Below, in pieces: positions 1 to 64,000 of a DNA stretch of 64,000 bases. The notes below the pieces were generated by a model. That model was not told the DNA's origin and searched no databases. It saw only the letters and a program-made list of their open reading frames with translations. Source of the stretch: Pseudomonas sp. NC02 (lineage in GTDB: Bacteria; Pseudomonadota; Gammaproteobacteria; Pseudomonadales; Pseudomonadaceae). The stretch covers positions 682,001 to 746,000 of the forward strand of contig NZ_CP025624.1 of the NCBI RefSeq assembly GCF_002874965.1, in the 5' to 3' direction. Every line of letters begins with the position of its first letter. The first letter of the stretch is position 1. The position numbers and the translations under genes are program-made.

Positions 1-285
1 TCCGCCGCCGCCCTGGAGCTGTGGCGCCCGCACCTGGAAGGCAGTGTGGTGGTGATCGGCAATGCGCCGACAGCGCTGTTTTACCTGCTGGAAATGCTCG
101 ACGCCGGCGCGCCAAAACCTGCACTGATCCTCGGGTTCCCGGTGGGCTTTGTCGGCGCCGCCGAATCCAAGGCGATGCTGGCGGCAGACAGCCGCGGCGT
201 ACCGTTCGTGATCATGCAGGGCCGCCTCGGCGGCAGTGCGATGGCCGCCGCCGCGGTCAACGCCTTGGCCACGGAGGTAGAATGA
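1..285 (+). CDS. cobH: precorrin-8X methylmutase, C-terminal part
   Basis: The reading frame is open from the first base and ends with TGA at 283-285, so about 94 C-terminal residues are present and the start lies outside the window. The segment containing [12 protein letters not shown] and later [13 protein letters not shown] matches the end of CobH/CbiC. This enzyme shifts a methyl group from C-11 to C-12 in precorrin-8X to make hydrogenobyrinic acid, in the cytoplasmic aerobic cobalamin pathway. Its stop codon overlaps the start of cobI (ATGA), which implies translational coupling in a cob operon. The family call rests on these motifs and on the two following cob genes. Confidence 0.93.
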
Positions 286-1016
286 TGCCGGCACGCGGAC
301 GTTTGATTGGCCTGGGCGTAGGCCCCGGCGATCCGGAACTGATTACCCTCAAAGCCCTGCGCCTGCTGCGCGAATCGCCGGTGGTGGCGTACTTCGTGGC
401 CAAGGGCAAGAAGGGCAACGCCTTCGGCATCATCGAAGACCATTTGGTGCCCCAGCAAACCCTGATGCCGCTGGTGTACCCGGTGACCACTGAAGTGTTG
501 CCGGCGCCGCTGTCCTACGAGCAAGTGATCAGCGATTTCTACGACACCGCCAGTGTCGACGTTGCGGCACATCTGGACGCGGGGCGCGATGTGGCGGTGA
601 TCTGTGAAGGCGACCCGTTCTTCTACGGCTCCTACATGTATTTGCACGACCGCCTGGCCGAGCGCTACGAAGCCCAGGTGATCCCGGGTGTGTGCTCGAT
701 GCTCGGTGGCGCCTCTGTACTGGGCGCACCGTTGGTGTACCGCAACCAGAGCCTGTCGGTGCTTTCCGGCGTGCTGCCCCATGACGAACTCAAGCGTCGC
801 CTGGCGGATGCCGACGCGGCGGTGATCATGAAGCTGGGGCGCAACTTCACCAAGGTGCGTCAGGTACTGGAAGAATTGGGATTGGCGAGCCGGGCGTTGT
901 ACGTCGAGCGCGCGACCATGGCCAATCAGAAAATCGTCGCTCTGGATCAGGTCGATCCGACGTCCTCGCCGTATTTCTCGTTGATCATCGTTCCTGGTGA
1001 AAGGTGGCAAGGCTGA
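282..1016 (+). CDS. cobI: precorrin-2 C(20)-methyltransferase
   Basis: The 244-residue product methylates precorrin-2 at C-20 using S-adenosylmethionine to give precorrin-3A. The N-terminal [17 protein letters not shown] is the glycine-rich motif of tetrapyrrole methylases, and [18 protein letters not shown] and [18 protein letters not shown] are further conserved blocks. Two adjacent ATG codons (282 and 285) could serve as the start, and the first overlaps the cobH stop. The longer open frame back to position 21 reads through cobH in another frame and is not real. The gene ends in a TGATG overlap with cobJ. Confidence 0.95.
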
Positions 1017-2656
1017 TGACGGCTCCCGCGATTGTCATCCTGGGGCAGGGCAGCCTCGCCACGGCCCGCGCTATCCAGCAGGTGTATCCCGACGCACTGA
1101 TCCACGGCCTGGCCGGGCGGGTCGAGGGCGCAGATCAGGCCTATAACGAATTCGGCGCCACAGTGCGCCAGTTGTATCAACAGGGCACGCCGATCATCGC
1201 CCTGTGTGCCGCCGGGATTGTGATCCGCACCCTGGCGCCGCTGCTGCTGGAGAAAGGCGTCGAGCCTGCTGTGCTGGCCGTCGCCGAAGACGGCAGCGCG
1301 GTGGTGCCGTTGCTCGGTGGCCTCGGTGGCGTAAACGTAATGGCGCGGGAAATCGCCGCTGCCCTGGACGTTGCCGCCGCGATCACTACCAGTGGCGAGC
1401 TGCGTTTTGGTACCTGCCTGCTCAACCCGCCCCATGGTTATCAGCTGGGGGATCTGGAGCTGGGCAAACGCTTTGTCTCGGATTTGCTGGCTGGCGAATC
1501 AGTACGCATTGAAGGCGCGGCGCCGTGGCTGGATCAGGCCAACTTGCCCCAGGATCAACAGGCGCGCTTGGCGATTCACGTCGGCAGTGCCGAGCGCACA
1601 CCTGCGGCCAATGAGTTGCTGATTTATCCGAAGACGGTGCTGGTTACCTGCCAGCCGGGGCCGCAACTGGCCGGGCGAATTCGTGCGGCGTTGCAGGATG
1701 CCGGGCTCGCCGTGCAGTCCCTGGCTTGCTTGCTGGCGGCTGAAACGGAGATGGCCGATTCGTCATTGCACGAAGCGGCGTTGGAGCTGGGCGTGCCATT
1801 GCGCTTCGCCGATCTGGCGCCTCAGGCGGACATCGCGATCACGGTGGCCGAGGCCCCTCTGGACCTGTCCCTGATCGGTCGTCCCCGTGGCCGCCTCGCG
1901 GTGATCGGTCTGGGCCCCGGCGCTGCCGAACTGATGGTACCGGCAGTAAAAGCCGAGCTGGCCCGCTGCACCGACGTGCTGGGTTACGAAACCTATGTGC
2001 GCATGGCCGGGCCGTTCCGCGCGGACCAGATCCAGCATTGCACCGACAATCGCGAAGAGATGCAGCGTGCGCGTCATGCCTTTGAGCTGGCGGCGCAGGG
2101 GCGTTCGGTGGTGGTGGTTTCCTCGGGTGACCCGGGTGTATTCGCCATGGCCGCTGCGGTGATCGAAGCCTTGCACGAGTCCAGCGACCCGGCCTGGCAT
2201 CAGGTCGACCTGGAGATTTTGCCGGGCGTATCGGCATCCCTCGCCACGGCGGCCCAGGCAGGTGCCCCGCTGGGGCATGACTTCTGTGTGATGTCACTGT
2301 CGGACAACCTCAAACCCTGGTCGATCATCGAGAAGCGCCTGGACCTGGCGTCCCAGGCCGACCTGGCGCTGGCGTTCTATAACCCGATCTCCCGTGCGCG
2401 GCCCTGGCAGTTGGGACGCGCCCTGGAAATCGTCGCGCAGCACCGCACGCCTGAAACACCGGTGGTCTTGGGCCGTGACATCGGTCGCCCGGGCCAGACC
2501 CTGCGAGTCACCACCCTGGGGCAACTGACGCCGGAGCAGGTGGACATGCGCACCATGGTGCTGATCGGTTCGTCCACCACCTGCGTCTTTGCGCGGGCAG
2601 GTGGTGGCGAGTGGGTCTACACGCCACGTTGGTACGGCGAGAAACCCGCCTCCTGA
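1016..2656 (+). CDS. cobJ: CbiG-CobJ fusion: precorrin-3B C(17)-methyltransferase with N-terminal CbiG-like domain
   Basis: The product has 546 residues, about twice a stand-alone CobJ. Residues 1 to about 285 look like CbiG, with IIALCAAGIVIRTLAPLL and PLLGGLGGVNVMAREIAAAL in the first half and a CbiG C-terminal-like region around 205-285. From about residue 295 a tetrapyrrole methylase begins with RGRLAVIGLGPGAAELM, followed by SSGDPGVFAMAAAV and ILPGVSASLATAAQAGAPLG. CobJ methylates C-17 with ring contraction. CbiG acts in the related anaerobic pathway to open the delta-lactone ring. The start at 1016 overlaps the cobI stop; an in-frame GTG at 1004 is an alternative. A strong hairpin follows the gene, so it is probably last in its operon. 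Confidence 0.92.
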   Translation: MTAPAIVILGQGSLATARAIQQVYPDALIHGLAGRVEGADQAYNEFGATVRQLYQQGTPIIALCAAGIVIRTLAPLLLEKGVEPAVLAVAEDGSAVVPLLGGLGGVNVMAREIAAALDVAAAITTSGELRFGTCLLNPPHGYQLGDLELGKRFVSDLLAGESVRIEGAAPWLDQANLPQDQQARLAIHVGSAERTPAANELLIYPKTVLVTCQPGPQLAGRIRAALQDAGLAVQSLACLLAAETEMADSSLHEAALELGVPLRFADLAPQADIAITVAEAPLDLSLIGRPRGRLAVIGLGPGAAELMVPAVKAELARCTDVLGYETYVRMAGPFRADQIQHCTDNREEMQRARHAFELAAQGRSVVVVSSGDPGVFAMAAAVIEALHESSDPAWHQVDLEILPGVSASLATAAQAGAPLGHDFCVMSLSDNLKPWSIIEKRLDLASQADLALAFYNPISRARPWQLGRALEIVAQHRTPETPVVLGRDIGRPGQTLRVTTLGQLTPEQVDMRTMVLIGSSTTCVFARAGGGEWVYTPRWYGEKPAS

Positions 2657-2663
2657 AAACAAC

Positions 2664-2686
2664 GGCGGCCCCGCCATGGGGCCGCC
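2664..2686 (+). terminator. hairpin terminator after cobJ
   Basis: GGCGGCCCC (2664-2672) and GGGGCCGCC (2678-2686) form a perfect 9-bp GC-rich stem with a 5-base loop, 8 bases after the cobJ stop. The T-tract is weak (TTGAAAC), so termination efficiency is uncertain. Confidence 0.6.
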
Positions 2687-2958
2687 TTGAAACGTCAGTC
2701 ATTGATGCCGGAAAGGTCTGCTTGCCGAGGTTTTTTTGCATCGGCTCAAGTCATACCTTTCTCTACGGCTTGAAGAAAAGCACGGCGCTTTTGTGTGCCG
2801 CCGCCTCATCCCCAGCGTTTACTCAGCTGCGCCGCCTGCAGTGATTTTTCCTGCGGGTCGCGGCGCGTCCCGTGGTCAATTTCCAGCAGCTCAAAATCCC
2901 CGGCAAGTCGACTAGTGTTGGCGTTGAGCCCCATGTTGGGGGTTATGGAGAAATGGCT
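2687..2958. other. intergenic region, about 270 bp
   Basis: No convincing gene is visible. The stretch contains a run of seven Ts near 2730 and a small hairpin of AAAAGC/GCTTTT arms near 2775-2795. It must hold the promoter for the plus-strand gene that follows, but I cannot point to clear -35 and -10 boxes. Confidence 0.4.
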
Positions 2959-3750
2959 ATGGAGCGAAACAACAAACGGATCAACAGCGCAAAAAGGAGG
3001 AAGCTGATTGCCGCTTACCGGCTTCCGGGCGCGCCCGGCCTCGCGTCGGGGTTGAGCGCGCCGGTGAAGCCCGAGGCGGATGATGAGCTGGACGCGGCGG
3101 TGGTGAACAACAGCGTCATGTCGTTTGTGCAAGGCATGACCAGCCTCAACAAGGAGTACACCCGCAAAAGCTATTTGCTGGCGAGCAGCTACGTCAGCGA
3201 TGTGCTGCGGGTCGCCCGGGGCACAGAGGCCTGGTACAACGAATTCATCAAGGTCATGAGCAGCCTCGGCTGGATGCCGGTCAGGAGCAGTTTCGAGCGG
3301 GTGTACACCTCTCGCAAGGGGCTGTCGGTACAGCTGGCGGCGCTGAACCTGATGGCGGCCACCGTGGCCTCGACGTTTCTGTCGGGGCCGCTGATCAGTG
3401 TATTGCCCAAACGGGTGGCGGAGGCGGTTGAAACCTTGAAGCAGCTCCCGGCCTCATTTGAGTTATTCAAGCGAAATACCACCACGCGTGACGGTGGCGA
3501 TTTCGGCTTGGCGTCCTGCTCGGAAATCGCCGGGGAAGTTTCGATGGTGCTGGTGACGTACAGCTCCCACGGCGTCAGCAAGCAACTGGGCATACCGTTT
3601 CTGGAGTGGGACAGTGCATCCGTCGAGGCCTTCAGTGGCCGCACGTGCCTGGTGCTGAACAGCTCGGTGGTCAACGAAGACACGATTCAACTGCTGCGGG
3701 ACAGCGCAGGGGACAAGGTCCGCCTGGCTATCGCCAACTACAGGATTTGA
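2959..3750 (+). CDS. hypothetical protein of unknown function
   Basis: The product has 263 residues from ATG 2959, which I prefer because GGAG at 2947-2950 lies eight bases upstream. ATG 2953 is too close to that site, and a GTG at 2872 gives an unsupported longer form. The N-terminus is basic (MERNNKRINSAKRRK). I see no signal peptide. A central block around residues 60-110 (NNSVMSFVQGM, then TEAWYNEFIKVMSSLGWMP) and a hydrophobic stretch LNLMAATVASTFLSGPLI are the main landmarks. The C-terminal half is predicted beta-rich (VSMVLVTYSS, TCLVLNSSVV). I do not recognise a characterised family. It sits alone between the cob operon and a convergent marC-like gene, with stop codons 1 bp apart. Confidence 0.8.
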   Translation: MERNNKRINSAKRRKLIAAYRLPGAPGLASGLSAPVKPEADDELDAAVVNNSVMSFVQGMTSLNKEYTRKSYLLASSYVSDVLRVARGTEAWYNEFIKVMSSLGWMPVRSSFERVYTSRKGLSVQLAALNLMAATVASTFLSGPLISVLPKRVAEAVETLKQLPASFELFKRNTTTRDGGDFGLASCSEIAGEVSMVLVTYSSHGVSKQLGIPFLEWDSASVEAFSGRTCLVLNSSVVNEDTIQLLRDSAGDKVRLAIANYRI

Positions 3751-3751
3751 T

Positions 3752-4348
3752 CTACGGCACCAGGTAACCGCGTACACCGGTGAAGATGATTTGTGCGGCC
3801 AGGGCGCACACGAACAGCCCCATCAACCGGCTGACAATCTGCAAGCCCTGGTCGCCGAGGATGCGTTCGATACGGTTGGACAGGTACAGCACCACGCCCA
3901 CCGTCAGGCTGGCCAGGGCGATACTGAGGATCGCGGTGATCTTGTCGTCCCAGTGCGGCTGGCTGACGCCCATCACCAGCAGCGCACCGATGGTGCCGGG
4001 GCCGACGGTCAGGGGAATGGTCAGCGGCACGATGGTCACGTCCTGCTGCACGTTGTCGGTCTGCACCGCTGACTTGCCCTGGGCCATGCCCAGGGCCGAG
4101 ATGAACAGCACACTGCCGGCGCCGATGCGGAAGGCGTCGACGGTGATGCCGAACACACTGAAAATCACCCGGCCGAACAGGTAGAGCAACACGCTCGATA
4201 CCAGGGTGGCGAGGGCCACTTTCCAGGCCAGGCGCCGCCGCTCCTTGCTGGAGTAACCGCGAGTCAGGCTGATAAAGCAGGAGAGCACGAAGAAGGGGCT
4301 GTAGAGCACCAGCATCTTCAGGTAAACGCTGAATAGCACGTGGAGCAT
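3752..4348 (-). CDS. MarC family integral membrane protein
   Basis: The 198-residue protein has about six hydrophobic segments and matches the MarC/UPF0056 family in length and pattern. Landmarks are the N-terminal LVLYSPFFVLSCFISLTRG, the central LTIPLTVGPGTIGALLVMG (the family's best-conserved block) and a hydrophobic C-terminus. These are inner-membrane proteins whose transport substrate is not established; the early link to multiple antibiotic resistance was not upheld. The gene is convergent with the preceding hypothetical gene and is followed upstream by a REP pair. Confidence 0.88.
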   Translation of the reverse strand: MLHVLFSVYLKMLVLYSPFFVLSCFISLTRGYSSKERRRLAWKVALATLVSSVLLYLFGRVIFSVFGITVDAFRIGAGSVLFISALGMAQGKSAVQTDNVQQDVTIVPLTIPLTVGPGTIGALLVMGVSQPHWDDKITAILSIALASLTVGVVLYLSNRIERILGDQGLQIVSRLMGLFVCALAAQIIFTGVRGYLVP

Positions 4349-4430
4349 GGTGGGAGCTCGCAGCGAAGGAGGGCGAGCGGGAGTTTATCAGGCCTGTGGC
4401 TGAGCGCTATCTGTGAAGCGACAACAATCC

Positions 4431-4540
4431 AATGTGGGAGCGGGCTTGCTCGCGAAAGCGGTGTGTCAGCCAATACATGTTTGACTGACACACCGCTTTC
4501 GCGAGCAAGTCGAATCGTCGCACCGCCGCTCCCACATTTT
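4431..4540. repeat. REP pair (REPIN-like), chimeric right arm
   Basis: The left arm begins AATGTGGGAGCGGGCTTGC and the right arm returns CACACCGCTTTCGCGAGCAAG in inverted orientation. The right arm then carries about 18 extra bases (TCGAATCGTCGCACCGCC) before GCTCCCACATT, unlike most copies in this window. It lies between the 5' end of marC and the 3' end of retS. Confidence 0.85.
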
Positions 4541-4559
4541 GATCTGCGTCATGCATGGG

Positions 4560-7334
4560 TCAGGTGGGAGCGTGCTCAGGGCGCTGTTGGCGCTGTGCCA
4601 CCCAGTACTCCACCAGCTCGCGCAATTGCGACAACTCCACCGGCTTGGCCATGTGCCCGTCCATCCCGGCCTGGCGTGCACGCTCTTTATGTTCCGAAAG
4701 AATGTGCGCGGTGAGTGCCACGATTGGCGTACGAATCCGCTGGTTGCTGACCTCCCACGCGCGCAGTTGCTGGGTGGCGGAGAAGCCGTCGAGGATCGGC
4801 ATTTCACAGTCCATCAACACCAGGTCGTAGCGCTGGGCCTTCATTGCCTGCAGGGCTTCTTCGCCGTTGCTGGCGGTGTCGGGCTGCAGGTTGAGCTTGC
4901 CGAGCATGCCGCGAATCACCTTGGTGGAGATGCTGTTGTCCTCCGCCACCAGGATCCGGAAGTCACTCGGCACGGTCACCGGGGCCGGCGCGCTGATCGC
5001 CGGCTGGCGTGGTTGCACGGAGCCCTTGCTGCGCTGGGTCAACTCATCGGCAAGGGTGGTCTTGAGGGTATAGCCGGCCACGGGTTTGGCGAGGATGCGC
5101 TTGATCCCGCAGTTGCGCGCGATGATCTTGCTCGGCGCATTGCTGATGCCGGTGAGCATGATCAGCAGGATGTCGTGGTTCAGGCTCGGGTCTTCCTTGA
5201 TCTTCGCCGCCAGTTGCATGCCGGTCATGCCGGGCATGTTCTGGTCCAGCAGCACCACGTCGAAATAGTCCCGCAGGTGCGCCTTGGTGCGCAGCAGCGC
5301 CAGGGCTTCCTTGCCCGAAGGCACGGCGCTCACGTTCAGGCCCCAGGCCGTGCATTGCTGCACCAGCACTTTGCGGCAGGTGTCGTTGTCGTCCACCACC
5401 AGCACGCGCGCGCCCTTGAGCGGGCCGTCGAGGTCGGAGGTCGGGTGCTCCAGGCGTTCCGGATCCAGCGGCAAGGTCAGCCACAGGGTGCTGCCTTGCT
5501 GGCTGCCACTTTTGATGCCGAATTCGCCGTTCATCAACAGGATCAGCTGGCGGGCAATGACCAGGCCCAGATGGCCGCTCAGGCGGGTGGCAGAGAGGAA
5601 GTTCTTGCTGTGCAACTCGCTGTGCAGCAGGGCGTCGCGCTCGGCGGGTTCCATCGGCAGGCCGCTGTCTTGCACGGCAATGCGCAGGCGCGGTTTGCTG
5701 CTGCGCTCGTCCAGTGCGACGACGATCAGTACTTCGCCTTCATCGGTTTTTTGCAGGGCATTTTCCAGCAGGCTCAACAGTGCCTGGCGCAGCCGCGTCG
5801 GGTCGCCGCTGATCACCCGGGGTACCTGGGGCTGGATAAAGCTGATCAGCTCGACGTTCTGCTGCTCGGCCTTGGCGCGGAAAATACTCAGGCAGTCTTC
5901 GATCAGCGCGTTGAGGTCGAACTGCACATCGTCCAATTCGATCTGCCCGGATTCCAGCTTGGAGATGTCGAGAATCTCGTTGATCAGGGTGAGCAGTTCG
6001 TTGCCGGCGCTGTGGATGGTTTGCACGTAGTCGCGTTGCTTGACTGAAAGCGGGGTGCCCAGCAGCAGTTCGGTCATGCCCAGCACGCCGTTCATGGGCG
6101 TGCGAATTTCGTGGCTGATCTTCGCCAGGAATTCGGCCTTGGCGGCGATTTCGGCGTTGCTGGCCGCCAGGTCGCGGCTGAGGCTGAAGTTGTCTTCGGT
6201 GATGGCGCGCTGGCGTTCGCCCAGGGCCAGGCTCATCAACAGGCCACTGAGGCAGATAAAGCCGAGCAGGGTGATGATCAAGCCTTGTGGCGGCACCAGC
6301 GTCAGGCCCAGCAAGGCCGGGAGAATAATCAGCGTGCCGATGTTGAAGATCACCATCGCCAGCATGAACAGGCGCGCCGGGCGGTAGCCCTTTTGCCAGT
6401 GATAGGCCGAGACGAACAACATGCTCAGGCCGGCCAGCGCCACCAGGGCGTAGGTGATGATGTTCAGGGGCAAGGTGTTGACGAACAGCAGCAACAGGCC
6501 GGTCAGGACGATCAGCAGGATGTCGGCCATCAACAGCTTGTTCAGCGGATGCGGGCCCAGTGGCGCAAAGAAGCGGTAGGCAAACATCAGCCCGCACGGC
6601 GCGGTCAGCAGCAGGGCGAGGTAGGCGCCGGGGGTTTGTACCGCGTGCCAGTTCGGCAGCCACGGGCCCAGCACGTTGAGCAGCAGCGCAAGGCTCAGCA
6701 GCAACAGCAATTCGCAGGCGGCGAGCCACAGGCTGCTGCGGGAGCGATGGTAGGCGTAGCGGGTGAGGTTGTGCAGGATCAGCATCACCAGGCAACCGAA
6801 CAGCAGCCCGTAGATCAGCGTCTGGTTCTGGTTGGCCGCAGCCAGCACGGCCGGCTCAAGGGTGATGTAGGGGCGCAGCTCGTGTTCCGAGACCATGCGC
6901 AGGTACACGTCCAGCGGCTTCTGGCTTTGCGGCATCGGCAGCATGAAGTCGCTGCTGGGCAGCGGGCGCTCGGCCTGGGGCTGGCGGGTGCCGGTAGCTT
7001 CCTGCTCCACCAGGGTGTCGCCGTCGAGTACATACAGGTTCAGGTGAGACAGGTCAGGGGCGAATACCCGCAGCACTTGCTCGTGTTTGCCGGGTTGCAG
7101 CCTGAAGCGTACCCACAACGCACCGTCCGGTTGCGCGGCGGTAATCCGGTCCAGTTCGATGGGGCTGAATTGATTGATGTAGCGGGGCGAGCGGATGTCG
7201 CTCAGTTGCAGATCGGCCTGTTCATCAAGCAATACTGCCCAGCCACTGCCTTGTGCGGCGGCCTGGGCCGGGAGCAAGCAGAGCAAGGTCAGCAGACTGA
7301 CAGTGAAACCTATGGCGATCCTGAGCCAGCGCAC
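4560..7334 (-). CDS. retS: RetS-type hybrid sensor histidine kinase with two receiver domains
   Basis: The 924-residue inner-membrane protein has an N-terminal signal/membrane segment (1-27), a periplasmic 7TMR-DISMED2-like domain (about 30-165), seven membrane spans (about 170-385), a HisKA domain with His408 in [12 protein letters not shown], a HATPase region (about 500-635), and two receivers with phospho-acceptors Asp697 and Asp842. This architecture and its place beside purD match P. aeruginosa RetS, which binds GacS and blocks the Gac/Rsm switch toward biofilm growth. The ATP pocket looks degenerate: DSGLPM stands where DxGxG is usual. That fits RetS acting by protein contact rather than catalysis. 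The RetS identity is inferred from synteny and architecture. Confidence 0.9.
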
Positions 7335-7395
7335 GGCGAAATCCCTTCGTAGGTTGATGCATGGGTATAACTATGCGCGGGGCCACAAGCGTAGG

Positions 7396-7416
7396 GCAAG
7401 GGCCAGAGGCCCCTGC
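7396..7416 (-). terminator. possible hairpin after purD
   Basis: Downstream of the purD stop on the minus strand, GCAGGGGCC and GGCCCTTGC can pair over nine positions (one G-T) around a 3-base loop. There is no T-tract, so it may be only a processing or stabilising hairpin. It also lies in the retS upstream region. Confidence 0.35.
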
Positions 7417-7436
7417 CTAACCGAACGGATAGCTGT

Positions 7437-8729
7437 TTACTGACTTTCGCCACGCTCACGGGCAATGGCGCGGTAGCCAATGTCGGTGCGGTAGAAGCAG
7501 CCTTTCCAGTCGATCTTCGCCGCCAGCTTGTAAGCCTGTTGCTGAGCGGCATCTACGCTGCTGCCCATGGCGGTTGCGCACAGTACGCGACCACCGGCGG
7601 TGACGACCTTGCCATCCTTGAGCGCGGTGCCCGCGTGGAACACCTTGCCTTCCAGCGTAGCAGCCGCGTCCAGACCTTCAATCACATCGCCCTTGGCGTA
7701 GTCGGCCGGGTAGCCGCCGGCGGCCAGCACGATGCCGACGCTCGGGCGCGGGTCCCACTGGGCTTCGACCTTGTCCAGGGCCTGGGCCAGCGCAGCTTCA
7801 ACCAACAGCACCAGGCTCGATTGCAGGCGCAGCATCACCGGTTGGGTTTCCGGGTCGCCGAAGCGGCAGTTGAACTCGATGACTTTCGGATTGCCGGCCT
7901 TGTCGATCATCAAGCCGGCGTACAGGAAACCGGTGTATACATTGCCTTCATCGGCCATGCCGCGCACGGTTGGCCAGATGACCAGGTCCATCACGCGCTT
8001 GTGCACTTCGGCGGTAACCACTGGCGCCGGGGAGTAGGCGCCCATGCCGCCGGTGTTCGGGCCGCTGTCGCCGTCACCCACACGTTTGTGGTCCTGGCTG
8101 GTGGCCATCGGCAGTACGTTCTTGCCGTCGACCATCACGATGAAGCTGGCTTCTTCGCCGTCGAGGAACTCTTCGATCACCACGCGCGAACCGGCTTCAC
8201 CGAAAGCGTTGCCGGCGAGCATGTCGCGCACGGCGTCTTCGGCTTCAGCCAGGGTCATTGCGACGATCACGCCTTTACCGGCGGCCAGGCCGTCGGCCTT
8301 GATCACGATCGGTGCACCGACTTCACGCAGGTAGGCCAGGGCCGGCTCGATCTCGGTGAAGTTCTGGTAGTCGGCGGTCGGGATCTTGTGGCGCGCCAGG
8401 AAATCCTTGGTGAAGGCTTTCGAGCCTTCCAGCTGGGCAGCGCCGGCGGTTGGGCCGAAGCAGTCCAGGCCGCGGCTGCGGAACAGGTCCACAACGCCAG
8501 CTACCAAGGGCACTTCCGGGCCGACGATGGTCAGGGAAACGTTTTTCTCGGCAAAGTCCGCCAGTTGCTCAAGGGCCAACACGTCGATGGCGACGTTTTC
8601 GCACTTGGCTTCAATGGCGGTACCGGCGTTGCCGGGGGCGACGAAAACTTTCTGGACACGTGGGTCCTGGGCAACTTTCCAGGCCAGGGCGTGTTCACGG
8701 CCACCGCTGCCAATGATCAAAACATTCAT
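7437..8729 (-). CDS. purD: phosphoribosylamine-glycine ligase
   Basis: The 430-residue enzyme joins glycine to 5-phosphoribosylamine with ATP to make GAR, the second step of purine synthesis. The start is ATG 8729, giving the family N-terminus MNVLIIGSGGREHALAWK. The open frame continues upstream to 8933, but that part is translated repeat sequence. ATP-grasp hallmarks include VIKADGLAAGKGVIVA, GPNTGGMGAYSPAP and IEFNCRFGDPETQ. The gene lies downstream of purH on the same strand, separated by an array of four hairpins. Confidence 0.97.
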   Translation of the reverse strand: MNVLIIGSGGREHALAWKVAQDPRVQKVFVAPGNAGTAIEAKCENVAIDVLALEQLADFAEKNVSLTIVGPEVPLVAGVVDLFRSRGLDCFGPTAGAAQLEGSKAFTKDFLARHKIPTADYQNFTEIEPALAYLREVGAPIVIKADGLAAGKGVIVAMTLAEAEDAVRDMLAGNAFGEAGSRVVIEEFLDGEEASFIVMVDGKNVLPMATSQDHKRVGDGDSGPNTGGMGAYSPAPVVTAEVHKRVMDLVIWPTVRGMADEGNVYTGFLYAGLMIDKAGNPKVIEFNCRFGDPETQPVMLRLQSSLVLLVEAALAQALDKVEAQWDPRPSVGIVLAAGGYPADYAKGDVIEGLDAAATLEGKVFHAGTALKDGKVVTAGGRVLCATAMGSSVDAAQQQAYKLAAKIDWKGCFYRTDIGYRAIARERGESQ

Positions 8730-8762
8730 TTCAAAAAACCTCGGATGACGCTGAATTCTGAC

Positions 8763-8863
8763 CGTTCCCACGCTCTGCGTGGGAATGCCTCTTGTGACGC
8801 TCTGCGTCACGCTTTGGGACGCGGAGCGTCCCGGGCTGCATTCCCACGCAGAGCGTGGGAACG
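8763..8863. repeat. cluster of four REP-like hairpins between purH and purD
   Basis: Four short hairpins lie in tandem. H1 is TTCCCACGC-TCT-GCGTGGGAA (8765-8785), H2 is GTGACGC-TCT-GCGTCAC (about 8794-8810), H3 is GGGACGC-GGA-GCGTCCC (about 8816-8832), and H4 is TTCCCACGC-AGA-GCGTGGGAA (about 8841-8861). H1 and H4 are inverted copies of one another. This family differs from the GTGGGAGC-type REP pairs elsewhere in the window. The array sits inside the purH-purD transcription unit and ends 5-8 bp from the purH stop. Confidence 0.85.
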
Positions 8864-8868
8864 AGCAA

Positions 8869-10476
8869 TCAGTGACGGAAGTGGCGCATGCCGGTGAAGA
8901 CCATGGCAATGCCGGCTTCATCAGCCGCTGCAATCACTTCTGCGTCACGCATCGAGCCGCCCGGTTGGATCACGGCGGTAACACCGGCTTTCGCGGCGTT
9001 GTCCAGGCCATCACGGAACGGGAAGAATGCGTCGGACGCCATCACCGAACCCTGCACCTGCAAGCCGGCATGTTCTGCCTTGATCGCAGCAATACGTGCC
9101 GAATTCACGCGGCTCATCTGGCCCGCGCCGACACCGATGGTCTGGCGGTTCTTGGCGTAGACGATGGCGTTGGATTTAACGTACTTGGCGACTTTCCAGG
9201 CGAAGATCAGGTCGTTGATTTCCTGTTCGGTCGGGGCGCGCTTGGTCACCACTTTCAGATCGGCGCTGCCGATCATGCCGATGTCACGGCTCTGTACCAG
9301 CAAGCCGCCGTTGACGCGCTTGTAGTCCCAGGCAGCGGCACGCTCGGCCGACCACTCGCCGCACGCCAGCAGGCGCACATTGGCCTTGGCGGCAACGATG
9401 GCGCGAGCCTCTTCACTGACGGATGGCGCGATGATCACTTCAACGAACTGACGCTCGACGATCGCCTTGGCGGTCTCGGCGTCCAGCTCACGGTTGAAGG
9501 CGATGATGCCGCCGAAGGCCGACTCGGTGTCGGTGGCGTAGGCCAGTTCGTAGGCCTGGCGGATACCGCCTTCAGCGTCCGGGCTCACGGCCACGCCGCA
9601 CGGGTTGGCGTGCTTGACGATCACGCAGGCTGGCTTGACGAAGCTCTTCACACATTCCAGCGCGGCGTCGGTGTCGGCCACGTTGTTGTACGACAGCTCT
9701 TTGCCTTGCAGTTGGGTCGCGGTGGCGATGCCGACTTCAGCAGGCTTGGCCTCGACGTAGAACGCCGCGCTCTGGTGCGGGTTCTCGCCGTAGCGCATTT
9801 CCTGGGCCTTGATGAACTGGCTGTTGAAGGTGCGCGGGAACTGGCTGCGACCTTCTGTGCTGAGGGTTTCAGCGGCCTGGTTCACGGTGCCCATGTAGTT
9901 GGCGATCATGCCGTCGTAGGCAGCGGTGTGTTCGAAGGCCTTGAGCATCAGGTCGAAGCGCTGGGCGTAGGTCAGGCCGCCGGCTTTCAGGCTTTCCAGT
10001 ACGTTGGCGTAGTCGCTGGCGTTCACCACGATGGCCACGTCTTTGTGGTTCTTGGCTGCCGAGCGAACCATGGTCGGGCCGCCGATATCGATGTTTTCGA
10101 TGGCGGTCGGCAGGTCGCAGCCTGGCTTGTTGATGGTGGCTTCGAACGGGTACAGGTTAACGGCCACCAGGTCGATCGGCTTGATGCCGTGCTCGCTCAT
10201 GATGGCGTCGTCGATACCGCGACGACCGAGGATCCCGCCGTGGATTTTCGGGTGCAGGGTCTTGACCCGACCGTCCATCATTTCTGCGAAACCGGTGTAG
10301 TCCGCCACTTCCACTGCGGCCACGCCGTTGTCCTGCAGCAGTTTGAAGGTCCCGCCGGTGGAGAGAATCTCCACGCCCAGGGCTTCCAGCTCCCGGGCAA
10401 ATTCGAGGATCCCGGTCTTGTCGGAGACACTGATCAAGGCACGGCGGATCGGCAGGCGGGTAGTCTGGTCGGTCAT
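8869..10476 (-). CDS. purH: bifunctional AICAR transformylase / IMP cyclohydrolase
   Basis: The 535-residue protein carries out the last two steps of IMP synthesis: formylation of AICAR and ring closure. I chose ATG 10476 ([20 protein letters not shown]), which matches the family start; an upstream ATG at 10509 adds 11 residues. The N-terminal cyclohydrolase/MGS part shows [13 protein letters not shown] and [16 protein letters not shown], and the C-terminal transformylase part shows [13 protein letters not shown] and [12 protein letters not shown]. It lies 81 bp downstream of fis, with a terminator-like hairpin in the gap, and is followed by purD. Confidence 0.97.
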
Positions 10477-10507
10477 TTCAATTTCCATCAAAAGCAAAGG
10501 AGTCAGC

Positions 10508-10540
10508 AAAAAAGGCGTCCGTTTTTACGCGGGCGCCTTT
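10508..10540 (-). terminator. Rho-independent terminator between fis and purH
   Basis: On the minus strand, AAAGGCG...CGCCTTT arms (10534-10540 and 10511-10517), extended by three or four further pairs, are followed directly by a run of Ts (complement of As at 10508-10513). It begins 18 bp after the fis stop and ends about 31 bp before the purH start. Confidence 0.82.
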
Positions 10541-10557
10541 CTGGTTTGATTGAATGC

Positions 10558-10878
10558 TTACAGCAAATCGTACTGCTTGAGTTTCTTGCGCAGCGTGCCA
10601 CGGTTCAGACCGAGCAGCTCACTGGCCTTGGTCTGGTTGCCCTTGACGTAGTTCATCACGCTTTCGAGCAACGGCGCTTCGACTTCGGAGAGCACCAGGT
10701 TGTACACGTCCGTGACGGCAGCGCCCTCAAGGTGGGCGAAATAATTGTGCAGCGCCTTCTCGACACTCCCGCGAAGGGTCTGGCCTTCTTCGCTCGGCGT
10801 GTTGAGGTGCTGTTTCAAATTGACGTTGTCGCTCACGGGTGTTGTTCCACTCACTAAAGTCTCGGTCATCATCGTCAT
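10558..10878 (-). CDS. fis: DNA-binding protein Fis
   Basis: The 106-residue nucleoid protein binds and bends DNA and modulates transcription of stable RNA and many other genes. The C-terminal helix-turn-helix [20 protein letters not shown] followed by [13 protein letters not shown] is diagnostic. The N-terminus carries the usual variable extension. The start at 10878 overlaps the dusB stop by 4 bp, giving the dusB-fis operon known across gammaproteobacteria. A terminator follows it. Confidence 0.97.
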
Positions 10879-11888
10879 GCGGCCACCCCTTCTCCGTCCC
10901 CTGTCACCAGGCTCTTGTAACGCTCGGAGAAGAACTCACGAACGTTGGCGCACTGTGCTTCCGTATCATCCAAACGATTGAAGTGGGCGCGAAACTCCCT
11001 GGCGCCCGGCAAGGTTGCGAGATACCAGCCCACATGCTTGCGAGCAATGCGTACTCCCATCACGTCTCCGTAGAAGGCGTGCAGGGCGGCCAGATGCTCT
11101 AGCAGAATACGTTCCACCTCGATCAGCTCCGGTGCCGGCAAGGTTTCGCCGGTACGCAGAAAATGCTCGATCTCACGAAAAATCCACGGCCGCCCCTGGG
11201 CAGCCCGGCCAATCAACAGGCCATCGGCGCCGGTCGCGTGCAGCACGCGCCGGGCTTTCTCGGCTGAGTCGATGTCGCCGTTGGCAAAGACGGGAATCGA
11301 CACCGCCTGCTTGATCGCGGCAATGGTGTCGTACTCGGCTTCACCGGTGTAAAGGTCGGCGCGGGTGCGGCCATGCACCGCCAGCGCTGTAATGCCCGCC
11401 TGCTCGGCGATCTTCGCCACCGTCAGGCCATTCTTGTTGTCCCGGTCCCAACCGGTGCGGATCTTCAGGGTGACCGGCACATCCACTGCAGCGACAACGG
11501 CATGCAGGATCTCGCTCACCAACTGCTCATCCTTCAACAGGGCAGAACCTGCGGCCTTGTTGCAGACCTTCTTGGCCGGGCAACCCATGTTGATATCAAT
11601 AATCTGCGCCCCCAACTCCACGTTGGCCCGGGCCGCATCCGCCAGCATCTGCGCATCACCGCCGGCGATCTGTACCGAGCGGGGCTCGGGATCACCTTCG
11701 TGGATCATGCGCATCCGCGATTTGCGGGTGTTCCACAGGCTCATGTCGCTGGTGACCATTTCCGAGACTACAAGCCCTGCGCCCAAACGCTTGCAAAGCT
11801 GACGAAAGGGCTGGTCGGTGACGCCCGCCATCGGGGCGAGGATCAAGCCGTTGTGCAATGTGTATGGGCCGATGCGTACCGCCGACAT
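10875..11888 (-). CDS. dusB: tRNA-dihydrouridine synthase B
   Basis: The 337-residue flavoenzyme reduces uridine to dihydrouridine in the tRNA D-loop. The N-terminus [19 protein letters not shown], the active-site region [20 protein letters not shown] and the FMN/phosphate-binding segment [18 protein letters not shown] are all present. The gene is first in a dusB-fis unit. About 185 bp separate it from the next gene upstream on the same strand, room for its own promoter. Confidence 0.96.
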
Positions 11889-12073
11889 AGGACTTCCCTG
11901 TTGTGGGGCCGGATCATTAGAGTTCGAAAAAGGGTTGGCATGATACCCGCTCTCGATGACTGGATAAAGGCTGAATTGGATAAAATCTGAGCAGTTATTT
12001 TCTTATCGCCGCAGGTTTGGTCAAAGGCGATGCAGTCAATAATCTGCCGTCAAGCACCGGCCAGGCAGCCGTT

Positions 12074-13336
12074 TCACTCGGGGGAGTGGAAGCTCAGGCT
12101 GTAATTCACCGCTTTGTTGCCCGGGTCGAGGATGTCCAGGGCAATGTGGATCGGCGTCTGGGAGGGCATCTCGGTCACGCCTGCCAACTCGCCGCTGAGG
12201 TATTCGGCGGGTTTGAAGCGACGACTGGCGATCATATTCCCGTTCATGTCGGCAAAGCGTAGCTCCAGCAGCGGGAACGGTTGGGAGAATGTCGCGCGGT
12301 TATAGATGATCGCGTCTACCACCAGGGCACCGGCAAACTCCGGGTGGCTGCGCACCACCAGGTTGCTGCTCTTGATGTGGGCGATATCGACCCGGGATGG
12401 CACGGTGCAGCCCAGTTTCGGGCACAGTTCCTGGAACCATGGGCGGTAGGCGTCCTGGCGTGCCAGGTCGTCGAATTGGTAGGCGACGTATTGTCCCGCC
12501 AGGCCGGCGGCGGCCAGCAGCACCAGCAAGCCCCAGAACAAACGGCGGCCCCAGCCGGAGGAGCGCTTCCGGGAATACAGGTGCAGCGGGTCGTCTTCCA
12601 GGTCCGAAAGCAGGTCGTCGTGGGCGCCGGCCTCGGGGCGAGGGCGCTTGCGTTTGGGCTGCGGGCGTTCCGGTTGTTCGGGTTCCGGCTCGTCTGCTAC
12701 GGCGGTTACCGGTGGGTCGAGTTCGTCATCGGTGGTGCTTGTGTGCAGCGGTGGTTCGTCGTCCGGCTCGACCGCTTCAAACGACATCGACGGTTCGGTG
12801 CGCTTGGGTTTGCCTGGGCTTGCCTTGGCCGGTTGCGGTTCCTCGTCGACCGTTTGCGGGGCTTGGGCCCGTTCATCCCGGGGTTCGCTGAACAGGCTGG
12901 AGGCCCATTGCTCTTCCTCGGCCTTGGCCGTATCACGGCTGGCGCTGAGGGCATCTTCCTTTTGCCGACGATCGGCGCCGGGCTGGCGACGGTCGGCACC
13001 CACGGGTTGGGTGTGCTGGATCTCGCGGCGTTCCAGCTTGGCCAGTTCTACGTCGAGGTCCAGGTTATCCAGGTCCAGCTCTTCGGCGGTCCATTGCTTC
13101 TGGCTGATGGCTCGCGGCGCTTGGGGTGGCGGTTCTACGGCTGCCGGCGGCTCTGCCGCAGGTGGTGCCTGGGGCGCGGGCGCATTGGCGCGCTGCTCCA
13201 GCAGTTGGCGAGCGGCATTGAACACTTGCAGGCACGACCCACAGCGCACCACGCCACGGGCCACGCTCAATTGAGCGTGGTTGACGCGAAAGCGTGCTTG
13301 GCAGTGTGGGCACTGGGTGACGAAACTGTCGGTCAT
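12074..13336 (-). CDS. DUF3426 zinc-ribbon membrane protein
   Basis: The 420-residue protein starts with an MJ0042-type zinc ribbon (CPHC at residues 9-12 and CGSC at 32-35). A long, acidic and proline-rich linker (about 50-260) follows, then one membrane span around 270-290 (FWGLLVLLAAAGLAGQYVAY) and a C-terminal DUF3426 domain with CPKLGC and SHPEFAGALVVDAIIYNRA. Its role is not known. It occupies the same place between prmA and dusB in other Pseudomonas. Ribbon and span suggest an inner-membrane protein with a cytoplasmic metal-binding head. Confidence 0.9.
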   Translation of the reverse strand: MTDSFVTQCPHCQARFRVNHAQLSVARGVVRCGSCLQVFNAARQLLEQRANAPAPQAPPAAEPPAAVEPPPQAPRAISQKQWTAEELDLDNLDLDVELAKLERREIQHTQPVGADRRQPGADRRQKEDALSASRDTAKAEEEQWASSLFSEPRDERAQAPQTVDEEPQPAKASPGKPKRTEPSMSFEAVEPDDEPPLHTSTTDDELDPPVTAVADEPEPEQPERPQPKRKRPRPEAGAHDDLLSDLEDDPLHLYSRKRSSGWGRRLFWGLLVLLAAAGLAGQYVAYQFDDLARQDAYRPWFQELCPKLGCTVPSRVDIAHIKSSNLVVRSHPEFAGALVVDAIIYNRATFSQPFPLLELRFADMNGNMIASRRFKPAEYLSGELAGVTEMPSQTPIHIALDILDPGNKAVNYSLSFHSPE

Positions 13337-13366
13337 GCGGCCATCCGATTCATGCAGGCGCTCATT

Positions 13367-14245
13367 CTAGCGCCGACGACCACTGATGCGTACCCAGCCA
13401 TCGCGGTTGGCGATCGGATCCAGCTCAAAATCCTGGGCGTAGGCGGCGGCAACGTCTTCGCCCTGTTCGGCGAGGATGCCCGACAGCGCCAGGCGGCCGC
13501 CCGGCTTGACCAGGCTCGACAGCTGCGGCGCCAGGGAAACCAGCGGCCCGGCAAGGATATTGGCCACCAGCACGTCGGCTTGCACCTGGGGCAATTGCTC
13601 CGGCAGGTACAGCGGGAATTTCTCTTCAGCGATGTTATTGCGCCCGGCGTTATCGCGGGAGGCTTCCAGGGCTTGCACGTCGATATCGGTACCGACCGCT
13701 TCCTTGGCGCCCAGCAGCAGGGCAGCGATCGCCAGGATCCCCGAGCCACAGCCGAAGTCCAGCACGTTGCAGTCTTTCAGGTCCTGGCCATCGAGCCATT
13801 CCAGGCACAGCGCGGTGGTGGGGTGGGTGCCGGTGCCGAACGCCAGGCCCGGGTCCAGCAGCAGGTTCACGGCGTCAGGCTCGGGGGCGGCGTGCCAGCT
13901 CGGCACGATCCACAGGCGCTGGCCAAAACGCATTGGCTGGAAGTTGTCCATCCAGCTGCGTTCCCAGTCCTGGTCTTCGATGATTTCGCTGTGATGCTCC
14001 GGCAGCGGGCCGCCGGTGAGCAGTTCCATGTGGGCCAGGACGCTGGCGGCATCGGTGCCGTCTTCGAACAGGGCCAGCAGATGGGTGTGGGACCACAGCG
14101 GGGTGGTGTTGAGCTCGGGTTCGAAGATCGGCTGGTCTTCGGCGTCCATGAAGGTCACCGACACGGCGCCCACTTCGAGGAACGCGTCTTCGTAGGTTTC
14201 GGCTTGTTCTGGGCTGATGGCGAGACGGACTTGCAGCCAAGGCAT
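13367..14245 (-). CDS. prmA: ribosomal protein L11 methyltransferase
   Basis: The 292-residue enzyme trimethylates ribosomal protein L11 using S-adenosylmethionine. ATG 14245 gives the family N-terminus [10 protein letters not shown] and has AAAGG upstream; a GTG at 14254 would add three residues. The methyltransferase core shows [20 protein letters not shown], then [20 protein letters not shown] and [17 protein letters not shown]. The DUF3426 gene follows 30 bp downstream, and accC lies upstream beyond a terminator and a REP pair. Confidence 0.97.
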
Positions 14246-14358
14246 GGCGGGCACCTTTGAAAAAATGAGTGTGCAGCGGGGTAGGGCTGCGAAAGACGCG
14301 CAAGTTTACGCGAGCGAACAGCAGAAGACGACTGTACTGCTGGTGTACACAGAACAAA

Positions 14359-14448
14359 ATGTGGGAGCGGGCTTGCTCGCGAATGCGGTGTGTCAGTAAT
14401 GGATGTGTTGACTGGCACACCGCATTCGCGAGCAAGCCCGCTCCCACA
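14359..14448. repeat. REP pair (REPIN-like)
   Basis: ATGTGGGAGCGGGCTTGCTC begins the left arm and GAGCAAGCCCGCTCCCACA ends the right arm, with complementary GCGAATGCGGTGTG/CACACCGCATTCGC inner parts around a short spacer. It lies between accC and prmA. Confidence 0.9.
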
Positions 14449-14490
14449 AGGGGAATGTATCCATCCAGAAAAATCGGGTGGGCAGAAACA

Positions 14491-14514
14491 ACAAAACCGC
14501 CCGAAGGCGGCTTT
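14491..14514 (-). terminator. terminator after accC
   Basis: On the minus strand GCCGCC-TTCG-GGCGG is followed by TTTTGTTGTTT, about 20 bp beyond the accC stop. This is a short UUCG-loop hairpin with a broken T-tract. Confidence 0.72.
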
Positions 14515-14533
14515 GTTGGGTGGAGCACTTCGC

Positions 14534-15895
14534 TTACTGATTAGCCAGCTTGTGTTCCAGGTAGTGAATGTTCACACCACCTTCGCAGAAGCCTTCATCG
14601 CGAACCAGGTCCCGATGCAGCGGGATGTTGGTCTTGATGCCGTCTACCACGATTTCGTCCAGGGCATTACGCATACGGGCCATGGCCTCGTCGCGGGTGG
14701 CGCCCCAGGTGATCAGCTTGCCGATCAGCGAGTCGTAGTTGGACGGAACCTTGTAGCCGCTGTACAGGTGCGAATCCACACGTACGCCGTTGCCGCCGGG
14801 CGCGTGGAAATGCTTGACCAGGCCAGGGCTTGGGATAAAGGTTTTCGGGTCTTCGGCGTTGATCCGGCACTCCAGGGAGTGGCCGTGGATCTTCACATCA
14901 TCCTGGGTAAACGACAGCTTGTTGCCAGCGGCGATGCTCAGCATCTCCTTGACGATGTCGATACCGGTGACCATCTCCGAAACCGGATGCTCTACCTGCA
15001 CACGAGTGTTCATCTCGATGAAGTAGAAACGGCCGTTCTCGTACAGGAACTCGAAAGTGCCCGCGCCACGGTAGTTGATGTCGATGCACGCCTTGACGCA
15101 GCGAGCCAGTACTTCCTGGCGAGCAGTTTCGTCCAGGCCCGGTGCCGGCGCTTCTTCCAGTACCTTCTGGTGACGGCGTTGCAGCGAGCAATCGCGGTCG
15201 CCCAGATGGATGGCGTGGCCCTGGCCGTCGGACAGTACCTGCACTTCCACGTGACGTGGGTTGGTCAGGTACTTTTCCAGGTAGACCATCGGGTTGCCGA
15301 ACCAGGCGGCAGCTTCCGAGCGAGTCTGCTTGGCGGCTTCGATCAGTTCTTCTTCCTTGTGCACCACGCGCATGCCGCGACCACCACCGCCACCGGCGGC
15401 CTTGATGATCACCGGGTAACCGACTTCGCGACCAATGCGCAGGGCGGTTGCCTCGTCTTCAGGCAGCGGGCCGTCGGAACCTGGAACGGTAGGTACGCCG
15501 GCCGCGATCATGGCGTCCTTGGCCGACACCTTGTCGCCCATCAGGCGAATGGTTTCGGCTTTCGGGCCGATGAAGGCAAACCCGGATTTCTCCACCTGTT
15601 CGGCGAAATCGGCGTTTTCCGCGAGGAAGCCGTAGCCGGGGTGGATGCCATCAGCGCCGGTCACTTCAGCGGCGGCGATGATGTTCGAGACTTTCAAGTA
15701 CGAGTTCGTGGCCAGTGGCGGGCCGATGCAGATGCTTTCGTCCGCCAGTTTCACGTGCATCAATTCGGTATCGGCCGTCGAGTAAACAGCGACGGTCTTG
15801 ATGCCCTCTTCCTTACAGGCGCGCAGGATACGCAGCGCGATCTCGCCGCGGTTGGCGATCAGGACTTTTTGCAGTTTCTTCGCAGGTTTCAACAT
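14534..15895 (-). CDS. accC: acetyl-CoA carboxylase, biotin carboxylase subunit
   Basis: The 453-residue ATP-grasp enzyme carboxylates the biotin on AccB, the first half-reaction of malonyl-CoA formation. ATG 15895 is preferred because GGAG lies eight bases upstream; ATG 15916 would overlap the accB stop. The N-terminus [20 protein letters not shown], the glycine-rich loop [16 protein letters not shown], and the [19 protein letters not shown] active-site segment are intact. It is 17 bp downstream of accB. Confidence 0.98.
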
Positions 15896-15912
15896 CGAAG
15901 GCGCTCCGCGGT

Positions 15913-16374
15913 TCAAACGATGGTGAACAGCGGCTGGTCGTACTCAACCGGCTGACCGTTTTCTACCAGGATGGATTCGATGACGCCGGCTTTTTCAGCC
16001 GTGATGTGGTTCATCATCTTCATCGCTTCAACGATGCAGATGGTGTCGCCCACTTTCACGGTTGCGCCGACTTCAACGAAGGCTGGCGAGGTCGGTGCCG
16101 GGGTGCGGTAGAAGGTACCGACCATTGGCGACTTGACCACGAAACCGTTCAGTTTTGGAGCCGCAGGGGCTTCGGCAGCAGCCGCGACCGGAGCAGCCGC
16201 CACGGGTGCAGCGGCCGGAGCCGGCGCTTGCATCTGTGGTGCGTAGAACTGTTGGGCCGGGGTCTTGCTGTGACGGCTGATCCGTACGGACTCCTCGCCT
16301 TCCTTGATCTCCAGCTCGTCGATACCGGATTCTTCCAGCAGTTCGATCAGTTTCTTAACTTTACGGATATCCAT
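15913..16374 (-). CDS. accB: acetyl-CoA carboxylase, biotin carboxyl carrier protein
   Basis: The 153-residue carrier holds the biotin carboxylated by AccC. An N-terminal helical part ([20 protein letters not shown]) is followed by an Ala/Pro-rich linker (about 48-73) and a biotinyl domain with EAMKM, where Lys119 is the biotin attachment site. It lies between aroQ (25 bp upstream) and accC on the same strand, the usual aroQ-accB-accC order. Confidence 0.98.
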
Positions 16375-16399
16375 GAATCATCAACTCCCAAAGGGTCGG

Positions 16400-16855
16400 T
16401 CAGGGGCGCTTGGCCGTGTCTTCAAGCTGTTCCAGGGCGGCCTCCAGGGCCAGTCGGTAACCGCTGGCGCCAAGGCCGCAGATCACTCCTACCGCAACGT
16501 CGGAGAAGTAAGAGTGATGGCGGAAAGGTTCGCGTTTGTGCACGTTCGATAAATGCACTTCGATGAATGGGATGCTCACCGCCAGCAGCGCGTCACGTAA
16601 TGCAACGCTTGTGTGCGTAAAAGCGGCGGGATTGATCAGGATAAAGTCCACGCCTTCGCTGCGCGCGGCATGGATGCGATCAATCAGTTCGTACTCGGCA
16701 TTGCTTTGCAGGTAGAGCAAATGGTGGCCGGCATCACGTGCCCGTCGTTCCAGATCGAGGTTGATCTGTTCGAGGGTCACTGCCCCGTAGACGCCCGGTT
16801 CGCGGGTGCCGAGCAGGTTCAGGTTGGGTCCGTGAAGAACCAGTAAGGTCGCCAT
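16400..16855 (-). CDS. aroQ: 3-dehydroquinate dehydratase, type II
   Basis: The 151-residue enzyme dehydrates 3-dehydroquinate in the shikimate pathway. The N-terminal [20 protein letters not shown] carries the active-site arginine loop and tyrosine. The [19 protein letters not shown] and [20 protein letters not shown] segments complete the type II signature. It appears to be first in the aroQ-accB-accC operon, and a REP pair lies upstream. Confidence 0.97.
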
Positions 16856-17000
16856 CGGCTGTTCCTTGTTATTGATGTGGGCACGGTAGAACCCGGCGAC
16901 TATGCCGCAAAGGCTTTGTGACTGTCCAGTTCTATGCAGTAGGCAGCACGATTAGCGAGGATTGCGCAAAATATGTGACCGCAAGGCTGAATCCGGTCAG

Positions 17001-17090
17001 TGTGGGAGCTGGCTTGCCTGCGATGGCGGTGGTTCAGCCGCCACATGCGTTGACGGGTGCGCCGCCTTCGCGAGCAAGCCCGCTCCCACA
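17001..17090. repeat. REP pair with two different arm types
   Basis: The left arm reads TGTGGGAGCTGGCTTGCCTG followed by CGATGGCGG, while the right arm is the common GCGAGCAAGCCCGCTCCCACA. The arms therefore belong to two REP subtypes joined head to tail. The element lies between aroQ and the chemoreceptor gene. Confidence 0.8.
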
Positions 17091-17119
17091 TTTTGATCTT
17101 CACAAGACGGGAGAGCCGG

Positions 17120-19093
17120 TCAGACGCGGAATGCCTGCACGGCGGTGTTGAGTTGCCCGCCTAGTACCAATAAGTGCTCGCCCTGGCGGCGTCCCTGGCC
17201 AATTCGCAGCAAGTTGTCCTCGCCCAACTGGTGAATCCTCTCACTGTTATCGCGGATTTCACTCACGGCGCCACTTTGCTGGGCCGTCACATCGGCGATC
17301 CGCACGGCGGTGTCGGAAATGGTCTGGATCGCCCCGACGATTTCATCCAGCGCACCGTCAGCCGCCTGGGCTTGTTCGGCAGTGGCCTCGGCGTGTTCGA
17401 CCTGGGCACGCATGCCTTCCACCGATTGCCGGGCGGCGGTTTGCAGGCCGGCGATCAGGTGCTGGATTTCGGCGGTGGCGCCAGCGGTGCGCTGGGCCAG
17501 GGAGCGCACCTCATCGGCCACCACGGCGAACCCGCGCCCAGCTTCACCGGCCCGGGCGGCTTCGATGGCGGCGTTCAGCGCCAGCAGGTTGGTCTGGTCG
17601 GCAATCGAGCGAATCACCGTGAGAACGCCGCCGATGGTCGCGGACTCTTCGGCGAGTTTCTCGATCATCTGCGCATTTATCTGCACTTCGCCGACCAATG
17701 CGTGCAACCCGGTCAGGCTCAGGCCGATCACCCGTTGGCCCTGCTCGACGGCCTGGCCCGCGCTGCGGCTGGCCTCGGCAGCCTGGCTGGCGTCGCCGGC
17801 AACCTGCTGGATAGTCGCTTCCAGTTCGCCCAGGGAATCGCGAATCTGCGCGGTGTCACCGGCCTGGCGCTCGGCACCGTCGTGCATGCCGCTGCTCAAT
17901 TCGGCCAGGGCGCTGCTGCTGCCGGCCACTTGCTCGGCGTTGCCTCTGATGGTGCCCACCAGGTCCACCAGGTAGGCGCGCAGGCGGTTCAGGGACTCTT
18001 CGATATCGTGCAGTTCGCGGTTGGTCTTGCCCAGGGCAATGTGTTGGCTGAAGTCACCTTCGGCCCAGGTGGACAAGGCCGGCGCCAGGTTGGTCAGCAC
18101 CCGCGCCAGGCGCCGCTGCAAGGTGTCGATCAAGAGGGCGATCAGCAGAATCAGGCCGATCATCACGCCTTGCATCAGCCGCACTTCGCCCTGGATCTGC
18201 GCGTGCTGGGCGCGCACCACAGGCTCCAGCCCGGCGATGGCTTGCTGCACGGCGTTGATTTTCAAGTGGGTGGCGGTGGCCAGTTCGGTGCGTTGCTGGA
18301 TTTGTTCGCGGGTGCGTTTCAGCTCGGCGGGGTAGCGGGTCAGCAGGCTGTTGAGTTCGCGCTTGAGGTCGACGCCGGTGTCCTGGGCCACGGTTTTTTC
18401 AGTGTTTTCCAGGCCCATCATGGCCGAGAAATCGTCGGTACTGGACTCGCTGCTGGCGGTCACCCCCAGTAATGGCAGCTGCCCCAGCACGTCAGCCTGG
18501 CTGCGGATATTACTGACTTCGCGCTCCACATCGTCAGCCAGTTCGCTGCGCCCGCTGCTCACCAGCTTGTCCCGGGCCAGGGAGAGTTTCGCCAGGTGCT
18601 GGGACGCAGCGAGCAACGGCGGCAGATAGCGCGCCGCCTCGGGCGTACTGACGCCGCTGGCGTACTGGTTCAGTTGCTCCAGGTTGGCACCGAGTTCGCG
18701 TTCGGCTTGCAGCAACAGGGCTTGCGGGTCGCCGGCCAGCTTACCGGCGGCCAGCAGGTCGGTCTTGCCGAAGGTGTCCAGGTCGGCAAGGCTGGGACGC
18801 AGGTTTTGCGCCAGCTCTGCGGGTAACTCATCCAGCTGCTGCAACAGGTTTTCCAGGCTCTGGCTGGCGCTGCTCAGGCGCAGGGCGTCGCCGCTGGCGA
18901 GGTAATCGTCGATATTGCGCGCGGCCTGGTTCTGGAACGTCTGCGACAGGCCAAGGTAGCGCTCCATCAGCAGGTAAGGCCGTTCCAGGGCACGTTGCGA
19001 CCACCAGAGCGTAGCGCCCAGGGCCAGGCAAACGGCGACCAGAAGGAGGGTGTTCAGATTCGTCAGCAGCTTCAGGCGCATGCGTGGTTTCAA
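17120..19093 (-). CDS. ctpL: methyl-accepting chemotaxis protein, CtpL-like
   Basis: The 657-residue receptor has a first membrane span at about 10-31, a long mostly helical periplasmic region (about 32-305, consistent with a helical bimodular sensor), a second span (about 307-325), a HAMP region, and a signalling domain whose conserved tip reads [20 protein letters not shown] then [19 protein letters not shown]. Such proteins pass ligand signals to CheA and CheW. In P. aeruginosa the gene in this position next to gcbA is ctpL, a receptor for low phosphate; the same ligand here is inference. gcbA starts upstream on the same strand. Confidence 0.88.
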
Positions 19094-19133
19094 CCGACAG
19101 CAGAAGTAAGTGCCTGAAGTTATTGCGTTTCCA

Positions 19134-20804
19134 TTACAGAGTTATGACGGATTCGGTGGATTCCGGTGAAAAGGTGGCACTTTGCTTTGGTGCGCGCGCC
19201 GACATCACCCGGTTACGCCCGGCATCCTTGGCGCGGTACAGCGCCTCGTCGGCCTGGGCCGCCATCATCAGGCTGTCGGAGCCGTCGCAGAGCTCCACCA
19301 CGCCGGCACTGAACGTGCACCACAAATCCTGGGGCTGGGCGGGATAGTGAATCTCGGCGAAGCGCCCGCGAATCTCGTCAAGTACTTGGCAAGCCCTGTC
19401 GAGGTCGGTGTCGGGCATCACGATGGCAAATTCTTCGCCGCCGTAACGGCCTATATAGTCGGTCTTGCGCAGGCGCTGCTTGAGAAACAGCGCGAGGCTC
19501 TTGATCACCCGGTCGCCCATGGGGTGGCCGTGGCTGTCGTTGACCCGCTTGAAGTGGTCGATGTCGAGCATCGCAAAACTCAGCGGCTTGCTCTCGCGGC
19601 GCGCGCGGAAGCTGCAGTCTTCGAGCAGTTGCAGGATGTGGGTGTGGTTGTACAGCCCGGTGAGGCTGTCGCGTACCATCCGCGCCTTGAGGTTGCGTGC
19701 CCGCGCGGCGCGGTTGCGTACGGTGGTGATCAGGTGCCGGGGCTTGATCGGCTTGGTGAGGAAGTCGTCGCCGCCTTCGCTCATGGCGTCCAGTTGCTTG
19801 TCCAGGTCGTCTTCGGCCGAGAGATAGATGATCGGCACGCTGACGTAGCGGTCATTGTGACGGATCACCTTGGCCAGCTCGGTACCGGTGCAGGCCGGCA
19901 TATACATGTCGAGGATGATCAGGTCGGGCTGGAAGTCCGCCAGCTCGGCCATGGCCTGGATCGGTTCGATCAATGTGCGGGTGACGATGCCGGCGCTGTT
20001 GAGCAGGCGCTCGGTGTGCATCGCCTGGGCCCGCGAGTCGTCGATGATCAGCACTTTATAAGGTTCGTACTGGGCGACGCAGGTCAGCACTTCGATTTTT
20101 TCCAGCAGGCTCGACGCCTCCAGGGTGCCGGTGAGGAACTCCTGGCCGCCGGCGCGCACGGCGGCCAGGCGGGTGGGGGTGTCGGTTTCGTGCAGGCTGA
20201 AAAACAGCAGTGGCAGCTTTTGCTCCAGGCCTTCCTGAGCTTCGGCGGCGAGCTTCAGGCCGAGGCCGGCGCCGCAAAAATCCACATCCATCACAATGGC
20301 CGCCGGCAAGCGCTCGGCCATGGATGAGCGAAACGCCGCCACGCTGTCGAGGGACTGGGCGCTCAAGCCGAAAAATTCCAGCTGCTTGGCCAGGCGGTCG
20401 GCGCGGTCGTGATCGGCCAGCATCACGTAGATCGGCTTGCGCATCGGCGGCAGCAGGGTTTGTTCCAGCTGGTCGCCCTGGCGCAGCCCGGTGCGCGACA
20501 GGCGCTGCATCAAACGGTTGAGTTCGGTGATCAGGTGGCTGCTCAGGCGGCCGCGGTTGTCGTCCACCGCCTTGAGTGAAGCGCCGATCTGGTGCGCCAG
20601 CTGGCCGTGTTCCGGCTGCTCGAAGCGCTCGGCAAAACGCAGCAGGCGCAGGTTGGCCTCACTGAGCTCGGACAAGTCAGTGGTCGACCATTCGCTGCGT
20701 TGCAGGCGCTGCCAGATCTCAAGAATTTGACGTGCCTGATGAATTACCCGCTGGGCAAAATGGTGCTTGAGACGCTCACGGCTGGGGTCTTCTGGCTCGG
20801 TCAT
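19134..20804 (-). CDS. gcbA: diguanylate cyclase with two receiver domains, GcbA-like
   Basis: The 556-residue protein has a helical N-terminal region (about 1-120), a first receiver-like domain (MDVDFCGAG, Asp173), a second receiver ([11 protein letters not shown], Asp299) and a C-terminal GGDEF domain. The active site is GGEEF at 455-459, and an RxxD inhibitory site (Arg446-Asp449) is placed five residues upstream, so a feedback-inhibited c-di-GMP synthase is expected. The order and neighbours match GcbA of P. fluorescens and P. aeruginosa, which promotes attachment. The first receiver has an unusual D-V-D-F-C context and may be a pseudo-receiver. Confidence 0.9.
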
Positions 20805-21078
20805 ATCCTGACTACTAGTTAGGCTGCATGCTGAGGTCGAACTGATGGCTCTATGCTAGCACCTCTTTTCCGTTGCACGAGTGTCATACGTCAATTAACT
20901 GCAAGGTCGCAGAGATTCATTTATCGACCATGCAGTCGCGCGGGCGTAAACAGCGTGCATCCTTTATAGTCGAACCGCGTACTCGCGCCACCCTGGCTAA
21001 AAGCGCCGCACTGCTCGGCACGATGGGGCAGGGTTGTGGTCGTAGCTATTGAACTCAAGTGATTGAAAGGATATCGCC

Positions 21079-22146
21079 ATGCTGGACTGGAAAAACCGCG
21101 CAGGCAGTGCAAAGGGCCCGGCCCCTGAAACCAAGTCGGCCCCCCGCAGCTATTTCCGTAACCTGCTGATGAGCCGCGCGTTGCTCTCGCTGGTTGCGTT
21201 GTACCTGTTGGTCACCGGTGCCCTGGGTTGGTACTGGAGCGAAGAGCCTGCGTTGTTCCCGGTCCAGCAGAATGCGCAAATTGCCGCCGAGAAGGATGGC
21301 AAGCAGATGGTGGTGGGCTTTACCACCGTCGAAACCCTCAAGACGGTGGTGGGCACCCTGCTGAACAAGCCGGGTGGCTACATTTCCAACGACCGTTTCC
21401 CGCCGGGCCTGTGGATGGACAACATGCCGAGCTGGGAGTACGGCGTACTGGTGCAGGTGCGTGACCTGACCCGTGCCCTGCGCAAGGACTTCGCCCGCTC
21501 CCAGTCGCAGTCGGCGGAAGACGCAGACCTGGCCAAGGCCGAACCGCGCTTCAACTTCGACAACAAGAGCTGGGTGCTGCCGTCCAGCGAGTCGGAATAC
21601 CAGGAAGGCATCAATTCCCTGAGCCGCTACGAAGCGCGCTTGTCCGACCCGAATCAAAAAGGCGCTCTGTTCTATGCACGTGCCGACAACCTCAACAACT
21701 GGCTGGGTGATGTGGCGACCCGCCTGGGCTCGCTGTCGCAACGGCTGTCGGCCAGTGTGGGCCGGGTCAAGCTCAACACCGCGCTGAAAACCGAAGCGCT
21801 GGCGCCGGGTGAAGTGCCGCAGGTCGACGAAGAAGTGGTGGAAACCCCATGGATGCAGATCGACAACGTGTTCTACGAAGCCCGCGGCCAGGCCTGGGCC
21901 CTGTCGCACCTGCTGCGCGCCATTGAAGTCGACTTCGCCGATGTGCTGGCCAAGAAGAACGCCACCGTCAGCGTGCGCCAGATCATTCGTGAGCTGGAAG
22001 CTTCGCAAGAGCCGGTATGGAGCCCGATGATTCTCAACGGCAGTGGCTTTGGCATCCTGGCCAACCATTCGCTGGTCATGGCCAACTATATTTCCCGGGC
22101 CAACGCTGCAGTGATCGACCTGCGTCAGCTCCTGAACCAGGGTTGA
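21079..22146 (+). CDS. DUF2333 family protein
   Basis: The 355-residue protein has a short cytoplasmic N-terminus, one membrane span at about 36-53 (LLSLVALYLLVTGALGWYW) and a large soluble part, probably periplasmic. Conserved-looking blocks include NKPGGYISNDRFPPGLWMDN, MPSWEYGVLVQVRDL and QAWALSHLLRAIEVDFADVL. It belongs to a family found beside gcbA in Pseudomonas with no known function. GGAT precedes the ATG. It overlaps the NUDIX gene by 1 bp (TGATG), so the two are probably co-transcribed. Confidence 0.9.
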   Translation: MLDWKNRAGSAKGPAPETKSAPRSYFRNLLMSRALLSLVALYLLVTGALGWYWSEEPALFPVQQNAQIAAEKDGKQMVVGFTTVETLKTVVGTLLNKPGGYISNDRFPPGLWMDNMPSWEYGVLVQVRDLTRALRKDFARSQSQSAEDADLAKAEPRFNFDNKSWVLPSSESEYQEGINSLSRYEARLSDPNQKGALFYARADNLNNWLGDVATRLGSLSQRLSASVGRVKLNTALKTEALAPGEVPQVDEEVVETPWMQIDNVFYEARGQAWALSHLLRAIEVDFADVLAKKNATVSVRQIIRELEASQEPVWSPMILNGSGFGILANHSLVMANYISRANAAVIDLRQLLNQG

Positions 22147-22685
22147 TGATGGACGCTTCCACCAGGGAGGCAGCGCACCGCGCCGCCTCCGACGCCGAAC
22201 TGATTGCCTGGGTCGACGAGCAGGACAACCTGCTCGGCAGCCTCGTACGTTCCGATCTGCGCCGGCGCGGGCTGATCGGGCGCTGCACCTTTATCTTCCT
22301 GTTCAACTCGGCCGGTGAGCTGTGTGTGCACCGGCGCACCCTGAGCAAAGCCATGTACCCGGGTTTCTGGGACACGGCGGCGGGCGGAATGGTGGCGGCC
22401 CACGAGTCCTATGCCGAGTCGGCGGCCCGTGAGCTGGAAGAGGAGCTGGGTGTCAGCGGCGTCGAACTGACCGCCCACGATCACTTCTACTTCGAAGACG
22501 GCGACAGCCGGCTCTGGTGCACCTCGTTCTCGGCCGTGTGGGACGGGCCGCTGCGAATCCAGCCGGAAGAAGTCATGGAAGCGCGCTTTCTGCCCCTGGC
22601 CACGGTGCTTCAGGAGGCCGAGCAAAAGCCCTATTGCCCGGATGCCCAGGAAGGGTTGCGTCGTTATTTGGCCCTGCGTCGCTAA
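22146..22685 (+). CDS. NUDIX hydrolase
   Basis: The product has 179 residues from ATG 22146; ATG 22149 is equally possible. The full Nudix box is present: G-x5-E-x7-REL-EEE-LG in GGMVAAHESY and ARELEEELGV. Upstream residues include WVDEQDNLLG and a YPGFWDTAAGG segment resembling the isopentenyl-diphosphate isomerase/YfcD subgroup. It should hydrolyse a nucleoside diphosphate derivative or related compound, but the substrate cannot be read from sequence. Coupled to the DUF2333 gene. Confidence 0.9.
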   Translation: MMDASTREAAHRAASDAELIAWVDEQDNLLGSLVRSDLRRRGLIGRCTFIFLFNSAGELCVHRRTLSKAMYPGFWDTAAGGMVAAHESYAESAARELEEELGVSGVELTAHDHFYFEDGDSRLWCTSFSAVWDGPLRIQPEEVMEARFLPLATVLQEAEQKPYCPDAQEGLRRYLALRR

Positions 22686-22780
22686 AGTTGCATAAATTGG
22701 CGCCATTTGGCTCTTAGCAAGGGGCGTTTTTGCCGTTACACTGCGCGCCTTTTCAGGCTGAACCGCTGTTGTTCCACCCT

Positions 22781-22880
22781 GTAGGAGCGAGCTTGCTCGC
22801 GAAAAACGTAAGCACGACGCGTGCTGTCTGAAGGCCCGCGTTATCGTTGACGACCTTCGCGAGCAAGCTCGCTCCTACAG
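22781..22880. repeat. REP pair, GTAGGAGCGAGC subtype
   Basis: GTAGGAGCGAGCTTGCTCGC opens the element and GCGAGCAAGCTCGCTCCTAC closes it in inverse orientation. The inner parts differ from the other copies. It lies between the NUDIX gene and the SUI1 gene, an interval of about 300 bp that otherwise shows no gene. Confidence 0.88.
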
Positions 22881-22982
22881 TGGTTTGAACATCGGCGGCT
22901 CAGTAGCGCTGCCCCTGCCTGAGTGGGGCTTCGCGGTCGATGACCCCATCGATCAGTCTTTGTCCTCCCAAGAGGATTGCCG

Positions 22983-23354
22983 GTGGCCAAAAAAGCCGCA
23001 TCCTTCGCCGCCCTTGGTGGCCTGGTATTTTCCACCGACGCAGGTCGACACTGCCCGGACTGTCGCCAGCCCGTGGACGCTTGTACCTGCAAAACAACCC
23101 TGATTCCCGAAGGCGATGGTATTGCCCGCGTTCGTCGCGAGAGCAAGGGCCGTGGCGGCAAGACAGTGACCACCATCACTGGCGTGCCCCTGGCCGAAGA
23201 AGCCTTGAAGGAACTGGCCACCACGCTGAAAAAGCGCTGTGGCACCGGTGGCGCCCTGAAAGACGGCGTGATCGAGATCCAGGGCGACCACGTCGAGTTG
23301 CTGTTGGCCGAGCTGATCAAGCTGGGTTACAAGGCGAAGAAATCCGGCGGCTAG
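22983..23354 (+). CDS. yciH: SUI1/YciH-type translation initiation factor
   Basis: The 123-residue protein starts at GTG 22983, with AGAGGA seven bases upstream; a TTG at 22977 is less likely. The N-terminal half has CPDC and CTC cysteines, and the C-terminal half is an eIF1/SUI1 fold (GRGGKTVTTITGVPLAEEAL, then LAELIKLGYKAKKSGG). The family is related to eIF1; in E. coli YciH has been linked to initiation fidelity, but its role is not settled. It is followed by a long inverted repeat and speA. Confidence 0.9.
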   Translation: MAKKAASFAALGGLVFSTDAGRHCPDCRQPVDACTCKTTLIPEGDGIARVRRESKGRGGKTVTTITGVPLAEEALKELATTLKKRCGTGGALKDGVIEIQGDHVELLLAELIKLGYKAKKSGG

Positions 23355-23358
23355 CAGC

Positions 23359-23426
23359 CTCTGTGAAAACCACCCCGATAGCCCGCTGGCTGAACGCGAA
23401 CTGTCGTCCCCATGGTTTTCACAGAG
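23359..23426. repeat. perfect 14-bp inverted repeat between yciH and speA
   Basis: CTCTGTGAAAACCA (23359-23372) is repeated in inverse orientation as TGGTTTTCACAGAG (23413-23426), separated by 40 bases. It starts 5 bp after the yciH stop. There is no T-tract after the right arm, so it is not a standard terminator. Confidence 0.75.
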
Positions 23427-23566
23427 CCTGTTCCTGACTGGTGTCTAAACTCTGTCCTGCAAGTGGGGTCTACCCCTCTCACAGGCAAATCGTCATTTTC
23501 ATTCTTTAGACTGCGCCAGCCTCTGATCAGGCCGGTGCACTTCGACTTCATTTATAGGGGACTTCG

Positions 23567-25480
23567 ATGTCCGTACGACGCACACGCAAAGACGATGGCA
23601 GCCAATGGACAGTTGCGGACAGCCGCAGTGTTTACGGGATTCGCCATTGGGGGGCCGGGTATTTCGCGATCAATGATGCCGGTCGCGTTGAAGTCCGTCC
23701 GAACGGCCCGAACAGCACGCCTGTGGACCTGTACGAGCAAGTCGACGAGCTGCGCAAAAGCGGCCTGTCCCTGCCGTTGCTGGTGCGCTTCCCCGACATC
23801 CTGCAAGACCGCGTGCGCCAGCTGACCGGCGCGTTCGACTCCAATATCGAGCGCCTGGAATACCAGAGCAAATACACCGCGCTGTACCCGATCAAGGTGA
23901 ACCAGCAGGAAGCGGTGATCGAGAACATCATCGCCACCCAGGACGTGTCCATTGGCCTGGAAGCCGGCTCCAAGCCCGAGCTGCTGGCCGTGCTGGCCCT
24001 GGCGCCGAAAGGCGGCACCATCGTCTGCAACGGTTACAAGGACCGTGAGTTCATCCGCCTCGCGCTGATGGGCCAGAAGCTGGGCCACAACGTGTTCATC
24101 GTGATCGAGAAAGAATCTGAAGTCGGCCTGGTGATCGAAGAAGCCGCCAACCTCAAGGTCAAGCCTCAGGTGGGCCTGCGGGTGCGCCTGTCTTCCCTGG
24201 CGTCGAGCAAGTGGGCGGACACCGGCGGCGAGAAATCCAAATTCGGTCTGTCGGCGGCGCAATTGTTGTCGGTGGTCGAGCGCTTCCGCGCGGCGGGCCT
24301 GGACCAGGGCATCCGCCTGCTGCACTTCCACATGGGTTCGCAGATCGCCAACCTGGCCGACTACCAGCACGGGTTCAAGGAAGCCATTCGTTACTACGGC
24401 GAACTGCGCAACCTCGGCCTGCCGGTAGACCACATCGACGTGGGCGGCGGCCTGGGCGTGGACTACGACGGTACCCACTCGCGTAACGCCAGCTCGATCA
24501 ACTACGACATGGACGACTACGCCGGCGTGGTCGTGGGCATGCTCAAGGAATTCTGCGACGCGCAGAGCCTGCCGCACCCGAACATCTTCTCCGAGAGCGG
24601 CCGTTCCCTGACCGCCCACCACGCCATGCTGGTGGTGCAAGTCACCGACGTCGAGAAACACAACGACGACGTGCCGTTGATCGAAAACAAGGAAAGCCTG
24701 CCGGAAACCGTGCAATGGCTGGTGGACCTGCTGGGCCCGACCGACATTGAAATGGTCACCGAAACCTACTGGCGCGCCACTCACTACATGAGCGACGTGG
24801 CAACCCAGTACGCCGACGGCAAGATCACCCTGGCCGAGAAGGCCCTGGCTGAACAATGCTACTTCGCCGTCTGCCGCCGCCTGCACGACTCGCTGAAAGC
24901 CCGCCAGCGTTCCCACCGCCAGGTGCTGGACGAACTCAACGACAAGCTGGCCGACAAGTACATCTGCAACTTCTCGGTCTTCCAGAGCCTGCCGGACACC
25001 TGGGCCATCGGCCAGGTGCTGCCGATATTGCCGCTGCATCGCCTCGACGAAGAACCGCTGCGCCGTGCGGTGCTGCAGGATTTGACCTGCGACTCCGACG
25101 GCAAGATCAAGCAGTACGTGGATGAGCAAAGCATCGAGACCAGCTTGCCGGTGCACGCTGTGAAAGAAGGCGAGGACTACCTGCTGGGGATCTTCCTGGT
25201 GGGTGCCTACCAGGAAATTCTCGGCGACATGCACAACCTGTTCGGTGACACCGACTCGGTGAACATCTACCAGCGTGACGACGGTTCGGTGTACAGCGCC
25301 GGGATCGAGACCCACGACACCATCGAAGACATGCTGCGTTACGTGCACTTGTCGCCAGAGGAGTTGATGACTCACTACCGTGACAAGTGCGCCAGCGCGA
25401 AGATCACGGCGGCGGAGCGGACTCAGTTCCTGGATGCGTTGCGTCTTGGTTTGACGCGTTCGTCGTACCTGTCTTCGTAA
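23567..25480 (+). CDS. speA: biosynthetic arginine decarboxylase
   Basis: The 637-residue PLP enzyme makes agmatine from arginine, leading to putrescine. Lys110 in [13 protein letters not shown] is the PLP-binding lysine. [10 protein letters not shown] and [19 protein letters not shown] belong to the alanine-racemase-like barrel, and the C-terminus has the [20 protein letters not shown] segment with the dimer active-site region. ATAGGGGA precedes the ATG. A 210-bp upstream region includes a 14-bp inverted repeat. A REP pair follows the gene. Confidence 0.97.
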
Positions 25481-25528
25481 GGACACCGCTTCCAGGCTGA
25501 CAAAGATCTCAATGTGACAGAGATCCAG

Positions 25529-25620
25529 TGTGGGAGCGGGCTTGCTCGCGAAGGCGGTGTGTCAGTCGATACATGTGCAGACTGATACACCGCCTTCGCG
25601 AGCAAGCCCGCTCCCACATT
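25529..25620. repeat. REP pair (REPIN-like)
   Basis: TGTGGGAGCGGGCTTGCTCG and CGAGCAAGCCCGCTCCCACA form the outer arms, with GCGAAGGCGGTGTGTCAGT partly matching the opposite strand inside. It lies between speA and the hydrolase gene. Confidence 0.9.
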
Positions 25621-25661
25621 TGGATCGCCGCAAGTCCTGCAGTTTTTATAGGGCCTGAATA

Positions 25662-26525
25662 ATGTCGAAAAAACTCCTGCAAGTGTTCACTCTGGCCATC
25701 GCGACGCTGCTCGCAGCCTGCTCCCCGATCAAAGTGCTCAACGCACTCACCCCCACCAGCACCTTCACCAAAACATCCGCCATCGCCTACGGCGATGACC
25801 CCCGCCAGAAACTCGATATCTACCGCCCCGTCACCGCCTTGCCCGACGCGCCCGTCGTGGTGTTTTTCTATGGCGGCAGCTGGAACAGCGGCTCAAGGGA
25901 TGACTACGGTTTCGTCGGCGAAGCCCTGGCTTCGCGCGGCATCGTGGTGGTGATCGCCGACTACCGGCTTTACCCGCAAGTGCGCTACCCACTGTTTTTG
26001 CAGGACGGCGCCCAAGCAGTCGCGTGGGCGTATCAGCACAGTGCCGAATACGGCGGCGATCCCCGCAAGCTGTATGTGATGGGCCACAGTTCCGGTGCCT
26101 ACAACGCCGCAATGCTGGCGCTGGACCCGCAGTGGCTGGCCGGGGTTGGCCTGTCGCCGTCAGTCTTCAAGGGATGGATCGGCCTCGCCGGGCCGTATGA
26201 TTTCCTGCCGATTGAAAACCGCGATGTGCGGCCGGTGTTCTTCTACCCGGACTCGCCGCCCGATTCCCAACCCATCAACCACGTGAGCCAAAGCGCACCC
26301 CCCAGCCTGTTGATTGCTTCGGTGGACGACAACCTGGTCAACCCCAAGCGCAACACCGGCGGGTTGGCGAAAAAGCTGCGAGCGGCGGGTGTGCCGGTGG
26401 AGGAGTTCTACTTCACCAGGACCAGCCACGCCACATTGGTGGCGTCGATGTCCCGGCCGCTGCGCTGGCTGGCGCCCGTGTTGGACCGGGTCACGGCTTT
26501 TATCACGTTCACGCCGGGCCAGTAA
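25662..26525 (+). CDS. alpha/beta hydrolase, esterase-like lipoprotein
   Basis: The 287-residue protein begins with a lipoprotein signal (TLLAACSP, lipid Cys about residue 20). The hydrolase core shows an oxyanion motif FYGGSW, the nucleophile motif GHSSGA, an acid candidate in ASVDDNLV and a catalytic His in RTSHATLV, resembling the carboxylesterase/BD-FAE group. The catalytic serine and likely triad are intact, so an envelope-located esterase is expected; the substrate is unknown. The last 17 bp overlap the 3' end of the convergent MATE gene. Confidence 0.88.
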   Translation: MSKKLLQVFTLAIATLLAACSPIKVLNALTPTSTFTKTSAIAYGDDPRQKLDIYRPVTALPDAPVVVFFYGGSWNSGSRDDYGFVGEALASRGIVVVIADYRLYPQVRYPLFLQDGAQAVAWAYQHSAEYGGDPRKLYVMGHSSGAYNAAMLALDPQWLAGVGLSPSVFKGWIGLAGPYDFLPIENRDVRPVFFYPDSPPDSQPINHVSQSAPPSLLIASVDDNLVNPKRNTGGLAKKLRAAGVPVEEFYFTRTSHATLVASMSRPLRWLAPVLDRVTAFITFTPGQ

Positions 26526-27855
26526 GCCAGCGGTCCTGTTTGTTCAGGCGCCAGGCAATTGCCCACAGCGTCAGGCTGCGCAGGGCCATAAACAGCAGGA
26601 AGGTTATCCACAATCCGTGGTTGCCAAGGCCCTGCAAGGCCCAGGCGAAGGGCAGCACAATCACCACCGTCAGCAGCATGCCGTTGCGCATTTCCCGGGC
26701 GCGGGTGGCGCCGATGAACAGGCCGTCCAGCAGGTAGCTCCACACGGCGATCAACGGCAGTACGGCGAGGTAGGGCAGGTAGATGTCGGCGGTTTCGCGC
26801 ACGCTCGGGATATCGGTTTGCATGGCGATAAACAGGTGGCCGAACACGGCGAACAGGATCGCGAAGCCGACACTCGCCAGCAACGACCAACCACAGGCCA
26901 CCACCAGCGAGCGGCGCAAGGCCTGGCGGTCGTGGGCGCCGATGGCGTGGCCGCACAAGGCTTCCACGGCGTGGGCCAGTCCGTCCAGGGCGTGGGCCGT
27001 CAGCAACAGACCATTGAGCAGCAGCGCATTCGCCGCCACCGTGGCATCCCCCAAGCGAGCGCCTTGCACGGTGATCATGAAAAACACCGATTGCAGGGCC
27101 AGGCTGCGGATGAAGATATCGCGGTTCACCGCCAGCAGCGGGCGCCAGCTTTGCCACAGCTTGAGCGTGGCCCAGGCGATATGGCCGGGGTAGGCACGCA
27201 GGGCTTTTTGGGTAAGGGCCAGGCCGAGCAGGGCCCCGGTCCATTCGGCGATCACCGAGGCGCGGGCCGAGCCGACCACGCCCCAATCCAGGCCCAGCAC
27301 GAACCACAGGTTGAGGGCGATGTTGACGAGGTTGGTGGTCAGCAGAATCGCCAGCGGCGCGCGGGCGTTCTGGGTGCCGAGGAACCAGCCCACCAGCGCG
27401 TAGCTGGCCAGAGCGGCGGGCAGGCCGAAGAGGCGGGTGTGGAAGAATTCGCGGGTCAGTTGGTTCAGCTCGGGCGAGGGCTGCATCCAGTCCAGCACCA
27501 GGCCGCTTAACGGAATGCCGATGCTGCCGAGCGCTACGGCCAGGCCCAGCGCCAGCAACAGCCCCTGCAACAGAATCTGCCGCAGCGCGGCCCCGTCACC
27601 GCGCCCGGCAGCCTGGGCGGCAAAACCGGTGGAGCCCATGCGCAGGAAGCCCATGGCCCAGGCGAGGAAGGTGTACAGGCTGGCGCCAACGGCCACGGCG
27701 CCGAGTTGGTGGGCGTGGGGCAGGTGGCCGATGACCATGCTGTCCACCAGCGCCACCAGTGGTACGGAGATGTTCGACAGGATCATCGGCGCGGCGAGGG
27801 CCCACACGCGGCGGTGGGTAGGGCGGTCGCGCCAGTCGGTTAGCAGGGAAGTCAT
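26509..27855 (-). CDS. MATE family efflux transporter, DinF-like
   Basis: The 448-residue protein has about twelve membrane segments. The N-terminus RRVWALAAPMILSNISVPLV followed by LVDSMVIGHLP is typical of MATE transporters, and a second half repeats the pattern (LDGLAHAVEALCGHAIGAHD). The D in LVALVDSM matches the conserved cation-binding position of the DinF branch. Substrates are usually cationic drugs or metabolites exchanged for protons or sodium; none can be assigned here. It is convergent with the esterase gene. Confidence 0.9.
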   Translation of the reverse strand: MTSLLTDWRDRPTHRRVWALAAPMILSNISVPLVALVDSMVIGHLPHAHQLGAVAVGASLYTFLAWAMGFLRMGSTGFAAQAAGRGDGAALRQILLQGLLLALGLAVALGSIGIPLSGLVLDWMQPSPELNQLTREFFHTRLFGLPAALASYALVGWFLGTQNARAPLAILLTTNLVNIALNLWFVLGLDWGVVGSARASVIAEWTGALLGLALTQKALRAYPGHIAWATLKLWQSWRPLLAVNRDIFIRSLALQSVFFMITVQGARLGDATVAANALLLNGLLLTAHALDGLAHAVEALCGHAIGAHDRQALRRSLVVACGWSLLASVGFAILFAVFGHLFIAMQTDIPSVRETADIYLPYLAVLPLIAVWSYLLDGLFIGATRAREMRNGMLLTVVIVLPFAWALQGLGNHGLWITFLLFMALRSLTLWAIAWRLNKQDRWLTGPA

Positions 27856-27910
27856 GCGGGCTCCTTTGGGGAGCGGTAGTGTAACTGTCCATTAGCTGCG
27901 CCGCAGGGCC

Positions 27911-28003
27911 AATGTGGGAGCGGGCTTGCTCGCGAAAGCGGTGTGTCAGTCGCCGGATGTATTGGCTGATCCACCGCTTTCGCGAGCAAGCCCGCTCCCA
28001 CAT
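27911..28003. repeat. REP pair (REPIN-like)
   Basis: AATGTGGGAGCGGGCTTGC at the left and GCAAGCCCGCTCCCACATT at the right, with inner arms CGCGAAAGCGG/CCGCTTTCGCG. It lies between the MATE gene and the DUF3077/DUF6124-like gene. Confidence 0.92.
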
Positions 28004-28019
28004 TTTTGACCGCGTAGTG

Positions 28020-28322
28020 TCAGGTTTTGCGCGGGTGCAGGCATTCGATGGAGCGGTCGACGGTGGTCTTGGCAATTTCCAGCAAGTGCCAAACGGCCAG
28101 GATCTTCGCGCGCTGCGGGCTTTCCAGCAGTTCGCCGCAATCAAGCGCAGTCGCCGAGGCGCTGCTCAGCAAGCTGGCGGTGTAGAGCAGGGAATCTTCG
28201 AAGCTCAGGTCTTCGTTGATGGTGTGGAAGCCTTGGGATGGCAGGTAATGTTCGAGGGCGCGATTGAAGGCGGCGCGGTCGTTGAGGAGGTCGCTGGGTG
28301 GATCGGGGACAACCTTATTCAT
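28020..28322 (-). CDS. DUF3077/DUF6124-like small protein
   Basis: The 100-residue product starts at ATG 28322 with MNKVVPDPPSDLL, the PDPP opening typical of a Pseudomonas-specific small-protein family. The rest (ALEHYLPSQGFHTINEDLSF, then SSASATALDCGELLE) is mostly helical with no membrane span. Function is unknown. AGGAG lies eight bases upstream but is inside a hairpin. The frame stays open to 28511; that extension runs through a structured leader and is probably untranslated. Confidence 0.85.
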   Translation of the reverse strand: MNKVVPDPPSDLLNDRAAFNRALEHYLPSQGFHTINEDLSFEDSLLYTASLLSSASATALDCGELLESPQRAKILAVWHLLEIAKTTVDRSIECLHPRKT

Positions 28323-28511
28323 CGTGTAGCTCCTGTCTGCAGAAGGAGCCGGCCCTGTCGCGACTAAACGAAGGGTGGCGGCTATACGCAGGTTAGTCGA
28401 CCGGTCAGACAGGAAAACTCCGGCGCACCCGAAGGTGCCCTGCGCACAGCCACCATAAAACCTCATGGGAGACATGCGCCTGTCTGAACTCGGGCGACTA
28501 AACCCGATCAC
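28323..28511 (-). promoter_or_regulatory. structured leader upstream of the DUF3077/DUF6124-like gene
   Basis: On the minus strand, GGCACC-TTCG-GGTGC (plus 28422-28439) makes a UUCG hairpin. Nearer the start, GCTCCT (28344-28349) pairs with AGGAGC (28329-28334) around a 10-base loop, burying the Shine-Dalgarno sequence of the downstream gene. TTTAGTCG occurs on the minus strand near 28500 and near 28365, and a related TTAGTCG on the plus strand near 28393-28399. The arrangement suggests translational control, but the signal is unknown. The next gene upstream begins 120 bp further away. Confidence 0.5.
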
Positions 28512-28623
28512 TGATATGCAGTGAAGGGCCGAAGACTAGCCACCCATCCCAACAGGCACAAGGCCGAAAGATTGTCTCGGAAACGTCCCTCAAATTAAAG
28601 GGATTTACCCTGCTGGCCCTTTA

Positions 28624-28914
28624 TTAATGCACCACCCAGCTGAGCACCCACAGCCCGAGCATCAACCAGATAATCCCCATGATGATCGAAGCCCGCATAA
28701 ACGCGCGCACCGCCGAGTACAACAGCATCAAGCCGATAATCAGCATGAGGATGCTGATGATCGAGGTGTCCATCCCCAAGGATCTGGACAGCCCGTCGAC
28801 AAAGTCGCCGCCCGCGTGGGACAGGGTATTGAACAGCCCGCTGAACAACTCGACGATAAAGTGGATGATCTGGCCGATCTTGAGACCCAGCCATCCGAAA
28901 AAGTCTGTTTGCAT
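28624..28914 (-). CDS. small hypothetical membrane protein
   Basis: The 96-residue protein has an amphipathic N-terminal helix (KIGQIIHFIVELFSGLFNTL), a polar central stretch (GGDFVDGLSRSLGMD), and two hydrophobic segments at about 50-68 (IISILMLIIGLMLLYSAV) and 74-94. It has no recognised domain; similar short proteins occur in Pseudomonas. It is transcribed divergently from the MazG-like gene 160 bp away. Confidence 0.75.
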   Translation of the reverse strand: MQTDFFGWLGLKIGQIIHFIVELFSGLFNTLSHAGGDFVDGLSRSLGMDTSIISILMLIIGLMLLYSAVRAFMRASIIMGIIWLMLGLWVLSWVVH

Positions 28915-29076
28915 GTGTGTGTCCTGATAAGACGGTGGGCGTAGCTGCCGAACCTGAGCCTTTGTTCGTTATTGGCCCAAGCTAGTTCCCTTCTAGCATA
29001 GAGGTTTACGGGCCGCAGGGATTCACTTGCCTTCGCGCGGCTTGCGCCCGAAGCTATACACCTTCAGGAGCCCCCC

Positions 29077-29382
29077 ATGAACCTCGATCACCTCACCGAA
29101 CGCCTGCACCGCATCCGCGATACCAACGACTGGAAGCAGTTCCACAGCCCCAAGAACCTGGCCATGGCCGCCAGCGTTGAAATGGCCGAGCTGGTGGAGA
29201 TATTCCAGTGGTTGAGCGAAGACCAGTCGCGCCAGTTGCCCGCCGACAAACTCGCCCATGCCGGCCAGGAAGTCGGTGACATCGTGCTGTACCTGCTGCT
29301 GTTGTGCAGTGAATTGGGGTTGGACATGGATCAGGTGGTACAGGCCAAGCTGGCCGACAGCGAACGGCGGTTTGCCAAATGA
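29077..29382 (+). CDS. MazG-like nucleotide pyrophosphohydrolase
   Basis: The 101-residue all-helical protein matches the RS21-C6/MazG-like group of nucleoside triphosphate pyrophosphatases. ASVEMAELVEIFQW carries the ExxE metal-binding pair, and GQEVGDIVLYLLLLC carries the ExxD pair. Such enzymes remove non-canonical or excess dNTPs. AGGAG precedes the ATG. The stop overlaps the next start by 4 bp (ATGA). Confidence 0.9.
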   Translation: MNLDHLTERLHRIRDTNDWKQFHSPKNLAMAASVEMAELVEIFQWLSEDQSRQLPADKLAHAGQEVGDIVLYLLLLCSELGLDMDQVVQAKLADSERRFAK

Positions 29383-30128
29383 GCGACCGTCATTTCGACC
29401 AGTTGGCCACCCGCTTTGCCGAGAAGATCTACGGCGGCGCCAAGGGCGCGATTCGCCTGGCGGTGCTGCAAGCCGATCTGATTGAAGCGCTGCCGGACCG
29501 CCCGCTGCGGGTACTGGATATCGGCGCGGGGCTGGGCCATATGTCGCTGTGGCTGGCCGAGCGCGGCCACGATGTAACCCTGGCCGAACCCGCCGAGCCG
29601 ATGCTCGAAGGCGCCCGCCAGCGTTTCGCCGAAGCCGGGCAGACAGCCACCTTCATTCAGGCACCCTGGCAGGACCTGCTGGGCCAACTCACCGAGCCCT
29701 ACGACCTGGTGCTGTGCCACGCCGTGCTGGAATGGCTGGCCGAACCCCATGCGATCCTGCCGGTGCTGCACCAGTTGACCGCGCCCGGTGGCTGGCTGTC
29801 CCTGGCCTTCTATAACCGCGATGCCTTGATTTACCGCAACCTGCTCAAAGGCCACTTCCGCAAAATGCGCAAGAACGATATGGCCGGCGAAAAGCAGAGC
29901 CTCACGCCGCAACAACCCCTGGACCCACGGGAGTTGGCGACGCAACTAGAGGGCCTGTGGCAGGTCGAAACCCAAAGTGGCGTGCGGGTGTTCCACGACT
30001 ATATGCCGGTGGAATTCCAGGCCCGCGCCGAGTTGCAGGATTTGTTGGAGATGGAGCTCGCACACCGTCGTCACCCAAGCTTTGCCGGACTTGGGCGTTA
30101 TTTGCACTGGATCTGCCGTCCGGTTTAA
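29379..30128 (+). CDS. cmoM: tRNA 5-carboxymethoxyuridine methyltransferase
   Basis: The 249-residue protein has a class I methyltransferase core (RVLDIGAGLGHMSLWLAERG) and closely follows E. coli CmoM (SmtA) in layout: N-terminal DRHFDQLATRFAEKIYGGAKG, central LCHAVLEWLAEP, FYNRDALIYRNLLKGHF, and C-terminal GVRVFHDYMP. CmoM methylates cmo5U34 in some tRNAs to the methyl ester. It is coupled to the MazG-like gene by a 4-bp overlap. Confidence 0.9.
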   Translation: MSDRHFDQLATRFAEKIYGGAKGAIRLAVLQADLIEALPDRPLRVLDIGAGLGHMSLWLAERGHDVTLAEPAEPMLEGARQRFAEAGQTATFIQAPWQDLLGQLTEPYDLVLCHAVLEWLAEPHAILPVLHQLTAPGGWLSLAFYNRDALIYRNLLKGHFRKMRKNDMAGEKQSLTPQQPLDPRELATQLEGLWQVETQSGVRVFHDYMPVEFQARAELQDLLEMELAHRRHPSFAGLGRYLHWICRPV

Positions 30129-30152
30129 GCGGCCCAGTCTGCGGAGGTCGAA

Positions 30153-30758
30153 ATGAAGCGCTGTCTTGGACTGATCCTGCTGGGCCTGGGCCTGGCGGGT
30201 TGCCAAAGCCCCAACCCGTATGTGGCGGCATCTGCCCCGATGCCGCCGGCGCCTGCCCAGGCGGCCAACACCTTTGATGCCAGCGCCTACCCGGCGCCGG
30301 TGCGCGACTACGGCGCCTACCGCAGTTGGGCCTGGCTCAACAACCAGCTGCCGGCGGGCTCGGCCTGGGCGGATTCGGCGCAGATTGCCGAGGCGGTCAG
30401 CGGCGCCCTCGACCAGCGCGGCCTGCGCCCCTTGCATGACAACCGCGCCCCCGACCTGCTGGTGAGCGCCGACGTGCGCCTGGAAAAACGCCTGCGCCAG
30501 GTCCAGGACGACTATGGCTACGGTTACGGCGGCTATAACCGCTACGGCAACGGCTACGGCATGTACAACACGGTGCCGGTGGTACGCACTTATGAAGTGA
30601 CGGTGGCCGTGGCGCGCATCAGCCTGTTCGACGCGCGCACCCGCCAGCCGGTATGGAGCACCAGCGCCGAAACCACGAGCCAGGGCAGCCTCAGCGAGCG
30701 CGCCGACTCGCTGCGTGAGGCGATGCAAAAGGCAATGACTGCCTACCCACCCAGTTAG
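30153..30758 (+). CDS. DUF4136 lipoprotein (copy 1)
   Basis: The 201-residue protein has a lipoprotein signal ([12 protein letters not shown], Cys17). A DUF4136 domain follows: [13 protein letters not shown], then [17 protein letters not shown] and [21 protein letters not shown] Tyr/Gly-rich insert (about 110-130) splits it, and the end is [20 protein letters not shown]. It is an envelope lipoprotein of unknown function and a paralogue of the next gene. Confidence 0.88.
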
Positions 30759-30803
30759 CAGCTATTCTCATCTCAGGCCCGGATTGTCTTTTGGAGAAAA
30801 ACC

Positions 30804-31361
30804 ATGCTTCGTCGTATTGCTGCACTTGCTGTTGTTGTGTTGCTGGGCGGTTGCCAGACCAGCCAGGTCAACCATGATTTCGACGCCAGCCGGGACTTTG
30901 GCGCCTACCGCAGCTGGAGCTGGAAAGAACCCGCGCTGCAATACCGCCCGGATGACCCGCGGATCAAGAGTGACCTCACCGAACAGCGCATCCGCCAGGC
31001 CGTGGGCGAGCAGCTCGACCAGCGTGGCCTGCGTCCTGCCGCGCCGGGCACCAAGGCTGACCTGAATGTACAGACCTACCTGATCGTCGAAGACCGCCAG
31101 CAACAAGTCACCACCAATTACGGCGGCGCCTGGGGCGGCCCGTGGAATGGTTACTGGGGCGCGCCGATGTATAACGAAACCCGCAACATCACCTACAAGG
31201 TCGCGACCATCCAGATTGACTTGCTCGACGGCAAGGATGGCAAGCTGGTGTGGCGTGGCAGCGATGAGCAGATCCTCGCCAGCTCGCCTGAACCCCAAGA
31301 CCGCAGTGCCGCTATTCGTGCCACGGTGACCAAGGTGCTTTCCAACTACCCGCCGCATTGA
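30804..31361 (+). CDS. DUF4136 lipoprotein (copy 2)
   Basis: The 185-residue protein has lipobox LLGGCQTS (Cys17) and the same layout as the preceding gene: [29 protein letters not shown], then a Gly/Trp/Tyr-rich loop (GGAWGGPWNGYWGAP) and RSAAIRATVTKVLSNYPP. TTGGAGAAAAACC precedes the ATG. Together the two look like an old tandem duplication. A hairpin with 8-bp arms (GCCAGTCG/CGACTGGC, 31380-31406) follows and might end the transcript. Confidence 0.88.
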   Translation: MLRRIAALAVVVLLGGCQTSQVNHDFDASRDFGAYRSWSWKEPALQYRPDDPRIKSDLTEQRIRQAVGEQLDQRGLRPAAPGTKADLNVQTYLIVEDRQQQVTTNYGGAWGGPWNGYWGAPMYNETRNITYKVATIQIDLLDGKDGKLVWRGSDEQILASSPEPQDRSAAIRATVTKVLSNYPPH

Positions 31362-31490
31362 TCGCCTGATCAGCCCTCCGCCAGTCGTCGATCTATGGCG
31401 ACTGGCCTGCAGCCCCCGCCGCTCTTGACTACACTCCCAAGCAACACAGGAGAGTAAGCGCTCGGCAGTGTGCCGGCAAAGGAGTGCTCG

Positions 31491-33512
31491 ATGTCTCTTC
31501 GACTTCGTTCCGGTCACCACGCCGGGCCTGCAAGGCAGCGCGGTGCGGTTGGCTTGGTGGCGGTCTTGACCCTGGGCATGGTGCTGGTATTCATGTTGCT
31601 GGTGGTTGATAGCAGCCGTTTGTACCTGGAAAAACGCCAGTTGCAGGGGATTGCCGATATGGCGGCACTGGAGGCAGTGCAGCGTAAGGGGGATTGCCTG
31701 CCCGCCACCAATACCGCGCCCACCTATGCCGGTGCCAGCGCGGTGCGCAACGGTTATGTCATCCCGCCGGCAAACGCCCTGATAGTGAAATGCGGCGTGC
31801 TGACCACCGGCGCCACCAACCAGCGGGTGTTCTCCGCAGACGCGACCAAGACCGATGCCATCCAGGTGACTGCCTCGCGCCCGATCATGACCAGCGTTGC
31901 CGGGGGGGTCTGGGCGTTGTTCAGTGGTAGCGGCTACAACTTCAACACCCAGTTGTCTGCCGTCGCGGTGGCGGCGCCGAAGATCCTGCCGCCTCAGGCG
32001 CAACTGACGATCAAATCGACCCTGGTCACTGTGGATTCGAGCAAATCAGCAGCACTGAACCTGTTGTTCGGCCAACTCTTGGGCGGCTCACTGAACCTGA
32101 GCGTGGCAGGCTGGCAGGGCCTGGTAGACACCAACATCAACTTGCTCAGCTACCTCAACCAGCTGGCGTTGAACGTGGGCGTCACGGCCGGAGCCTACGA
32201 TCAACTGCTGACCAAGACGGTCAAGATCAGTCAACTGGTCGACGCAGCCATTACGGTGCTCAGTGCCGGAGGCAATACAGCCAGCGTGGCGGTCAGCGGT
32301 CTTACCAGTATCAACGCGATAATCGGCAACCTTGATGTCACCCTGGGCAGCCTGCTGCAGCTGCAAACGGGGGCGGTGTCGGCGGGGCTGAATACCAGCC
32401 TGAATGTGTTCCAGCTGGCCGAAGCCTTTGTGCAATTGGCCAATACCAAGAACGGGGTGGTGGCGACCATCCCGGTGAATATTCCGGGCCTGGTGAATGC
32501 AGGTGTTCAGGTCAAGGTGATTCAGCCACCGCAGTTGTCCGCTATTGGCGATCCGCGGTTTGCCGTGGATAAAACTTCAGCAACCCGCATTTACGTAAAA
32601 ACGGCTCAGATCAGCGTCGGCCTGACGTTAGGGTTGCCACCGCTGGACTCTCCCGCGGTGCAGGCCGCCCTGAACGGCTTGATCGGGCCACTTTCGGACG
32701 TTTTGAACAACTTGTTGAGCTTGAACCTGGGAGGCACCATCAGCTCGGTGCTGTGTGTACTGGGTGGTTATTGCCAGATGACGAATTTGCAGGTGCTGTC
32801 GTCATCCTCAAACCCGCCGGCCGCCAGGATAGATGTGGTCCTTCAACTGGGCACGGCTGAAAGCTATGTCACCGGGTTTACCTGCGTCAGCGACGCTACC
32901 AAGACCCTGACCACCCAGACCAATGCCTCGATCGTTACCGTGCAAATTGGCCAGAGCCCGCAACTGATCAACGCGTTTAACAGCAACACCACCCTTAATC
33001 CGATTCCTCCAGTGCCGGTGGTGGATATCGGATCCATTACCTGTTTCAAACCCTTGCTGGGCCTGGGGCCTACCACTTGTGATCCGTCCACCCGCAAAGC
33101 GTTTTACGGGGGCGGCCTGGGCTTGAGCGTCAACAGTCCGGTGGGCGCTGCGACAAGTGCCTTGCCCCCCCACACGTACCTCCAACCGCCGGAAATCAAC
33201 CTGCCGCCGCAGTACTACGCCTCATCGACAGCCAGCCTTCTCAGCGCGATCAGTAACGCGTTGAGCGGTATCCAGTTCCAGGTCTACAAGCCAACGGGGT
33301 TCAATCTGCTGGGAGGGTTATTGACGACGGCGGGCACAGTGCTAAACGGGCTCAACAGCACCTTGGGCACCGTGATTGGCGGAGTGCTCAGCCCTATTCT
33401 GGACCCGGTGGTGAACAGCCTGTTGTCGAACCTTGGGGTTAACCTGAACGCGGTGGAAGTGGGCGCCAACCTCAGTTGTCGGCCGCATGGGCAAGCGGCT
33501 CTGGTGAATTAG
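31491..33512 (+). CDS. tadG: TadG-like Flp pilus assembly protein
   Basis: The 673-residue protein starts at ATG 31491 with AAAGGAG seven bases upstream. Residues about 15-45 form a TadE/TadG-type N-terminal segment (QRGAVGLVAVLTLGMVLVFM) followed by DSSRLYLEKRQLQGIADMAALEA. The remainder is a large, presumably extracytoplasmic region rich in Leu, Val, Gly, Ser and Asn, with no clear von Willebrand domain. In P. aeruginosa TadG is needed to assemble or anchor the Flp pilus. The gene stands alone on the plus strand, overlapping the 3' end of pprA by 4 bp. Identity rests on the N-terminal motif and the locus. Confidence 0.85.
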   Translation: MSLRLRSGHHAGPARQRGAVGLVAVLTLGMVLVFMLLVVDSSRLYLEKRQLQGIADMAALEAVQRKGDCLPATNTAPTYAGASAVRNGYVIPPANALIVKCGVLTTGATNQRVFSADATKTDAIQVTASRPIMTSVAGGVWALFSGSGYNFNTQLSAVAVAAPKILPPQAQLTIKSTLVTVDSSKSAALNLLFGQLLGGSLNLSVAGWQGLVDTNINLLSYLNQLALNVGVTAGAYDQLLTKTVKISQLVDAAITVLSAGGNTASVAVSGLTSINAIIGNLDVTLGSLLQLQTGAVSAGLNTSLNVFQLAEAFVQLANTKNGVVATIPVNIPGLVNAGVQVKVIQPPQLSAIGDPRFAVDKTSATRIYVKTAQISVGLTLGLPPLDSPAVQAALNGLIGPLSDVLNNLLSLNLGGTISSVLCVLGGYCQMTNLQVLSSSSNPPAARIDVVLQLGTAESYVTGFTCVSDATKTLTTQTNASIVTVQIGQSPQLINAFNSNTTLNPIPPVPVVDIGSITCFKPLLGLGPTTCDPSTRKAFYGGGLGLSVNSPVGAATSALPPHTYLQPPEINLPPQYYASSTASLLSAISNALSGIQFQVYKPTGFNLLGGLLTTAGTVLNGLNSTLGTVIGGVLSPILDPVVNSLLSNLGVNLNAVEVGANLSCRPHGQAALVN

Positions 33513-36256
33513 GCTTCAACCACCGGCAGCTCCACACAGAACTTCGCCCCATGCTCGCTGTTGGCGACGCTCAACCGGCCGCCCATGTTCTCGACAATGC
33601 CGTAGCTCACTGACAACCCGAGGCCGGTGCCCACGCCAATCGGCTTGGTGGTGAAGAACGGCTCGAAAATCCGCTCCAGCAGCCGCGGGTCAATCCCGCC
33701 GCCGTTGTCCTCGACCCAGATGCGTACGTGGCGGCTGTCGTGCTCGATCTGCACCGAGATCCACGGTTGCAGGTCGCGGTCGTGTTCGCGTTTGCTCAGC
33801 AGGGCATCGCGGGCGTTGACCATCAGGTTGATCAGCACCTGCTCCAGCTGGTCGACATAGCCTTTGACCTGCACCGTCACGTCTAGCTGTGCCACGCGCA
33901 GGTCCACGCCTTTGCCGCGCATGCCTTCACTGAGCAGCGACAGGGTGCCTTCCACCGCTTGCGCCGGGTTGAAGGGCTGCTGTTCGACTTCCGAACGGCG
34001 GCCGAACACCCGCATGTGGTCTACCACGCGGGCTGCGCGCTGGACCTGGGAGTCGATACGCTGGAGTTTTTCCGTCAGGTAGTCGATTTGTGCATCACCG
34101 TTGCTCAAGCGCTTGAGCACGTTGACGATGGCCATGCGCATCACATTCAACGGCTGGTTGATCTCATGGGCCAGGCCGGTGGCCATTTCGCCGAGGGTGG
34201 CCATTTTGGCGCTTTGGGTCAGTTGCTGCTGGGAGCGGCGCACTTCGGTGTTGTCGCGGCCCACGGCCTGCACTTCCTGCAATTGGCCCTGTTCGTCGAA
34301 CACGCCCCGGTCCGACCACACCCACCAGGCATGTGTGTGCCCCGGCAGTTGCAGGCTGATTTCGGCGGTGCTCACCGGGAATTCCGGGGTGAGCTGGCGG
34401 ATGCGCAGTACAAACGCCTCGTGTTGTTCGTCCGACAACCATTGGCTGAGGTTCATGCCCGGCAGCTGTCCAGGCAGGCATTCCATGTAGTTGGCCAGGG
34501 GCGTGTTGCCGAAGGTCAGGGTCAGGTCCGGAAGGTAGCGGCAGATCATGGCCGGGGAGTCTTCCACGAGGATTCGATAGCGCTCCTCGCTTTCCTTGAC
34601 CCGTTGCGCCGCCAGGGTCGTCTCGGTCACATCCAGCCACAGGCCCACGGCTTCCACGGGCAACCCGAGGTCGTCGCGCAGCAGCCGGGCTTCATCCAGC
34701 AGCCAGTGGTAATTGCCCTGTGTGTCGAGCACCCGGTAGCGACTGCGCACGCTGCCTTCGCGCAGCAGTTGGCGGGTACGGTCGAAGTAGAGGTCGCGGT
34801 CTTCGGGGTGGATCCACTGGTTCAGCGTCGCCGGGGTGAAGTCGGCCAGGGTGCGGCCAAGCAGCGGCAGCAAACTGTCGCTGAAGAACACCGGTTGCAG
34901 CGTGCCCTCGACGTAGCGCTGCACATAGATCACAGCCGGGGAACTGGCGATCAGGTTATCCAGGCGTGCGTGGGCGGCGGCGGCCTGTTGCTCCTGGTTT
35001 TTTATGTCGCTGATGTCGAGCATGAAGCCCACCAGGCGGCGATGCTCACCCGAGCCCAACGCTTGCCCCTGCACGCGATACCAGATGGGGTTAAGCGCCG
35101 CGTCGGCACGTTGCAGGCGCACGCTGGTGGACAGCGGTTTGCCCAGGGTCTTCAGGTCTTGCAGGCGGCTGGCGAGTTCTTCCCGGTCGGCAGGGTGAAT
35201 CAGCTTGAGCCACATGGGTAGCGACAGCGGTGTGATGGCCTCGCCTTGGCTCAGGGTGTGCAGCAGCGGTGGGGCGAGTTCGAGGTCTTCAGTGTGTGGG
35301 GACAGCTCCCACCAGCCGGTGCCGAGCAATCCTTGCAGCGCGTCGAGGCGTTCCAGCTGCTGTTGATGGCGCAGTTCGCGCAGGCGGCCGAGCAGCGGTG
35401 CCGCGAGGGCGGCGGTCAGTTGCAACCAGTCACGGTCGCTGGTGTGTTCCTGGCGGTGATACACCCCGCACAGCAGCCATGCGCCCACGCCCAGTCCGTC
35501 GCGGTAGGGCACCAGAAAACCATCGGTATTGCCGAACAGGCCTTGCAGGCGTGGGTGTTCGCTGTGGCCACGGTTTACCTCCAGGCTCACTGGCGCCGTG
35601 CCGCCCAGGCTGTCGAGGCTGGAGCCCAGGGCTTGGCCGTTGCTCCAGAGTACCGGCGCATCGTGGGCGGTGTAACAGCCCTCGATGCACCACGCCTGGC
35701 CCTGCTCATCCAGCAAGGCGATGGCGACGCAGGGGATGTGCCAGTGCTGGGAAATAGCCTGCAGAGTGTCTTGCAGTACTTCGGGCAGGCGCACCAGGCT
35801 GCAGACCCGCAGTTGCTCGCTGATCTGGTCGCTCACCCGTTGATTGTGTTCGCGCACCTGGGTGAGTTGGCGATGGGCAATCAGGTCGCCAATGTCCAGC
35901 AATTGCAGGAGCCAGCCCTTGCCTTCGGGTTGAACCCAGCCACGGGTATGCAGGGTTTGCCCGGCGAGCCCCTTGAGCTCCAGGTCCAGGCTTTGCCCCT
36001 GCCAGTCGCTGGGCGTGCCCTCGATCACCAGGCGGCTCGCCGCAGTGAGGTAGTCGAGCAGCGAGGGTGCCTGTTGCTGTTGCGCAGCGGGGTGTTCGAG
36101 TCGATGGCGAAGCGGGCCATGGACATCCATTACGCGGCCCTGGGCGTCCAGGTAGAACAACAACGCGGCGGTTGCCGGGATCGCTGCCGGTGCGTCAGCA
36201 GGCAGCTGGTTGCCACGTCCGAGCAGGCGGCCGAAGAGTTTATCGCCTGAGGTCAA
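33509..36256 (-). CDS. pprA: PprA-type PAS/GAF sensor histidine kinase
   Basis: From a likely TTG start at 36256 (overlapping the tadF stop) the product has 915 residues. The open frame continues to 36448, but that part overlaps tadF in another frame, so the true start is uncertain. The protein appears soluble. It has a PAS-like N-terminus, a GAF-like region (about 140-300), PAS repeats (about 330-640, HPADREELA and HPEDRDLYF), a HisKA domain with [10 protein letters not shown] (His about 697), and an ATPase domain ([28 protein letters not shown]). Place and layout match P. aeruginosa PprA, the kinase partner of PprB. The sensed signal is unknown. Confidence 0.85.
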
Positions 36257-36693
36257 AACTGCATGCTCGACTGGGCGGACAGCATGGGAGGCAGGGCGGG
36301 GACGGTACCGATGCCTGGCAGTACCAGGAACGGCAGCACACTTTGGAGGCTGGACGTCGGGTAGTTGATGTACACCGTCAACACGCCTGACGAGTTGTAG
36401 ACGGCCGTCACGTACCCGGGAAGGAATTTGAACTGGGAGGGGATCCACGCCAGTTGTGCCTGCGCCGCACTGACGGCCTGCAGCGGCAGTGCCGTGACGT
36501 AGCCAGGCGTGGCGGGGTCCAGCGCGACGCTACGTCTTACGCCTTCGGCGGCGGCCTGGGTAAAGGACTGCATCAGCAATAACGGCAAGCTGTAGCTGAC
36601 CAGGCCATAAAAAATGGCAAAAAAAATCATGAAGACCATCGCGAACTCCAGCGCGGCGGCACCTTTTTGCTTTTTAGCGAGGCCTTTTTTCAT
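36253..36693 (-). CDS. tadF: TadF/TadE-like minor pilin
   Basis: The 146-residue protein begins at ATG 36693 with KKGLAKKQKGAAALEFAMVF, a TadE-type class III pilin signal: a basic leader, a Gly cleavage site, then a glutamate five residues into a hydrophobic helix. It should be processed by FppA and act as a minor pilin in Flp pilus assembly. It is transcribed divergently from fppA, 71 bp away, and its stop overlaps the likely pprA start (TTTTGA). Confidence 0.87.
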   Translation of the reverse strand: MKKGLAKKQKGAAALEFAMVFMIFFAIFYGLVSYSLPLLLMQSFTQAAAEGVRRSVALDPATPGYVTALPLQAVSAAQAQLAWIPSQFKFLPGYVTAVYNSSGVLTVYINYPTSSLQSVLPFLVLPGIGTVPALPPMLSAQSSMQF

Positions 36694-36764
36694 GACTCGT
36701 CTACCCTGACTACTACTACCTGATATCAGCATAGAATCATTCAGCAAAAAGGGATTTTTTTTAC

Positions 36765-37250
36765 GTGATTCAAAGCCTCGTCCTGGTCGTTTGGCTCGCG
36801 CTGTGCGCTGTGCAAGATATCCGTCTACGTCAGGTCTCCAACCGTTTGACCCTCGGCGCAGCCTTGCTGGCGTTGGGTTACCTGTTCTGGAGCGGTACGA
36901 CCTGGCTCGGTGCACCGGCTGTCGAGGGCGGTGTGGCCTTTGTCCTGGCGTTGTTGTTCACCCTGCCGGGGTACGCGCTGGGCCGCCTGGGCGCCGGTGA
37001 CGTGAAGCTGATCGCGGCATTGGGGCTGGCAACCGACTACCTCTACGTACTGGGCACTTTTATCGGCGCCGGCCTCGCGAGCGCAGCCTGGCTGTTGCTG
37101 GCGCCCAGGGTGTGGCCGCTGATGAATCAAGGGCTTAGGAATACCTTGCAGTACCTTGATCCGGCACATTCGGCCAGGCAGCCGTTCGTGCCTTTTTTAC
37201 TGATTGGTTTTTGCCTGTCCTGGTTTTGGATCCCATTAGTCGCCACGTAG
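36765..37250 (+). CDS. fppA: type IVb prepilin peptidase
   Basis: The 161-residue membrane protein starts at GTG 36765. It has the two catalytic aspartates of A24 peptidases: Asp18 in AVQDIRLRQVSN and Asp79 in GRLGAGDVKLIAALG. It lacks the methylase domain of PilD, as expected for the Flp-specific enzyme. It should cut the Flp prepilin and TadF leaders at the inner membrane. pprB follows 115 bp downstream. Confidence 0.93.
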   Translation: MIQSLVLVVWLALCAVQDIRLRQVSNRLTLGAALLALGYLFWSGTTWLGAPAVEGGVAFVLALLFTLPGYALGRLGAGDVKLIAALGLATDYLYVLGTFIGAGLASAAWLLLAPRVWPLMNQGLRNTLQYLDPAHSARQPFVPFLLIGFCLSWFWIPLVAT

Positions 37251-37257
37251 GGTATCG

Positions 37258-37269
37258 CTATGTACATAG
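37258..37269. promoter_or_regulatory. perfect 12-bp palindrome upstream of pprB
   Basis: CTATGTACATAG is its own reverse complement and sits about 95 bp before the pprB GTG, just after the fppA stop. It could be an operator for a dimeric regulator, possibly autoregulation; there is no direct proof. Confidence 0.4.
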
Positions 37270-37364
37270 TAGGAAAGTACGTCTACGTTTATGGGTAAGT
37301 TGCATAGGAAAAATGGTCGGAATGGATACATCGGTCCTTTTGCTTGCCAGGCATGGAGTAGCGC

Positions 37365-38153
37365 GTGAACAAGCTTACCTCTCAAGTGAAAGTGCTCGTG
37401 GTGGACGATCAGCCTTTGATCGTGGAAGAGCTTTGCGAATTTCTTGAAAGCAACGGTTACCGTTGCGTCCCTTGCGCATCCAGCCAGGAAGCCATCGAGC
37501 GTTTTCGCGACGATGCCGAGATCGGCCTGGTGCTGTGCGATCTGCATATGCCCGAGATGGATGGCATCGAACTGGTCCAGGCCCTGCAACACCTGGCCGG
37601 CAAGCAACGGGTCTTTGAGGCCATCATGCTGACCGGGCGTGCAGACAAGCAGGACGTGATCAAGGCCTTGCGCGCCGGGATTGCCGATTACTACCAGAAG
37701 CCGATCAATTTGGGCGAGCTGCTCGAAGGGTTGCAACGCCAGGTGGTCGCGCTGCAGGACCGACAGAAAGATCTCGACCTGGGGCACCTGAACCAGAAGC
37801 TGCAGTTTCTCTCGGCGTCCATCGATGACCTTTATCATGACCTCGACAAGGTGCGCAGCAGTCCGCAATCCGGCCTGTCGACTGAAGCCGAGGGTGAAGT
37901 CAGCGACACTGACCGGGTTGAAATACCGGCGATCTTCAATCAGTTGTCGCCCCGCCAACTGGATGTCGCAAGGCTGGTAGGCAAGGGCCAGACCAACTAC
38001 CAGATTGCCTGTGAGCTGGGCATCACTGAAAACACCGTGAAACTCTACGTGTCCCAAGTGCTGCGCCTGACCCATATGCACAACCGAACCCAGTTGGCGC
38101 TGGCGTTATCGCCGAACAATTCTGCGGCGCGCCAGCGCGTCACTGCGCATTAG
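37365..38153 (+). CDS. pprB: PprB-type response regulator
   Basis: The 262-residue regulator starts at GTG 37365 with ATGGAG upstream. The N-terminal receiver has VVDDQ and phospho-acceptor Asp59 (LCDLHMPEMDG), with Lys at YYQKP. A helical linker follows, then a LuxR/NarL helix-turn-helix (about 190-250: LSPRQLDVARLVGKGQTNYQ, ELGITENTVKLYVSQVL). In P. aeruginosa PprB activates the Flp/Tad genes and other adhesion genes. The gene is convergent with the DUF3613 gene and overlaps it by 4 bp. Confidence 0.93.
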   Translation: MNKLTSQVKVLVVDDQPLIVEELCEFLESNGYRCVPCASSQEAIERFRDDAEIGLVLCDLHMPEMDGIELVQALQHLAGKQRVFEAIMLTGRADKQDVIKALRAGIADYYQKPINLGELLEGLQRQVVALQDRQKDLDLGHLNQKLQFLSASIDDLYHDLDKVRSSPQSGLSTEAEGEVSDTDRVEIPAIFNQLSPRQLDVARLVGKGQTNYQIACELGITENTVKLYVSQVLRLTHMHNRTQLALALSPNNSAARQRVTAH

Positions 38154-38422
38154 TTGTTGCTGCCTGGGGTGTTGCCGCCCAGTTTCTGGTCGTAGTACTC
38201 AGGAATAGGGTGTTTGTAACTGTCCAGCAGGCGTTGCATGGCCTGGTCGCGTTCAGCGGGCGTGGCCTTCTGCCGGATGGGAGATGCGCGTTCGCCACTG
38301 ACCTGCAGTTGCAGCCAGCCTTCGGTCTGTTTTTGCTGTGGCGAAGAAGGCCCCGGCTCAATAGCCAGCACCGTCAGCGGCAGGCTGGCGAACAGCAGCG
38401 TGGCGAGCAGTGTGAATTTCAT
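38150..38422 (-). CDS. DUF3613 protein, last gene of the tad operon
   Basis: The 90-residue protein has a cleavable signal (TLLATLLFASLPLTVLA) and a short mature region with WLQLQVSGERASP and AMQRLLDSYKHPIPEYYDQK. It matches the small DUF3613 protein found in the same place in other Pseudomonas tad loci. It is probably periplasmic, with an unknown role in pilus assembly. It follows tadD by 22 bp. Confidence 0.88.
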   Translation of the reverse strand: MKFTLLATLLFASLPLTVLAIEPGPSSPQQKQTEGWLQLQVSGERASPIRQKATPAERDQAMQRLLDSYKHPIPEYYDQKLGGNTPGSNN

Positions 38423-38444
38423 CGTGTGTACTCCCTTTAGAGAC

Positions 38445-39167
38445 CTATTTGACCGGCGCTTGCAGCACGTCGCCTACGGTTGCGACCTGATCTTTTGGCG
38501 CTGTCGTCGGTGAGACGGGCGCCTTGAGTTGCTGCGCCCGGGCCTGGGCTTGCGTCACTTGTTCCGGGCTCAGGCCCATGCGGCTGGCCACTTGTGCGGC
38601 TTGTTCCCAGTTGTCCTGGTAGATCATCAGCGTCACCAGATTGATCGCCGCCAGTTGATCGCTCTGCTTGAGCTCCATGGCCGTCAGGAATTCGAAGCGT
38701 GCATCTTCCACGCGCCGTTGATTGAGGTACACCACGCCCAGGTCGTTGCGGATTTTCTCGTCGGTGGGCGACATCCTGGCCGCGCGTTGCAAGTGCGCCA
38801 TGGCCTGGCCGTTGTCTCCCCTGGCCGCTGCCAGCTGGCCGAGCCCGTGCTCGCCTTCGGCAGCCATGCAGGTGCCGAGCAGGCTGCGGTACAACGGTTC
38901 GGCTTCGCTGCGGCCCAGCAGGCGGTACACCTTGGCCTGGCGCTGGCGCACCTGGGGCAGGTTGTCCGGCAGGTTTTGCAGGTTGGCCAGGCTGGCGTGC
39001 AGCTTGCCCTCGTTGGCCATGTCGTCGGCCAGGTTCAGCGATAACTCCTGATTGGAGTTGGGCTTGGCACAACTGCCCTGCGCGCTGAAACCCGCCCACG
39101 GCAGTTGCCCGTTACTGGCGCAACCACTTAACAACAACAGGCTGCAGGCGACCATCAATGTCTTCAT
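38445..39167 (-). CDS. tadD: TadD, TPR-repeat pilus-assembly lipoprotein
   Basis: The 240-residue protein starts at ATG 39167 with a lipobox (LLLLSGCASNG). TPR-like helices follow (GEHGLGQLAAARGDNGQAMA, RNDLGVVYLNQRRVEDARFE). TadD is thought to act as a pilotin-like or scaffold lipoprotein for the secretin RcpA. It lies 11 bp downstream of tadC. Confidence 0.92.
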   Translation of the reverse strand: MKTLMVACSLLLLSGCASNGQLPWAGFSAQGSCAKPNSNQELSLNLADDMANEGKLHASLANLQNLPDNLPQVRQRQAKVYRLLGRSEAEPLYRSLLGTCMAAEGEHGLGQLAAARGDNGQAMAHLQRAARMSPTDEKIRNDLGVVYLNQRRVEDARFEFLTAMELKQSDQLAAINLVTLMIYQDNWEQAAQVASRMGLSPEQVTQAQARAQQLKAPVSPTTAPKDQVATVGDVLQAPVK

Positions 39168-39178
39168 TGCATGTCCTC

Positions 39179-40063
39179 TCAAGGCACGAAGGCTTTGGCG
39201 ATGGCGATAAAGCCAGGGCCGGCCAATACGATCAGTAATGCGGGAAACAGGAACAGCATCATCACCACGGACATTTTGGCGGACATCTTGGAAATGTATT
39301 CCTGCAGGCGGGTCAGGCGCCGGTCATCCAGCAACTGCTTGAGCGATTGCAGCGACTTCATCGCCCCGCCGCCCTGATGCAGAAGCTGCTGGAGGATCAG
39401 GCACGTGTCGCTGAGTTCATCGACGTCCAGCATCTGGCTGGCCTTGTTCAATTCCTCCCCCAACTCCAGCCCGGAATCGACGCGTGCCAGCACCAAGCGC
39501 AGTTCGGCGGTCAGTACCGGCAGCAACTTTTGCGCGTCGTAGGCCATGACCCGCAGCGCCTGCTCCACGGCCATGCCTGACTCAAACAGAATGCGCACCA
39601 GGGGGATGAAGGTCGCTACTTCCCGGGAGATTTTCCCCTGGCGCCTTTTGGCGAGTGCCACCAGTATTCGCTTGGGCAGCAGGTAGCCGATGATCAGGCC
39701 CAGCAGGAAGATCACAAACTCATGCTCGGTGCCGGGAAAGAACAGCTCCAGTGTCATCGCGGTCAGCCCCAGCAAAACTATCGGTGAACCGATCTGGCAA
39801 GCGGCGAACATCGAGCGTTGGCTGGTTTTTCTCCAGCCCATGCGGTTGAGCAGGATTTGGGTTTCGTTATCGAGGCTGATGGTGCGCTGGCCGATCCGGG
39901 TGCTGCCCAACTGGTGCAACCACTCACTCATTTTGTCATTGCGGCTTGGCTCGCCCTGCAGCCGCTGGGCGACCACGCGTTGTTGACGACGACTGCTCAG
40001 GATATTCGCCAGCAGCAGTGATAACGCGGCAAGAAACAATACGGCACTGATCAGTATCGCCAT
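39179..40063 (-). CDS. tadC: TadC, inner-membrane platform protein
   Basis: The 294-residue protein starts at ATG 40063 (MAILISAVLFLAAL), 1 bp after the tadB stop. It has a GspF/TadC-type domain (VATFIPLVRILFESGMAVEQ, LQQLLHQGGGAMKSLQSL) and membrane spans at both ends and centrally. Together with TadB it forms the platform on which the TadA ATPase works. The open frame extends upstream into tadB, which I judge spurious. Confidence 0.93.
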   Translation of the reverse strand: MAILISAVLFLAALSLLLANILSSRRQQRVVAQRLQGEPSRNDKMSEWLHQLGSTRIGQRTISLDNETQILLNRMGWRKTSQRSMFAACQIGSPIVLLGLTAMTLELFFPGTEHEFVIFLLGLIIGYLLPKRILVALAKRRQGKISREVATFIPLVRILFESGMAVEQALRVMAYDAQKLLPVLTAELRLVLARVDSGLELGEELNKASQMLDVDELSDTCLILQQLLHQGGGAMKSLQSLKQLLDDRRLTRLQEYISKMSAKMSVVMMLFLFPALLIVLAGPGFIAIAKAFVP

Positions 40064-40064
40064 C

Positions 40065-40949
40065 TCAGATACTCCGCAACATGCGCCACAGCGCCACGCA
40101 TCCGATGACTTGCAAGGCGAACGCACCGAGCATCAGGCGTTGGCCGCTGTGGTCATCCCACATGGCCATCAGGTACGTCGGATTAACGAGCAGGAAGTAG
40201 CCCGCGACACTCACCGGCAGTACCGCCAGCACCAGCGCGGTCACCCGGGTTTCACCGGTCATGGCGCGTAATTGCCGTGCGCCCTGGTCGCGCTCGCGGA
40301 TCATCTTGATCAGGTTTTCCAGCAGCTCACTGGCGTTGCCGCCGTAGCGGTGGTTGACCTTGAGGCCCAGGGCAAACAGGCGCAATTCATCCTGTTCATA
40401 AAACTCGGCATAGTCATGAGCGGCCTCCGGCAGGCTGACACCCAATTGCACATTGCGCTTGATACGGCCCATGGACTTTTTCAACGGGTCGTCACTGGCA
40501 TCGATTCCGCTCAGGATGGCGTCCGCCAGGGTGCGCCCGGATTTCAGGCTGCGTACGGCGTGATCGAGCAATTGCGGGAGTTGTTCGATCATCCGGCGCA
40601 GCCGCCGCTGGTAGCGTACGGCGATGTACAGGCGCAGTGCCAAGGGCGGTGCCGCCACCATCACAAACAAGCCTATCCACTGGCCCACGAGCCCCCCCAG
40701 CAGGGCGCCAAAGGCCCACAGGGTCAGCCACAGGCCGAGGCGCTCAGTTGGCCGGCCGAGGCCTGCACGGATAAACGTGCGTTCCAGGCTGGTGGTCACC
40801 GCGTTGTCTTTCATGGCCTGGGGTTGCCCTTCGGCCAGGCGTTCCAATACCCGGTCGGTCTGGGCCTTGCGCAAACCGTTGCGCATCAGGCCTATCCCCA
40901 GCACCAGAAGGGCTACGGCGAGTAGGGCGAGCAGAATCGGACCGATCAT
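40065..40949 (-). CDS. tadB: TadB, inner-membrane platform protein
   Basis: The 294-residue paralogue of TadC has spans at about 3-22, 90-120, 245-265 and the C-terminus, and a GspF-type domain (LPQLLDHAVRSLKSGRTLAD, VSLPEAAHDYAEFYEQDELR, NHRYGGNASELLENLIKMIR). It is 11 bp downstream of tadA in the same operon. Confidence 0.93.
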   Translation of the reverse strand: MIGPILLALLAVALLVLGIGLMRNGLRKAQTDRVLERLAEGQPQAMKDNAVTTSLERTFIRAGLGRPTERLGLWLTLWAFGALLGGLVGQWIGLFVMVAAPPLALRLYIAVRYQRRLRRMIEQLPQLLDHAVRSLKSGRTLADAILSGIDASDDPLKKSMGRIKRNVQLGVSLPEAAHDYAEFYEQDELRLFALGLKVNHRYGGNASELLENLIKMIRERDQGARQLRAMTGETRVTALVLAVLPVSVAGYFLLVNPTYLMAMWDDHSGQRLMLGAFALQVIGCVALWRMLRSI

Positions 40950-40960
40950 CGGGTTGCCTC

Positions 40961-42232
40961 CTACACCGGCAGGTGACCTTCGTGACGCAACTTGTCACCG
41001 GCCGGGTTGACCGCTTCGCGCAGGAAGCCAAAGCCGGTGCGCTTGTCGTGGCGAAACAGGGTGTTGGTGACGTACACGTCTTCGCGGATGCCCACCACTT
41101 CCACCACTTCGCTGACACAGCGGCGGCCATCGGGCAGGCGCGTCAGCTGGATCACCACATCCAGCGCCGCGCAGATCATTTGCCGCAGGGTTTTTTCCGC
41201 GACGACCCGGCCGGTCAGGCCCACCAGGGTTTCCAGGCGCAGCAAGGCGTCCTGGGCGTTGTTGGCGTGCACGGTACTCATCGAGCCGTCGTGGCCGGTG
41301 TTCATGGCGGTCAACACATCGATGACCTCCACGCCCCGGATCTCGCCGAGGATGATCCGGTCGGGGCGCATCCGCAGGGCGTTGCGGATCAAGTCACTGG
41401 CCTTCACTTCCCCATGCCCCTCGGCATTGGGCGGGCGGGTTTCCAGGCGCACAACGTGGGGATGGCCCAGTTGCAACTCGGCCACGTCTTCGATGGTGAC
41501 CAGGCGCTCGCGGGGGTTGATCAACTGGCTGAGAATGTTCAGCAGTGTGGTTTTACCGGTGCCGGTACCGCCGCTGATCAGGATGTTGCAGCGCTTGCCG
41601 ACGGCTTCCTTGAAAAAATCGAAAATGGCCTGGTCGATGGTTTGCATGGCCACCAGGTCGCTGCTTTTAAGCATGTCCTTGCGAAACTTTCGAATCGACA
41701 GGCACGGCCCGTCCAGGGCAATCGGCGGAATGATCGCATTGACCCGGCTGCCATCGGGCAGGCGCGCATCGACCATCGGCGACGACTCATCCAGCCGGCG
41801 TCCCAGGGGTGCGAGGATGCGCTGCATGACCCGCTCGACATGGTGGTCGTCAATGAAGCGCAAGTCACTTTGTTGCAGCAGGCCATCGCGTTCGACGAAT
41901 ACCCGGTGCGGGCCGTTGACCAGGATCTCGGTGACGGTCGGGTCGCGCAGCAGCACTTCCAGCGGGCCGAAACCGGTCAGCTCATCGACGATCTCTTCGG
42001 CCAGGCGCTCCATCTCATAGCGGGAAATCGCCAGGTGCATACGTGTAATGTATTCGGCCACCTTGTCGATCACAAACTGCGCCAGGGACTGGCGTGTGCC
42101 TTCCAGCAGATTTTTTCCCGAATCCTCGATGGCATCGATGATGTAGCGATGCAGCACCAGCTTCAGGCCGTCGTGATCAGTGTTGCCGACGTTGCCGCGC
42201 GGGGCGACGCCAAACAGCTTCTCGCCGTTCAT
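40961..42232 (-). CDS. tadA: TadA, Flp pilus assembly ATPase
   Basis: The 423-residue secretion ATPase (CpaF/VirB11 class) powers pilus assembly. ATG 42232 overlaps the tadZ stop by 4 bp; the frame's upstream ATG at 42259 lies inside tadZ. Walker A is ISGGTGTGKTTLLN (Lys227). The Asp box, Walker B (RPDRIILGEIRG) and His box (TAMNTGHDGSMSTVHANNAQ) are complete, so it should be active. Confidence 0.96.
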   Translation of the reverse strand: MNGEKLFGVAPRGNVGNTDHDGLKLVLHRYIIDAIEDSGKNLLEGTRQSLAQFVIDKVAEYITRMHLAISRYEMERLAEEIVDELTGFGPLEVLLRDPTVTEILVNGPHRVFVERDGLLQQSDLRFIDDHHVERVMQRILAPLGRRLDESSPMVDARLPDGSRVNAIIPPIALDGPCLSIRKFRKDMLKSSDLVAMQTIDQAIFDFFKEAVGKRCNILISGGTGTGKTTLLNILSQLINPRERLVTIEDVAELQLGHPHVVRLETRPPNAEGHGEVKASDLIRNALRMRPDRIILGEIRGVEVIDVLTAMNTGHDGSMSTVHANNAQDALLRLETLVGLTGRVVAEKTLRQMICAALDVVIQLTRLPDGRRCVSEVVEVVGIREDVYVTNTLFRHDKRTGFGFLREAVNPAGDKLRHEGHLPV

Positions 42233-43419
42233 TTGGTCCTCAGAAGGCGGTTGAGCCAATTGGTGGAGGGTTTTTCCAGGCCCTCGGAGCGTTTTGCCAG
42301 GCGCTCACCCAAGCCGCGCAACGTCTGTGTCAGGGCTTCCCGTGGGGCCAGGGAGAACAGGGTCTGGGCCTGGTTCTTGGCACTCAGGCGCACTTCCGGG
42401 CTCCAGGGCAGGACGGCGATTACCTCCAGCCCGAAGCTATTGCCCAGTGCCTCCGAGTCCGGGGCGGCCCCCTTTAGGTAGCGGTCTACCAGCAGGCGGG
42501 CATGGTCGAGTTTCATGCCTTTTTCCCGCCACAGGTTGAGTACGGCCAGGTTGCGGCGGCAGTCCGGCACGCTTTGGTCGGTGCACCACAGCAGTTTGTC
42601 GCAATGGCTGACAAAGGTGCGCAAGGCTTCGCTGTCGGGTTGGCCGGTCAGGTTCACCACGATGTGCTGGAAGTGCTGGCGCAGGGCGCTGAGCAACATG
42701 TACAGCTCGGCCGCGCTGGTACGCTCCAGGGGCTCGTCGTTGTTGTGGTAGGCGAGGATGCGCAGACCGGCTTCGGCGGTGGTGAAGGCGCTGTTGATCA
42801 GGGTTGAGTCCAGGCGCCGCAAGTGACGCAGGGCGTCGCCGAAATGAAAAGAACTCTCCAGCCCCAGCAGTGCGAGGCTGTCAGCGAGTGGCAGGCCCAG
42901 GTCGAGCAACAGCGTTTGCTGCCCGCTTTTTTGTACCACCAGCGCCAGGTGGCTGGCGATCAGCGCGCCGTCGGCATTGCCTTGGGTGCCGTAGAGCACG
43001 GTCAGCCCGCCCAAATGGGTATTCGGGGTGACCGCCGGCAAGCGTTTGCTCAGGCGCCGAACCAGGCCGGCAACCTCACTGGAGCGCGAGCCGTAGGCCA
43101 CGAAATCCCGTGCGCCGGCGCGCATCGCGTTCAGTACAAGCTGGTTGTCCATGCCATCGCCCAAGGCCACAATGGCAAGCATCGGCTTGGCTTCCAGGGC
43201 ACCTTCGATCAGGGCGCACTGGGTGGTGACGTGTTCCCGGTCCAGGCCGATGAACACCAGGTTGGCGAACGTCACGTCTACCAGTGCCAACAGTTCGTCG
43301 AGGCTGCCGGCACCGGCGCTGACCACTTGCCCCAGGGGCGCGAGCGCGCCCTGAAGCCATTCCAGATCCGTGGTGTTGCGGGTAATTGCCAAAAAGGTCT
43401 GGCTCAGGCTCTCACTCAT
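42229..43419 (-). CDS. tadZ: TadZ, pilus localisation ATPase-like protein
   Basis: The 396-residue protein has a receiver-like N-terminal domain (about 1-125, without a clear phospho-Asp motif) and a MinD/ParA-like C-terminal domain. The position of the deviant Walker A (about 141-160) reads LYGTQGNADGALIASHL instead of KGGxGKT, so the nucleotide-binding lysines are absent. TadZ proteins mark the cell pole for the Tad machine. It is coupled to rcpA and tadA by 4-bp overlaps on both sides. Confidence 0.9.
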   Translation of the reverse strand: MSESLSQTFLAITRNTTDLEWLQGALAPLGQVVSAGAGSLDELLALVDVTFANLVFIGLDREHVTTQCALIEGALEAKPMLAIVALGDGMDNQLVLNAMRAGARDFVAYGSRSSEVAGLVRRLSKRLPAVTPNTHLGGLTVLYGTQGNADGALIASHLALVVQKSGQQTLLLDLGLPLADSLALLGLESSFHFGDALRHLRRLDSTLINSAFTTAEAGLRILAYHNNDEPLERTSAAELYMLLSALRQHFQHIVVNLTGQPDSEALRTFVSHCDKLLWCTDQSVPDCRRNLAVLNLWREKGMKLDHARLLVDRYLKGAAPDSEALGNSFGLEVIAVLPWSPEVRLSAKNQAQTLFSLAPREALTQTLRGLGERLAKRSEGLEKPSTNWLNRLLRTK

Positions 43420-44639
43420 TCGGACAGTCCACTGCGGCGGTCGAAATTGCCGTTTTCGAGGAAGTACAGGCGGTACCAGTTCGGGTCGTAATTGCGCAGC
43501 TTTTCCCCAGGCAACGAGGGCAACTGGGCGTTGGCGGCCAGCGGCTGTACCAGGTGCGGGGTGACGATCATCAGCAGCTCTTTTTCCTGGCGGTTGATGC
43601 TGGAGTCGCGAAAGAATGCACCGAGGATCGGGATGTCACCCAGGCCCGGGAATTTGCTGACGCTGGAGGTGTTGTTGGTGCTGATCAGGCCGCTGATCAC
43701 GAAGCTTTCGCCGTCGGCCAGGGAGATGCTGGTGTCGGTGCGCCGGATGGTCAGCGCCGGCACGGAGATCCCCTGGATGTTGACCGCGTTGGTGTAGTCC
43801 AGCTCACTGACCTCTGGCGCGACCTTCAGGGAAATCCGCCCATGGTCGATGACGGTCGGGGTCAGGGTCAGGCGAATACCGAACTCTTTGTATTCGATGG
43901 AGATGGTGTTGCTGCCGCTGCTGGGCACCGGGATCGGTACTTCACCACCGGCGAGGAAGGTCGCACTTTGGCCACTGAGCGCCACCAGGCTCGGCCGGGC
44001 CAGGGTGTAGGCAAAGCCGCTGCTTTCCAGGGCGTTGATCATGGCCGAGACACGGCCGCCGCCAAAGCCGATGTTGAAGGTGTCGTTGTTCACCGGGAGC
44101 CCACGGAATCCTGTGGCCGCCGCATTGGCAACATTGTTCGGGGCGCCGAACAGAAAGTTGCCGCCCCGGCCAAAGATCGAGGTACTGGCCTCCTTGAGTT
44201 TGGTGCGGCTCACTTCCACAAAGCGGATGTCGGTTTGCACCTGGCTGGGCAGGGTCGGGTCATCGGACGGCGACAGGGCCAGGCTGGTCAGGGCCGACGT
44301 GGCCTTGCCCTTGACGAACACCATGCTTTGGCGCGGGCTGCTGGAGCAGGCCGTCCAGACCATCAGGCTGGTGGTGCCCGAGGCGATGCCGGTGAGCAGG
44401 AACGCCTGGTTGCCGTTGACCTGCACATCGGCCACTTTCGGATCGCCAATGGCCAGCCGCGTAATCGGCACCGGCGACTGGATAGCCTGTTGAGCGCCTT
44501 CACCCACCTCCAGCACTGCCGGCAGCTGGCCCAGGCCCGTGCAGTTGCCGGGTGCTGCCAGTGCAACGCCGACAGGCAGGCTCAGGGTGAGAAGTGCCCA
44601 GAAAATTCGCGAAAAAGACCACACGAAACGACTGCTCAT
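43416..44639 (-). CDS. rcpA: RcpA, outer-membrane secretin of the Tad system
   Basis: The 407-residue protein has a signal peptide (FWALLTLSLPVGVALA), a BON/secretin N-terminal domain (ITRLAIGDPKVADVQVNGNQ, GTTSLMVW) and a C-terminal secretin domain (GEVPIPVPSS, EYKEFGIRLTLTPTV, FPGLGDIPILGAFFRDSSIN, LLMIVTPHLV). It should form the outer-membrane pore for the Flp pilus. It lies 20 bp after rcpC and overlaps tadZ by 4 bp. Confidence 0.95.
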   Translation of the reverse strand: MSSRFVWSFSRIFWALLTLSLPVGVALAAPGNCTGLGQLPAVLEVGEGAQQAIQSPVPITRLAIGDPKVADVQVNGNQAFLLTGIASGTTSLMVWTACSSSPRQSMVFVKGKATSALTSLALSPSDDPTLPSQVQTDIRFVEVSRTKLKEASTSIFGRGGNFLFGAPNNVANAAATGFRGLPVNNDTFNIGFGGGRVSAMINALESSGFAYTLARPSLVALSGQSATFLAGGEVPIPVPSSGSNTISIEYKEFGIRLTLTPTVIDHGRISLKVAPEVSELDYTNAVNIQGISVPALTIRRTDTSISLADGESFVISGLISTNNTSSVSKFPGLGDIPILGAFFRDSSINRQEKELLMIVTPHLVQPLAANAQLPSLPGEKLRNYDPNWYRLYFLENGNFDRRSGLSE

Positions 44640-44659
44640 TCAAGGCATCCTTAGCTCTT

Positions 44660-45595
44660 TCAGGGCGTTTGTTGGGTAACCTGATTGCCACGTATTACTT
44701 CGACGCCTGAACGCCTTGGCGCACCATTGCCGGCGGGACTCAGGCCGTTGACCGGCGCTGTACTGAAGGCCAGCTGGTTGAACTGGTAGAGCTCGCGCCG
44801 GGTGTTTTCCAGGTGGGTCGCGGACTCCGTTTCACCGGCCCAGTATTGGCTCAGCAGTTGTTCGTCGGCACTGCGTACAGCCAGGCGCAGTACGCCGGAC
44901 TGGGCTGCGAGCATCAGCCGGCTCAGGAGCTCCTCCGGTACGGCGAGGAGTACCGTGCGCGCGCTGGCGCGACTCTGCTGCGCCTTGAGTTTTTCGTCGG
45001 GGGTGGTCGGTGGCACGGAGCCGGGCGTGCCGTCGTTGGTCAGCCCCAGTTGATCGCCGACGCCCAGCAGGCGCAAGGCGGGCACCACGATTTGTGCGGA
45101 CTGCTGCGGGTTGCTGGCTTCCTGGCGCAGGAAGAGCAGGACGTCCACATAGTCCCCCGGGGAGAGTTGCCCGCTGGCGCCGATCACTTCATCCACGGCG
45201 ACGGCAAGCGCGCGTTCGTTAGGGCGGATCATTCGCGCCACGGTGCCGCCGGAGTTGAAGCTCTCCTCGGTCAGCCAGGTCCCGGCCGACAGCGGCCGCC
45301 ACGGGATCTTGCCCACGGCCTGGTCGAGGCTGGTGAGGCTGCCGGCGGGAACCGTGCGCAGTTTTTCCAGGGTCAGGTCGGCGGCGGTGAGCGCAACAAA
45401 AGGTGCAACGTCATGGGCCAGCACCACCACGGGTTGGCGTGTCTGGTCTTCGGCTACGGGTTGCACGACTTCAGGCGTTTGGGGCACGGGCGGTGCGACA
45501 GGGGCAGGGCGGCTGAGTACCAGGCCCCAGTAGCCTGCAATCAGTGCACCTACCAACAGCAGCCCGGCGAGGATCAAGCTAATCCGACTGTTCAT
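44660..45595 (-). CDS. rcpC: RcpC/CpaB, periplasmic pilus-assembly protein
   Basis: The 311-residue protein starts at ATG 45595 (MNSRISLILAGLLLVGALIA), an uncleaved-type membrane anchor. A SAF domain follows (VVVLAHDVAPFVALTAADLT, ERALAVAVDEVIGASGQLSP, GDYVDVLLFL), typical of CpaB/RcpC. It probably contacts peptidoglycan and the secretin. It is first in the eight-gene minus-strand operon; the 315-bp region upstream is shared with flp. Confidence 0.93.
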   Translation of the reverse strand: MNSRISLILAGLLLVGALIAGYWGLVLSRPAPVAPPVPQTPEVVQPVAEDQTRQPVVVLAHDVAPFVALTAADLTLEKLRTVPAGSLTSLDQAVGKIPWRPLSAGTWLTEESFNSGGTVARMIRPNERALAVAVDEVIGASGQLSPGDYVDVLLFLRQEASNPQQSAQIVVPALRLLGVGDQLGLTNDGTPGSVPPTTPDEKLKAQQSRASARTVLLAVPEELLSRLMLAAQSGVLRLAVRSADEQLLSQYWAGETESATHLENTRRELYQFNQLAFSTAPVNGLSPAGNGAPRRSGVEVIRGNQVTQQTP

Positions 45596-45910
45596 GAAGG
45601 CTCTCCCTTTCCTGCTGCATCCACTGCTATTCCCACTAATGCTTGCGTATCCAGATCGCTTCAAGCTTCTAACTATTTCGCTATTTGAAGGTAGTTCAGC
45701 TAAGACAAAACGCCATTACCGGGCGAAAAATATCTCCAGAAACCTCTGCGAAAGTTGGATTTTTGGCGTCAGCCGGCCGACTAATACTTTGTGATTAATC
45801 AGTTCTTACAGTTGTTGGTCTGGGGTTTGTTGACAATGCTCTAGTGGCACACCGAAATCATTTTTGTGATGCCGCGATACCAGCGCCGTGGGCGCAAAGG
45901 AGAAGTCATT
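45596..45910. promoter_or_regulatory. divergent promoter region between rcpC and flp
   Basis: No gene is seen in these 315 bp. Possible sites are an imperfect palindrome GTCAGCCGGCCGAC (45768-45781), TAATACTTTG (45782-45791), the palindrome TGATTAATCA (45792-45801), and TTGACA (45830-45835) as a candidate -35 for flp with no good -10. AAAGGAG at about 45896-45902 is the flp ribosome-binding site. The cluster of sites 110-145 bp before flp is where a PprB-type activator might bind. Confidence 0.5.
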
Positions 45911-46102
45911 ATGTTCCTTGATCTTATTCGCATGGGTTTCATCAAAGTCCAGATTTTTTTCTATTCCAAAGAGGGCGCATCGGGTATCGAATACGCACTG
46001 GTTGCGGCGATGGTCGCTGTGGCGCTGGCTGCTTTTATTACACCTATCCGGACGGCCATAACCGGCGTCTTCAACTCGATACAGGCCGGCATTCATACCT
46101 GA
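45911..46102 (+). CDS. flp: Flp type IVb prepilin
   Basis: The 63-residue prepilin starts at ATG 45911. The leader ends in KEG, with predicted cleavage after Gly22, giving mature ASGIEYALVAA...; Glu and Tyr at mature positions 5 and 6 are the Flp signature. A hydrophobic helix (LVAAMVAVALAAFI) and a short tail follow. It is the major pilus subunit, cut by FppA and extruded through RcpA. It is divergent from rcpC and followed by a receiver protein. Confidence 0.95.
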   Translation: MFLDLIRMGFIKVQIFFYSKEGASGIEYALVAAMVAVALAAFITPIRTAITGVFNSIQAGIHT

Positions 46103-46166
46103 CCCCGGTACTCGCCTAAACGTGCAGGTTCCGCTGAATGATCTATTGCGTATCAGGCATTTCCAC

Positions 46167-46574
46167 ATGAACTCCTCTTCGGCTCCCCGGCAACAAATCC
46201 TTTTGGTGGATGACGAAGAGGACGCCCTTATTGAACTGGCCGAGTCGCTGGAGAATGAAGGCTTTGTCTGTTTTACCGCGACCTCGGTCACCTTTGCCTT
46301 GCAGGAGCTGACCCTGCACCCCGATATCGCACTGGTGATTACCGACCTGCGCATGCCCGAGGAAAGTGGTATTTCCTTGATCAAGCGTCTGCGCGAACAC
46401 ACCGCTCGCCAGCACTTGCCGGTGATCGTCATGTCCGGCCACGCCGAGATGGATGATGTCAGTGACATGCTGCGCCTGCAGGTGCTGGACCTGTTCCGCA
46501 AGCCGATCTACCTGGTGCGCTTGATCGATACCCTCAACAACCTCTTCCCCATCCCCAAAATCAGATTGATGTAG
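46167..46574 (+). CDS. stand-alone response-regulator receiver protein
   Basis: The 135-residue protein consists of one receiver domain with LLVDDEEDA, phospho-acceptor Asp60 (VITDLRMPEESG), the Thr/Ser position in VIVMSGHAE, and Lys in LFRKPIY. There is no output domain. I chose ATG 46167 over an in-frame GTG at 46122. It lies 64 bp after flp on the same strand, so it may be co-transcribed and take part in PprA signalling or in pilus control. Confidence 0.85.
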   Translation: MNSSSAPRQQILLVDDEEDALIELAESLENEGFVCFTATSVTFALQELTLHPDIALVITDLRMPEESGISLIKRLREHTARQHLPVIVMSGHAEMDDVSDMLRLQVLDLFRKPIYLVRLIDTLNNLFPIPKIRLM

Positions 46575-46686
46575 GAGCGAGCTTGTGTGGGAGCGGGCTT
46601 GCTCGCGAAAAACGTCAACGATAACGCGGGCAGTCTGGTTCCCCGCGTTGTCTGGACGTTCTTCGCGAGCAAGCTCGCTCCCACAG
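46571..46686. repeat. REP pair with a nested extra half-arm
   Basis: GTAGGAGCGAGCTTG is followed at once by TGTGGGAGCGGGCTTGCTCG, so a second REP start is fused to a truncated first one. The element ends with CGCGAGCAAGCTCGCTCCCACA. It overlaps the stop of the receiver gene and abuts the TpsB gene. Confidence 0.85.
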
Positions 46687-46689
46687 GGT

Positions 46690-48375
46690 TCAGAGTTGGT
46701 AGCTGAAACTCAGGGTATACCGTGGCCGCCGATTGAAGCTGTCCAGGGCGATATCCGACATTGGCTTGGCCGCTTCCAGCGCGATGTTGTAGTACTTGTT
46801 ATCCCCGAAGCGCAGGCCCACTGCTGCCGATGACATGTTGTTGCCCTTGGCCGGCAGTTCGTTGAACCAGGTCTTGGCCTTGTCGAGCACCACGTACGGC
46901 TGCAGGATTTTTACCCACTCGCCACTGCGGTTGAAGCTGTAGTTGACCTCATACGCCACGCCCCAGCCCTTGTCGCCCGAGCCCTGGTCATCCGGGTAAC
47001 CACGCCCGAAATTCTGCCCGCCGAACGTCGCGCGTTCGCTGTCGGGCAGGGTGTCGTTGCTCCAGTAGAAGGCACCCGATGCCACGCCTTGCCAGTTGTC
47101 GAAGAACTTGTCGCTCTGTACGCCCGAGACGCGCAGGCGGAAGAAGTCGATGTCGGGTTTTATACCCTCGAAGTCACTCCGGGTGCTGGCGCCCAGGCCG
47201 TCGATGCCCTGGTACAGGCCGGCGCTGAGAATGCGCAGTTGGCGCGTGTCGGATTTGCGCCAGTCACCTTCGAACGCCAGGGCGCGCAGGTTGGTTTCCA
47301 GGTCGAAACGTTGCGGGAAACCCACCAGTTGATAACGGGTGGTCTGGTCCACGGCATAGAGTCGCGTGCCCAGGGTCAATGACTCGGTAGGGGAGGCAAT
47401 CAGCGGATGGCTGAGGCCGACGGAGTAGCGGTCAACCTCCTGGTGTGGCTTGAGTTCAAAACCGCCGTCCAGCTGCACGTTGCTGCGCGGGTCGGCGCGG
47501 TAGCGCTCGGCGTTGACCACCAGTTGAGTGCCCTCGGCATTCACGAACTGGCTGTAGCCCAGGCGGTAGTAGTGCTCCTTGTCCTCGCCGGGCGGGAACA
47601 GGCCGCTGACGCTCAGTTGTTCGCCCATGGATGTCTGGGAATTGCTGGTGCCGGTGATCAGGGCTTGCAGGCCGCCACGGCTGTCGTCCGTCATGCTCAT
47701 GCTGCTGGTGAAGGGTTTGCGCGAGGCCTGGATCTGCATGCGCGTGCCGCCATCGGTGGTGCCCGGCGGCGGTACTTGCGCCTGCAGCGTTACACCTGGA
47801 ATGCGGCCCATCAAGGTGGTGTAGCGTTCGAAGGTCTTGCGGGTCAGCGGGCGCTCGGCCAGCAGCTTGGCCGCCAGTTTGTCGACGTAGGCCGAGACCG
47901 AGCCAATGTCGCCCTGCACGTTGTAATCCTTGATGTAGCCCTCCACCAGCACCACGCGCACCAGGCCGTTTTCGAAGCGCTGGTCGGGCAGGTACGCGTA
48001 GGACAACAGATAGCCGTCCTGCTGGTAGCGGCGGGTGATGCCGCGGGTGGCTTCGATCAGTTGTGCCAGGTTGGTTTCATGGCCAATCAGCGGTTCGAAA
48101 ACCTTGGCCACATCCTGAAGCGGGTAGATCGTCCCACCGTCGATTTGCAGCTTGCGGATGGTCACTTTGGTGTCCATCAACAATGGCTGGCCCTGGGTTG
48201 CCGCCGGCTCGGGCAGTTGGGTCTGTGGGGTGACCGGGCGATAGGCATCGGCGGGGAGGTTGGGTACCGGCAGGTTGCGAATGGTGTCGTTGCTGTTGAG
48301 GTAGCTGGGCAGGGTCTCGGCATGGACGCTGGCAGCAATGAGGGTGAGCAGAAACAAAGGCGTCAAGGCGCGCAT
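46690..48375 (-). CDS. TpsB/FhaC/ShlB-type outer-membrane transporter
   Basis: The 561-residue protein starts at ATG 48375 with GGAG six bases upstream. It has a signal peptide (FLLTLIAASVHA), a Pro-rich linker, POTRA domains (about 65-205, RKLQIDGGTIYPLQDVAKVF, TRRYQQDGYLLSYAYLPDQR) and a C-terminal barrel ending in a phenylalanine/aromatic-rich strand (RYTLSFSYQL). FGGQNFGRGYPDDQ matches the VRGY loop-6 motif. TpsB proteins export large TpsA substrates. No TpsA gene with a haemagglutination-type domain is adjacent; the next gene upstream is the repeat lipoprotein. Confidence 0.9.
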   Translation of the reverse strand: MRALTPLFLLTLIAASVHAETLPSYLNSNDTIRNLPVPNLPADAYRPVTPQTQLPEPAATQGQPLLMDTKVTIRKLQIDGGTIYPLQDVAKVFEPLIGHETNLAQLIEATRGITRRYQQDGYLLSYAYLPDQRFENGLVRVVLVEGYIKDYNVQGDIGSVSAYVDKLAAKLLAERPLTRKTFERYTTLMGRIPGVTLQAQVPPPGTTDGGTRMQIQASRKPFTSSMSMTDDSRGGLQALITGTSNSQTSMGEQLSVSGLFPPGEDKEHYYRLGYSQFVNAEGTQLVVNAERYRADPRSNVQLDGGFELKPHQEVDRYSVGLSHPLIASPTESLTLGTRLYAVDQTTRYQLVGFPQRFDLETNLRALAFEGDWRKSDTRQLRILSAGLYQGIDGLGASTRSDFEGIKPDIDFFRLRVSGVQSDKFFDNWQGVASGAFYWSNDTLPDSERATFGGQNFGRGYPDDQGSGDKGWGVAYEVNYSFNRSGEWVKILQPYVVLDKAKTWFNELPAKGNNMSSAAVGLRFGDNKYYNIALEAAKPMSDIALDSFNRRPRYTLSFSYQL

Positions 48376-48464
48376 AGGACACTCCATGGTCAAAACTGCT
48401 GCAGCGTTTTCGCTAGGCCCGCCGGGTTCTGGGACACGGTTCGCAAAGCCATTCATTGGCCAAT

Positions 48465-48498
48465 AAAAAAGACGAGAGACTCGTTGGAATCTCTCGTC
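48465..48498 (-). terminator. strong terminator after the repeat lipoprotein gene
   Basis: On the minus strand GACGAGAGA and TCTCTCGTC make a perfect 9-bp stem around a 10-base loop, followed by TTTTTTATT. It is about 53 bp after the lipoprotein stop and separates that gene from the transporter gene. Confidence 0.9.
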
Positions 48499-48550
48499 TC
48501 AACCAAGCGTAGGCGCTGTAGGGGAGGCCGTCTAATGGCCAGGTGCAATT

Positions 48551-50245
48551 CTATTTTTTGCCGGTCAGCCCACCGAGCAGACCTCCCAGGCCGCCGCCTG
48601 TGTTTGCATTTGCATTGGCAGTGCCCGTAGCGGAGGCACCGGCACCCACGTTCAAGCCACCGAGCAGACCGCCACCGTTACTGCTGGTGCCGCCGGTTAC
48701 CAGGCCACCCACCGAGCCGACGGTATTGCCGACGGCATTCAGGGTACCGCCCACAGCGTTAGTCACCGGATTGGCATTCGCCGCCGTCAGGTTGGTGCCC
48801 AGGCTGCTGACTGCGCCGCCGACCTGGGTAACCAGACCATTCACCGGTGCGCCGATACCGGTGCTGGTGCCGATGTTTTGCGTCAGATTGGCAACACCCG
48901 AGGTCACTGGGTTGAGTGCGGTGCCGACATTGGTCGCCAGGCCTGCAACGGGAGCCGTGGCTGCAGTGTTGGCCACGCCATTGCCACCGATCAGGGTGCC
49001 GAGCGACGCGACGGTGTTACCCACTTGGCCACCGGTTACACCGGCTGCACTGACAGTGCCGTTGGTGTTGCCGGCATTCAGGCCGTTGCCGACGTTGGCG
49101 ACAAGACCGCCGACGAGTTCAGGCAGGCCCGATTGAGGGGTCGTGGTGGCCGGGTTGACGTAACCGCTCGACTTATCAAGGGTGGTGCCAACGCCAGTCA
49201 ACACGCCACCGACGAGTGTCCCGACAGGGTTGCCTGCGCCGCCGGCGCTGGCCACCTGGCCGCCAAGGCCGGTGACAGTGGAGCCGACTTTATCCAGTAC
49301 GCCGCCGACCGGGTTGCCCAGGCCTGTTTTATTGCCCAGGTTGCCGGTGGTGTTTTCCACCAGGGAGACCACCGGTACCAATACGCTTTTACCCACCGTA
49401 TTGGTCACGCTGCCCAATGGCCCGGTGGTGCTGGCAGTGCTCAAGGTATCGCCGAGCATGGTGACGGCCTGGCCGACCTGATCAACCACGCCACCTGCCG
49501 CACCGCCAACGCCACCGGTCAAGCCGCCGACTACGGGAATGCCGCCGAGTGTGGTGCCCAGGGATTTGCCGGTGTTGGAAACGCCGGTGCCCAGGTCGGC
49601 AACGCCATCGGCCACACCGGCAACGGTTGTGCCCACGGAGTTGCTATTGGTACCCAGCGTGCCCAGGCCGTTGCTCAAGCCGCCGCCGATACTGTTGACG
49701 GCGGTGCCTGTCGCGGTGACCAGCCCGCCGGCAGTGGTGCCGACAATGGGAACCGTGGTCAGGGTTGTGCCCAGGTTACCTACCGTGGTGCCGACATTAC
49801 CGACGACACCGCCCACAGCGCCTACTACCTGGCCGGTGACCAGGGGAGTGGTCGAGCCGGTGCCGCCGCCAGTACCACCGCCAGTGCCGCCACCGCCGGT
49901 ACCTCCACCAGTGCCGCCACCGCCGGTACCTCCACCAGTACCTCCACCAGTGCCTCCGCCGGTGCCTCCACCAGTGCCGCCGCCGGTGCCACCACCGGTA
50001 CCTCCACCAGTGCCGCCGCCGGTGCCACCACCGGTACCTCCATCAGTGCCGCCGCCAGTGCCACCACCGGTACCGCCGCCGGTGCCTCCACCTGTTCCAC
50101 CGCCAGTACCGCCGCCAGCATCCGGAGAGGAGGCTGCGACGCTACTGTGATGACCACCACCACCGCTGCTGCAGCCTCCGAGGCTTACTGCCAGAATCAG
50201 GGCCAGCGCGGTACTTGCTTTCCACAACACGACTTGAGTTTTCAT
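48551..50245 (-). CDS. Gly-rich repeat lipoprotein (collagen-like repeat type)
   Basis: The 564-residue protein has a lipoprotein signal (ALILAVSLGGCSSGGG, Cys25). A tract of about twenty GGGT units follows (about 43-133), then a long region rich in Gly, Val, Thr, Asn and Leu with irregular VGN..G..LGT motifs, ending in GGLGGLLGGLTGKK. It has almost no charged or aromatic residues. Similar Pseudomonas proteins are usually annotated as collagen-like triple-helix repeat proteins, but GGGT is not a Gly-X-Y repeat. A surface or matrix role is inferred from composition and from the neighbouring Flp locus and TpsB gene. The opposite-strand frames through it are shadows. Confidence 0.82.
   Translation of the reverse strand: MKTQVVLWKASTALALILAVSLGGCSSGGGGHHSSVAASSPDAGGGTGGGTGGGTGGGTGGGTGGGTDGGTGGGTGGGTGGGTGGGTGGGTGGGTGGGTGGGTGGGTGGGGTGGGTGGGGTGGGTGGGTGSTTPLVTGQVVGAVGGVVGNVGTTVGNLGTTLTTVPIVGTTAGGLVTATGTAVNSIGGGLSNGLGTLGTNSNSVGTTVAGVADGVADLGTGVSNTGKSLGTTLGGIPVVGGLTGGVGGAAGGVVDQVGQAVTMLGDTLSTASTTGPLGSVTNTVGKSVLVPVVSLVENTTGNLGNKTGLGNPVGGVLDKVGSTVTGLGGQVASAGGAGNPVGTLVGGVLTGVGTTLDKSSGYVNPATTTPQSGLPELVGGLVANVGNGLNAGNTNGTVSAAGVTGGQVGNTVASLGTLIGGNGVANTAATAPVAGLATNVGTALNPVTSGVANLTQNIGTSTGIGAPVNGLVTQVGGAVSSLGTNLTAANANPVTNAVGGTLNAVGNTVGSVGGLVTGGTSSNGGGLLGGLNVGAGASATGTANANANTGGGLGGLLGGLTGKK
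49857..50127 (-). repeat. in-frame 12-bp repeat tract (GGGT units)
   Basis: The DNA consists of about twenty degenerate 12-bp units coding GGGT, with two places where an extra GGN codon is inserted and one Asp. Because the units are multiples of three bases, slippage would change length without breaking the frame. Confidence 0.9.
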
Positions 50246-50368
50246 GATTGAGTTCCTTGCACCTGGTACAGCCTTTGTTGTTTTCGAAGTTCGCTGTTTC
50301 TAGGGGCAGCGATACATTCGTCCGTTATGGCTATAACAGTCCCGGGTGCGCGCTCTCGCAACGCTCAA

Positions 50369-50426
50369 CTTGGTATTAACGATTTATATACACGAAGAGT
50401 TAGTTTGCTTAACGACTAATACCAAG
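50369..50426. promoter_or_regulatory. 10-bp inverted repeat upstream of the repeat lipoprotein
   Basis: CTTGGTATTA (50369-50378) and TAATACCAAG (50417-50426) are perfect inverse copies 38 bp apart, 124 to 181 bp upstream of the lipoprotein start. The proximal arm reads TAATACCAAG on the coding strand, close to TAATACTTTG upstream of flp in the same orientation and at a similar distance. Confidence 0.5.
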
Positions 50427-50486
50427 GGTGTAGAAGGCGGCGGTGTTTAAGTTGTAAGTTTATTAAAATCAATGAGTTGATAAGAG

Positions 50487-50510
50487 TAGCGAGCTATCGA
50501 TAGCTCGCTA
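50487..50510. terminator. perfect 24-bp palindrome between the MaoC and lipoprotein genes
   Basis: The half-site TAGCGAGCTATC is followed directly by its reverse complement. It is 27 bp beyond the MaoC stop. It may end that transcript as a hairpin, although no T-tract follows on the minus strand, or it may be a protein-binding site. The surrounding 290-bp interval is AT-rich and has no gene. Confidence 0.5.
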
Positions 50511-50537
50511 TAACTTAAGATGTATATATACAATTTA

Positions 50538-51386
50538 TCAGGCGATGGGCCGCCAGCGGCCGACCATGTGTTCAATGTCCCCGGCGCCTTTAAGTTGCAG
50601 CTCACCGCTGGAGCCGGGGGCGCTCGTGAACAACGTTACCTCACTGGGCAAGCGCACCGGCTTTTTAAACTCGACATCTATCTCGAGATTGGCGGCTGGC
50701 AAATGCTCACTCAGTGCCGCCAGTGTGCGGGCCTTGTTCCACAGCCCATGGGCGATGGCCTGGGGAAAGCCGAATAACCTGGCAGTGAGGGCGCTCAAGT
50801 GAATCGGGTTGTAGTCGCCGGACACCCGGGCGTAGCGGCGGCCAACATCGGCGGGGGCTTTCCAGCGGGTCAGTTCGGCGACAGCGGCAGGGGGTTGCAG
50901 CGGGTTGTCCGTTGCTGCGCCATCGAGTTTCACACCGCGACAGAGCATCCGGCTTTGCGCTTCCCACAGTAGCCCCAGTGAATCTTCGACCGTGGTCACA
51001 ATATCGAATGTCGCGCCCTTGGCATGGGGCTGCAAATTCTGCGCGTAAACGCCGACCGTCAAGTCACTCACACCGCCCAACGGGCGCAGGATGCGGATCC
51101 GGTTGCTCAGGTGGATCAATCCCAGCAGCGGGAAAGGAAACGCCTTGTCAGTGAGCAATTGCATCTGCAGGCCGAATGCCAGGATATGCGGATAGGTGGC
51201 CGGCAAGACCGGGCTGTCGGCAAACCCGCAGACCTTGCGATAGGCCGCGACTTCCCTGGGGTTCACACTGACCCGGCAGCGCAACCCTTGCTCGGGCAGC
51301 GTGGTGCCGGTGATCTTGCGCTTGAGTGCCGCGCGCCAATACAGCGGCGGCAGGAACGGGGTGCTGCCTAATGTGTGCCACTCCAT
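50538..51386 (-). CDS. MaoC-like enoyl hydratase
   Basis: The 282-residue protein starts at ATG 51386, 2 bp after the fabG-like gene stop. The C-terminal half carries the hydratase-2 motif (SGDYNPIHLSALTARLFGFP, then AIAHGLW), with Asp and His of the active site. The N-terminal half is a second, degenerate hot-dog domain. It should hydrate or dehydrate acyl-CoA or acyl-ACP. Its place in an operon with a ketoacyl reductase and opposite a thiolase suggests a small fatty-acyl elongation or degradation set. Confidence 0.88.
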   Translation of the reverse strand: MEWHTLGSTPFLPPLYWRAALKRKITGTTLPEQGLRCRVSVNPREVAAYRKVCGFADSPVLPATYPHILAFGLQMQLLTDKAFPFPLLGLIHLSNRIRILRPLGGVSDLTVGVYAQNLQPHAKGATFDIVTTVEDSLGLLWEAQSRMLCRGVKLDGAATDNPLQPPAAVAELTRWKAPADVGRRYARVSGDYNPIHLSALTARLFGFPQAIAHGLWNKARTLAALSEHLPAANLEIDVEFKKPVRLPSEVTLFTSAPGSSGELQLKGAGDIEHMVGRWRPIA

Positions 51387-51388
51387 GC

Positions 51389-52741
51389 TTACGCTCCCAA
51401 TAGACTTTGCCCGCACACCCGAAGTGCCTGCCCGCTGACCGCGCCCGAGCCCGGCTGGCCGAGCCAGGCCACCGCCTCGGCGACGTCCTGGGGCAAGCCG
51501 CCCTGGCCCAGCGAACTCATGCGGCGCCCGGCCTCACGCAGGGCGAAGGGAATGTGTGCGGTCATCTGGGTTTCGATAAAACCGGGGGCCACGGCATTGA
51601 TGCTGATCCCGCGCTCACCGAGCAACGGCGCCCAGGCCTGGGCCAGGCCAATCAGCCCGGCCTTGCTCGCGGCGTAGTTGGTTTGCCCGCGGTTGCCGGC
51701 GATGCCGCTGATGGATGCCAGCAGCACCACGCGACCGTTGTCGTGCAGGGTGCCGCTGTCCAGCAGCGCCTTGGTCAGCACTTGCGGCGCGTTGAGATTG
51801 ACCGCCAAGACTGCGTCCCAATATTCCGGCGTCATGTTGGCCAGGGTTTTATCGCGGGTGATGCCGGCGTTGTGCACCACGATGTCGATGCCGTCCGGCA
51901 GGTGTTCGATCAGTTGGGTGGCGGCGTCTTCGGCGCAGATATCCAGGGCGATGCTGCGGGCGCCCAGGCGCGCGGCCAGGGAATCGAGGTCGGCCTTGGC
52001 TTGTGGCACGTCCAGCAGGATCACCTCGGCACCGTCGCGGGCCAGGGTTTCGGCGATCGAGGCACCGATGCCGCGGGCGGCGCCGGTCACCAGGGCCTTG
52101 TGCCCGGCGAGCGGGCGCGTCCAGTCCGCGACCTGGGTCGGGCAAGGGTTCAGGCGAATGACCTGGCCGGAGATATAGGCACTTTTCGGCGAGAGGAAGA
52201 ACCGCAACGCACCCTCCAATTGATCCTCGGCCCCGTCGCCTACGTACAGCAATTGCAGGACGCCGCCGCTGCGCAGCTCTTTGGCCAGCGACCGGCTGAA
52301 GCCTTCAAGGGCCTGTTGGGCACTGGCGGCAAACGGGTCGCCGAGGCTTTCCGGGGCGCGGCCAAGGATCACCAGGTGCGCGCTGTGGTCGAGGTTCTTC
52401 ATCAACGGCTGAAAGAATTCCCGCAACTGCTTGAGTTGATCGGTGTGCTGCAACTGGCTGGCGTCAAATACCACGGCCTTGAGCTTGGGCCCGTGGCCGG
52501 GAATCCAGGTGGTTGCCGCCGACGGTTCGGTGCCGTAGCTATAGATAGCGTCGGTCAGCTTGTTGGCGAACGGCAGGATTTTTGTCGCCAGCGGGCCGCC
52601 GCCGATCAGCAGTGCACCCTCCACCGGGCGCAGGCGTCCGGCCTGCCAGCGTTCCAGGCGTACCGGTGACGGCAGGCCAATGGCGGCGACCAGGCGATGG
52701 CCGAGGCTTGAGTTGGCGAAGTCGATATAACGGTCAGACAT
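51389..52741 (-). CDS. 3-oxoacyl-ACP/CoA reductase, two-domain FabG type
   Basis: The 450-residue SDR protein is longer than normal FabG (about 245). Residues 1-205 form a degenerate Rossmann-like domain, and the C-terminal part is a full SDR: HKALVTGAARGIGASIAETL (cofactor loop), VVHNAGITRDKTLANM, and catalytic NYAASKAGLIGLAQ. The layout matches the high-molecular-weight FabG4 group. It should reduce 3-ketoacyl groups with NAD(P)H. It is transcribed with the MaoC gene and divergently from the thiolase. Confidence 0.9.
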   Translation of the reverse strand: MSDRYIDFANSSLGHRLVAAIGLPSPVRLERWQAGRLRPVEGALLIGGGPLATKILPFANKLTDAIYSYGTEPSAATTWIPGHGPKLKAVVFDASQLQHTDQLKQLREFFQPLMKNLDHSAHLVILGRAPESLGDPFAASAQQALEGFSRSLAKELRSGGVLQLLYVGDGAEDQLEGALRFFLSPKSAYISGQVIRLNPCPTQVADWTRPLAGHKALVTGAARGIGASIAETLARDGAEVILLDVPQAKADLDSLAARLGARSIALDICAEDAATQLIEHLPDGIDIVVHNAGITRDKTLANMTPEYWDAVLAVNLNAPQVLTKALLDSGTLHDNGRVVLLASISGIAGNRGQTNYAASKAGLIGLAQAWAPLLGERGISINAVAPGFIETQMTAHIPFALREAGRRMSSLGQGGLPQDVAEAVAWLGQPGSGAVSGQALRVCGQSLLGA

Positions 52742-52855
52742 GGAACGCTCTCCGAGTGCTGGGGTTCAAACGGTGGACCATCAATAGGTGAAAGTCGTTC
52801 GATTGAGCCTAGGCTAGGCTCAGAGATTCACCCCATAACCTCAAGGGAGCTTTCC

Positions 52856-54133
52856 ATGACTCAATTGCGCCGTGTAGCGATCATTGGCGGTAACCGCATC
52901 CCCTTCGCCCGCTCCAACGGCCCTTACGCCACGGCGAGCAACCAGGCGATGTTGACCGCCGCCCTCGAAGGCCTGATCGAACGCTACAACCTGCACGGCC
53001 TGCGTATTGGCGAGGTGGCCGCCGGGGCGGTGCTCAAGCATTCCCGCGACTTCAACCTGACCCGCGAGTGCGTGCTGGGCTCGCGCCTGTCGCCGCAAAC
53101 CCCGGCCTACGATATTCAGCAGGCCTGTGGCACGGGGCTGGAAGCCGCGTTGCTGGTGGCGAACAAGATTGCGCTGGGGCAGATCGAAAGCGGGATTGCC
53201 GGCGGCGTCGACACCACGTCCGACGCGCCTATCGGGGTGAATGAGGGCCTGCGCAAAATCCTGCTGCAAGCCAATCGCAGCAAATCCATGGCGGATAAGC
53301 TTAAAGTCTTGTTACAACTTCGTCCCCATCACCTCAAGCCGGAGCTGCCGCGCAACGGCGAGCCGCGCACCGGGTTGTCCATGGGCCAGCATTGCGAGTT
53401 GATGGCGCAGACCTGGCAGATCCCCCGCGCCGAGCAGGATCAGTTGGCGCTGGAAAGCCATCAGAAAATGGCTGCGTCCTACGCTGAAGGCTGGCAAAAC
53501 GATTTGCTCACGCCCTTTCTTGGCCTGACCCGCGACAACAACCTGCGCCCCGACCTGACCCTGGAAAAACTCGCCAGCCTCAAGCCCGCCTTCGAGCGCA
53601 GTGAAAAGGGCACCCTCACCGCCGGTAACTCGACGCCGCTGACCGATGGCGCCTCGTTGGTGCTGCTGGGCAGTGAAGCCTGGGCCAAGGAGCGCGGCTT
53701 GCCGATTCTCGCCTACCTGCGCGATGGCGAAGCGGCGGCGGTGGATTTCGTCAACGGCGCCGAAGGCCTGCTGATGGCGCCGGTGTACGCCGTGCCGCGC
53801 CTGCTGGCGAGGAATGGCCTGACCCTGCAGGACTTCGATTACTACGAGATTCACGAAGCCTTTGCTGCCCAAGTGTTGTGCACGCTGAAAGCCTGGGAAG
53901 ATCCGGAATACTGCAAGACCCGCCTGGGGCTGGATGCACCGCTGGGCTCTATCGACCGCAGCCGCTTGAACGTCAAGGGCAGCTCATTGGCCGCCGGCCA
54001 TCCGTTTGCTGCCACGGGCGGGCGTATCGTCGCCAACCTGGCCAAGCTGCTGGACGCAGCCGGCAAGGGCCGGGGCCTGATCTCGATCTGCGCCGCCGGG
54101 GGCCAGGGCGTCACCGCGATTATTGAGCGCTGA
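52856..54133 (+). CDS. acetyl-CoA C-acyltransferase (thiolase)
   Basis: The 425-residue thiolase has Cys91 in QQACGTGLEAALL (acyl-enzyme), DYYEIHEAFAAQVL, GSSLAAGHPFAATGGR (His) and SICAAGGQGV (second Cys), so all catalytic residues are present. Length and layout are close to FadI-type thiolases. AAGGGAGC precedes the ATG. It is divergent from the fabG/maoC pair, with 114 bp between the starts. Confidence 0.93.
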   Translation: MTQLRRVAIIGGNRIPFARSNGPYATASNQAMLTAALEGLIERYNLHGLRIGEVAAGAVLKHSRDFNLTRECVLGSRLSPQTPAYDIQQACGTGLEAALLVANKIALGQIESGIAGGVDTTSDAPIGVNEGLRKILLQANRSKSMADKLKVLLQLRPHHLKPELPRNGEPRTGLSMGQHCELMAQTWQIPRAEQDQLALESHQKMAASYAEGWQNDLLTPFLGLTRDNNLRPDLTLEKLASLKPAFERSEKGTLTAGNSTPLTDGASLVLLGSEAWAKERGLPILAYLRDGEAAAVDFVNGAEGLLMAPVYAVPRLLARNGLTLQDFDYYEIHEAFAAQVLCTLKAWEDPEYCKTRLGLDAPLGSIDRSRLNVKGSSLAAGHPFAATGGRIVANLAKLLDAAGKGRGLISICAAGGQGVTAIIER

Positions 54134-54284
54134 TCTCGGCTATGATCGGGCCGCCGGTCAATTTGGCATATTGGATGCATTCTTAAGCGGTCAAAGGTCG
54201 GTACCCTCTCCCCGCGGCGAGAGGATTGCCGTATAACGAGTGCCATACGCGTGTTTGGTAATAAAGGACCCACAATAAAAGCTG

Positions 54285-55184
54285 ATGAAGACTCCTAAAC
54301 GCATTGAACCCCTGATCGAGGACGGTCTGGTCGACGAGGTGCTGCGCCCACTCATGAGTGGTAAAGAAGCAGCTGTTTACGTGGTGCGCTGCGGCAACGA
54401 GTTACGTTGCGCCAAGGTCTACAAGGAGGCGAATAAACGAAGTTTTCGTCAGGCGTCCGAATACCAGGAAGGCCGCAAGGTCCGCAACAGCCGGCAGGCC
54501 CGGGCCATGGCCAAGGGCTCCAAGTTCGGCAAGAAAGAAACCGAAGATGCCTGGCAGAACGCTGAGGTAGCGGCGCTGTTTCGCCTGGCCGGTGCGGGTG
54601 TTCGCGTGCCCAAGCCGTACGACTTCCTCGAAGGCGTGCTGCTGATGGAGCTGGTGGCCGATGAATACGGCGACGCGGCGCCACGTTTGAACGACGTGAC
54701 GCTGGAGCCGGACCAGGCCCGCGAATACCACGCCTTCCTGATTACCCAGATCGTGCTGATGTTGTGTACCGGCCTGGTGCACGGTGACCTTTCCGAGTTC
54801 AACGTGCTGCTGACGCCGACGGGCCCGGTGATCATCGACCTGCCTCAGGCGGTGGATGCCGCGGGCAACAACCACGCGTTCAGCATGCTGGAACGGGATG
54901 TGGGCAACATGGCTTCCTACTTCGGGCGCTTTGCCCCGGAATTGAAGAAGACCAAGTACGCCAAGGAGATGTGGGCGCTGTATGAAGCCGGCACTCTGCA
55001 CCCGGCCAGTGTGTTGACCGGCGAGTTCGACGAACCGGAAGAGCTGGCTGACGTGGGCGGTGTTATCCGCGAGATCGAAGCGGCGCGGCTCGATGAAGAG
55101 CGTCGCCAGGCGATTCGCGCGGCAGACGATGCGCCACCGAGCAAAGCGTCGGAAGAACCGCCACCGCCGCCCTGGATGCAGTGA
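54285..55184 (+). CDS. RIO1-family serine/threonine kinase
   Basis: The 299-residue protein has the RIO fold: MSGKEAAVYVVRCG (flexible P-loop region), RCAKVYKEANKRSFRQ (ATP-binding Lys), LMELVADEYGDAAPRL (hinge), GLVHGDLSEFNVLL (catalytic Asp and Asn) and VIIDLPQAVD (metal-binding Asp). A proline-rich tail ends it. RIO kinases mature ribosomes in eukaryotes and archaea; bacterial substrates are unknown. ORF starts at ATG 54285. A REP pair follows. Confidence 0.92.
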   Translation: MKTPKRIEPLIEDGLVDEVLRPLMSGKEAAVYVVRCGNELRCAKVYKEANKRSFRQASEYQEGRKVRNSRQARAMAKGSKFGKKETEDAWQNAEVAALFRLAGAGVRVPKPYDFLEGVLLMELVADEYGDAAPRLNDVTLEPDQAREYHAFLITQIVLMLCTGLVHGDLSEFNVLLTPTGPVIIDLPQAVDAAGNNHAFSMLERDVGNMASYFGRFAPELKKTKYAKEMWALYEAGTLHPASVLTGEFDEPEELADVGGVIREIEAARLDEERRQAIRAADDAPPSKASEEPPPPPWMQ

Positions 55185-55206
55185 TCCAACGGCGAGTGGA
55201 TATCCA

Positions 55207-55300
55207 AATGTGGGAGCGGGCTTGCTCGCGAAAGCGCTGGTTCAGTCAACTGATGTATTGACTGACACTCCGCATTCGCGAGCAAGCCCGCTCCCACATT
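55207..55300. repeat. REP pair (REPIN-like)
   Basis: AATGTGGGAGCGGGCTTGC and GCAAGCCCGCTCCCACATT are the outer arms. The inner arms (GCGAAAGCGCTGG and CTCCGCATTCGC) differ more than in other copies, so this one may be decaying. It lies between the RIO kinase and cueR. Confidence 0.9.
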
Positions 55301-55329
55301 AGGTTCCGTGCATGCCTGGTTAAACTTGC

Positions 55330-55731
55330 TCAGGTGCAACAACTGCCCGACGCCAACTCCTTGAGAATCGGGCAATCCGGCCGGTGATCGCCCTGGCAGT
55401 GTTCCACCAGGTCTTGCAACGTATCGCGCAATTGCCCCAGCTCGAGGATCTTCTGGTTCAGCTCATCGATATGCTGGCGGGCCAGCGCCTTGACGTCGGC
55501 ACTCGCGCGTCCCCGGTCCTGCCACAGCGTCAGCAACTTGCCGACCTCTTCCAGGGAAAACCCCAGGTCCCGCGAGCGCTTGATAAACGCCAGGGTGTGC
55601 AAGTCATCGGCGCCATAAATGCGGTAGCCGCTGTCGGTGCGATGGGCGGCTTTCAACAAGCCGATGGATTCGTAGTAACGAATCATCTTCGCGCTCAGGC
55701 CGCTTTGGCGTGCTGCTTGGCCGATGTTCAT
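55330..55731 (-). CDS. cueR: CueR copper-responsive MerR regulator
   Basis: The 133-residue MerR-family activator has the N-terminal helix-turn-helix ([20 protein letters not shown]), a long dimer helix, and the metal loop CQGDHRPDC, two cysteines spaced by seven residues as in CueR for Cu(I), Ag(I) and Au(I). A Cys-Cys pair also ends the protein (GSCCT). It is the second gene of copA-cueR, overlapping by 4 bp. Two matching operators lie upstream of copA and copZ. Confidence 0.95.
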
Positions 55732-57929
55732 GGACGCTCGTCCTCCAGGTCCTTGGGTTTCCAGGTTTTCAACAGCAGTGCGTTGCTCACCACGCTGACA
55801 CTGGACAGGGCCATGGCCGCGCCAGCCATCACCGGGTTGAGCAGGCCGAACGCCGCCAGCGGAATGCCGATCAAGTTATACACAAAGGCCCAGAACAGAT
55901 TCTGTCGAATTTTCGCATAGGTCTTGCGGCTTATTTCCAGGGCTGCCGGCACCAGCCGTGGATCGCCGCGCATCAGGGTAATACCTGCCGCGTGCATCGC
56001 CACGTCGGTACCGCCGCCCATGGCGATGCCGATGTCGGCCGCGGCCAGGGCCGGTGCGTCGTTGATGCCGTCGCCGACCATTGCCACCACGCCGGTCTTT
56101 TTCAGCTCGGCGACGGTAGCCGCCTTGTCCGCAGGCAACACCTCGGCGTGCACGTCATCGATGCCCAGGGCTTCGGCCACCACGCGGGCGCTGCCACGGT
56201 TATCGCCGGTCAGCAGGTGGCTGCTGATATGCCGAGCCTTGAGTGCTTGTATCGCCTGCAGGGCGCCCGGTTTAAGCGTGTCACCGAAGGCAAACAAACC
56301 CAGCACGCGGGGCTGCGGGCCTTGCTCGATCAGCCAGGACAAGGTGCGGCCTTCGGCCTCCCACGCACTGGCCGAGTCGGCGAGATCACCGGTGCTCAAG
56401 CCGGTTTCTTCCAGCAGGCGACGGTTGCCCAGCGCCAGTTGCCGGCCATCTAGGGTGCCTGCAATGCCACGCCCGGTAAGGGACTGGCTGGCGCTGACAT
56501 CCGCGACGTTCAAACCTTGTTCGGCACAGGCATCCAGCACCGCCTTGGCCAATGGGTGTTCACTGCCGCGCTGCAGCGCGCCGGCCTGTTGCAGGAGCGC
56601 CCCTTGATTGCCGTCAATGGCGGCCAGGTGCGCAATTTTTGGTGCGCCGGAGGTCAGGGTGCCGGTCTTGTCGAACACCACGGCGCTGACTTCATGGGCG
56701 CGCTCCAGGGCTTCGGCGTCCTTGATCAGGATGCCGTGGCGGGCGGCAACGCCGGTACCGGCCATGATGGCGGTAGGTGTGGCCAGGCCAAGGGCGCAAG
56801 GGCAGGCGATCACCAATACGGTCACCGCATTGATCAGCGCGACTTCCAGCGGTGCGCCATACAGCCACCAGCCGACCAGCGTGGCCAAGGCCAGCACCAG
56901 CACCACCGGCACGAACACCTGGCTGACTTTATCCACCAGTTTCTGGATCGGTGCCTTGGCGGCCTGGGCGTCCTCCACCAGGCGGATGATCCGCGCCAGC
57001 ACGCTTTCCGCGCCGAGGGCCAGGGTACGCACCAGCAGCCGGCCTTCGCCATTGATGGCGCCGCCGGTGACTGCGTCGCCAGGCTGCTTCGGCACCGGCA
57101 GGCTTTCACCGCTGATCAAGGCTTCGTCGGCGTGGCTTTGGCCTTCGACCACTTCGCCGTCCACCGGGAAGCGTTCGCCGGGTTTGACCAGCACCAGGTC
57201 ATTCAGCTTGAGGGCGGTGATGGCGACGTCCTGCTCGCGGCCGTCGATTACTTGAATCGCCCGCTCGGGGCGCAAGGCTTCCAGAGCGCGGATGGCACTG
57301 GCGGTCTGGCGCTTGGCGCGGCTTTCCAAATATTTGCCCAGCAGCACCAGGGCGATCACCACCGCCGAGGCTTCGAAATACAGGTGGGGCATTGTGCCGG
57401 CGGACGCCGTGAGCCATTCATAGATACTCAGGCCGTAACCGGCGCTGGTGCCAATGGCGACCAGCAGGTCCATATTGCCCGCTCCGGCGCGCACGGCTTT
57501 CCAGGCCGCGATATAGAAGCGCGCACCGAAGATGAATTGCACCGGGGTGGCCAGGGCAAATTGTACCCAGGCCGGGAGCATCCAGTGCAGCCCGAACGGT
57601 TGCACCAGCATCGGCAGCACCAACGGCGCGGCGAGCAGAATTGCCAGCAGCAGCGACCAGCGTTCATGGCTCAGGCGTTGTTCCTGGCTGGCCTGGGTGG
57701 CGGTTTCGCTTTGGGGCAGGGTGGCGGTGTAGCCGGCCTTGTCGACGGCGGCGATCAGGACGCCGGGGTCCATCTGGCCGAGCACTTCAATGTGGGCGCG
57801 TTCGTTGGCCAGGTTGACGCTGACACTTTGCACCCCGGGCACTTTGCCCAGTGCCCGTTCAACCCGCCCGGCGCAGCTGGCGCAGGTCATGCCGCTGATC
57901 GGCAGGTCGAAGGTGGTGGATCCGTTCAT
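55728..57929 (-). CDS. copA: copper-exporting P1B-type ATPase
   Basis: The 733-residue pump starts at ATG 57929 with GGAG upstream. It has one N-terminal metal-binding domain ([15 protein letters not shown]), about eight membrane spans, the membrane CPC motif ([19 protein letters not shown]), the phosphorylation site DKTGTLTSG, the SEHPLAKAV histidine-proline motif and the hinge [18 protein letters not shown]. It exports Cu(I) from the cytoplasm. The promoter has a CueR box. Confidence 0.97.
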
Positions 57930-57965
57930 GGGCAGTACTCCAGGAGAGATTGCCCCTAGGATCAA

Positions 57966-57990
57966 CCTTGACCTGTGGGGAAGGTCAAGG
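57966..57990 (-). promoter_or_regulatory. CueR operator of copA-cueR
   Basis: CCTTGACC (57966-57973) and GGTCAAGG (57983-57990) are perfect inverse arms 9 bp apart, 37 bp upstream of copA. On the minus strand TTGACC is the -35, and the spacer to GATCCT is 19 bp, the long spacing typical of MerR-family promoters. Confidence 0.88.
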
Positions 57991-58005
57991 CGTTAGATCA
58001 ATGTT

Positions 58006-58386
58006 TCAGTATTCCAGTGCGGCCGGCTTCAGGTACATGCCGTCCGGACCTTGCGCGATACGCAGCTTGCGCACGTCACCCGCCTTCAACGTGATGTTTT
58101 GCGCCGGTGGTGCGAGCATGCCCGGCAAGCAGCCCTGGGACTGGCCCGGCAACAATTTCAGGCGCAACGACACGTTTCCGGCCGGCAAGTTGAACGAGGT
58201 GGCTTGCTCCTGGAACAGCCGCCCGGCCAACTGGTCCTGGATGTACAAGCCAATCTCGCAGTTGGTCGGCACTTCCAGGCGCTCCCGGGAAATGATCAGC
58301 ACCGCATAATCTTCATCTGCGCTGGCCGGTGGCACAGCAGCAAAAAAGCCCATCAGGCTGACAAGGCCAAAAAATGACCAGCGCAT
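58006..58386 (-). CDS. uncharacterised periplasmic protein in the copper cluster
   Basis: The 126-residue protein starts at ATG 58386 with GGAG eight bases upstream. It has a signal peptide (LVSLMGFFAAVPPASA) and a small, probably beta-rich mature domain (VLIISRERLEVPTNCEIGLY, LPAGNVSLRLKLLPGQ, GCLPGM) with two cysteines that could form a disulfide or bind metal. I do not recognise a family. It lies upstream of copA on the same strand, but the CueR box falls after it, so it is probably a separate unit. Confidence 0.8.
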   Translation of the reverse strand: MRWSFFGLVSLMGFFAAVPPASADEDYAVLIISRERLEVPTNCEIGLYIQDQLAGRLFQEQATSFNLPAGNVSLRLKLLPGQSQGCLPGMLAPPAQNITLKAGDVRKLRIAQGPDGMYLKPAALEY

Positions 58387-58473
58387 GGCGAATTCTCCGA
58401 GGTTCACATCGTGGATAAGTGCAGCTTGGCCGAGGGCGCGAATGAATGCCAGCCCGGCCGATGTTTTCAGAAC

Positions 58474-58500
58474 TTGACCTTGCCATCGTGGCAAGGTCAA
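58474..58500 (+). promoter_or_regulatory. CueR operator of copZ
   Basis: TTGACCTTGCC and GGCAAGGTCAA are perfect 11-bp inverse arms with a 5-bp centre, 33 bp upstream of copZ. TTGACC is the -35, and a 19-bp spacer leads to AACACT. Confidence 0.9.
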
Positions 58501-58533
58501 CACTGCGGGCAACCTCATTAAAGGAGTCATGTC

Positions 58534-58734
58534 ATGCAAGTATTCAGCGTTGAAGGAATGACCTGCGGCCACTGTGTCCGCTCGGTAACCCAGGCGGTGC
58601 AGGATAAGGACCCGGCGGCCAGCGTGCGCGTCGACCTCGCGACAAAGGAAGTCGGCGTGGAAAGCAGCCTGCTGTCGCCGGCAGAGGTGATCAACCTGAT
58701 CAGTGAAGAAGGCTACAGCGCCAAGCTCGCCTGA
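58534..58734 (+). CDS. copZ: CopZ-like copper chaperone
   Basis: The 66-residue HMA-domain protein has the metal site GMTCGHCVRSVTQA. AAAGGAG precedes ATG 58534. It carries Cu(I) in the cytoplasm and can hand it to CopA or CueR. A CueR operator lies directly upstream. Confidence 0.93.
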   Translation: MQVFSVEGMTCGHCVRSVTQAVQDKDPAASVRVDLATKEVGVESSLLSPAEVINLISEEGYSAKLA

Positions 58735-58821
58735 CTTTTTGAATAGTTAGCGAGCTAACTTAATGTTCAAGGCACCCGAGCCCGGCTAGACTGTTGGGCT
58801 GCCGACTCACCTGGGTGCCTG

Positions 58822-60015
58822 ATGAACCTTCGTATAATCCTGATCTTGGGGGCCTTGAGCGCGTTCGCGCCGCTGGCCATCGACTTCTACCTGCCGGGTT
58901 TCCCGGCCATGGCCGTGGCATTCGGCACCGACGAAAAACATATTCAGCTGACCTTGGCCGTGTACTTCACGGGCCTGGCGATCGGCCAGTTGATCTATGG
59001 ACCGCTGGCAGACCGTTTTGGCCGGCGCGGGCCGCTGCTCAGCGGCGTCACCCTGTTTACCCTGGCGTCCTTCGCCTGTGCGTACGCGCCGTCCCTGGAA
59101 TGGCTGATCGGCGCGCGTTTCGTCCAGGCCCTGGGCGGCTGCGCGGGCATGGTGATCTCGCGGGCGGTGGTCAGCGATAAATGCGACGCGGTGGGCTCGG
59201 CCAAGGTGTTTTCCCAACTGATGCTGGTCACCGGGCTGGCGCCGATCCTCGCGCCGCTGGCGGGCGGGGTGATGGTTGGCGTCTGGGGCTGGCAGTCGAT
59301 CTTCCTGGCGCTGACGGTGTTCAGTGTGATGGCGGCCATTGCGGTAGCAGTCGGGCTGCCGGAAAGCTTCCCGGCCCATCAACCGCGCCAGCCGCTGTCA
59401 GGCGCACTGCGCCAGTACGGCCGGTTGCTGTCGGACCGGGTGTACCTGGGCTATGCCTTGACCGGCGGCATCTCGATTGCCGGTATGTTTGCCTACATCG
59501 CGGGCTCGCCCTTCGTCTTTATCAAGCTCTATGGCGTGCCCGCCGAACACTATGGCTGGGTATTCGGCTCGAATGCCGCGGGCTTTATCCTGGTGGCACA
59601 GGTCAATGCGCGTTTGCTCGCGTCGCGTGGCCCGGCATTTTTGCTGTCGCGCACGGTGTGGGTTTACTTGGCGGCGGGTCTGTCGTTGCTGGCAATTACT
59701 GCGCTGCGCACGGACGCTTTGTGGCCACTGCTGGTACCGCTGTTTATCTGCATCGCCAGCCTGGGCTGCATTTTGCCCAATACCTCGGCCTGCGCCATGA
59801 GCGGGCAGGGCGCTCGGGCGGGCAGCGCGTCGGCGTTGCTCGGTTGCATTCAGTTTGGTGTGGCCGCAGGCGCAGCGTCGTTGGTCGGCGTGCTGCACGA
59901 CGGCACGGCGATGCCGATGGCAATGGTCATCAGCTTGTGTGGCGTATTGGCCGTAACGTTCGCGATGCTGACCCGGCGCCTGCAGCGCCAACGGGCACTG
60001 CAAGCGGCGGACTGA
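58822..60015 (+). CDS. Bcr/CflA-type multidrug exporter (MFS)
   Basis: The 397-residue protein has twelve predicted spans. APLAIDFYLPGFPAMAVAF in span 1, the motif-A loop IYGPLADRFGRRGPL and RFVQALGGCAGMVISRAVV are typical of Bcr/CflA drug:proton antiporters. The substrate here is unknown. It is 87 bp downstream of copZ but has no CueR site of its own. Confidence 0.92.
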   Translation: MNLRIILILGALSAFAPLAIDFYLPGFPAMAVAFGTDEKHIQLTLAVYFTGLAIGQLIYGPLADRFGRRGPLLSGVTLFTLASFACAYAPSLEWLIGARFVQALGGCAGMVISRAVVSDKCDAVGSAKVFSQLMLVTGLAPILAPLAGGVMVGVWGWQSIFLALTVFSVMAAIAVAVGLPESFPAHQPRQPLSGALRQYGRLLSDRVYLGYALTGGISIAGMFAYIAGSPFVFIKLYGVPAEHYGWVFGSNAAGFILVAQVNARLLASRGPAFLLSRTVWVYLAAGLSLLAITALRTDALWPLLVPLFICIASLGCILPNTSACAMSGQGARAGSASALLGCIQFGVAAGAASLVGVLHDGTAMPMAMVISLCGVLAVTFAMLTRRLQRQRALQAAD

Positions 60016-60021
60016 TCAGGA

Positions 60022-60201
60022 TCAGCCAGCAGAACGCTGCTGGCTTTCGGGGAATCGGTGAGGCGCCTGGATACGGGTTTGCAGGGTGTCGGCAAACGCG
60101 CGGGCCTCGGCCTCACTGCGGAAGGTAAAGGCGTTCTGGTCGAGACGGACCTGCCATTTGTTGCCTTCGGATCTTGCTAGCGCTTTTATCAGGATCTTCA
60201 T
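60022..60201 (-). CDS. small conserved-looking hypothetical protein
   Basis: The 59-residue product starts at ATG 60201 (MKILIKALARSEGNKWQVRL). A beta hairpin and a helix (AFTFRSEAEARAFADTLQTR) are predicted; it resembles small soluble proteins common in Pseudomonas. The open frame to 60306 adds 35 residues with no ribosome-binding site. Convergent with the exporter gene. Confidence 0.68.
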   Translation of the reverse strand: MKILIKALARSEGNKWQVRLDQNAFTFRSEAEARAFADTLQTRIQAPHRFPESQQRSAG

Positions 60202-60346
60202 TGCTGACTTCCTCACGTAAATTGCGTGGCAAAGGCGGCCAATATAAACCCGAATACGCTCACAAATATGACAAGGATCAAGTCTCTGACTAGCGGTGTC
60301 GTCCATTACTCACATGAATAACAGACGACACTGACAGAACCTTTCG

Positions 60347-61360
60347 TTAGAACCCTTCCAGCACGATCTTGCCCTTGGCCTTGCCGCTTTCCAGCAGTTC
60401 GTGGGCGCGGCGCAGGTTGGCCGCGTTGATCACGCCAAAGTGCTCGCCCACGGTGGTTTTCAGAGTACCGGCGTCGATCAGTTCGGCGACGCGATTGAGC
60501 AGGTTGTGCTGCTCGATCATGTCGCTGGTCTCGAACATCGAACGGGTGTACATGAACTCCCAATGCAGCGACAGGCTCTTGCGCTTGAGCTTGCTTACGT
60601 CCAATGCCTTGGGATCGTCGATCAGCGCCAGTTTGCCCTGGGGAATCAGCGCTTCCACCAGTTGGTCCAGGTGCTGGTCGGTCTGGGTCAGGCTGGCGAC
60701 GTAGTTCACCTGCGGATGGCCGGCGTTTTTCAGCTCTTCGCTCAACGGTTTGCTGTGGTCGATCACCAGGTCGGCGCCCAGGTCCTTGGCCCATGCCTGG
60801 GTTTCAGGACGGGAGGCGGTGCCGATGACTTTCAGGCCGGTGAGCTGTTTCGCCAGCTGGGTCAGGATCGATCCCACACCACCCGAAGCACCGACAATCA
60901 GCAGGCTCTGGCCTTCATCGGCCTTGCCTTCACGCACTTGCAGGCGTTCGAAGAGCAATTCCCAGGCGGTGATGGCGGTCAGCGGCAGTGCAGCAGCGTC
61001 GGCAAAACCCAGGGTTTTCGGCATATGGCCGACGATGCGCTCATCGACAGTGTGCAGTTCGCTGTTGCCGCCGGGGCGTACCAGGGAGCCGGCGTAGAAC
61101 ACCTTGTCGCCGACCTTGAACAGGCTGACTTCGCTGCCCACGGCCTTGACCACACCGGCCACGTCCCAGCCCAGCACTTTGGCCGCGCCGTTTTCCGGGG
61201 CGACGTTCTGGCGCACCTTGGTGTCCACCGGGTTCACCGAGATGGCTTTGACTTCCACCAGCAGGTCGCGGGGGCCGGCGACCGGTTCGGGCAGTTCGAT
61301 GTCTTGCAGGGATTTTGGATCGTTGATCGGCAGTGCGGCGTAGTAGGCGATGGCTTTCAT
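60347..61360 (-). CDS. zinc-type alcohol dehydrogenase / quinone oxidoreductase
   Basis: The 337-residue MDR protein starts at ATG 61360 (MKAIAYYAALP). It has VKAISVNPVDTKVRQ, GWDVAGVVKAVG, and the NADPH loop LIVGASGGVGSILTQLAKQL; the structural-zinc cysteines are absent, so it belongs to the quinone-oxidoreductase branch. It is followed on the strand by no other gene; the monooxygenase gene lies 27 bp upstream, so the two likely form an operon. Confidence 0.9.
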   Translation of the reverse strand: MKAIAYYAALPINDPKSLQDIELPEPVAGPRDLLVEVKAISVNPVDTKVRQNVAPENGAAKVLGWDVAGVVKAVGSEVSLFKVGDKVFYAGSLVRPGGNSELHTVDERIVGHMPKTLGFADAAALPLTAITAWELLFERLQVREGKADEGQSLLIVGASGGVGSILTQLAKQLTGLKVIGTASRPETQAWAKDLGADLVIDHSKPLSEELKNAGHPQVNYVASLTQTDQHLDQLVEALIPQGKLALIDDPKALDVSKLKRKSLSLHWEFMYTRSMFETSDMIEQHNLLNRVAELIDAGTLKTTVGEHFGVINAANLRRAHELLESGKAKGKIVLEGF

Positions 61361-61387
61361 GATGGTTTCCAAAAAGGGGGCGGTTGA

Positions 61388-61681
61388 TCAGGCAATAAAC
61401 TTCAGGCGCTTGAGTTCGAAATGCTCAAGCACGTCGGCAGCCTTGGTGCGGAAATTCTGGATATGCGCGCTCTGGTCGTGGTCGGCCAGCGCGGCGTCGT
61501 CACTCCAGCGTTCGAGCATGTAGAAGGTCTCGGGGTGTTGCAGGTCCTGGTGCAGGTCGTACTGCTGGCAGCCGGCTTCGATGCGGGTCGGTTCCAGCAG
61601 CTCGCGCAGCAGGGTTTCCAGGGTGGCCTGTTGGCCGGGTTTGGCGATCAGCGTGGCGATGACGTTAAAGGCAGCAGACAT
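61388..61681 (-). CDS. antibiotic biosynthesis monooxygenase (ABM) domain protein
   Basis: The 97-residue ferredoxin-like domain starts at ATG 61681 (MSAAFNVIATLIAKPGQQAT). PTRIEAGCQQYDLHQDLQHP and FYMLERWSDDAALADHDQS match the YgiN/ABM group, which often works on quinols or in stress response. It is upstream of the quinone oxidoreductase and divergent from the LysR gene. Confidence 0.9.
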   Translation of the reverse strand: MSAAFNVIATLIAKPGQQATLETLLRELLEPTRIEAGCQQYDLHQDLQHPETFYMLERWSDDAALADHDQSAHIQNFRTKAADVLEHFELKRLKFIA

Positions 61682-61798
61682 ATTCGACTCCAGACACGTG
61701 ATGAACGGGATGGACAGATGATTGGCTATTTCTCTGGAAGACAAAACCCGCTAAAAGAGCAGTCTCTTTCAATGCTTTTTTGATAATGGGCGGTCGGC

Positions 61799-62728
61799 GT
61801 GCTGCGTTTTGATGACTTGCAGTTGTTTGTGCGTGCGGCAGACCTGGGCAGCCTTTCGGCGGCAGCACGGGTGATGGACATGTCGGCGGCGGTGGCCAGC
61901 GCGGCGTTGAAGCGCATCGAGCAGCAGTTGGGCGCACGGTTGTTGGCGCGTTCCACCCGCAGCCTGCGCCTGACGGCCGAGGGCGAAGGCTTCCTGGAAT
62001 ACGCCCGGGCCGCCTTGAGCAGCCTGGATGAAGGCCGACGATTGTTGGCCAGCGGCCAGGATCAGGTCAGCGGGGTGCTTCAACTCTCGGCGCCGTCGGA
62101 CTTTGGCCGTAACCAGTTGTTGCCCTGGCTCGATGAGTTCCAGCGCGAATACCCCGACCTGAGCGTACGCCTGTTGTTGGGCGACCGGATTGCCGACCTG
62201 TTCCGCCAGCCGGTGGATATCGCCCTGCGCTACGGCGAACCCGAAGACTCCAGCCTGATCGCGTTGCCCATCGCCCCGGACAACTGCCGCGTGCTCTGCG
62301 CTGCTCCCAGCTATCTGGCGCGGCACGGCGAGCCGCGCCACCTGGAGCAACTGACCCAGCACAATTGCCTGCTGTACATGCTCGGCAGCCGAGTGCATGA
62401 CCATTGGGGGTTTAACGATGGCAAGCGTGATGTCGGCCTGACGGTGACCGGTGACCGCTTCAGTGATGATGCCGATGTGGTGCGACGCTGGGCGGTGGCG
62501 GGGGTGGGTATCGCCTACAAGTCCTGGCTGGATGTCAGCTCGGATGTGCTGGCGGGGCGCCTGCGGCTGATCCTGCCGGAGCTGCGGGGCGAACGTACGC
62601 CGCTCAATCTGTTGTGTGCCCATCGCGCGCAACTGAGCAAGCCGATCAATCTTCTGCGGGAAATGCTCGTTGCCCGTTGTGCGACATTGACTGCGCAATT
62701 GCCGGAGCGATCAGCCTCTACACCATAA
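61799..62728 (+). CDS. LysR-family transcriptional regulator
   Basis: The 309-residue protein starts at GTG 61799. The helix-turn-helix is DLQLFVRAADLGSLSAAARV-MDMSAAVASAALKRIEQQLG, and a type 2 periplasmic-binding-like effector domain follows (about 90-295). It is divergent from the ABM/oxidoreductase pair with 117 bp between the starts, so it probably controls them. The inducer is unknown. Confidence 0.92.
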   Translation: MLRFDDLQLFVRAADLGSLSAAARVMDMSAAVASAALKRIEQQLGARLLARSTRSLRLTAEGEGFLEYARAALSSLDEGRRLLASGQDQVSGVLQLSAPSDFGRNQLLPWLDEFQREYPDLSVRLLLGDRIADLFRQPVDIALRYGEPEDSSLIALPIAPDNCRVLCAAPSYLARHGEPRHLEQLTQHNCLLYMLGSRVHDHWGFNDGKRDVGLTVTGDRFSDDADVVRRWAVAGVGIAYKSWLDVSSDVLAGRLRLILPELRGERTPLNLLCAHRAQLSKPINLLREMLVARCATLTAQLPERSASTP

Positions 62729-62866
62729 CCCCGGGGATATCGGGAAATTTCCTTCAGCTTCTGTCCTTGGTTGCGCTGTAAGACGGCACGGAACCCGGCG
62801 TTTTCACGCTTATACTTTTCCGCCAGACGCAGCAGACAAATGATTCAACAGGGAGTGAATGAGCAC

Positions 62867-64000
<1,134 letters not shown>

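What the first reader, a model, noticed from the sequence alone, without database searches (positions are those of the whole stretch)
46690..50245. TpsB transporter with no TpsA, beside a Gly-rich repeat lipoprotein and the Flp pilus locus
The sequence shows a full FhaC-type transporter (signal, POTRA, barrel, GRGYP loop) but no haemagglutination-type TpsA substrate in the window. The gene directly upstream on the same strand codes for a lipoprotein with a long GGGT tract and a Val/Gly/Thr-rich body. TpsB substrates normally carry an N-terminal TPS domain and are not lipoproteins, so a partnership would be a new kind of two-partner secretion. A strong terminator between the genes argues against a simple operon.
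Basis: partly seen in the sequence, partly recalled or inferred. Interest (0 to 1): 0.72.

Follow-up and report, generated by a model that had tools for sequence, protein, structure and literature searches.

The report
Secretion transporter paired with stalked lipoprotein
A two-partner secretion transporter that should move a haemagglutinin-like protein is instead linked, across distantly related bacteria, to a helical lipoprotein on a flexible stalk, which suggests an undescribed way of putting lipoproteins on the cell surface.

Summary
46690-48456(-) encodes a CdiB/FhaC-type transporter (TpsB) and 48551-50245(-) a lipoprotein with a GGGT stalk; no TPS-domain protein lies in the window. The lipoprotein is Pfam Collagen_mid (PF15984) without a collagen repeat; its core is predicted all-helical. 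Of 298 same-genus genomes, 109 have PF15984 over its cut-off and all 109 have this TpsB. The order lipoprotein-then-TpsB recurs in 65 of 80 Burkholderiales loci and in two other families, one with no RcpC pilus gene found in its genome. Thirteen of 14 Pandoraea keep the lipoproteins on other contigs; the 14th has none, and its TpsB has an internal stop. The 'strong terminator' between the genes is conserved (27 of 30), as in an attenuated operon. Against: 23 of 132 TpsB genomes have no such lipoprotein. Best reading: a two-partner-like system whose client is a helical, stalked lipoprotein. Coupling is well supported; export by the TpsB is inferred. New variant of a known kind.

The parts
46690..48456 (-). 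TpsB (CdiB/FhaC-type Omp85 transporter), 588 aa from the first ATG; true start probably an internal Met at 48387 or 48375
47938..48165 (-). POTRA 1 of TpsB (residues 98-173)
   Evidence: PF08479 residues 99-173; model
47719..47937 (-). POTRA 2 of TpsB (residues 174-246), beta-alpha-alpha-beta-beta in the model
   Evidence: model only; no Pfam hit over the cut-off
46693..47712 (-). 16-strand barrel of TpsB (residues 249-588; strands counted by me)
   Evidence: model; PF03865 residues 410-550
46993..47010 (-). loop L6 motif FGRGYP (residues 483-488)
48469..48500 (-). intrinsic terminator between lipoprotein and TpsB; a like hairpin is present in 27 of 30 intergenic stretches, with differing stem sequence
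48551..50245 (-). Collagen_mid (PF15984) lipoprotein, 564 aa
50171..50245 (-). lipoprotein signal peptide with lipobox (LGGC, Cys25; Ser at +2)
   Evidence: the +2 sorting rule is recalled
49853..50170 (-). Gly/Thr-rich stalk (residues 26-131); 18-181 aa across 133 lipoproteins measured
49148..49852 (-). core (residues 132-366), predicted helical; the best conserved part of the family
48554..49147 (-). C-terminal low-complexity part of the lipoprotein, predicted mostly disordered
43416..46102 (.). neighbouring Flp/Tad genes (secretin 43416-44639 -, CpaB-like 44660-45664 -, Flp pilin 45866-46102 +); context, not always near the pair

Best explanation
The two genes form a two-partner-like system. 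The lipoprotein is made in excess: a conserved terminator after its gene lets only a fraction of transcripts read on into the transporter gene (inferred from sequence). The lipoprotein is exported by Sec, lipidated at Cys25 and sorted to the outer membrane (inferred from the lipobox). The TpsB then threads the stalk, helical core and tail through its barrel, so that the core is displayed outside on a variable Gly/Thr stalk while the lipid anchor stays in the membrane (inferred; side of the anchor unknown). The displayed core acts as an adhesin or autoaggregation factor, often used together with Flp pili (inferred). Shown here: both genes, their domains, their tight linkage and its breadth, the terminator, the predicted folds.
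For: Same-genus genomes: 109 of 109 PF15984 genomes have the TpsB; 106 of the 110 PF15984 places taken from the printed list are directly upstream of it on the same strand, the other 4 being 2 contig breaks and 2 second copies. Class survey: PF15984 over cut-off in 3 of 369 genomes; the same 3 hold the only TpsB matches better than 1e-60. Burkholderiales: 65 of 80 loci have it just upstream. The pair stands away from Flp genes in two further families: G457 has no RcpC hit in its genome, G660 has one 35 kb away. Pandoraea: no lipoprotein near the TpsB, yet 13 of 14 genomes hold 2-4 PF15984 matches on other contigs; the exception's TpsB has an internal stop at about residue 189, the other 13 have none. 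Conserved terminator 27 of 30, against 0 of 1200 shuffles. TpsB fold is CdiB/FhaC. A relative, BCAL1524, was found in outer-membrane vesicles and its loss lowers autoaggregation (PMC10303873, passages).
Against: No interaction or export was tested. Known TpsB clients fold as beta-helices; this core is predicted helical. The lipoprotein has no TPS domain for the POTRAs to bind. 23 of 132 TpsB genomes have no PF15984 protein by two searches, so TpsB can do without it. Most pairs also lie near Flp genes, so Flp could be the real bond. One genome with an open lipoprotein frame, G119, has a stop inside TpsB at about residue 380. P. horticolens also lacks the kind of RcpC gene seen beside the lipoproteins of its relatives, so its TpsB decay could follow either loss, or the stop could be a sequencing error.
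Confidence: 0.58

Rival explanations
1. The lipoprotein is a helper and not the cargo: it stays in the periplasm or at the outer membrane, and TpsB exports or assembles something else, for instance a part of the Flp pilus or an unlinked protein.
For: The predicted periplasmic lipoprotein BcpO of some Burkholderia CDI systems is an accessory of a TpsB system (PMC5422565, passages). RcpA is in 120 of 132 TpsB genomes. In the three Pandoraea clusters read, the lipoproteins sit by Flp/Tad-type genes. 23 genomes keep TpsB alone.
Against: The pair exists without RcpC in G156, G159 and G457, the first two also without RcpA, and with RcpA megabases away in G061 and G108. Several lipoproteins per TpsB and a stalk of 18-181 aa look like cargo. 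BCAL1524 is found in vesicles and promotes autoaggregation.
Confidence: 0.22
2. No functional link: both genes are old neighbours carried along with the Flp locus.
For: Related genomes share the arrangement by descent, so counts within the genus are not independent. TpsB survives without the lipoprotein in one clade.
Against: The pair holds with and without Flp beside it, in five families. In Pandoraea the two lie on different contigs but still co-occur. The intergenic terminator is kept.
Confidence: 0.12
3. TpsB serves the unlinked 4197-aa TPS-domain protein of the same genome.
For: Present in 23 of 50 TpsB genomes and 3 of 30 without (p=0.001).
Against: 27 of these 50 TpsB genomes lack it. 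It lies beside GspE/GspF genes in 4 of 4 loci read, three of them from TpsB-less genomes.
Confidence: 0.04

Closest known systems
Two-partner secretion (type Vb): FhaB/FhaC, CdiA/CdiB
   Same: TpsB with two POTRAs and a 16-strand barrel; nearest solved folds CdiB and FhaC; a client-type gene next to it
   Different: No TPS domain, lipoprotein instead of a soluble exoprotein, helical core instead of beta-helix
Burkholderia cenocepacia Bcc-CLPs BCAL1523/BCAL1524 with BCAL1522
   Same: PF15984 lipoproteins on the same strand as a 1686-bp outer-membrane gene, next to the flp operon; the paper suggests an operon (PMC10224339, passages and section 3.2)
   Different: That paper does not hold the word two-partner and lists BCAL1522 as heme-utilisation related. 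That BCAL1522 is this TpsB is inferred from order and size; its sequence was not fetched
BcpO of Burkholderia bcpAIOB
   Same: A lipoprotein gene inside a TpsB locus
   Different: There a TpsA-type protein (BcpA) is the cargo and the lipoprotein an accessory
Slam surface-lipoprotein transporters
   Same: Proposed job: moving a lipoprotein to the surface (recalled)
   Different: Slam is another kind of barrel without POTRAs (recalled); this one is ShlB-type
Bacterial collagen-like proteins
   Same: Pfam name Collagen_mid
   Different: No long Gly-X-Y tract in this protein; its stalk repeat has a period of 4 (GGGT)

Membership tests
Two-partner secretion (type Vb) | Transporter with two POTRAs and a 16-strand barrel | tested here: met
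   the second POTRA and the strand count rest on the model
Two-partner secretion (type Vb) | Loop L6 V/I-R-G-F/Y motif (consensus recalled) | tested here: inconclusive
   R-G-Y kept here, in 20 of the 21 other same-genus rows (L069 not matched by the pattern), in G457 and in G660; Arg replaced by Leu, Gln or Ala in all 38 Burkholderiales rows of A4
Two-partner secretion (type Vb) | Linked TpsA with N-terminal TPS domain (PF05860) | tested here: not met
   lipoprotein has no PF05860 hit at E<=1; none in the window
Two-partner secretion (type Vb) | Client predicted as beta-helix | tested here: not met
   helical core; block pLDDT 77-93 over residues 141-240, 46-90 over 241-370
Two-partner secretion (type Vb) | Client gene linked to the transporter gene | tested here: met
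   not linked in Pandoraea
Two-partner secretion (type Vb) | Transport of the client demonstrated | not testable with these tools
   needs a deletion and surface assays
Collagen_mid (PF15984) | Profile match over the curated cut-off | tested here: met
   150.9 bits against 31.1
Bacterial collagens | Long Gly-X-Y repeat | tested here: not met
   stalk is GGGT, period 4

The most novel reading that the evidence does not exclude
A new branch of type V secretion in which a TpsB displays outer-membrane lipoproteins with helical, glycine-patterned cores on variable stalks, one transporter serving one to several lipoproteins, linked or unlinked, in Gamma- and Betaproteobacteria.
Probability: 0.5. Interest if true: 0.85.

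Novelty: new variant of a known kind. Interest (0 to 1): 0.71.

Why it matters
How lipoproteins reach the outer face of Gram-negative cells is known for only a few routes (recalled). A TpsB route would add one found here in five families of Gamma- and Betaproteobacteria, could explain how the 'collagen-like' adhesins of Burkholderia get out, and would show that TpsB barrels can take clients without a TPS domain or beta-helix. A single gene deletion tests it.

Tried and rejected
Collagen reading: rejected, no Gly-X-Y tract.

TpsA elsewhere as client: tested and judged unlikely.

Flp as the only bond: weakened by G156, G159, G457 and by distant Flp loci.

Hidden diverged lipoprotein in the 23 TpsB-only genomes: none found with a 21-row core alignment at E<=0.01, while the three positive controls rang. 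In 20 of 23 such loci an alpha2-macroglobulin-like gene and in 21 of 23 a PbpC-like gene lies nearby (names recalled from the sequences); G127 and G190 have neither in the stretch fetched.

G028 and G096: PF15984 hits of 3.8e-4 and 4.8e-4, the two weakest of the 111; the tally has 109 over the cut-off, so I take these two as the ones below it; the core alignment finds nothing in either. still counts both.

In-frame stops: one search counts one in each of 7 of 132 TpsB matches. Aligned again, the stop lies inside the gene only in G119; in G157 it is opposite residue 16, before the likely start; in G159, G116, G291, G244 and G256 none lies within the aligned stretch.

Homologue search in 5.8 billion proteins: only 4 hits, 7990 candidates being scored. 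Fold search of the lipoprotein: best E=0.058. No promoter-like site in 46600-50600. Lipoprotein core against plasmids: 4 records, all Cupriavidus, all among the TpsB hits. Lipobox pattern in the Burkholderiales ORFs: found in 97 of 108; the other 11 include ORFs that begin inside the protein, and some of the 97 matches may fall on the wrong Cys.

Literature: none of the listings shows a paper that I could see joining the two families; of those papers I saw passages of PMC10303873, PMC10224339 (plus section 3.2), PMC5422565, PMC7996558 and PMC12724388, the rest as listings only. Preprints and most subscription papers are not held.
Full report
WHAT IS THERE. The window lies in a complete 6.89-Mb genome at 682001-746000. 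On the minus strand, a lipoprotein gene (48551-50245) is followed by a TpsB gene (46690-48456). TpsB has a ShlB-type POTRA and a ShlB barrel match, and a profile of its family finds CdiB, TpsB4 and FhaC in the PDB. Its model has two POTRAs and, by my count of long strands, 16 barrel strands, nearest CdiB and FhaC. The lipoprotein has a lipobox at Cys25, a GGGT stalk and a PF15984 core. Its model (mean pLDDT 58, pTM 0.45) shows long helices from 135 to 363, with block pLDDT 77-93 over residues 141-240 and 46-90 over 241-370. Stalk and most of the tail are disordered. No solved fold resembles it.

NO TPS PARTNER. The genome has two TPS-domain genes and three ShlB matches. One TPS gene follows its own TpsB, an ordinary pair. 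The other, 4197 aa, stands beside type II secretion genes. A third TpsB stands beside a DUF2341/laminin-G/ExbB gene.

LINKAGE WITHIN THE GENUS. Of 298 genomes, PF15984 is in 111 at E<=0.001, 109 over its cut-off. The TpsB is in 132 at E<=1e-60, once in each. I transcribed both lists: 110 of the 111 have TpsB (p=8e-58), the exception being G028, which I take for a sub-cut-off hit. With the cut-off applied it is 109 of 109 (p=6e-59). The place list printed was cut; of the 110 places I took from it (108 genomes), 106 lie upstream of TpsB on the same strand, 413-1097 bp from domain to TpsB. These genomes are related, so the p-values overstate independence.

THE EXCEPTIONS. 23 genomes have TpsB and no PF15984 protein by the family search (one, G096, only a sub-cut-off hit) or by a core alignment. 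In 20 of 23 an alpha2-macroglobulin-like and in 21 of 23 a PbpC-like gene lies near the TpsB. In the three read at length (G015, G190, G110) the Flp locus with TpsB lies the other way round relative to its flanks. Ten of the 23 lack RcpA. In a 53-row tree the 11 such rows used form one clade inside the lipoprotein-linked same-genus rows (100/100): probably one loss, not 23.

LINKAGE BEYOND THE GENUS. In 369 genomes drawn across the class, PF15984 is over cut-off in three: this genome, G457 and G660. The same three are the only ones with a TpsB match better than 1e-60; the next best is 7e-45. In both outsiders the order is lipoprotein then TpsB on one strand. By tblastn of the TpsB against plasmids, the best hits (32-36% identity) are Cupriavidus and Caballeronia megaplasmids, again with a lipoprotein match upstream in the four I read (L112, L113, L114, L117). 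A scan of genome contigs with a Cupriavidus/Caballeronia alignment found 167 relatives, of which the best 80 were kept. 65 of the 80 have a Collagen_mid protein just upstream on the same strand, by an HMM built from 31 seeds. The 15 misses are one 3.2-kb contig and 14 Pandoraea.

A TEST. If the link is functional, the 14 Pandoraea should have the lipoproteins elsewhere. 13 of 14 do, two to four matches each, on contigs other than that of the TpsB; in the three clusters read they lie by Flp/Tad-type genes. The 14th, Pandoraea horticolens, has none, and it alone of the 14 has a stop inside its TpsB, opposite residue 189 of the window's protein. It also lacks the kind of RcpC gene found beside the lipoproteins in relatives, having only the other kind. 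So either loss could explain the decay, and a single stop could be a sequencing error. A counter-example exists: G119, with an open lipoprotein frame, has a stop opposite residue 380 of its TpsB.

IS IT THE FLP PILUS? RcpA is in 193 of 298 genomes, with 120 of the 132 TpsB genomes among them. Of 90 genomes with both positions transcribed, 79 have TpsB and RcpA within 20 kb, one 22 kb apart, two megabases apart and eight on different contigs. Lipoprotein and TpsB persist without RcpC in G156, G159 and G457, the first two also without RcpA. Flp is a frequent companion, not a requirement.

THE TERMINATOR. The hairpin at 48469-48500 is real. Of 30 intergenic stretches (29 other same-genus loci and the window), 27 hold a stem of at least 10 with a T tail, against 0 of 1200 shuffles. 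Stem sequences differ while pairing is kept, for example AGACGAGAGA, GCGGAAGA and CGCCGAACCC arms. This fits an operon in which the cargo is made in excess of its transporter (inference). Burkholderiales loci were not part of this count.

STALK. In 133 lipoproteins the stretch between Cys and core is 18-181 residues (median 58), with a median 96% of small or polar residues. Fast-changing length with a conserved core is what a display stalk would show (inference).

L6. The loop motif is RGY in this genus (21 of 22 rows), G457 and G660; in all 38 Burkholderiales rows of A4 the Arg is Leu, Gln or Ala. This transporter branch may work differently there.

PUBLISHED KIN. PMC10224339 (passages and section 3.2) lists bcal1520, bcal1522, bcal1523 and bcal1524 as a possible operon beside flp and calls the PF15984 proteins a new class of adhesins. 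PMC10303873 (passages) reports BCAL1524 in outer-membrane vesicles, lower autoaggregation without it and healthier wax-moth larvae with the deletion. Neither text holds 'two-partner'.

VERDICT. Coupling of the two genes: about 0.85. TpsB exporting the lipoprotein: about 0.6.

Noticed in passing
L096 (own genome C1:4130000-4147000), 8620-10218 and 6796-8595: A second TpsB without TpsA beside it, directly upstream of a DUF2341/laminin-G/MotA-ExbB fusion and a TonB-like gene (name recalled).
   Followed up: partly
L095 5621-18214 (own genome, 2.72 Mb): A 4197-aa TPS-domain protein beside GspE/GspF in 4 of 4 loci read; perhaps secreted by a type II system.
   Followed up: partly
L066-L088: In the TpsB-only genomes the TpsB lies near alpha2-macroglobulin-like (20 of 23) and PbpC-like (21 of 23) genes, and in three read at length the Flp locus is inverted relative to its flanks; its client there is unknown.
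   Followed up: partly
L167, TpsB match 9097-10695: Pandoraea horticolens TpsB has an internal stop and the genome has no PF15984 protein.
   Followed up: yes
G119 TpsB (L043): A stop inside TpsB while the lipoprotein frame is open.
   Followed up: partly
L113 and L117, TpsB about 9001-10600: TpsB matches fall in two overlapping pieces in the Cupriavidus campinensis and sp. EM10 records; frameshift or sequencing error.
   Followed up: no
L118-L155, minus-strand Collagen_mid ORFs: Most Cupriavidus and Ralstonia loci carry a second lipoprotein on the other strand between Flp and the pair.
   Followed up: partly
L172-L197 downstream of TpsB: A gene of one family follows TpsB in 13 of 31 Burkholderiales loci compared; the one scanned is DUF2147.
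   Followed up: partly
L115 8923-10635: Azospirillum TpsB beside an adenylate/guanylate cyclase-domain gene, with no TpsA annotated in the stretch.
   Followed up: no
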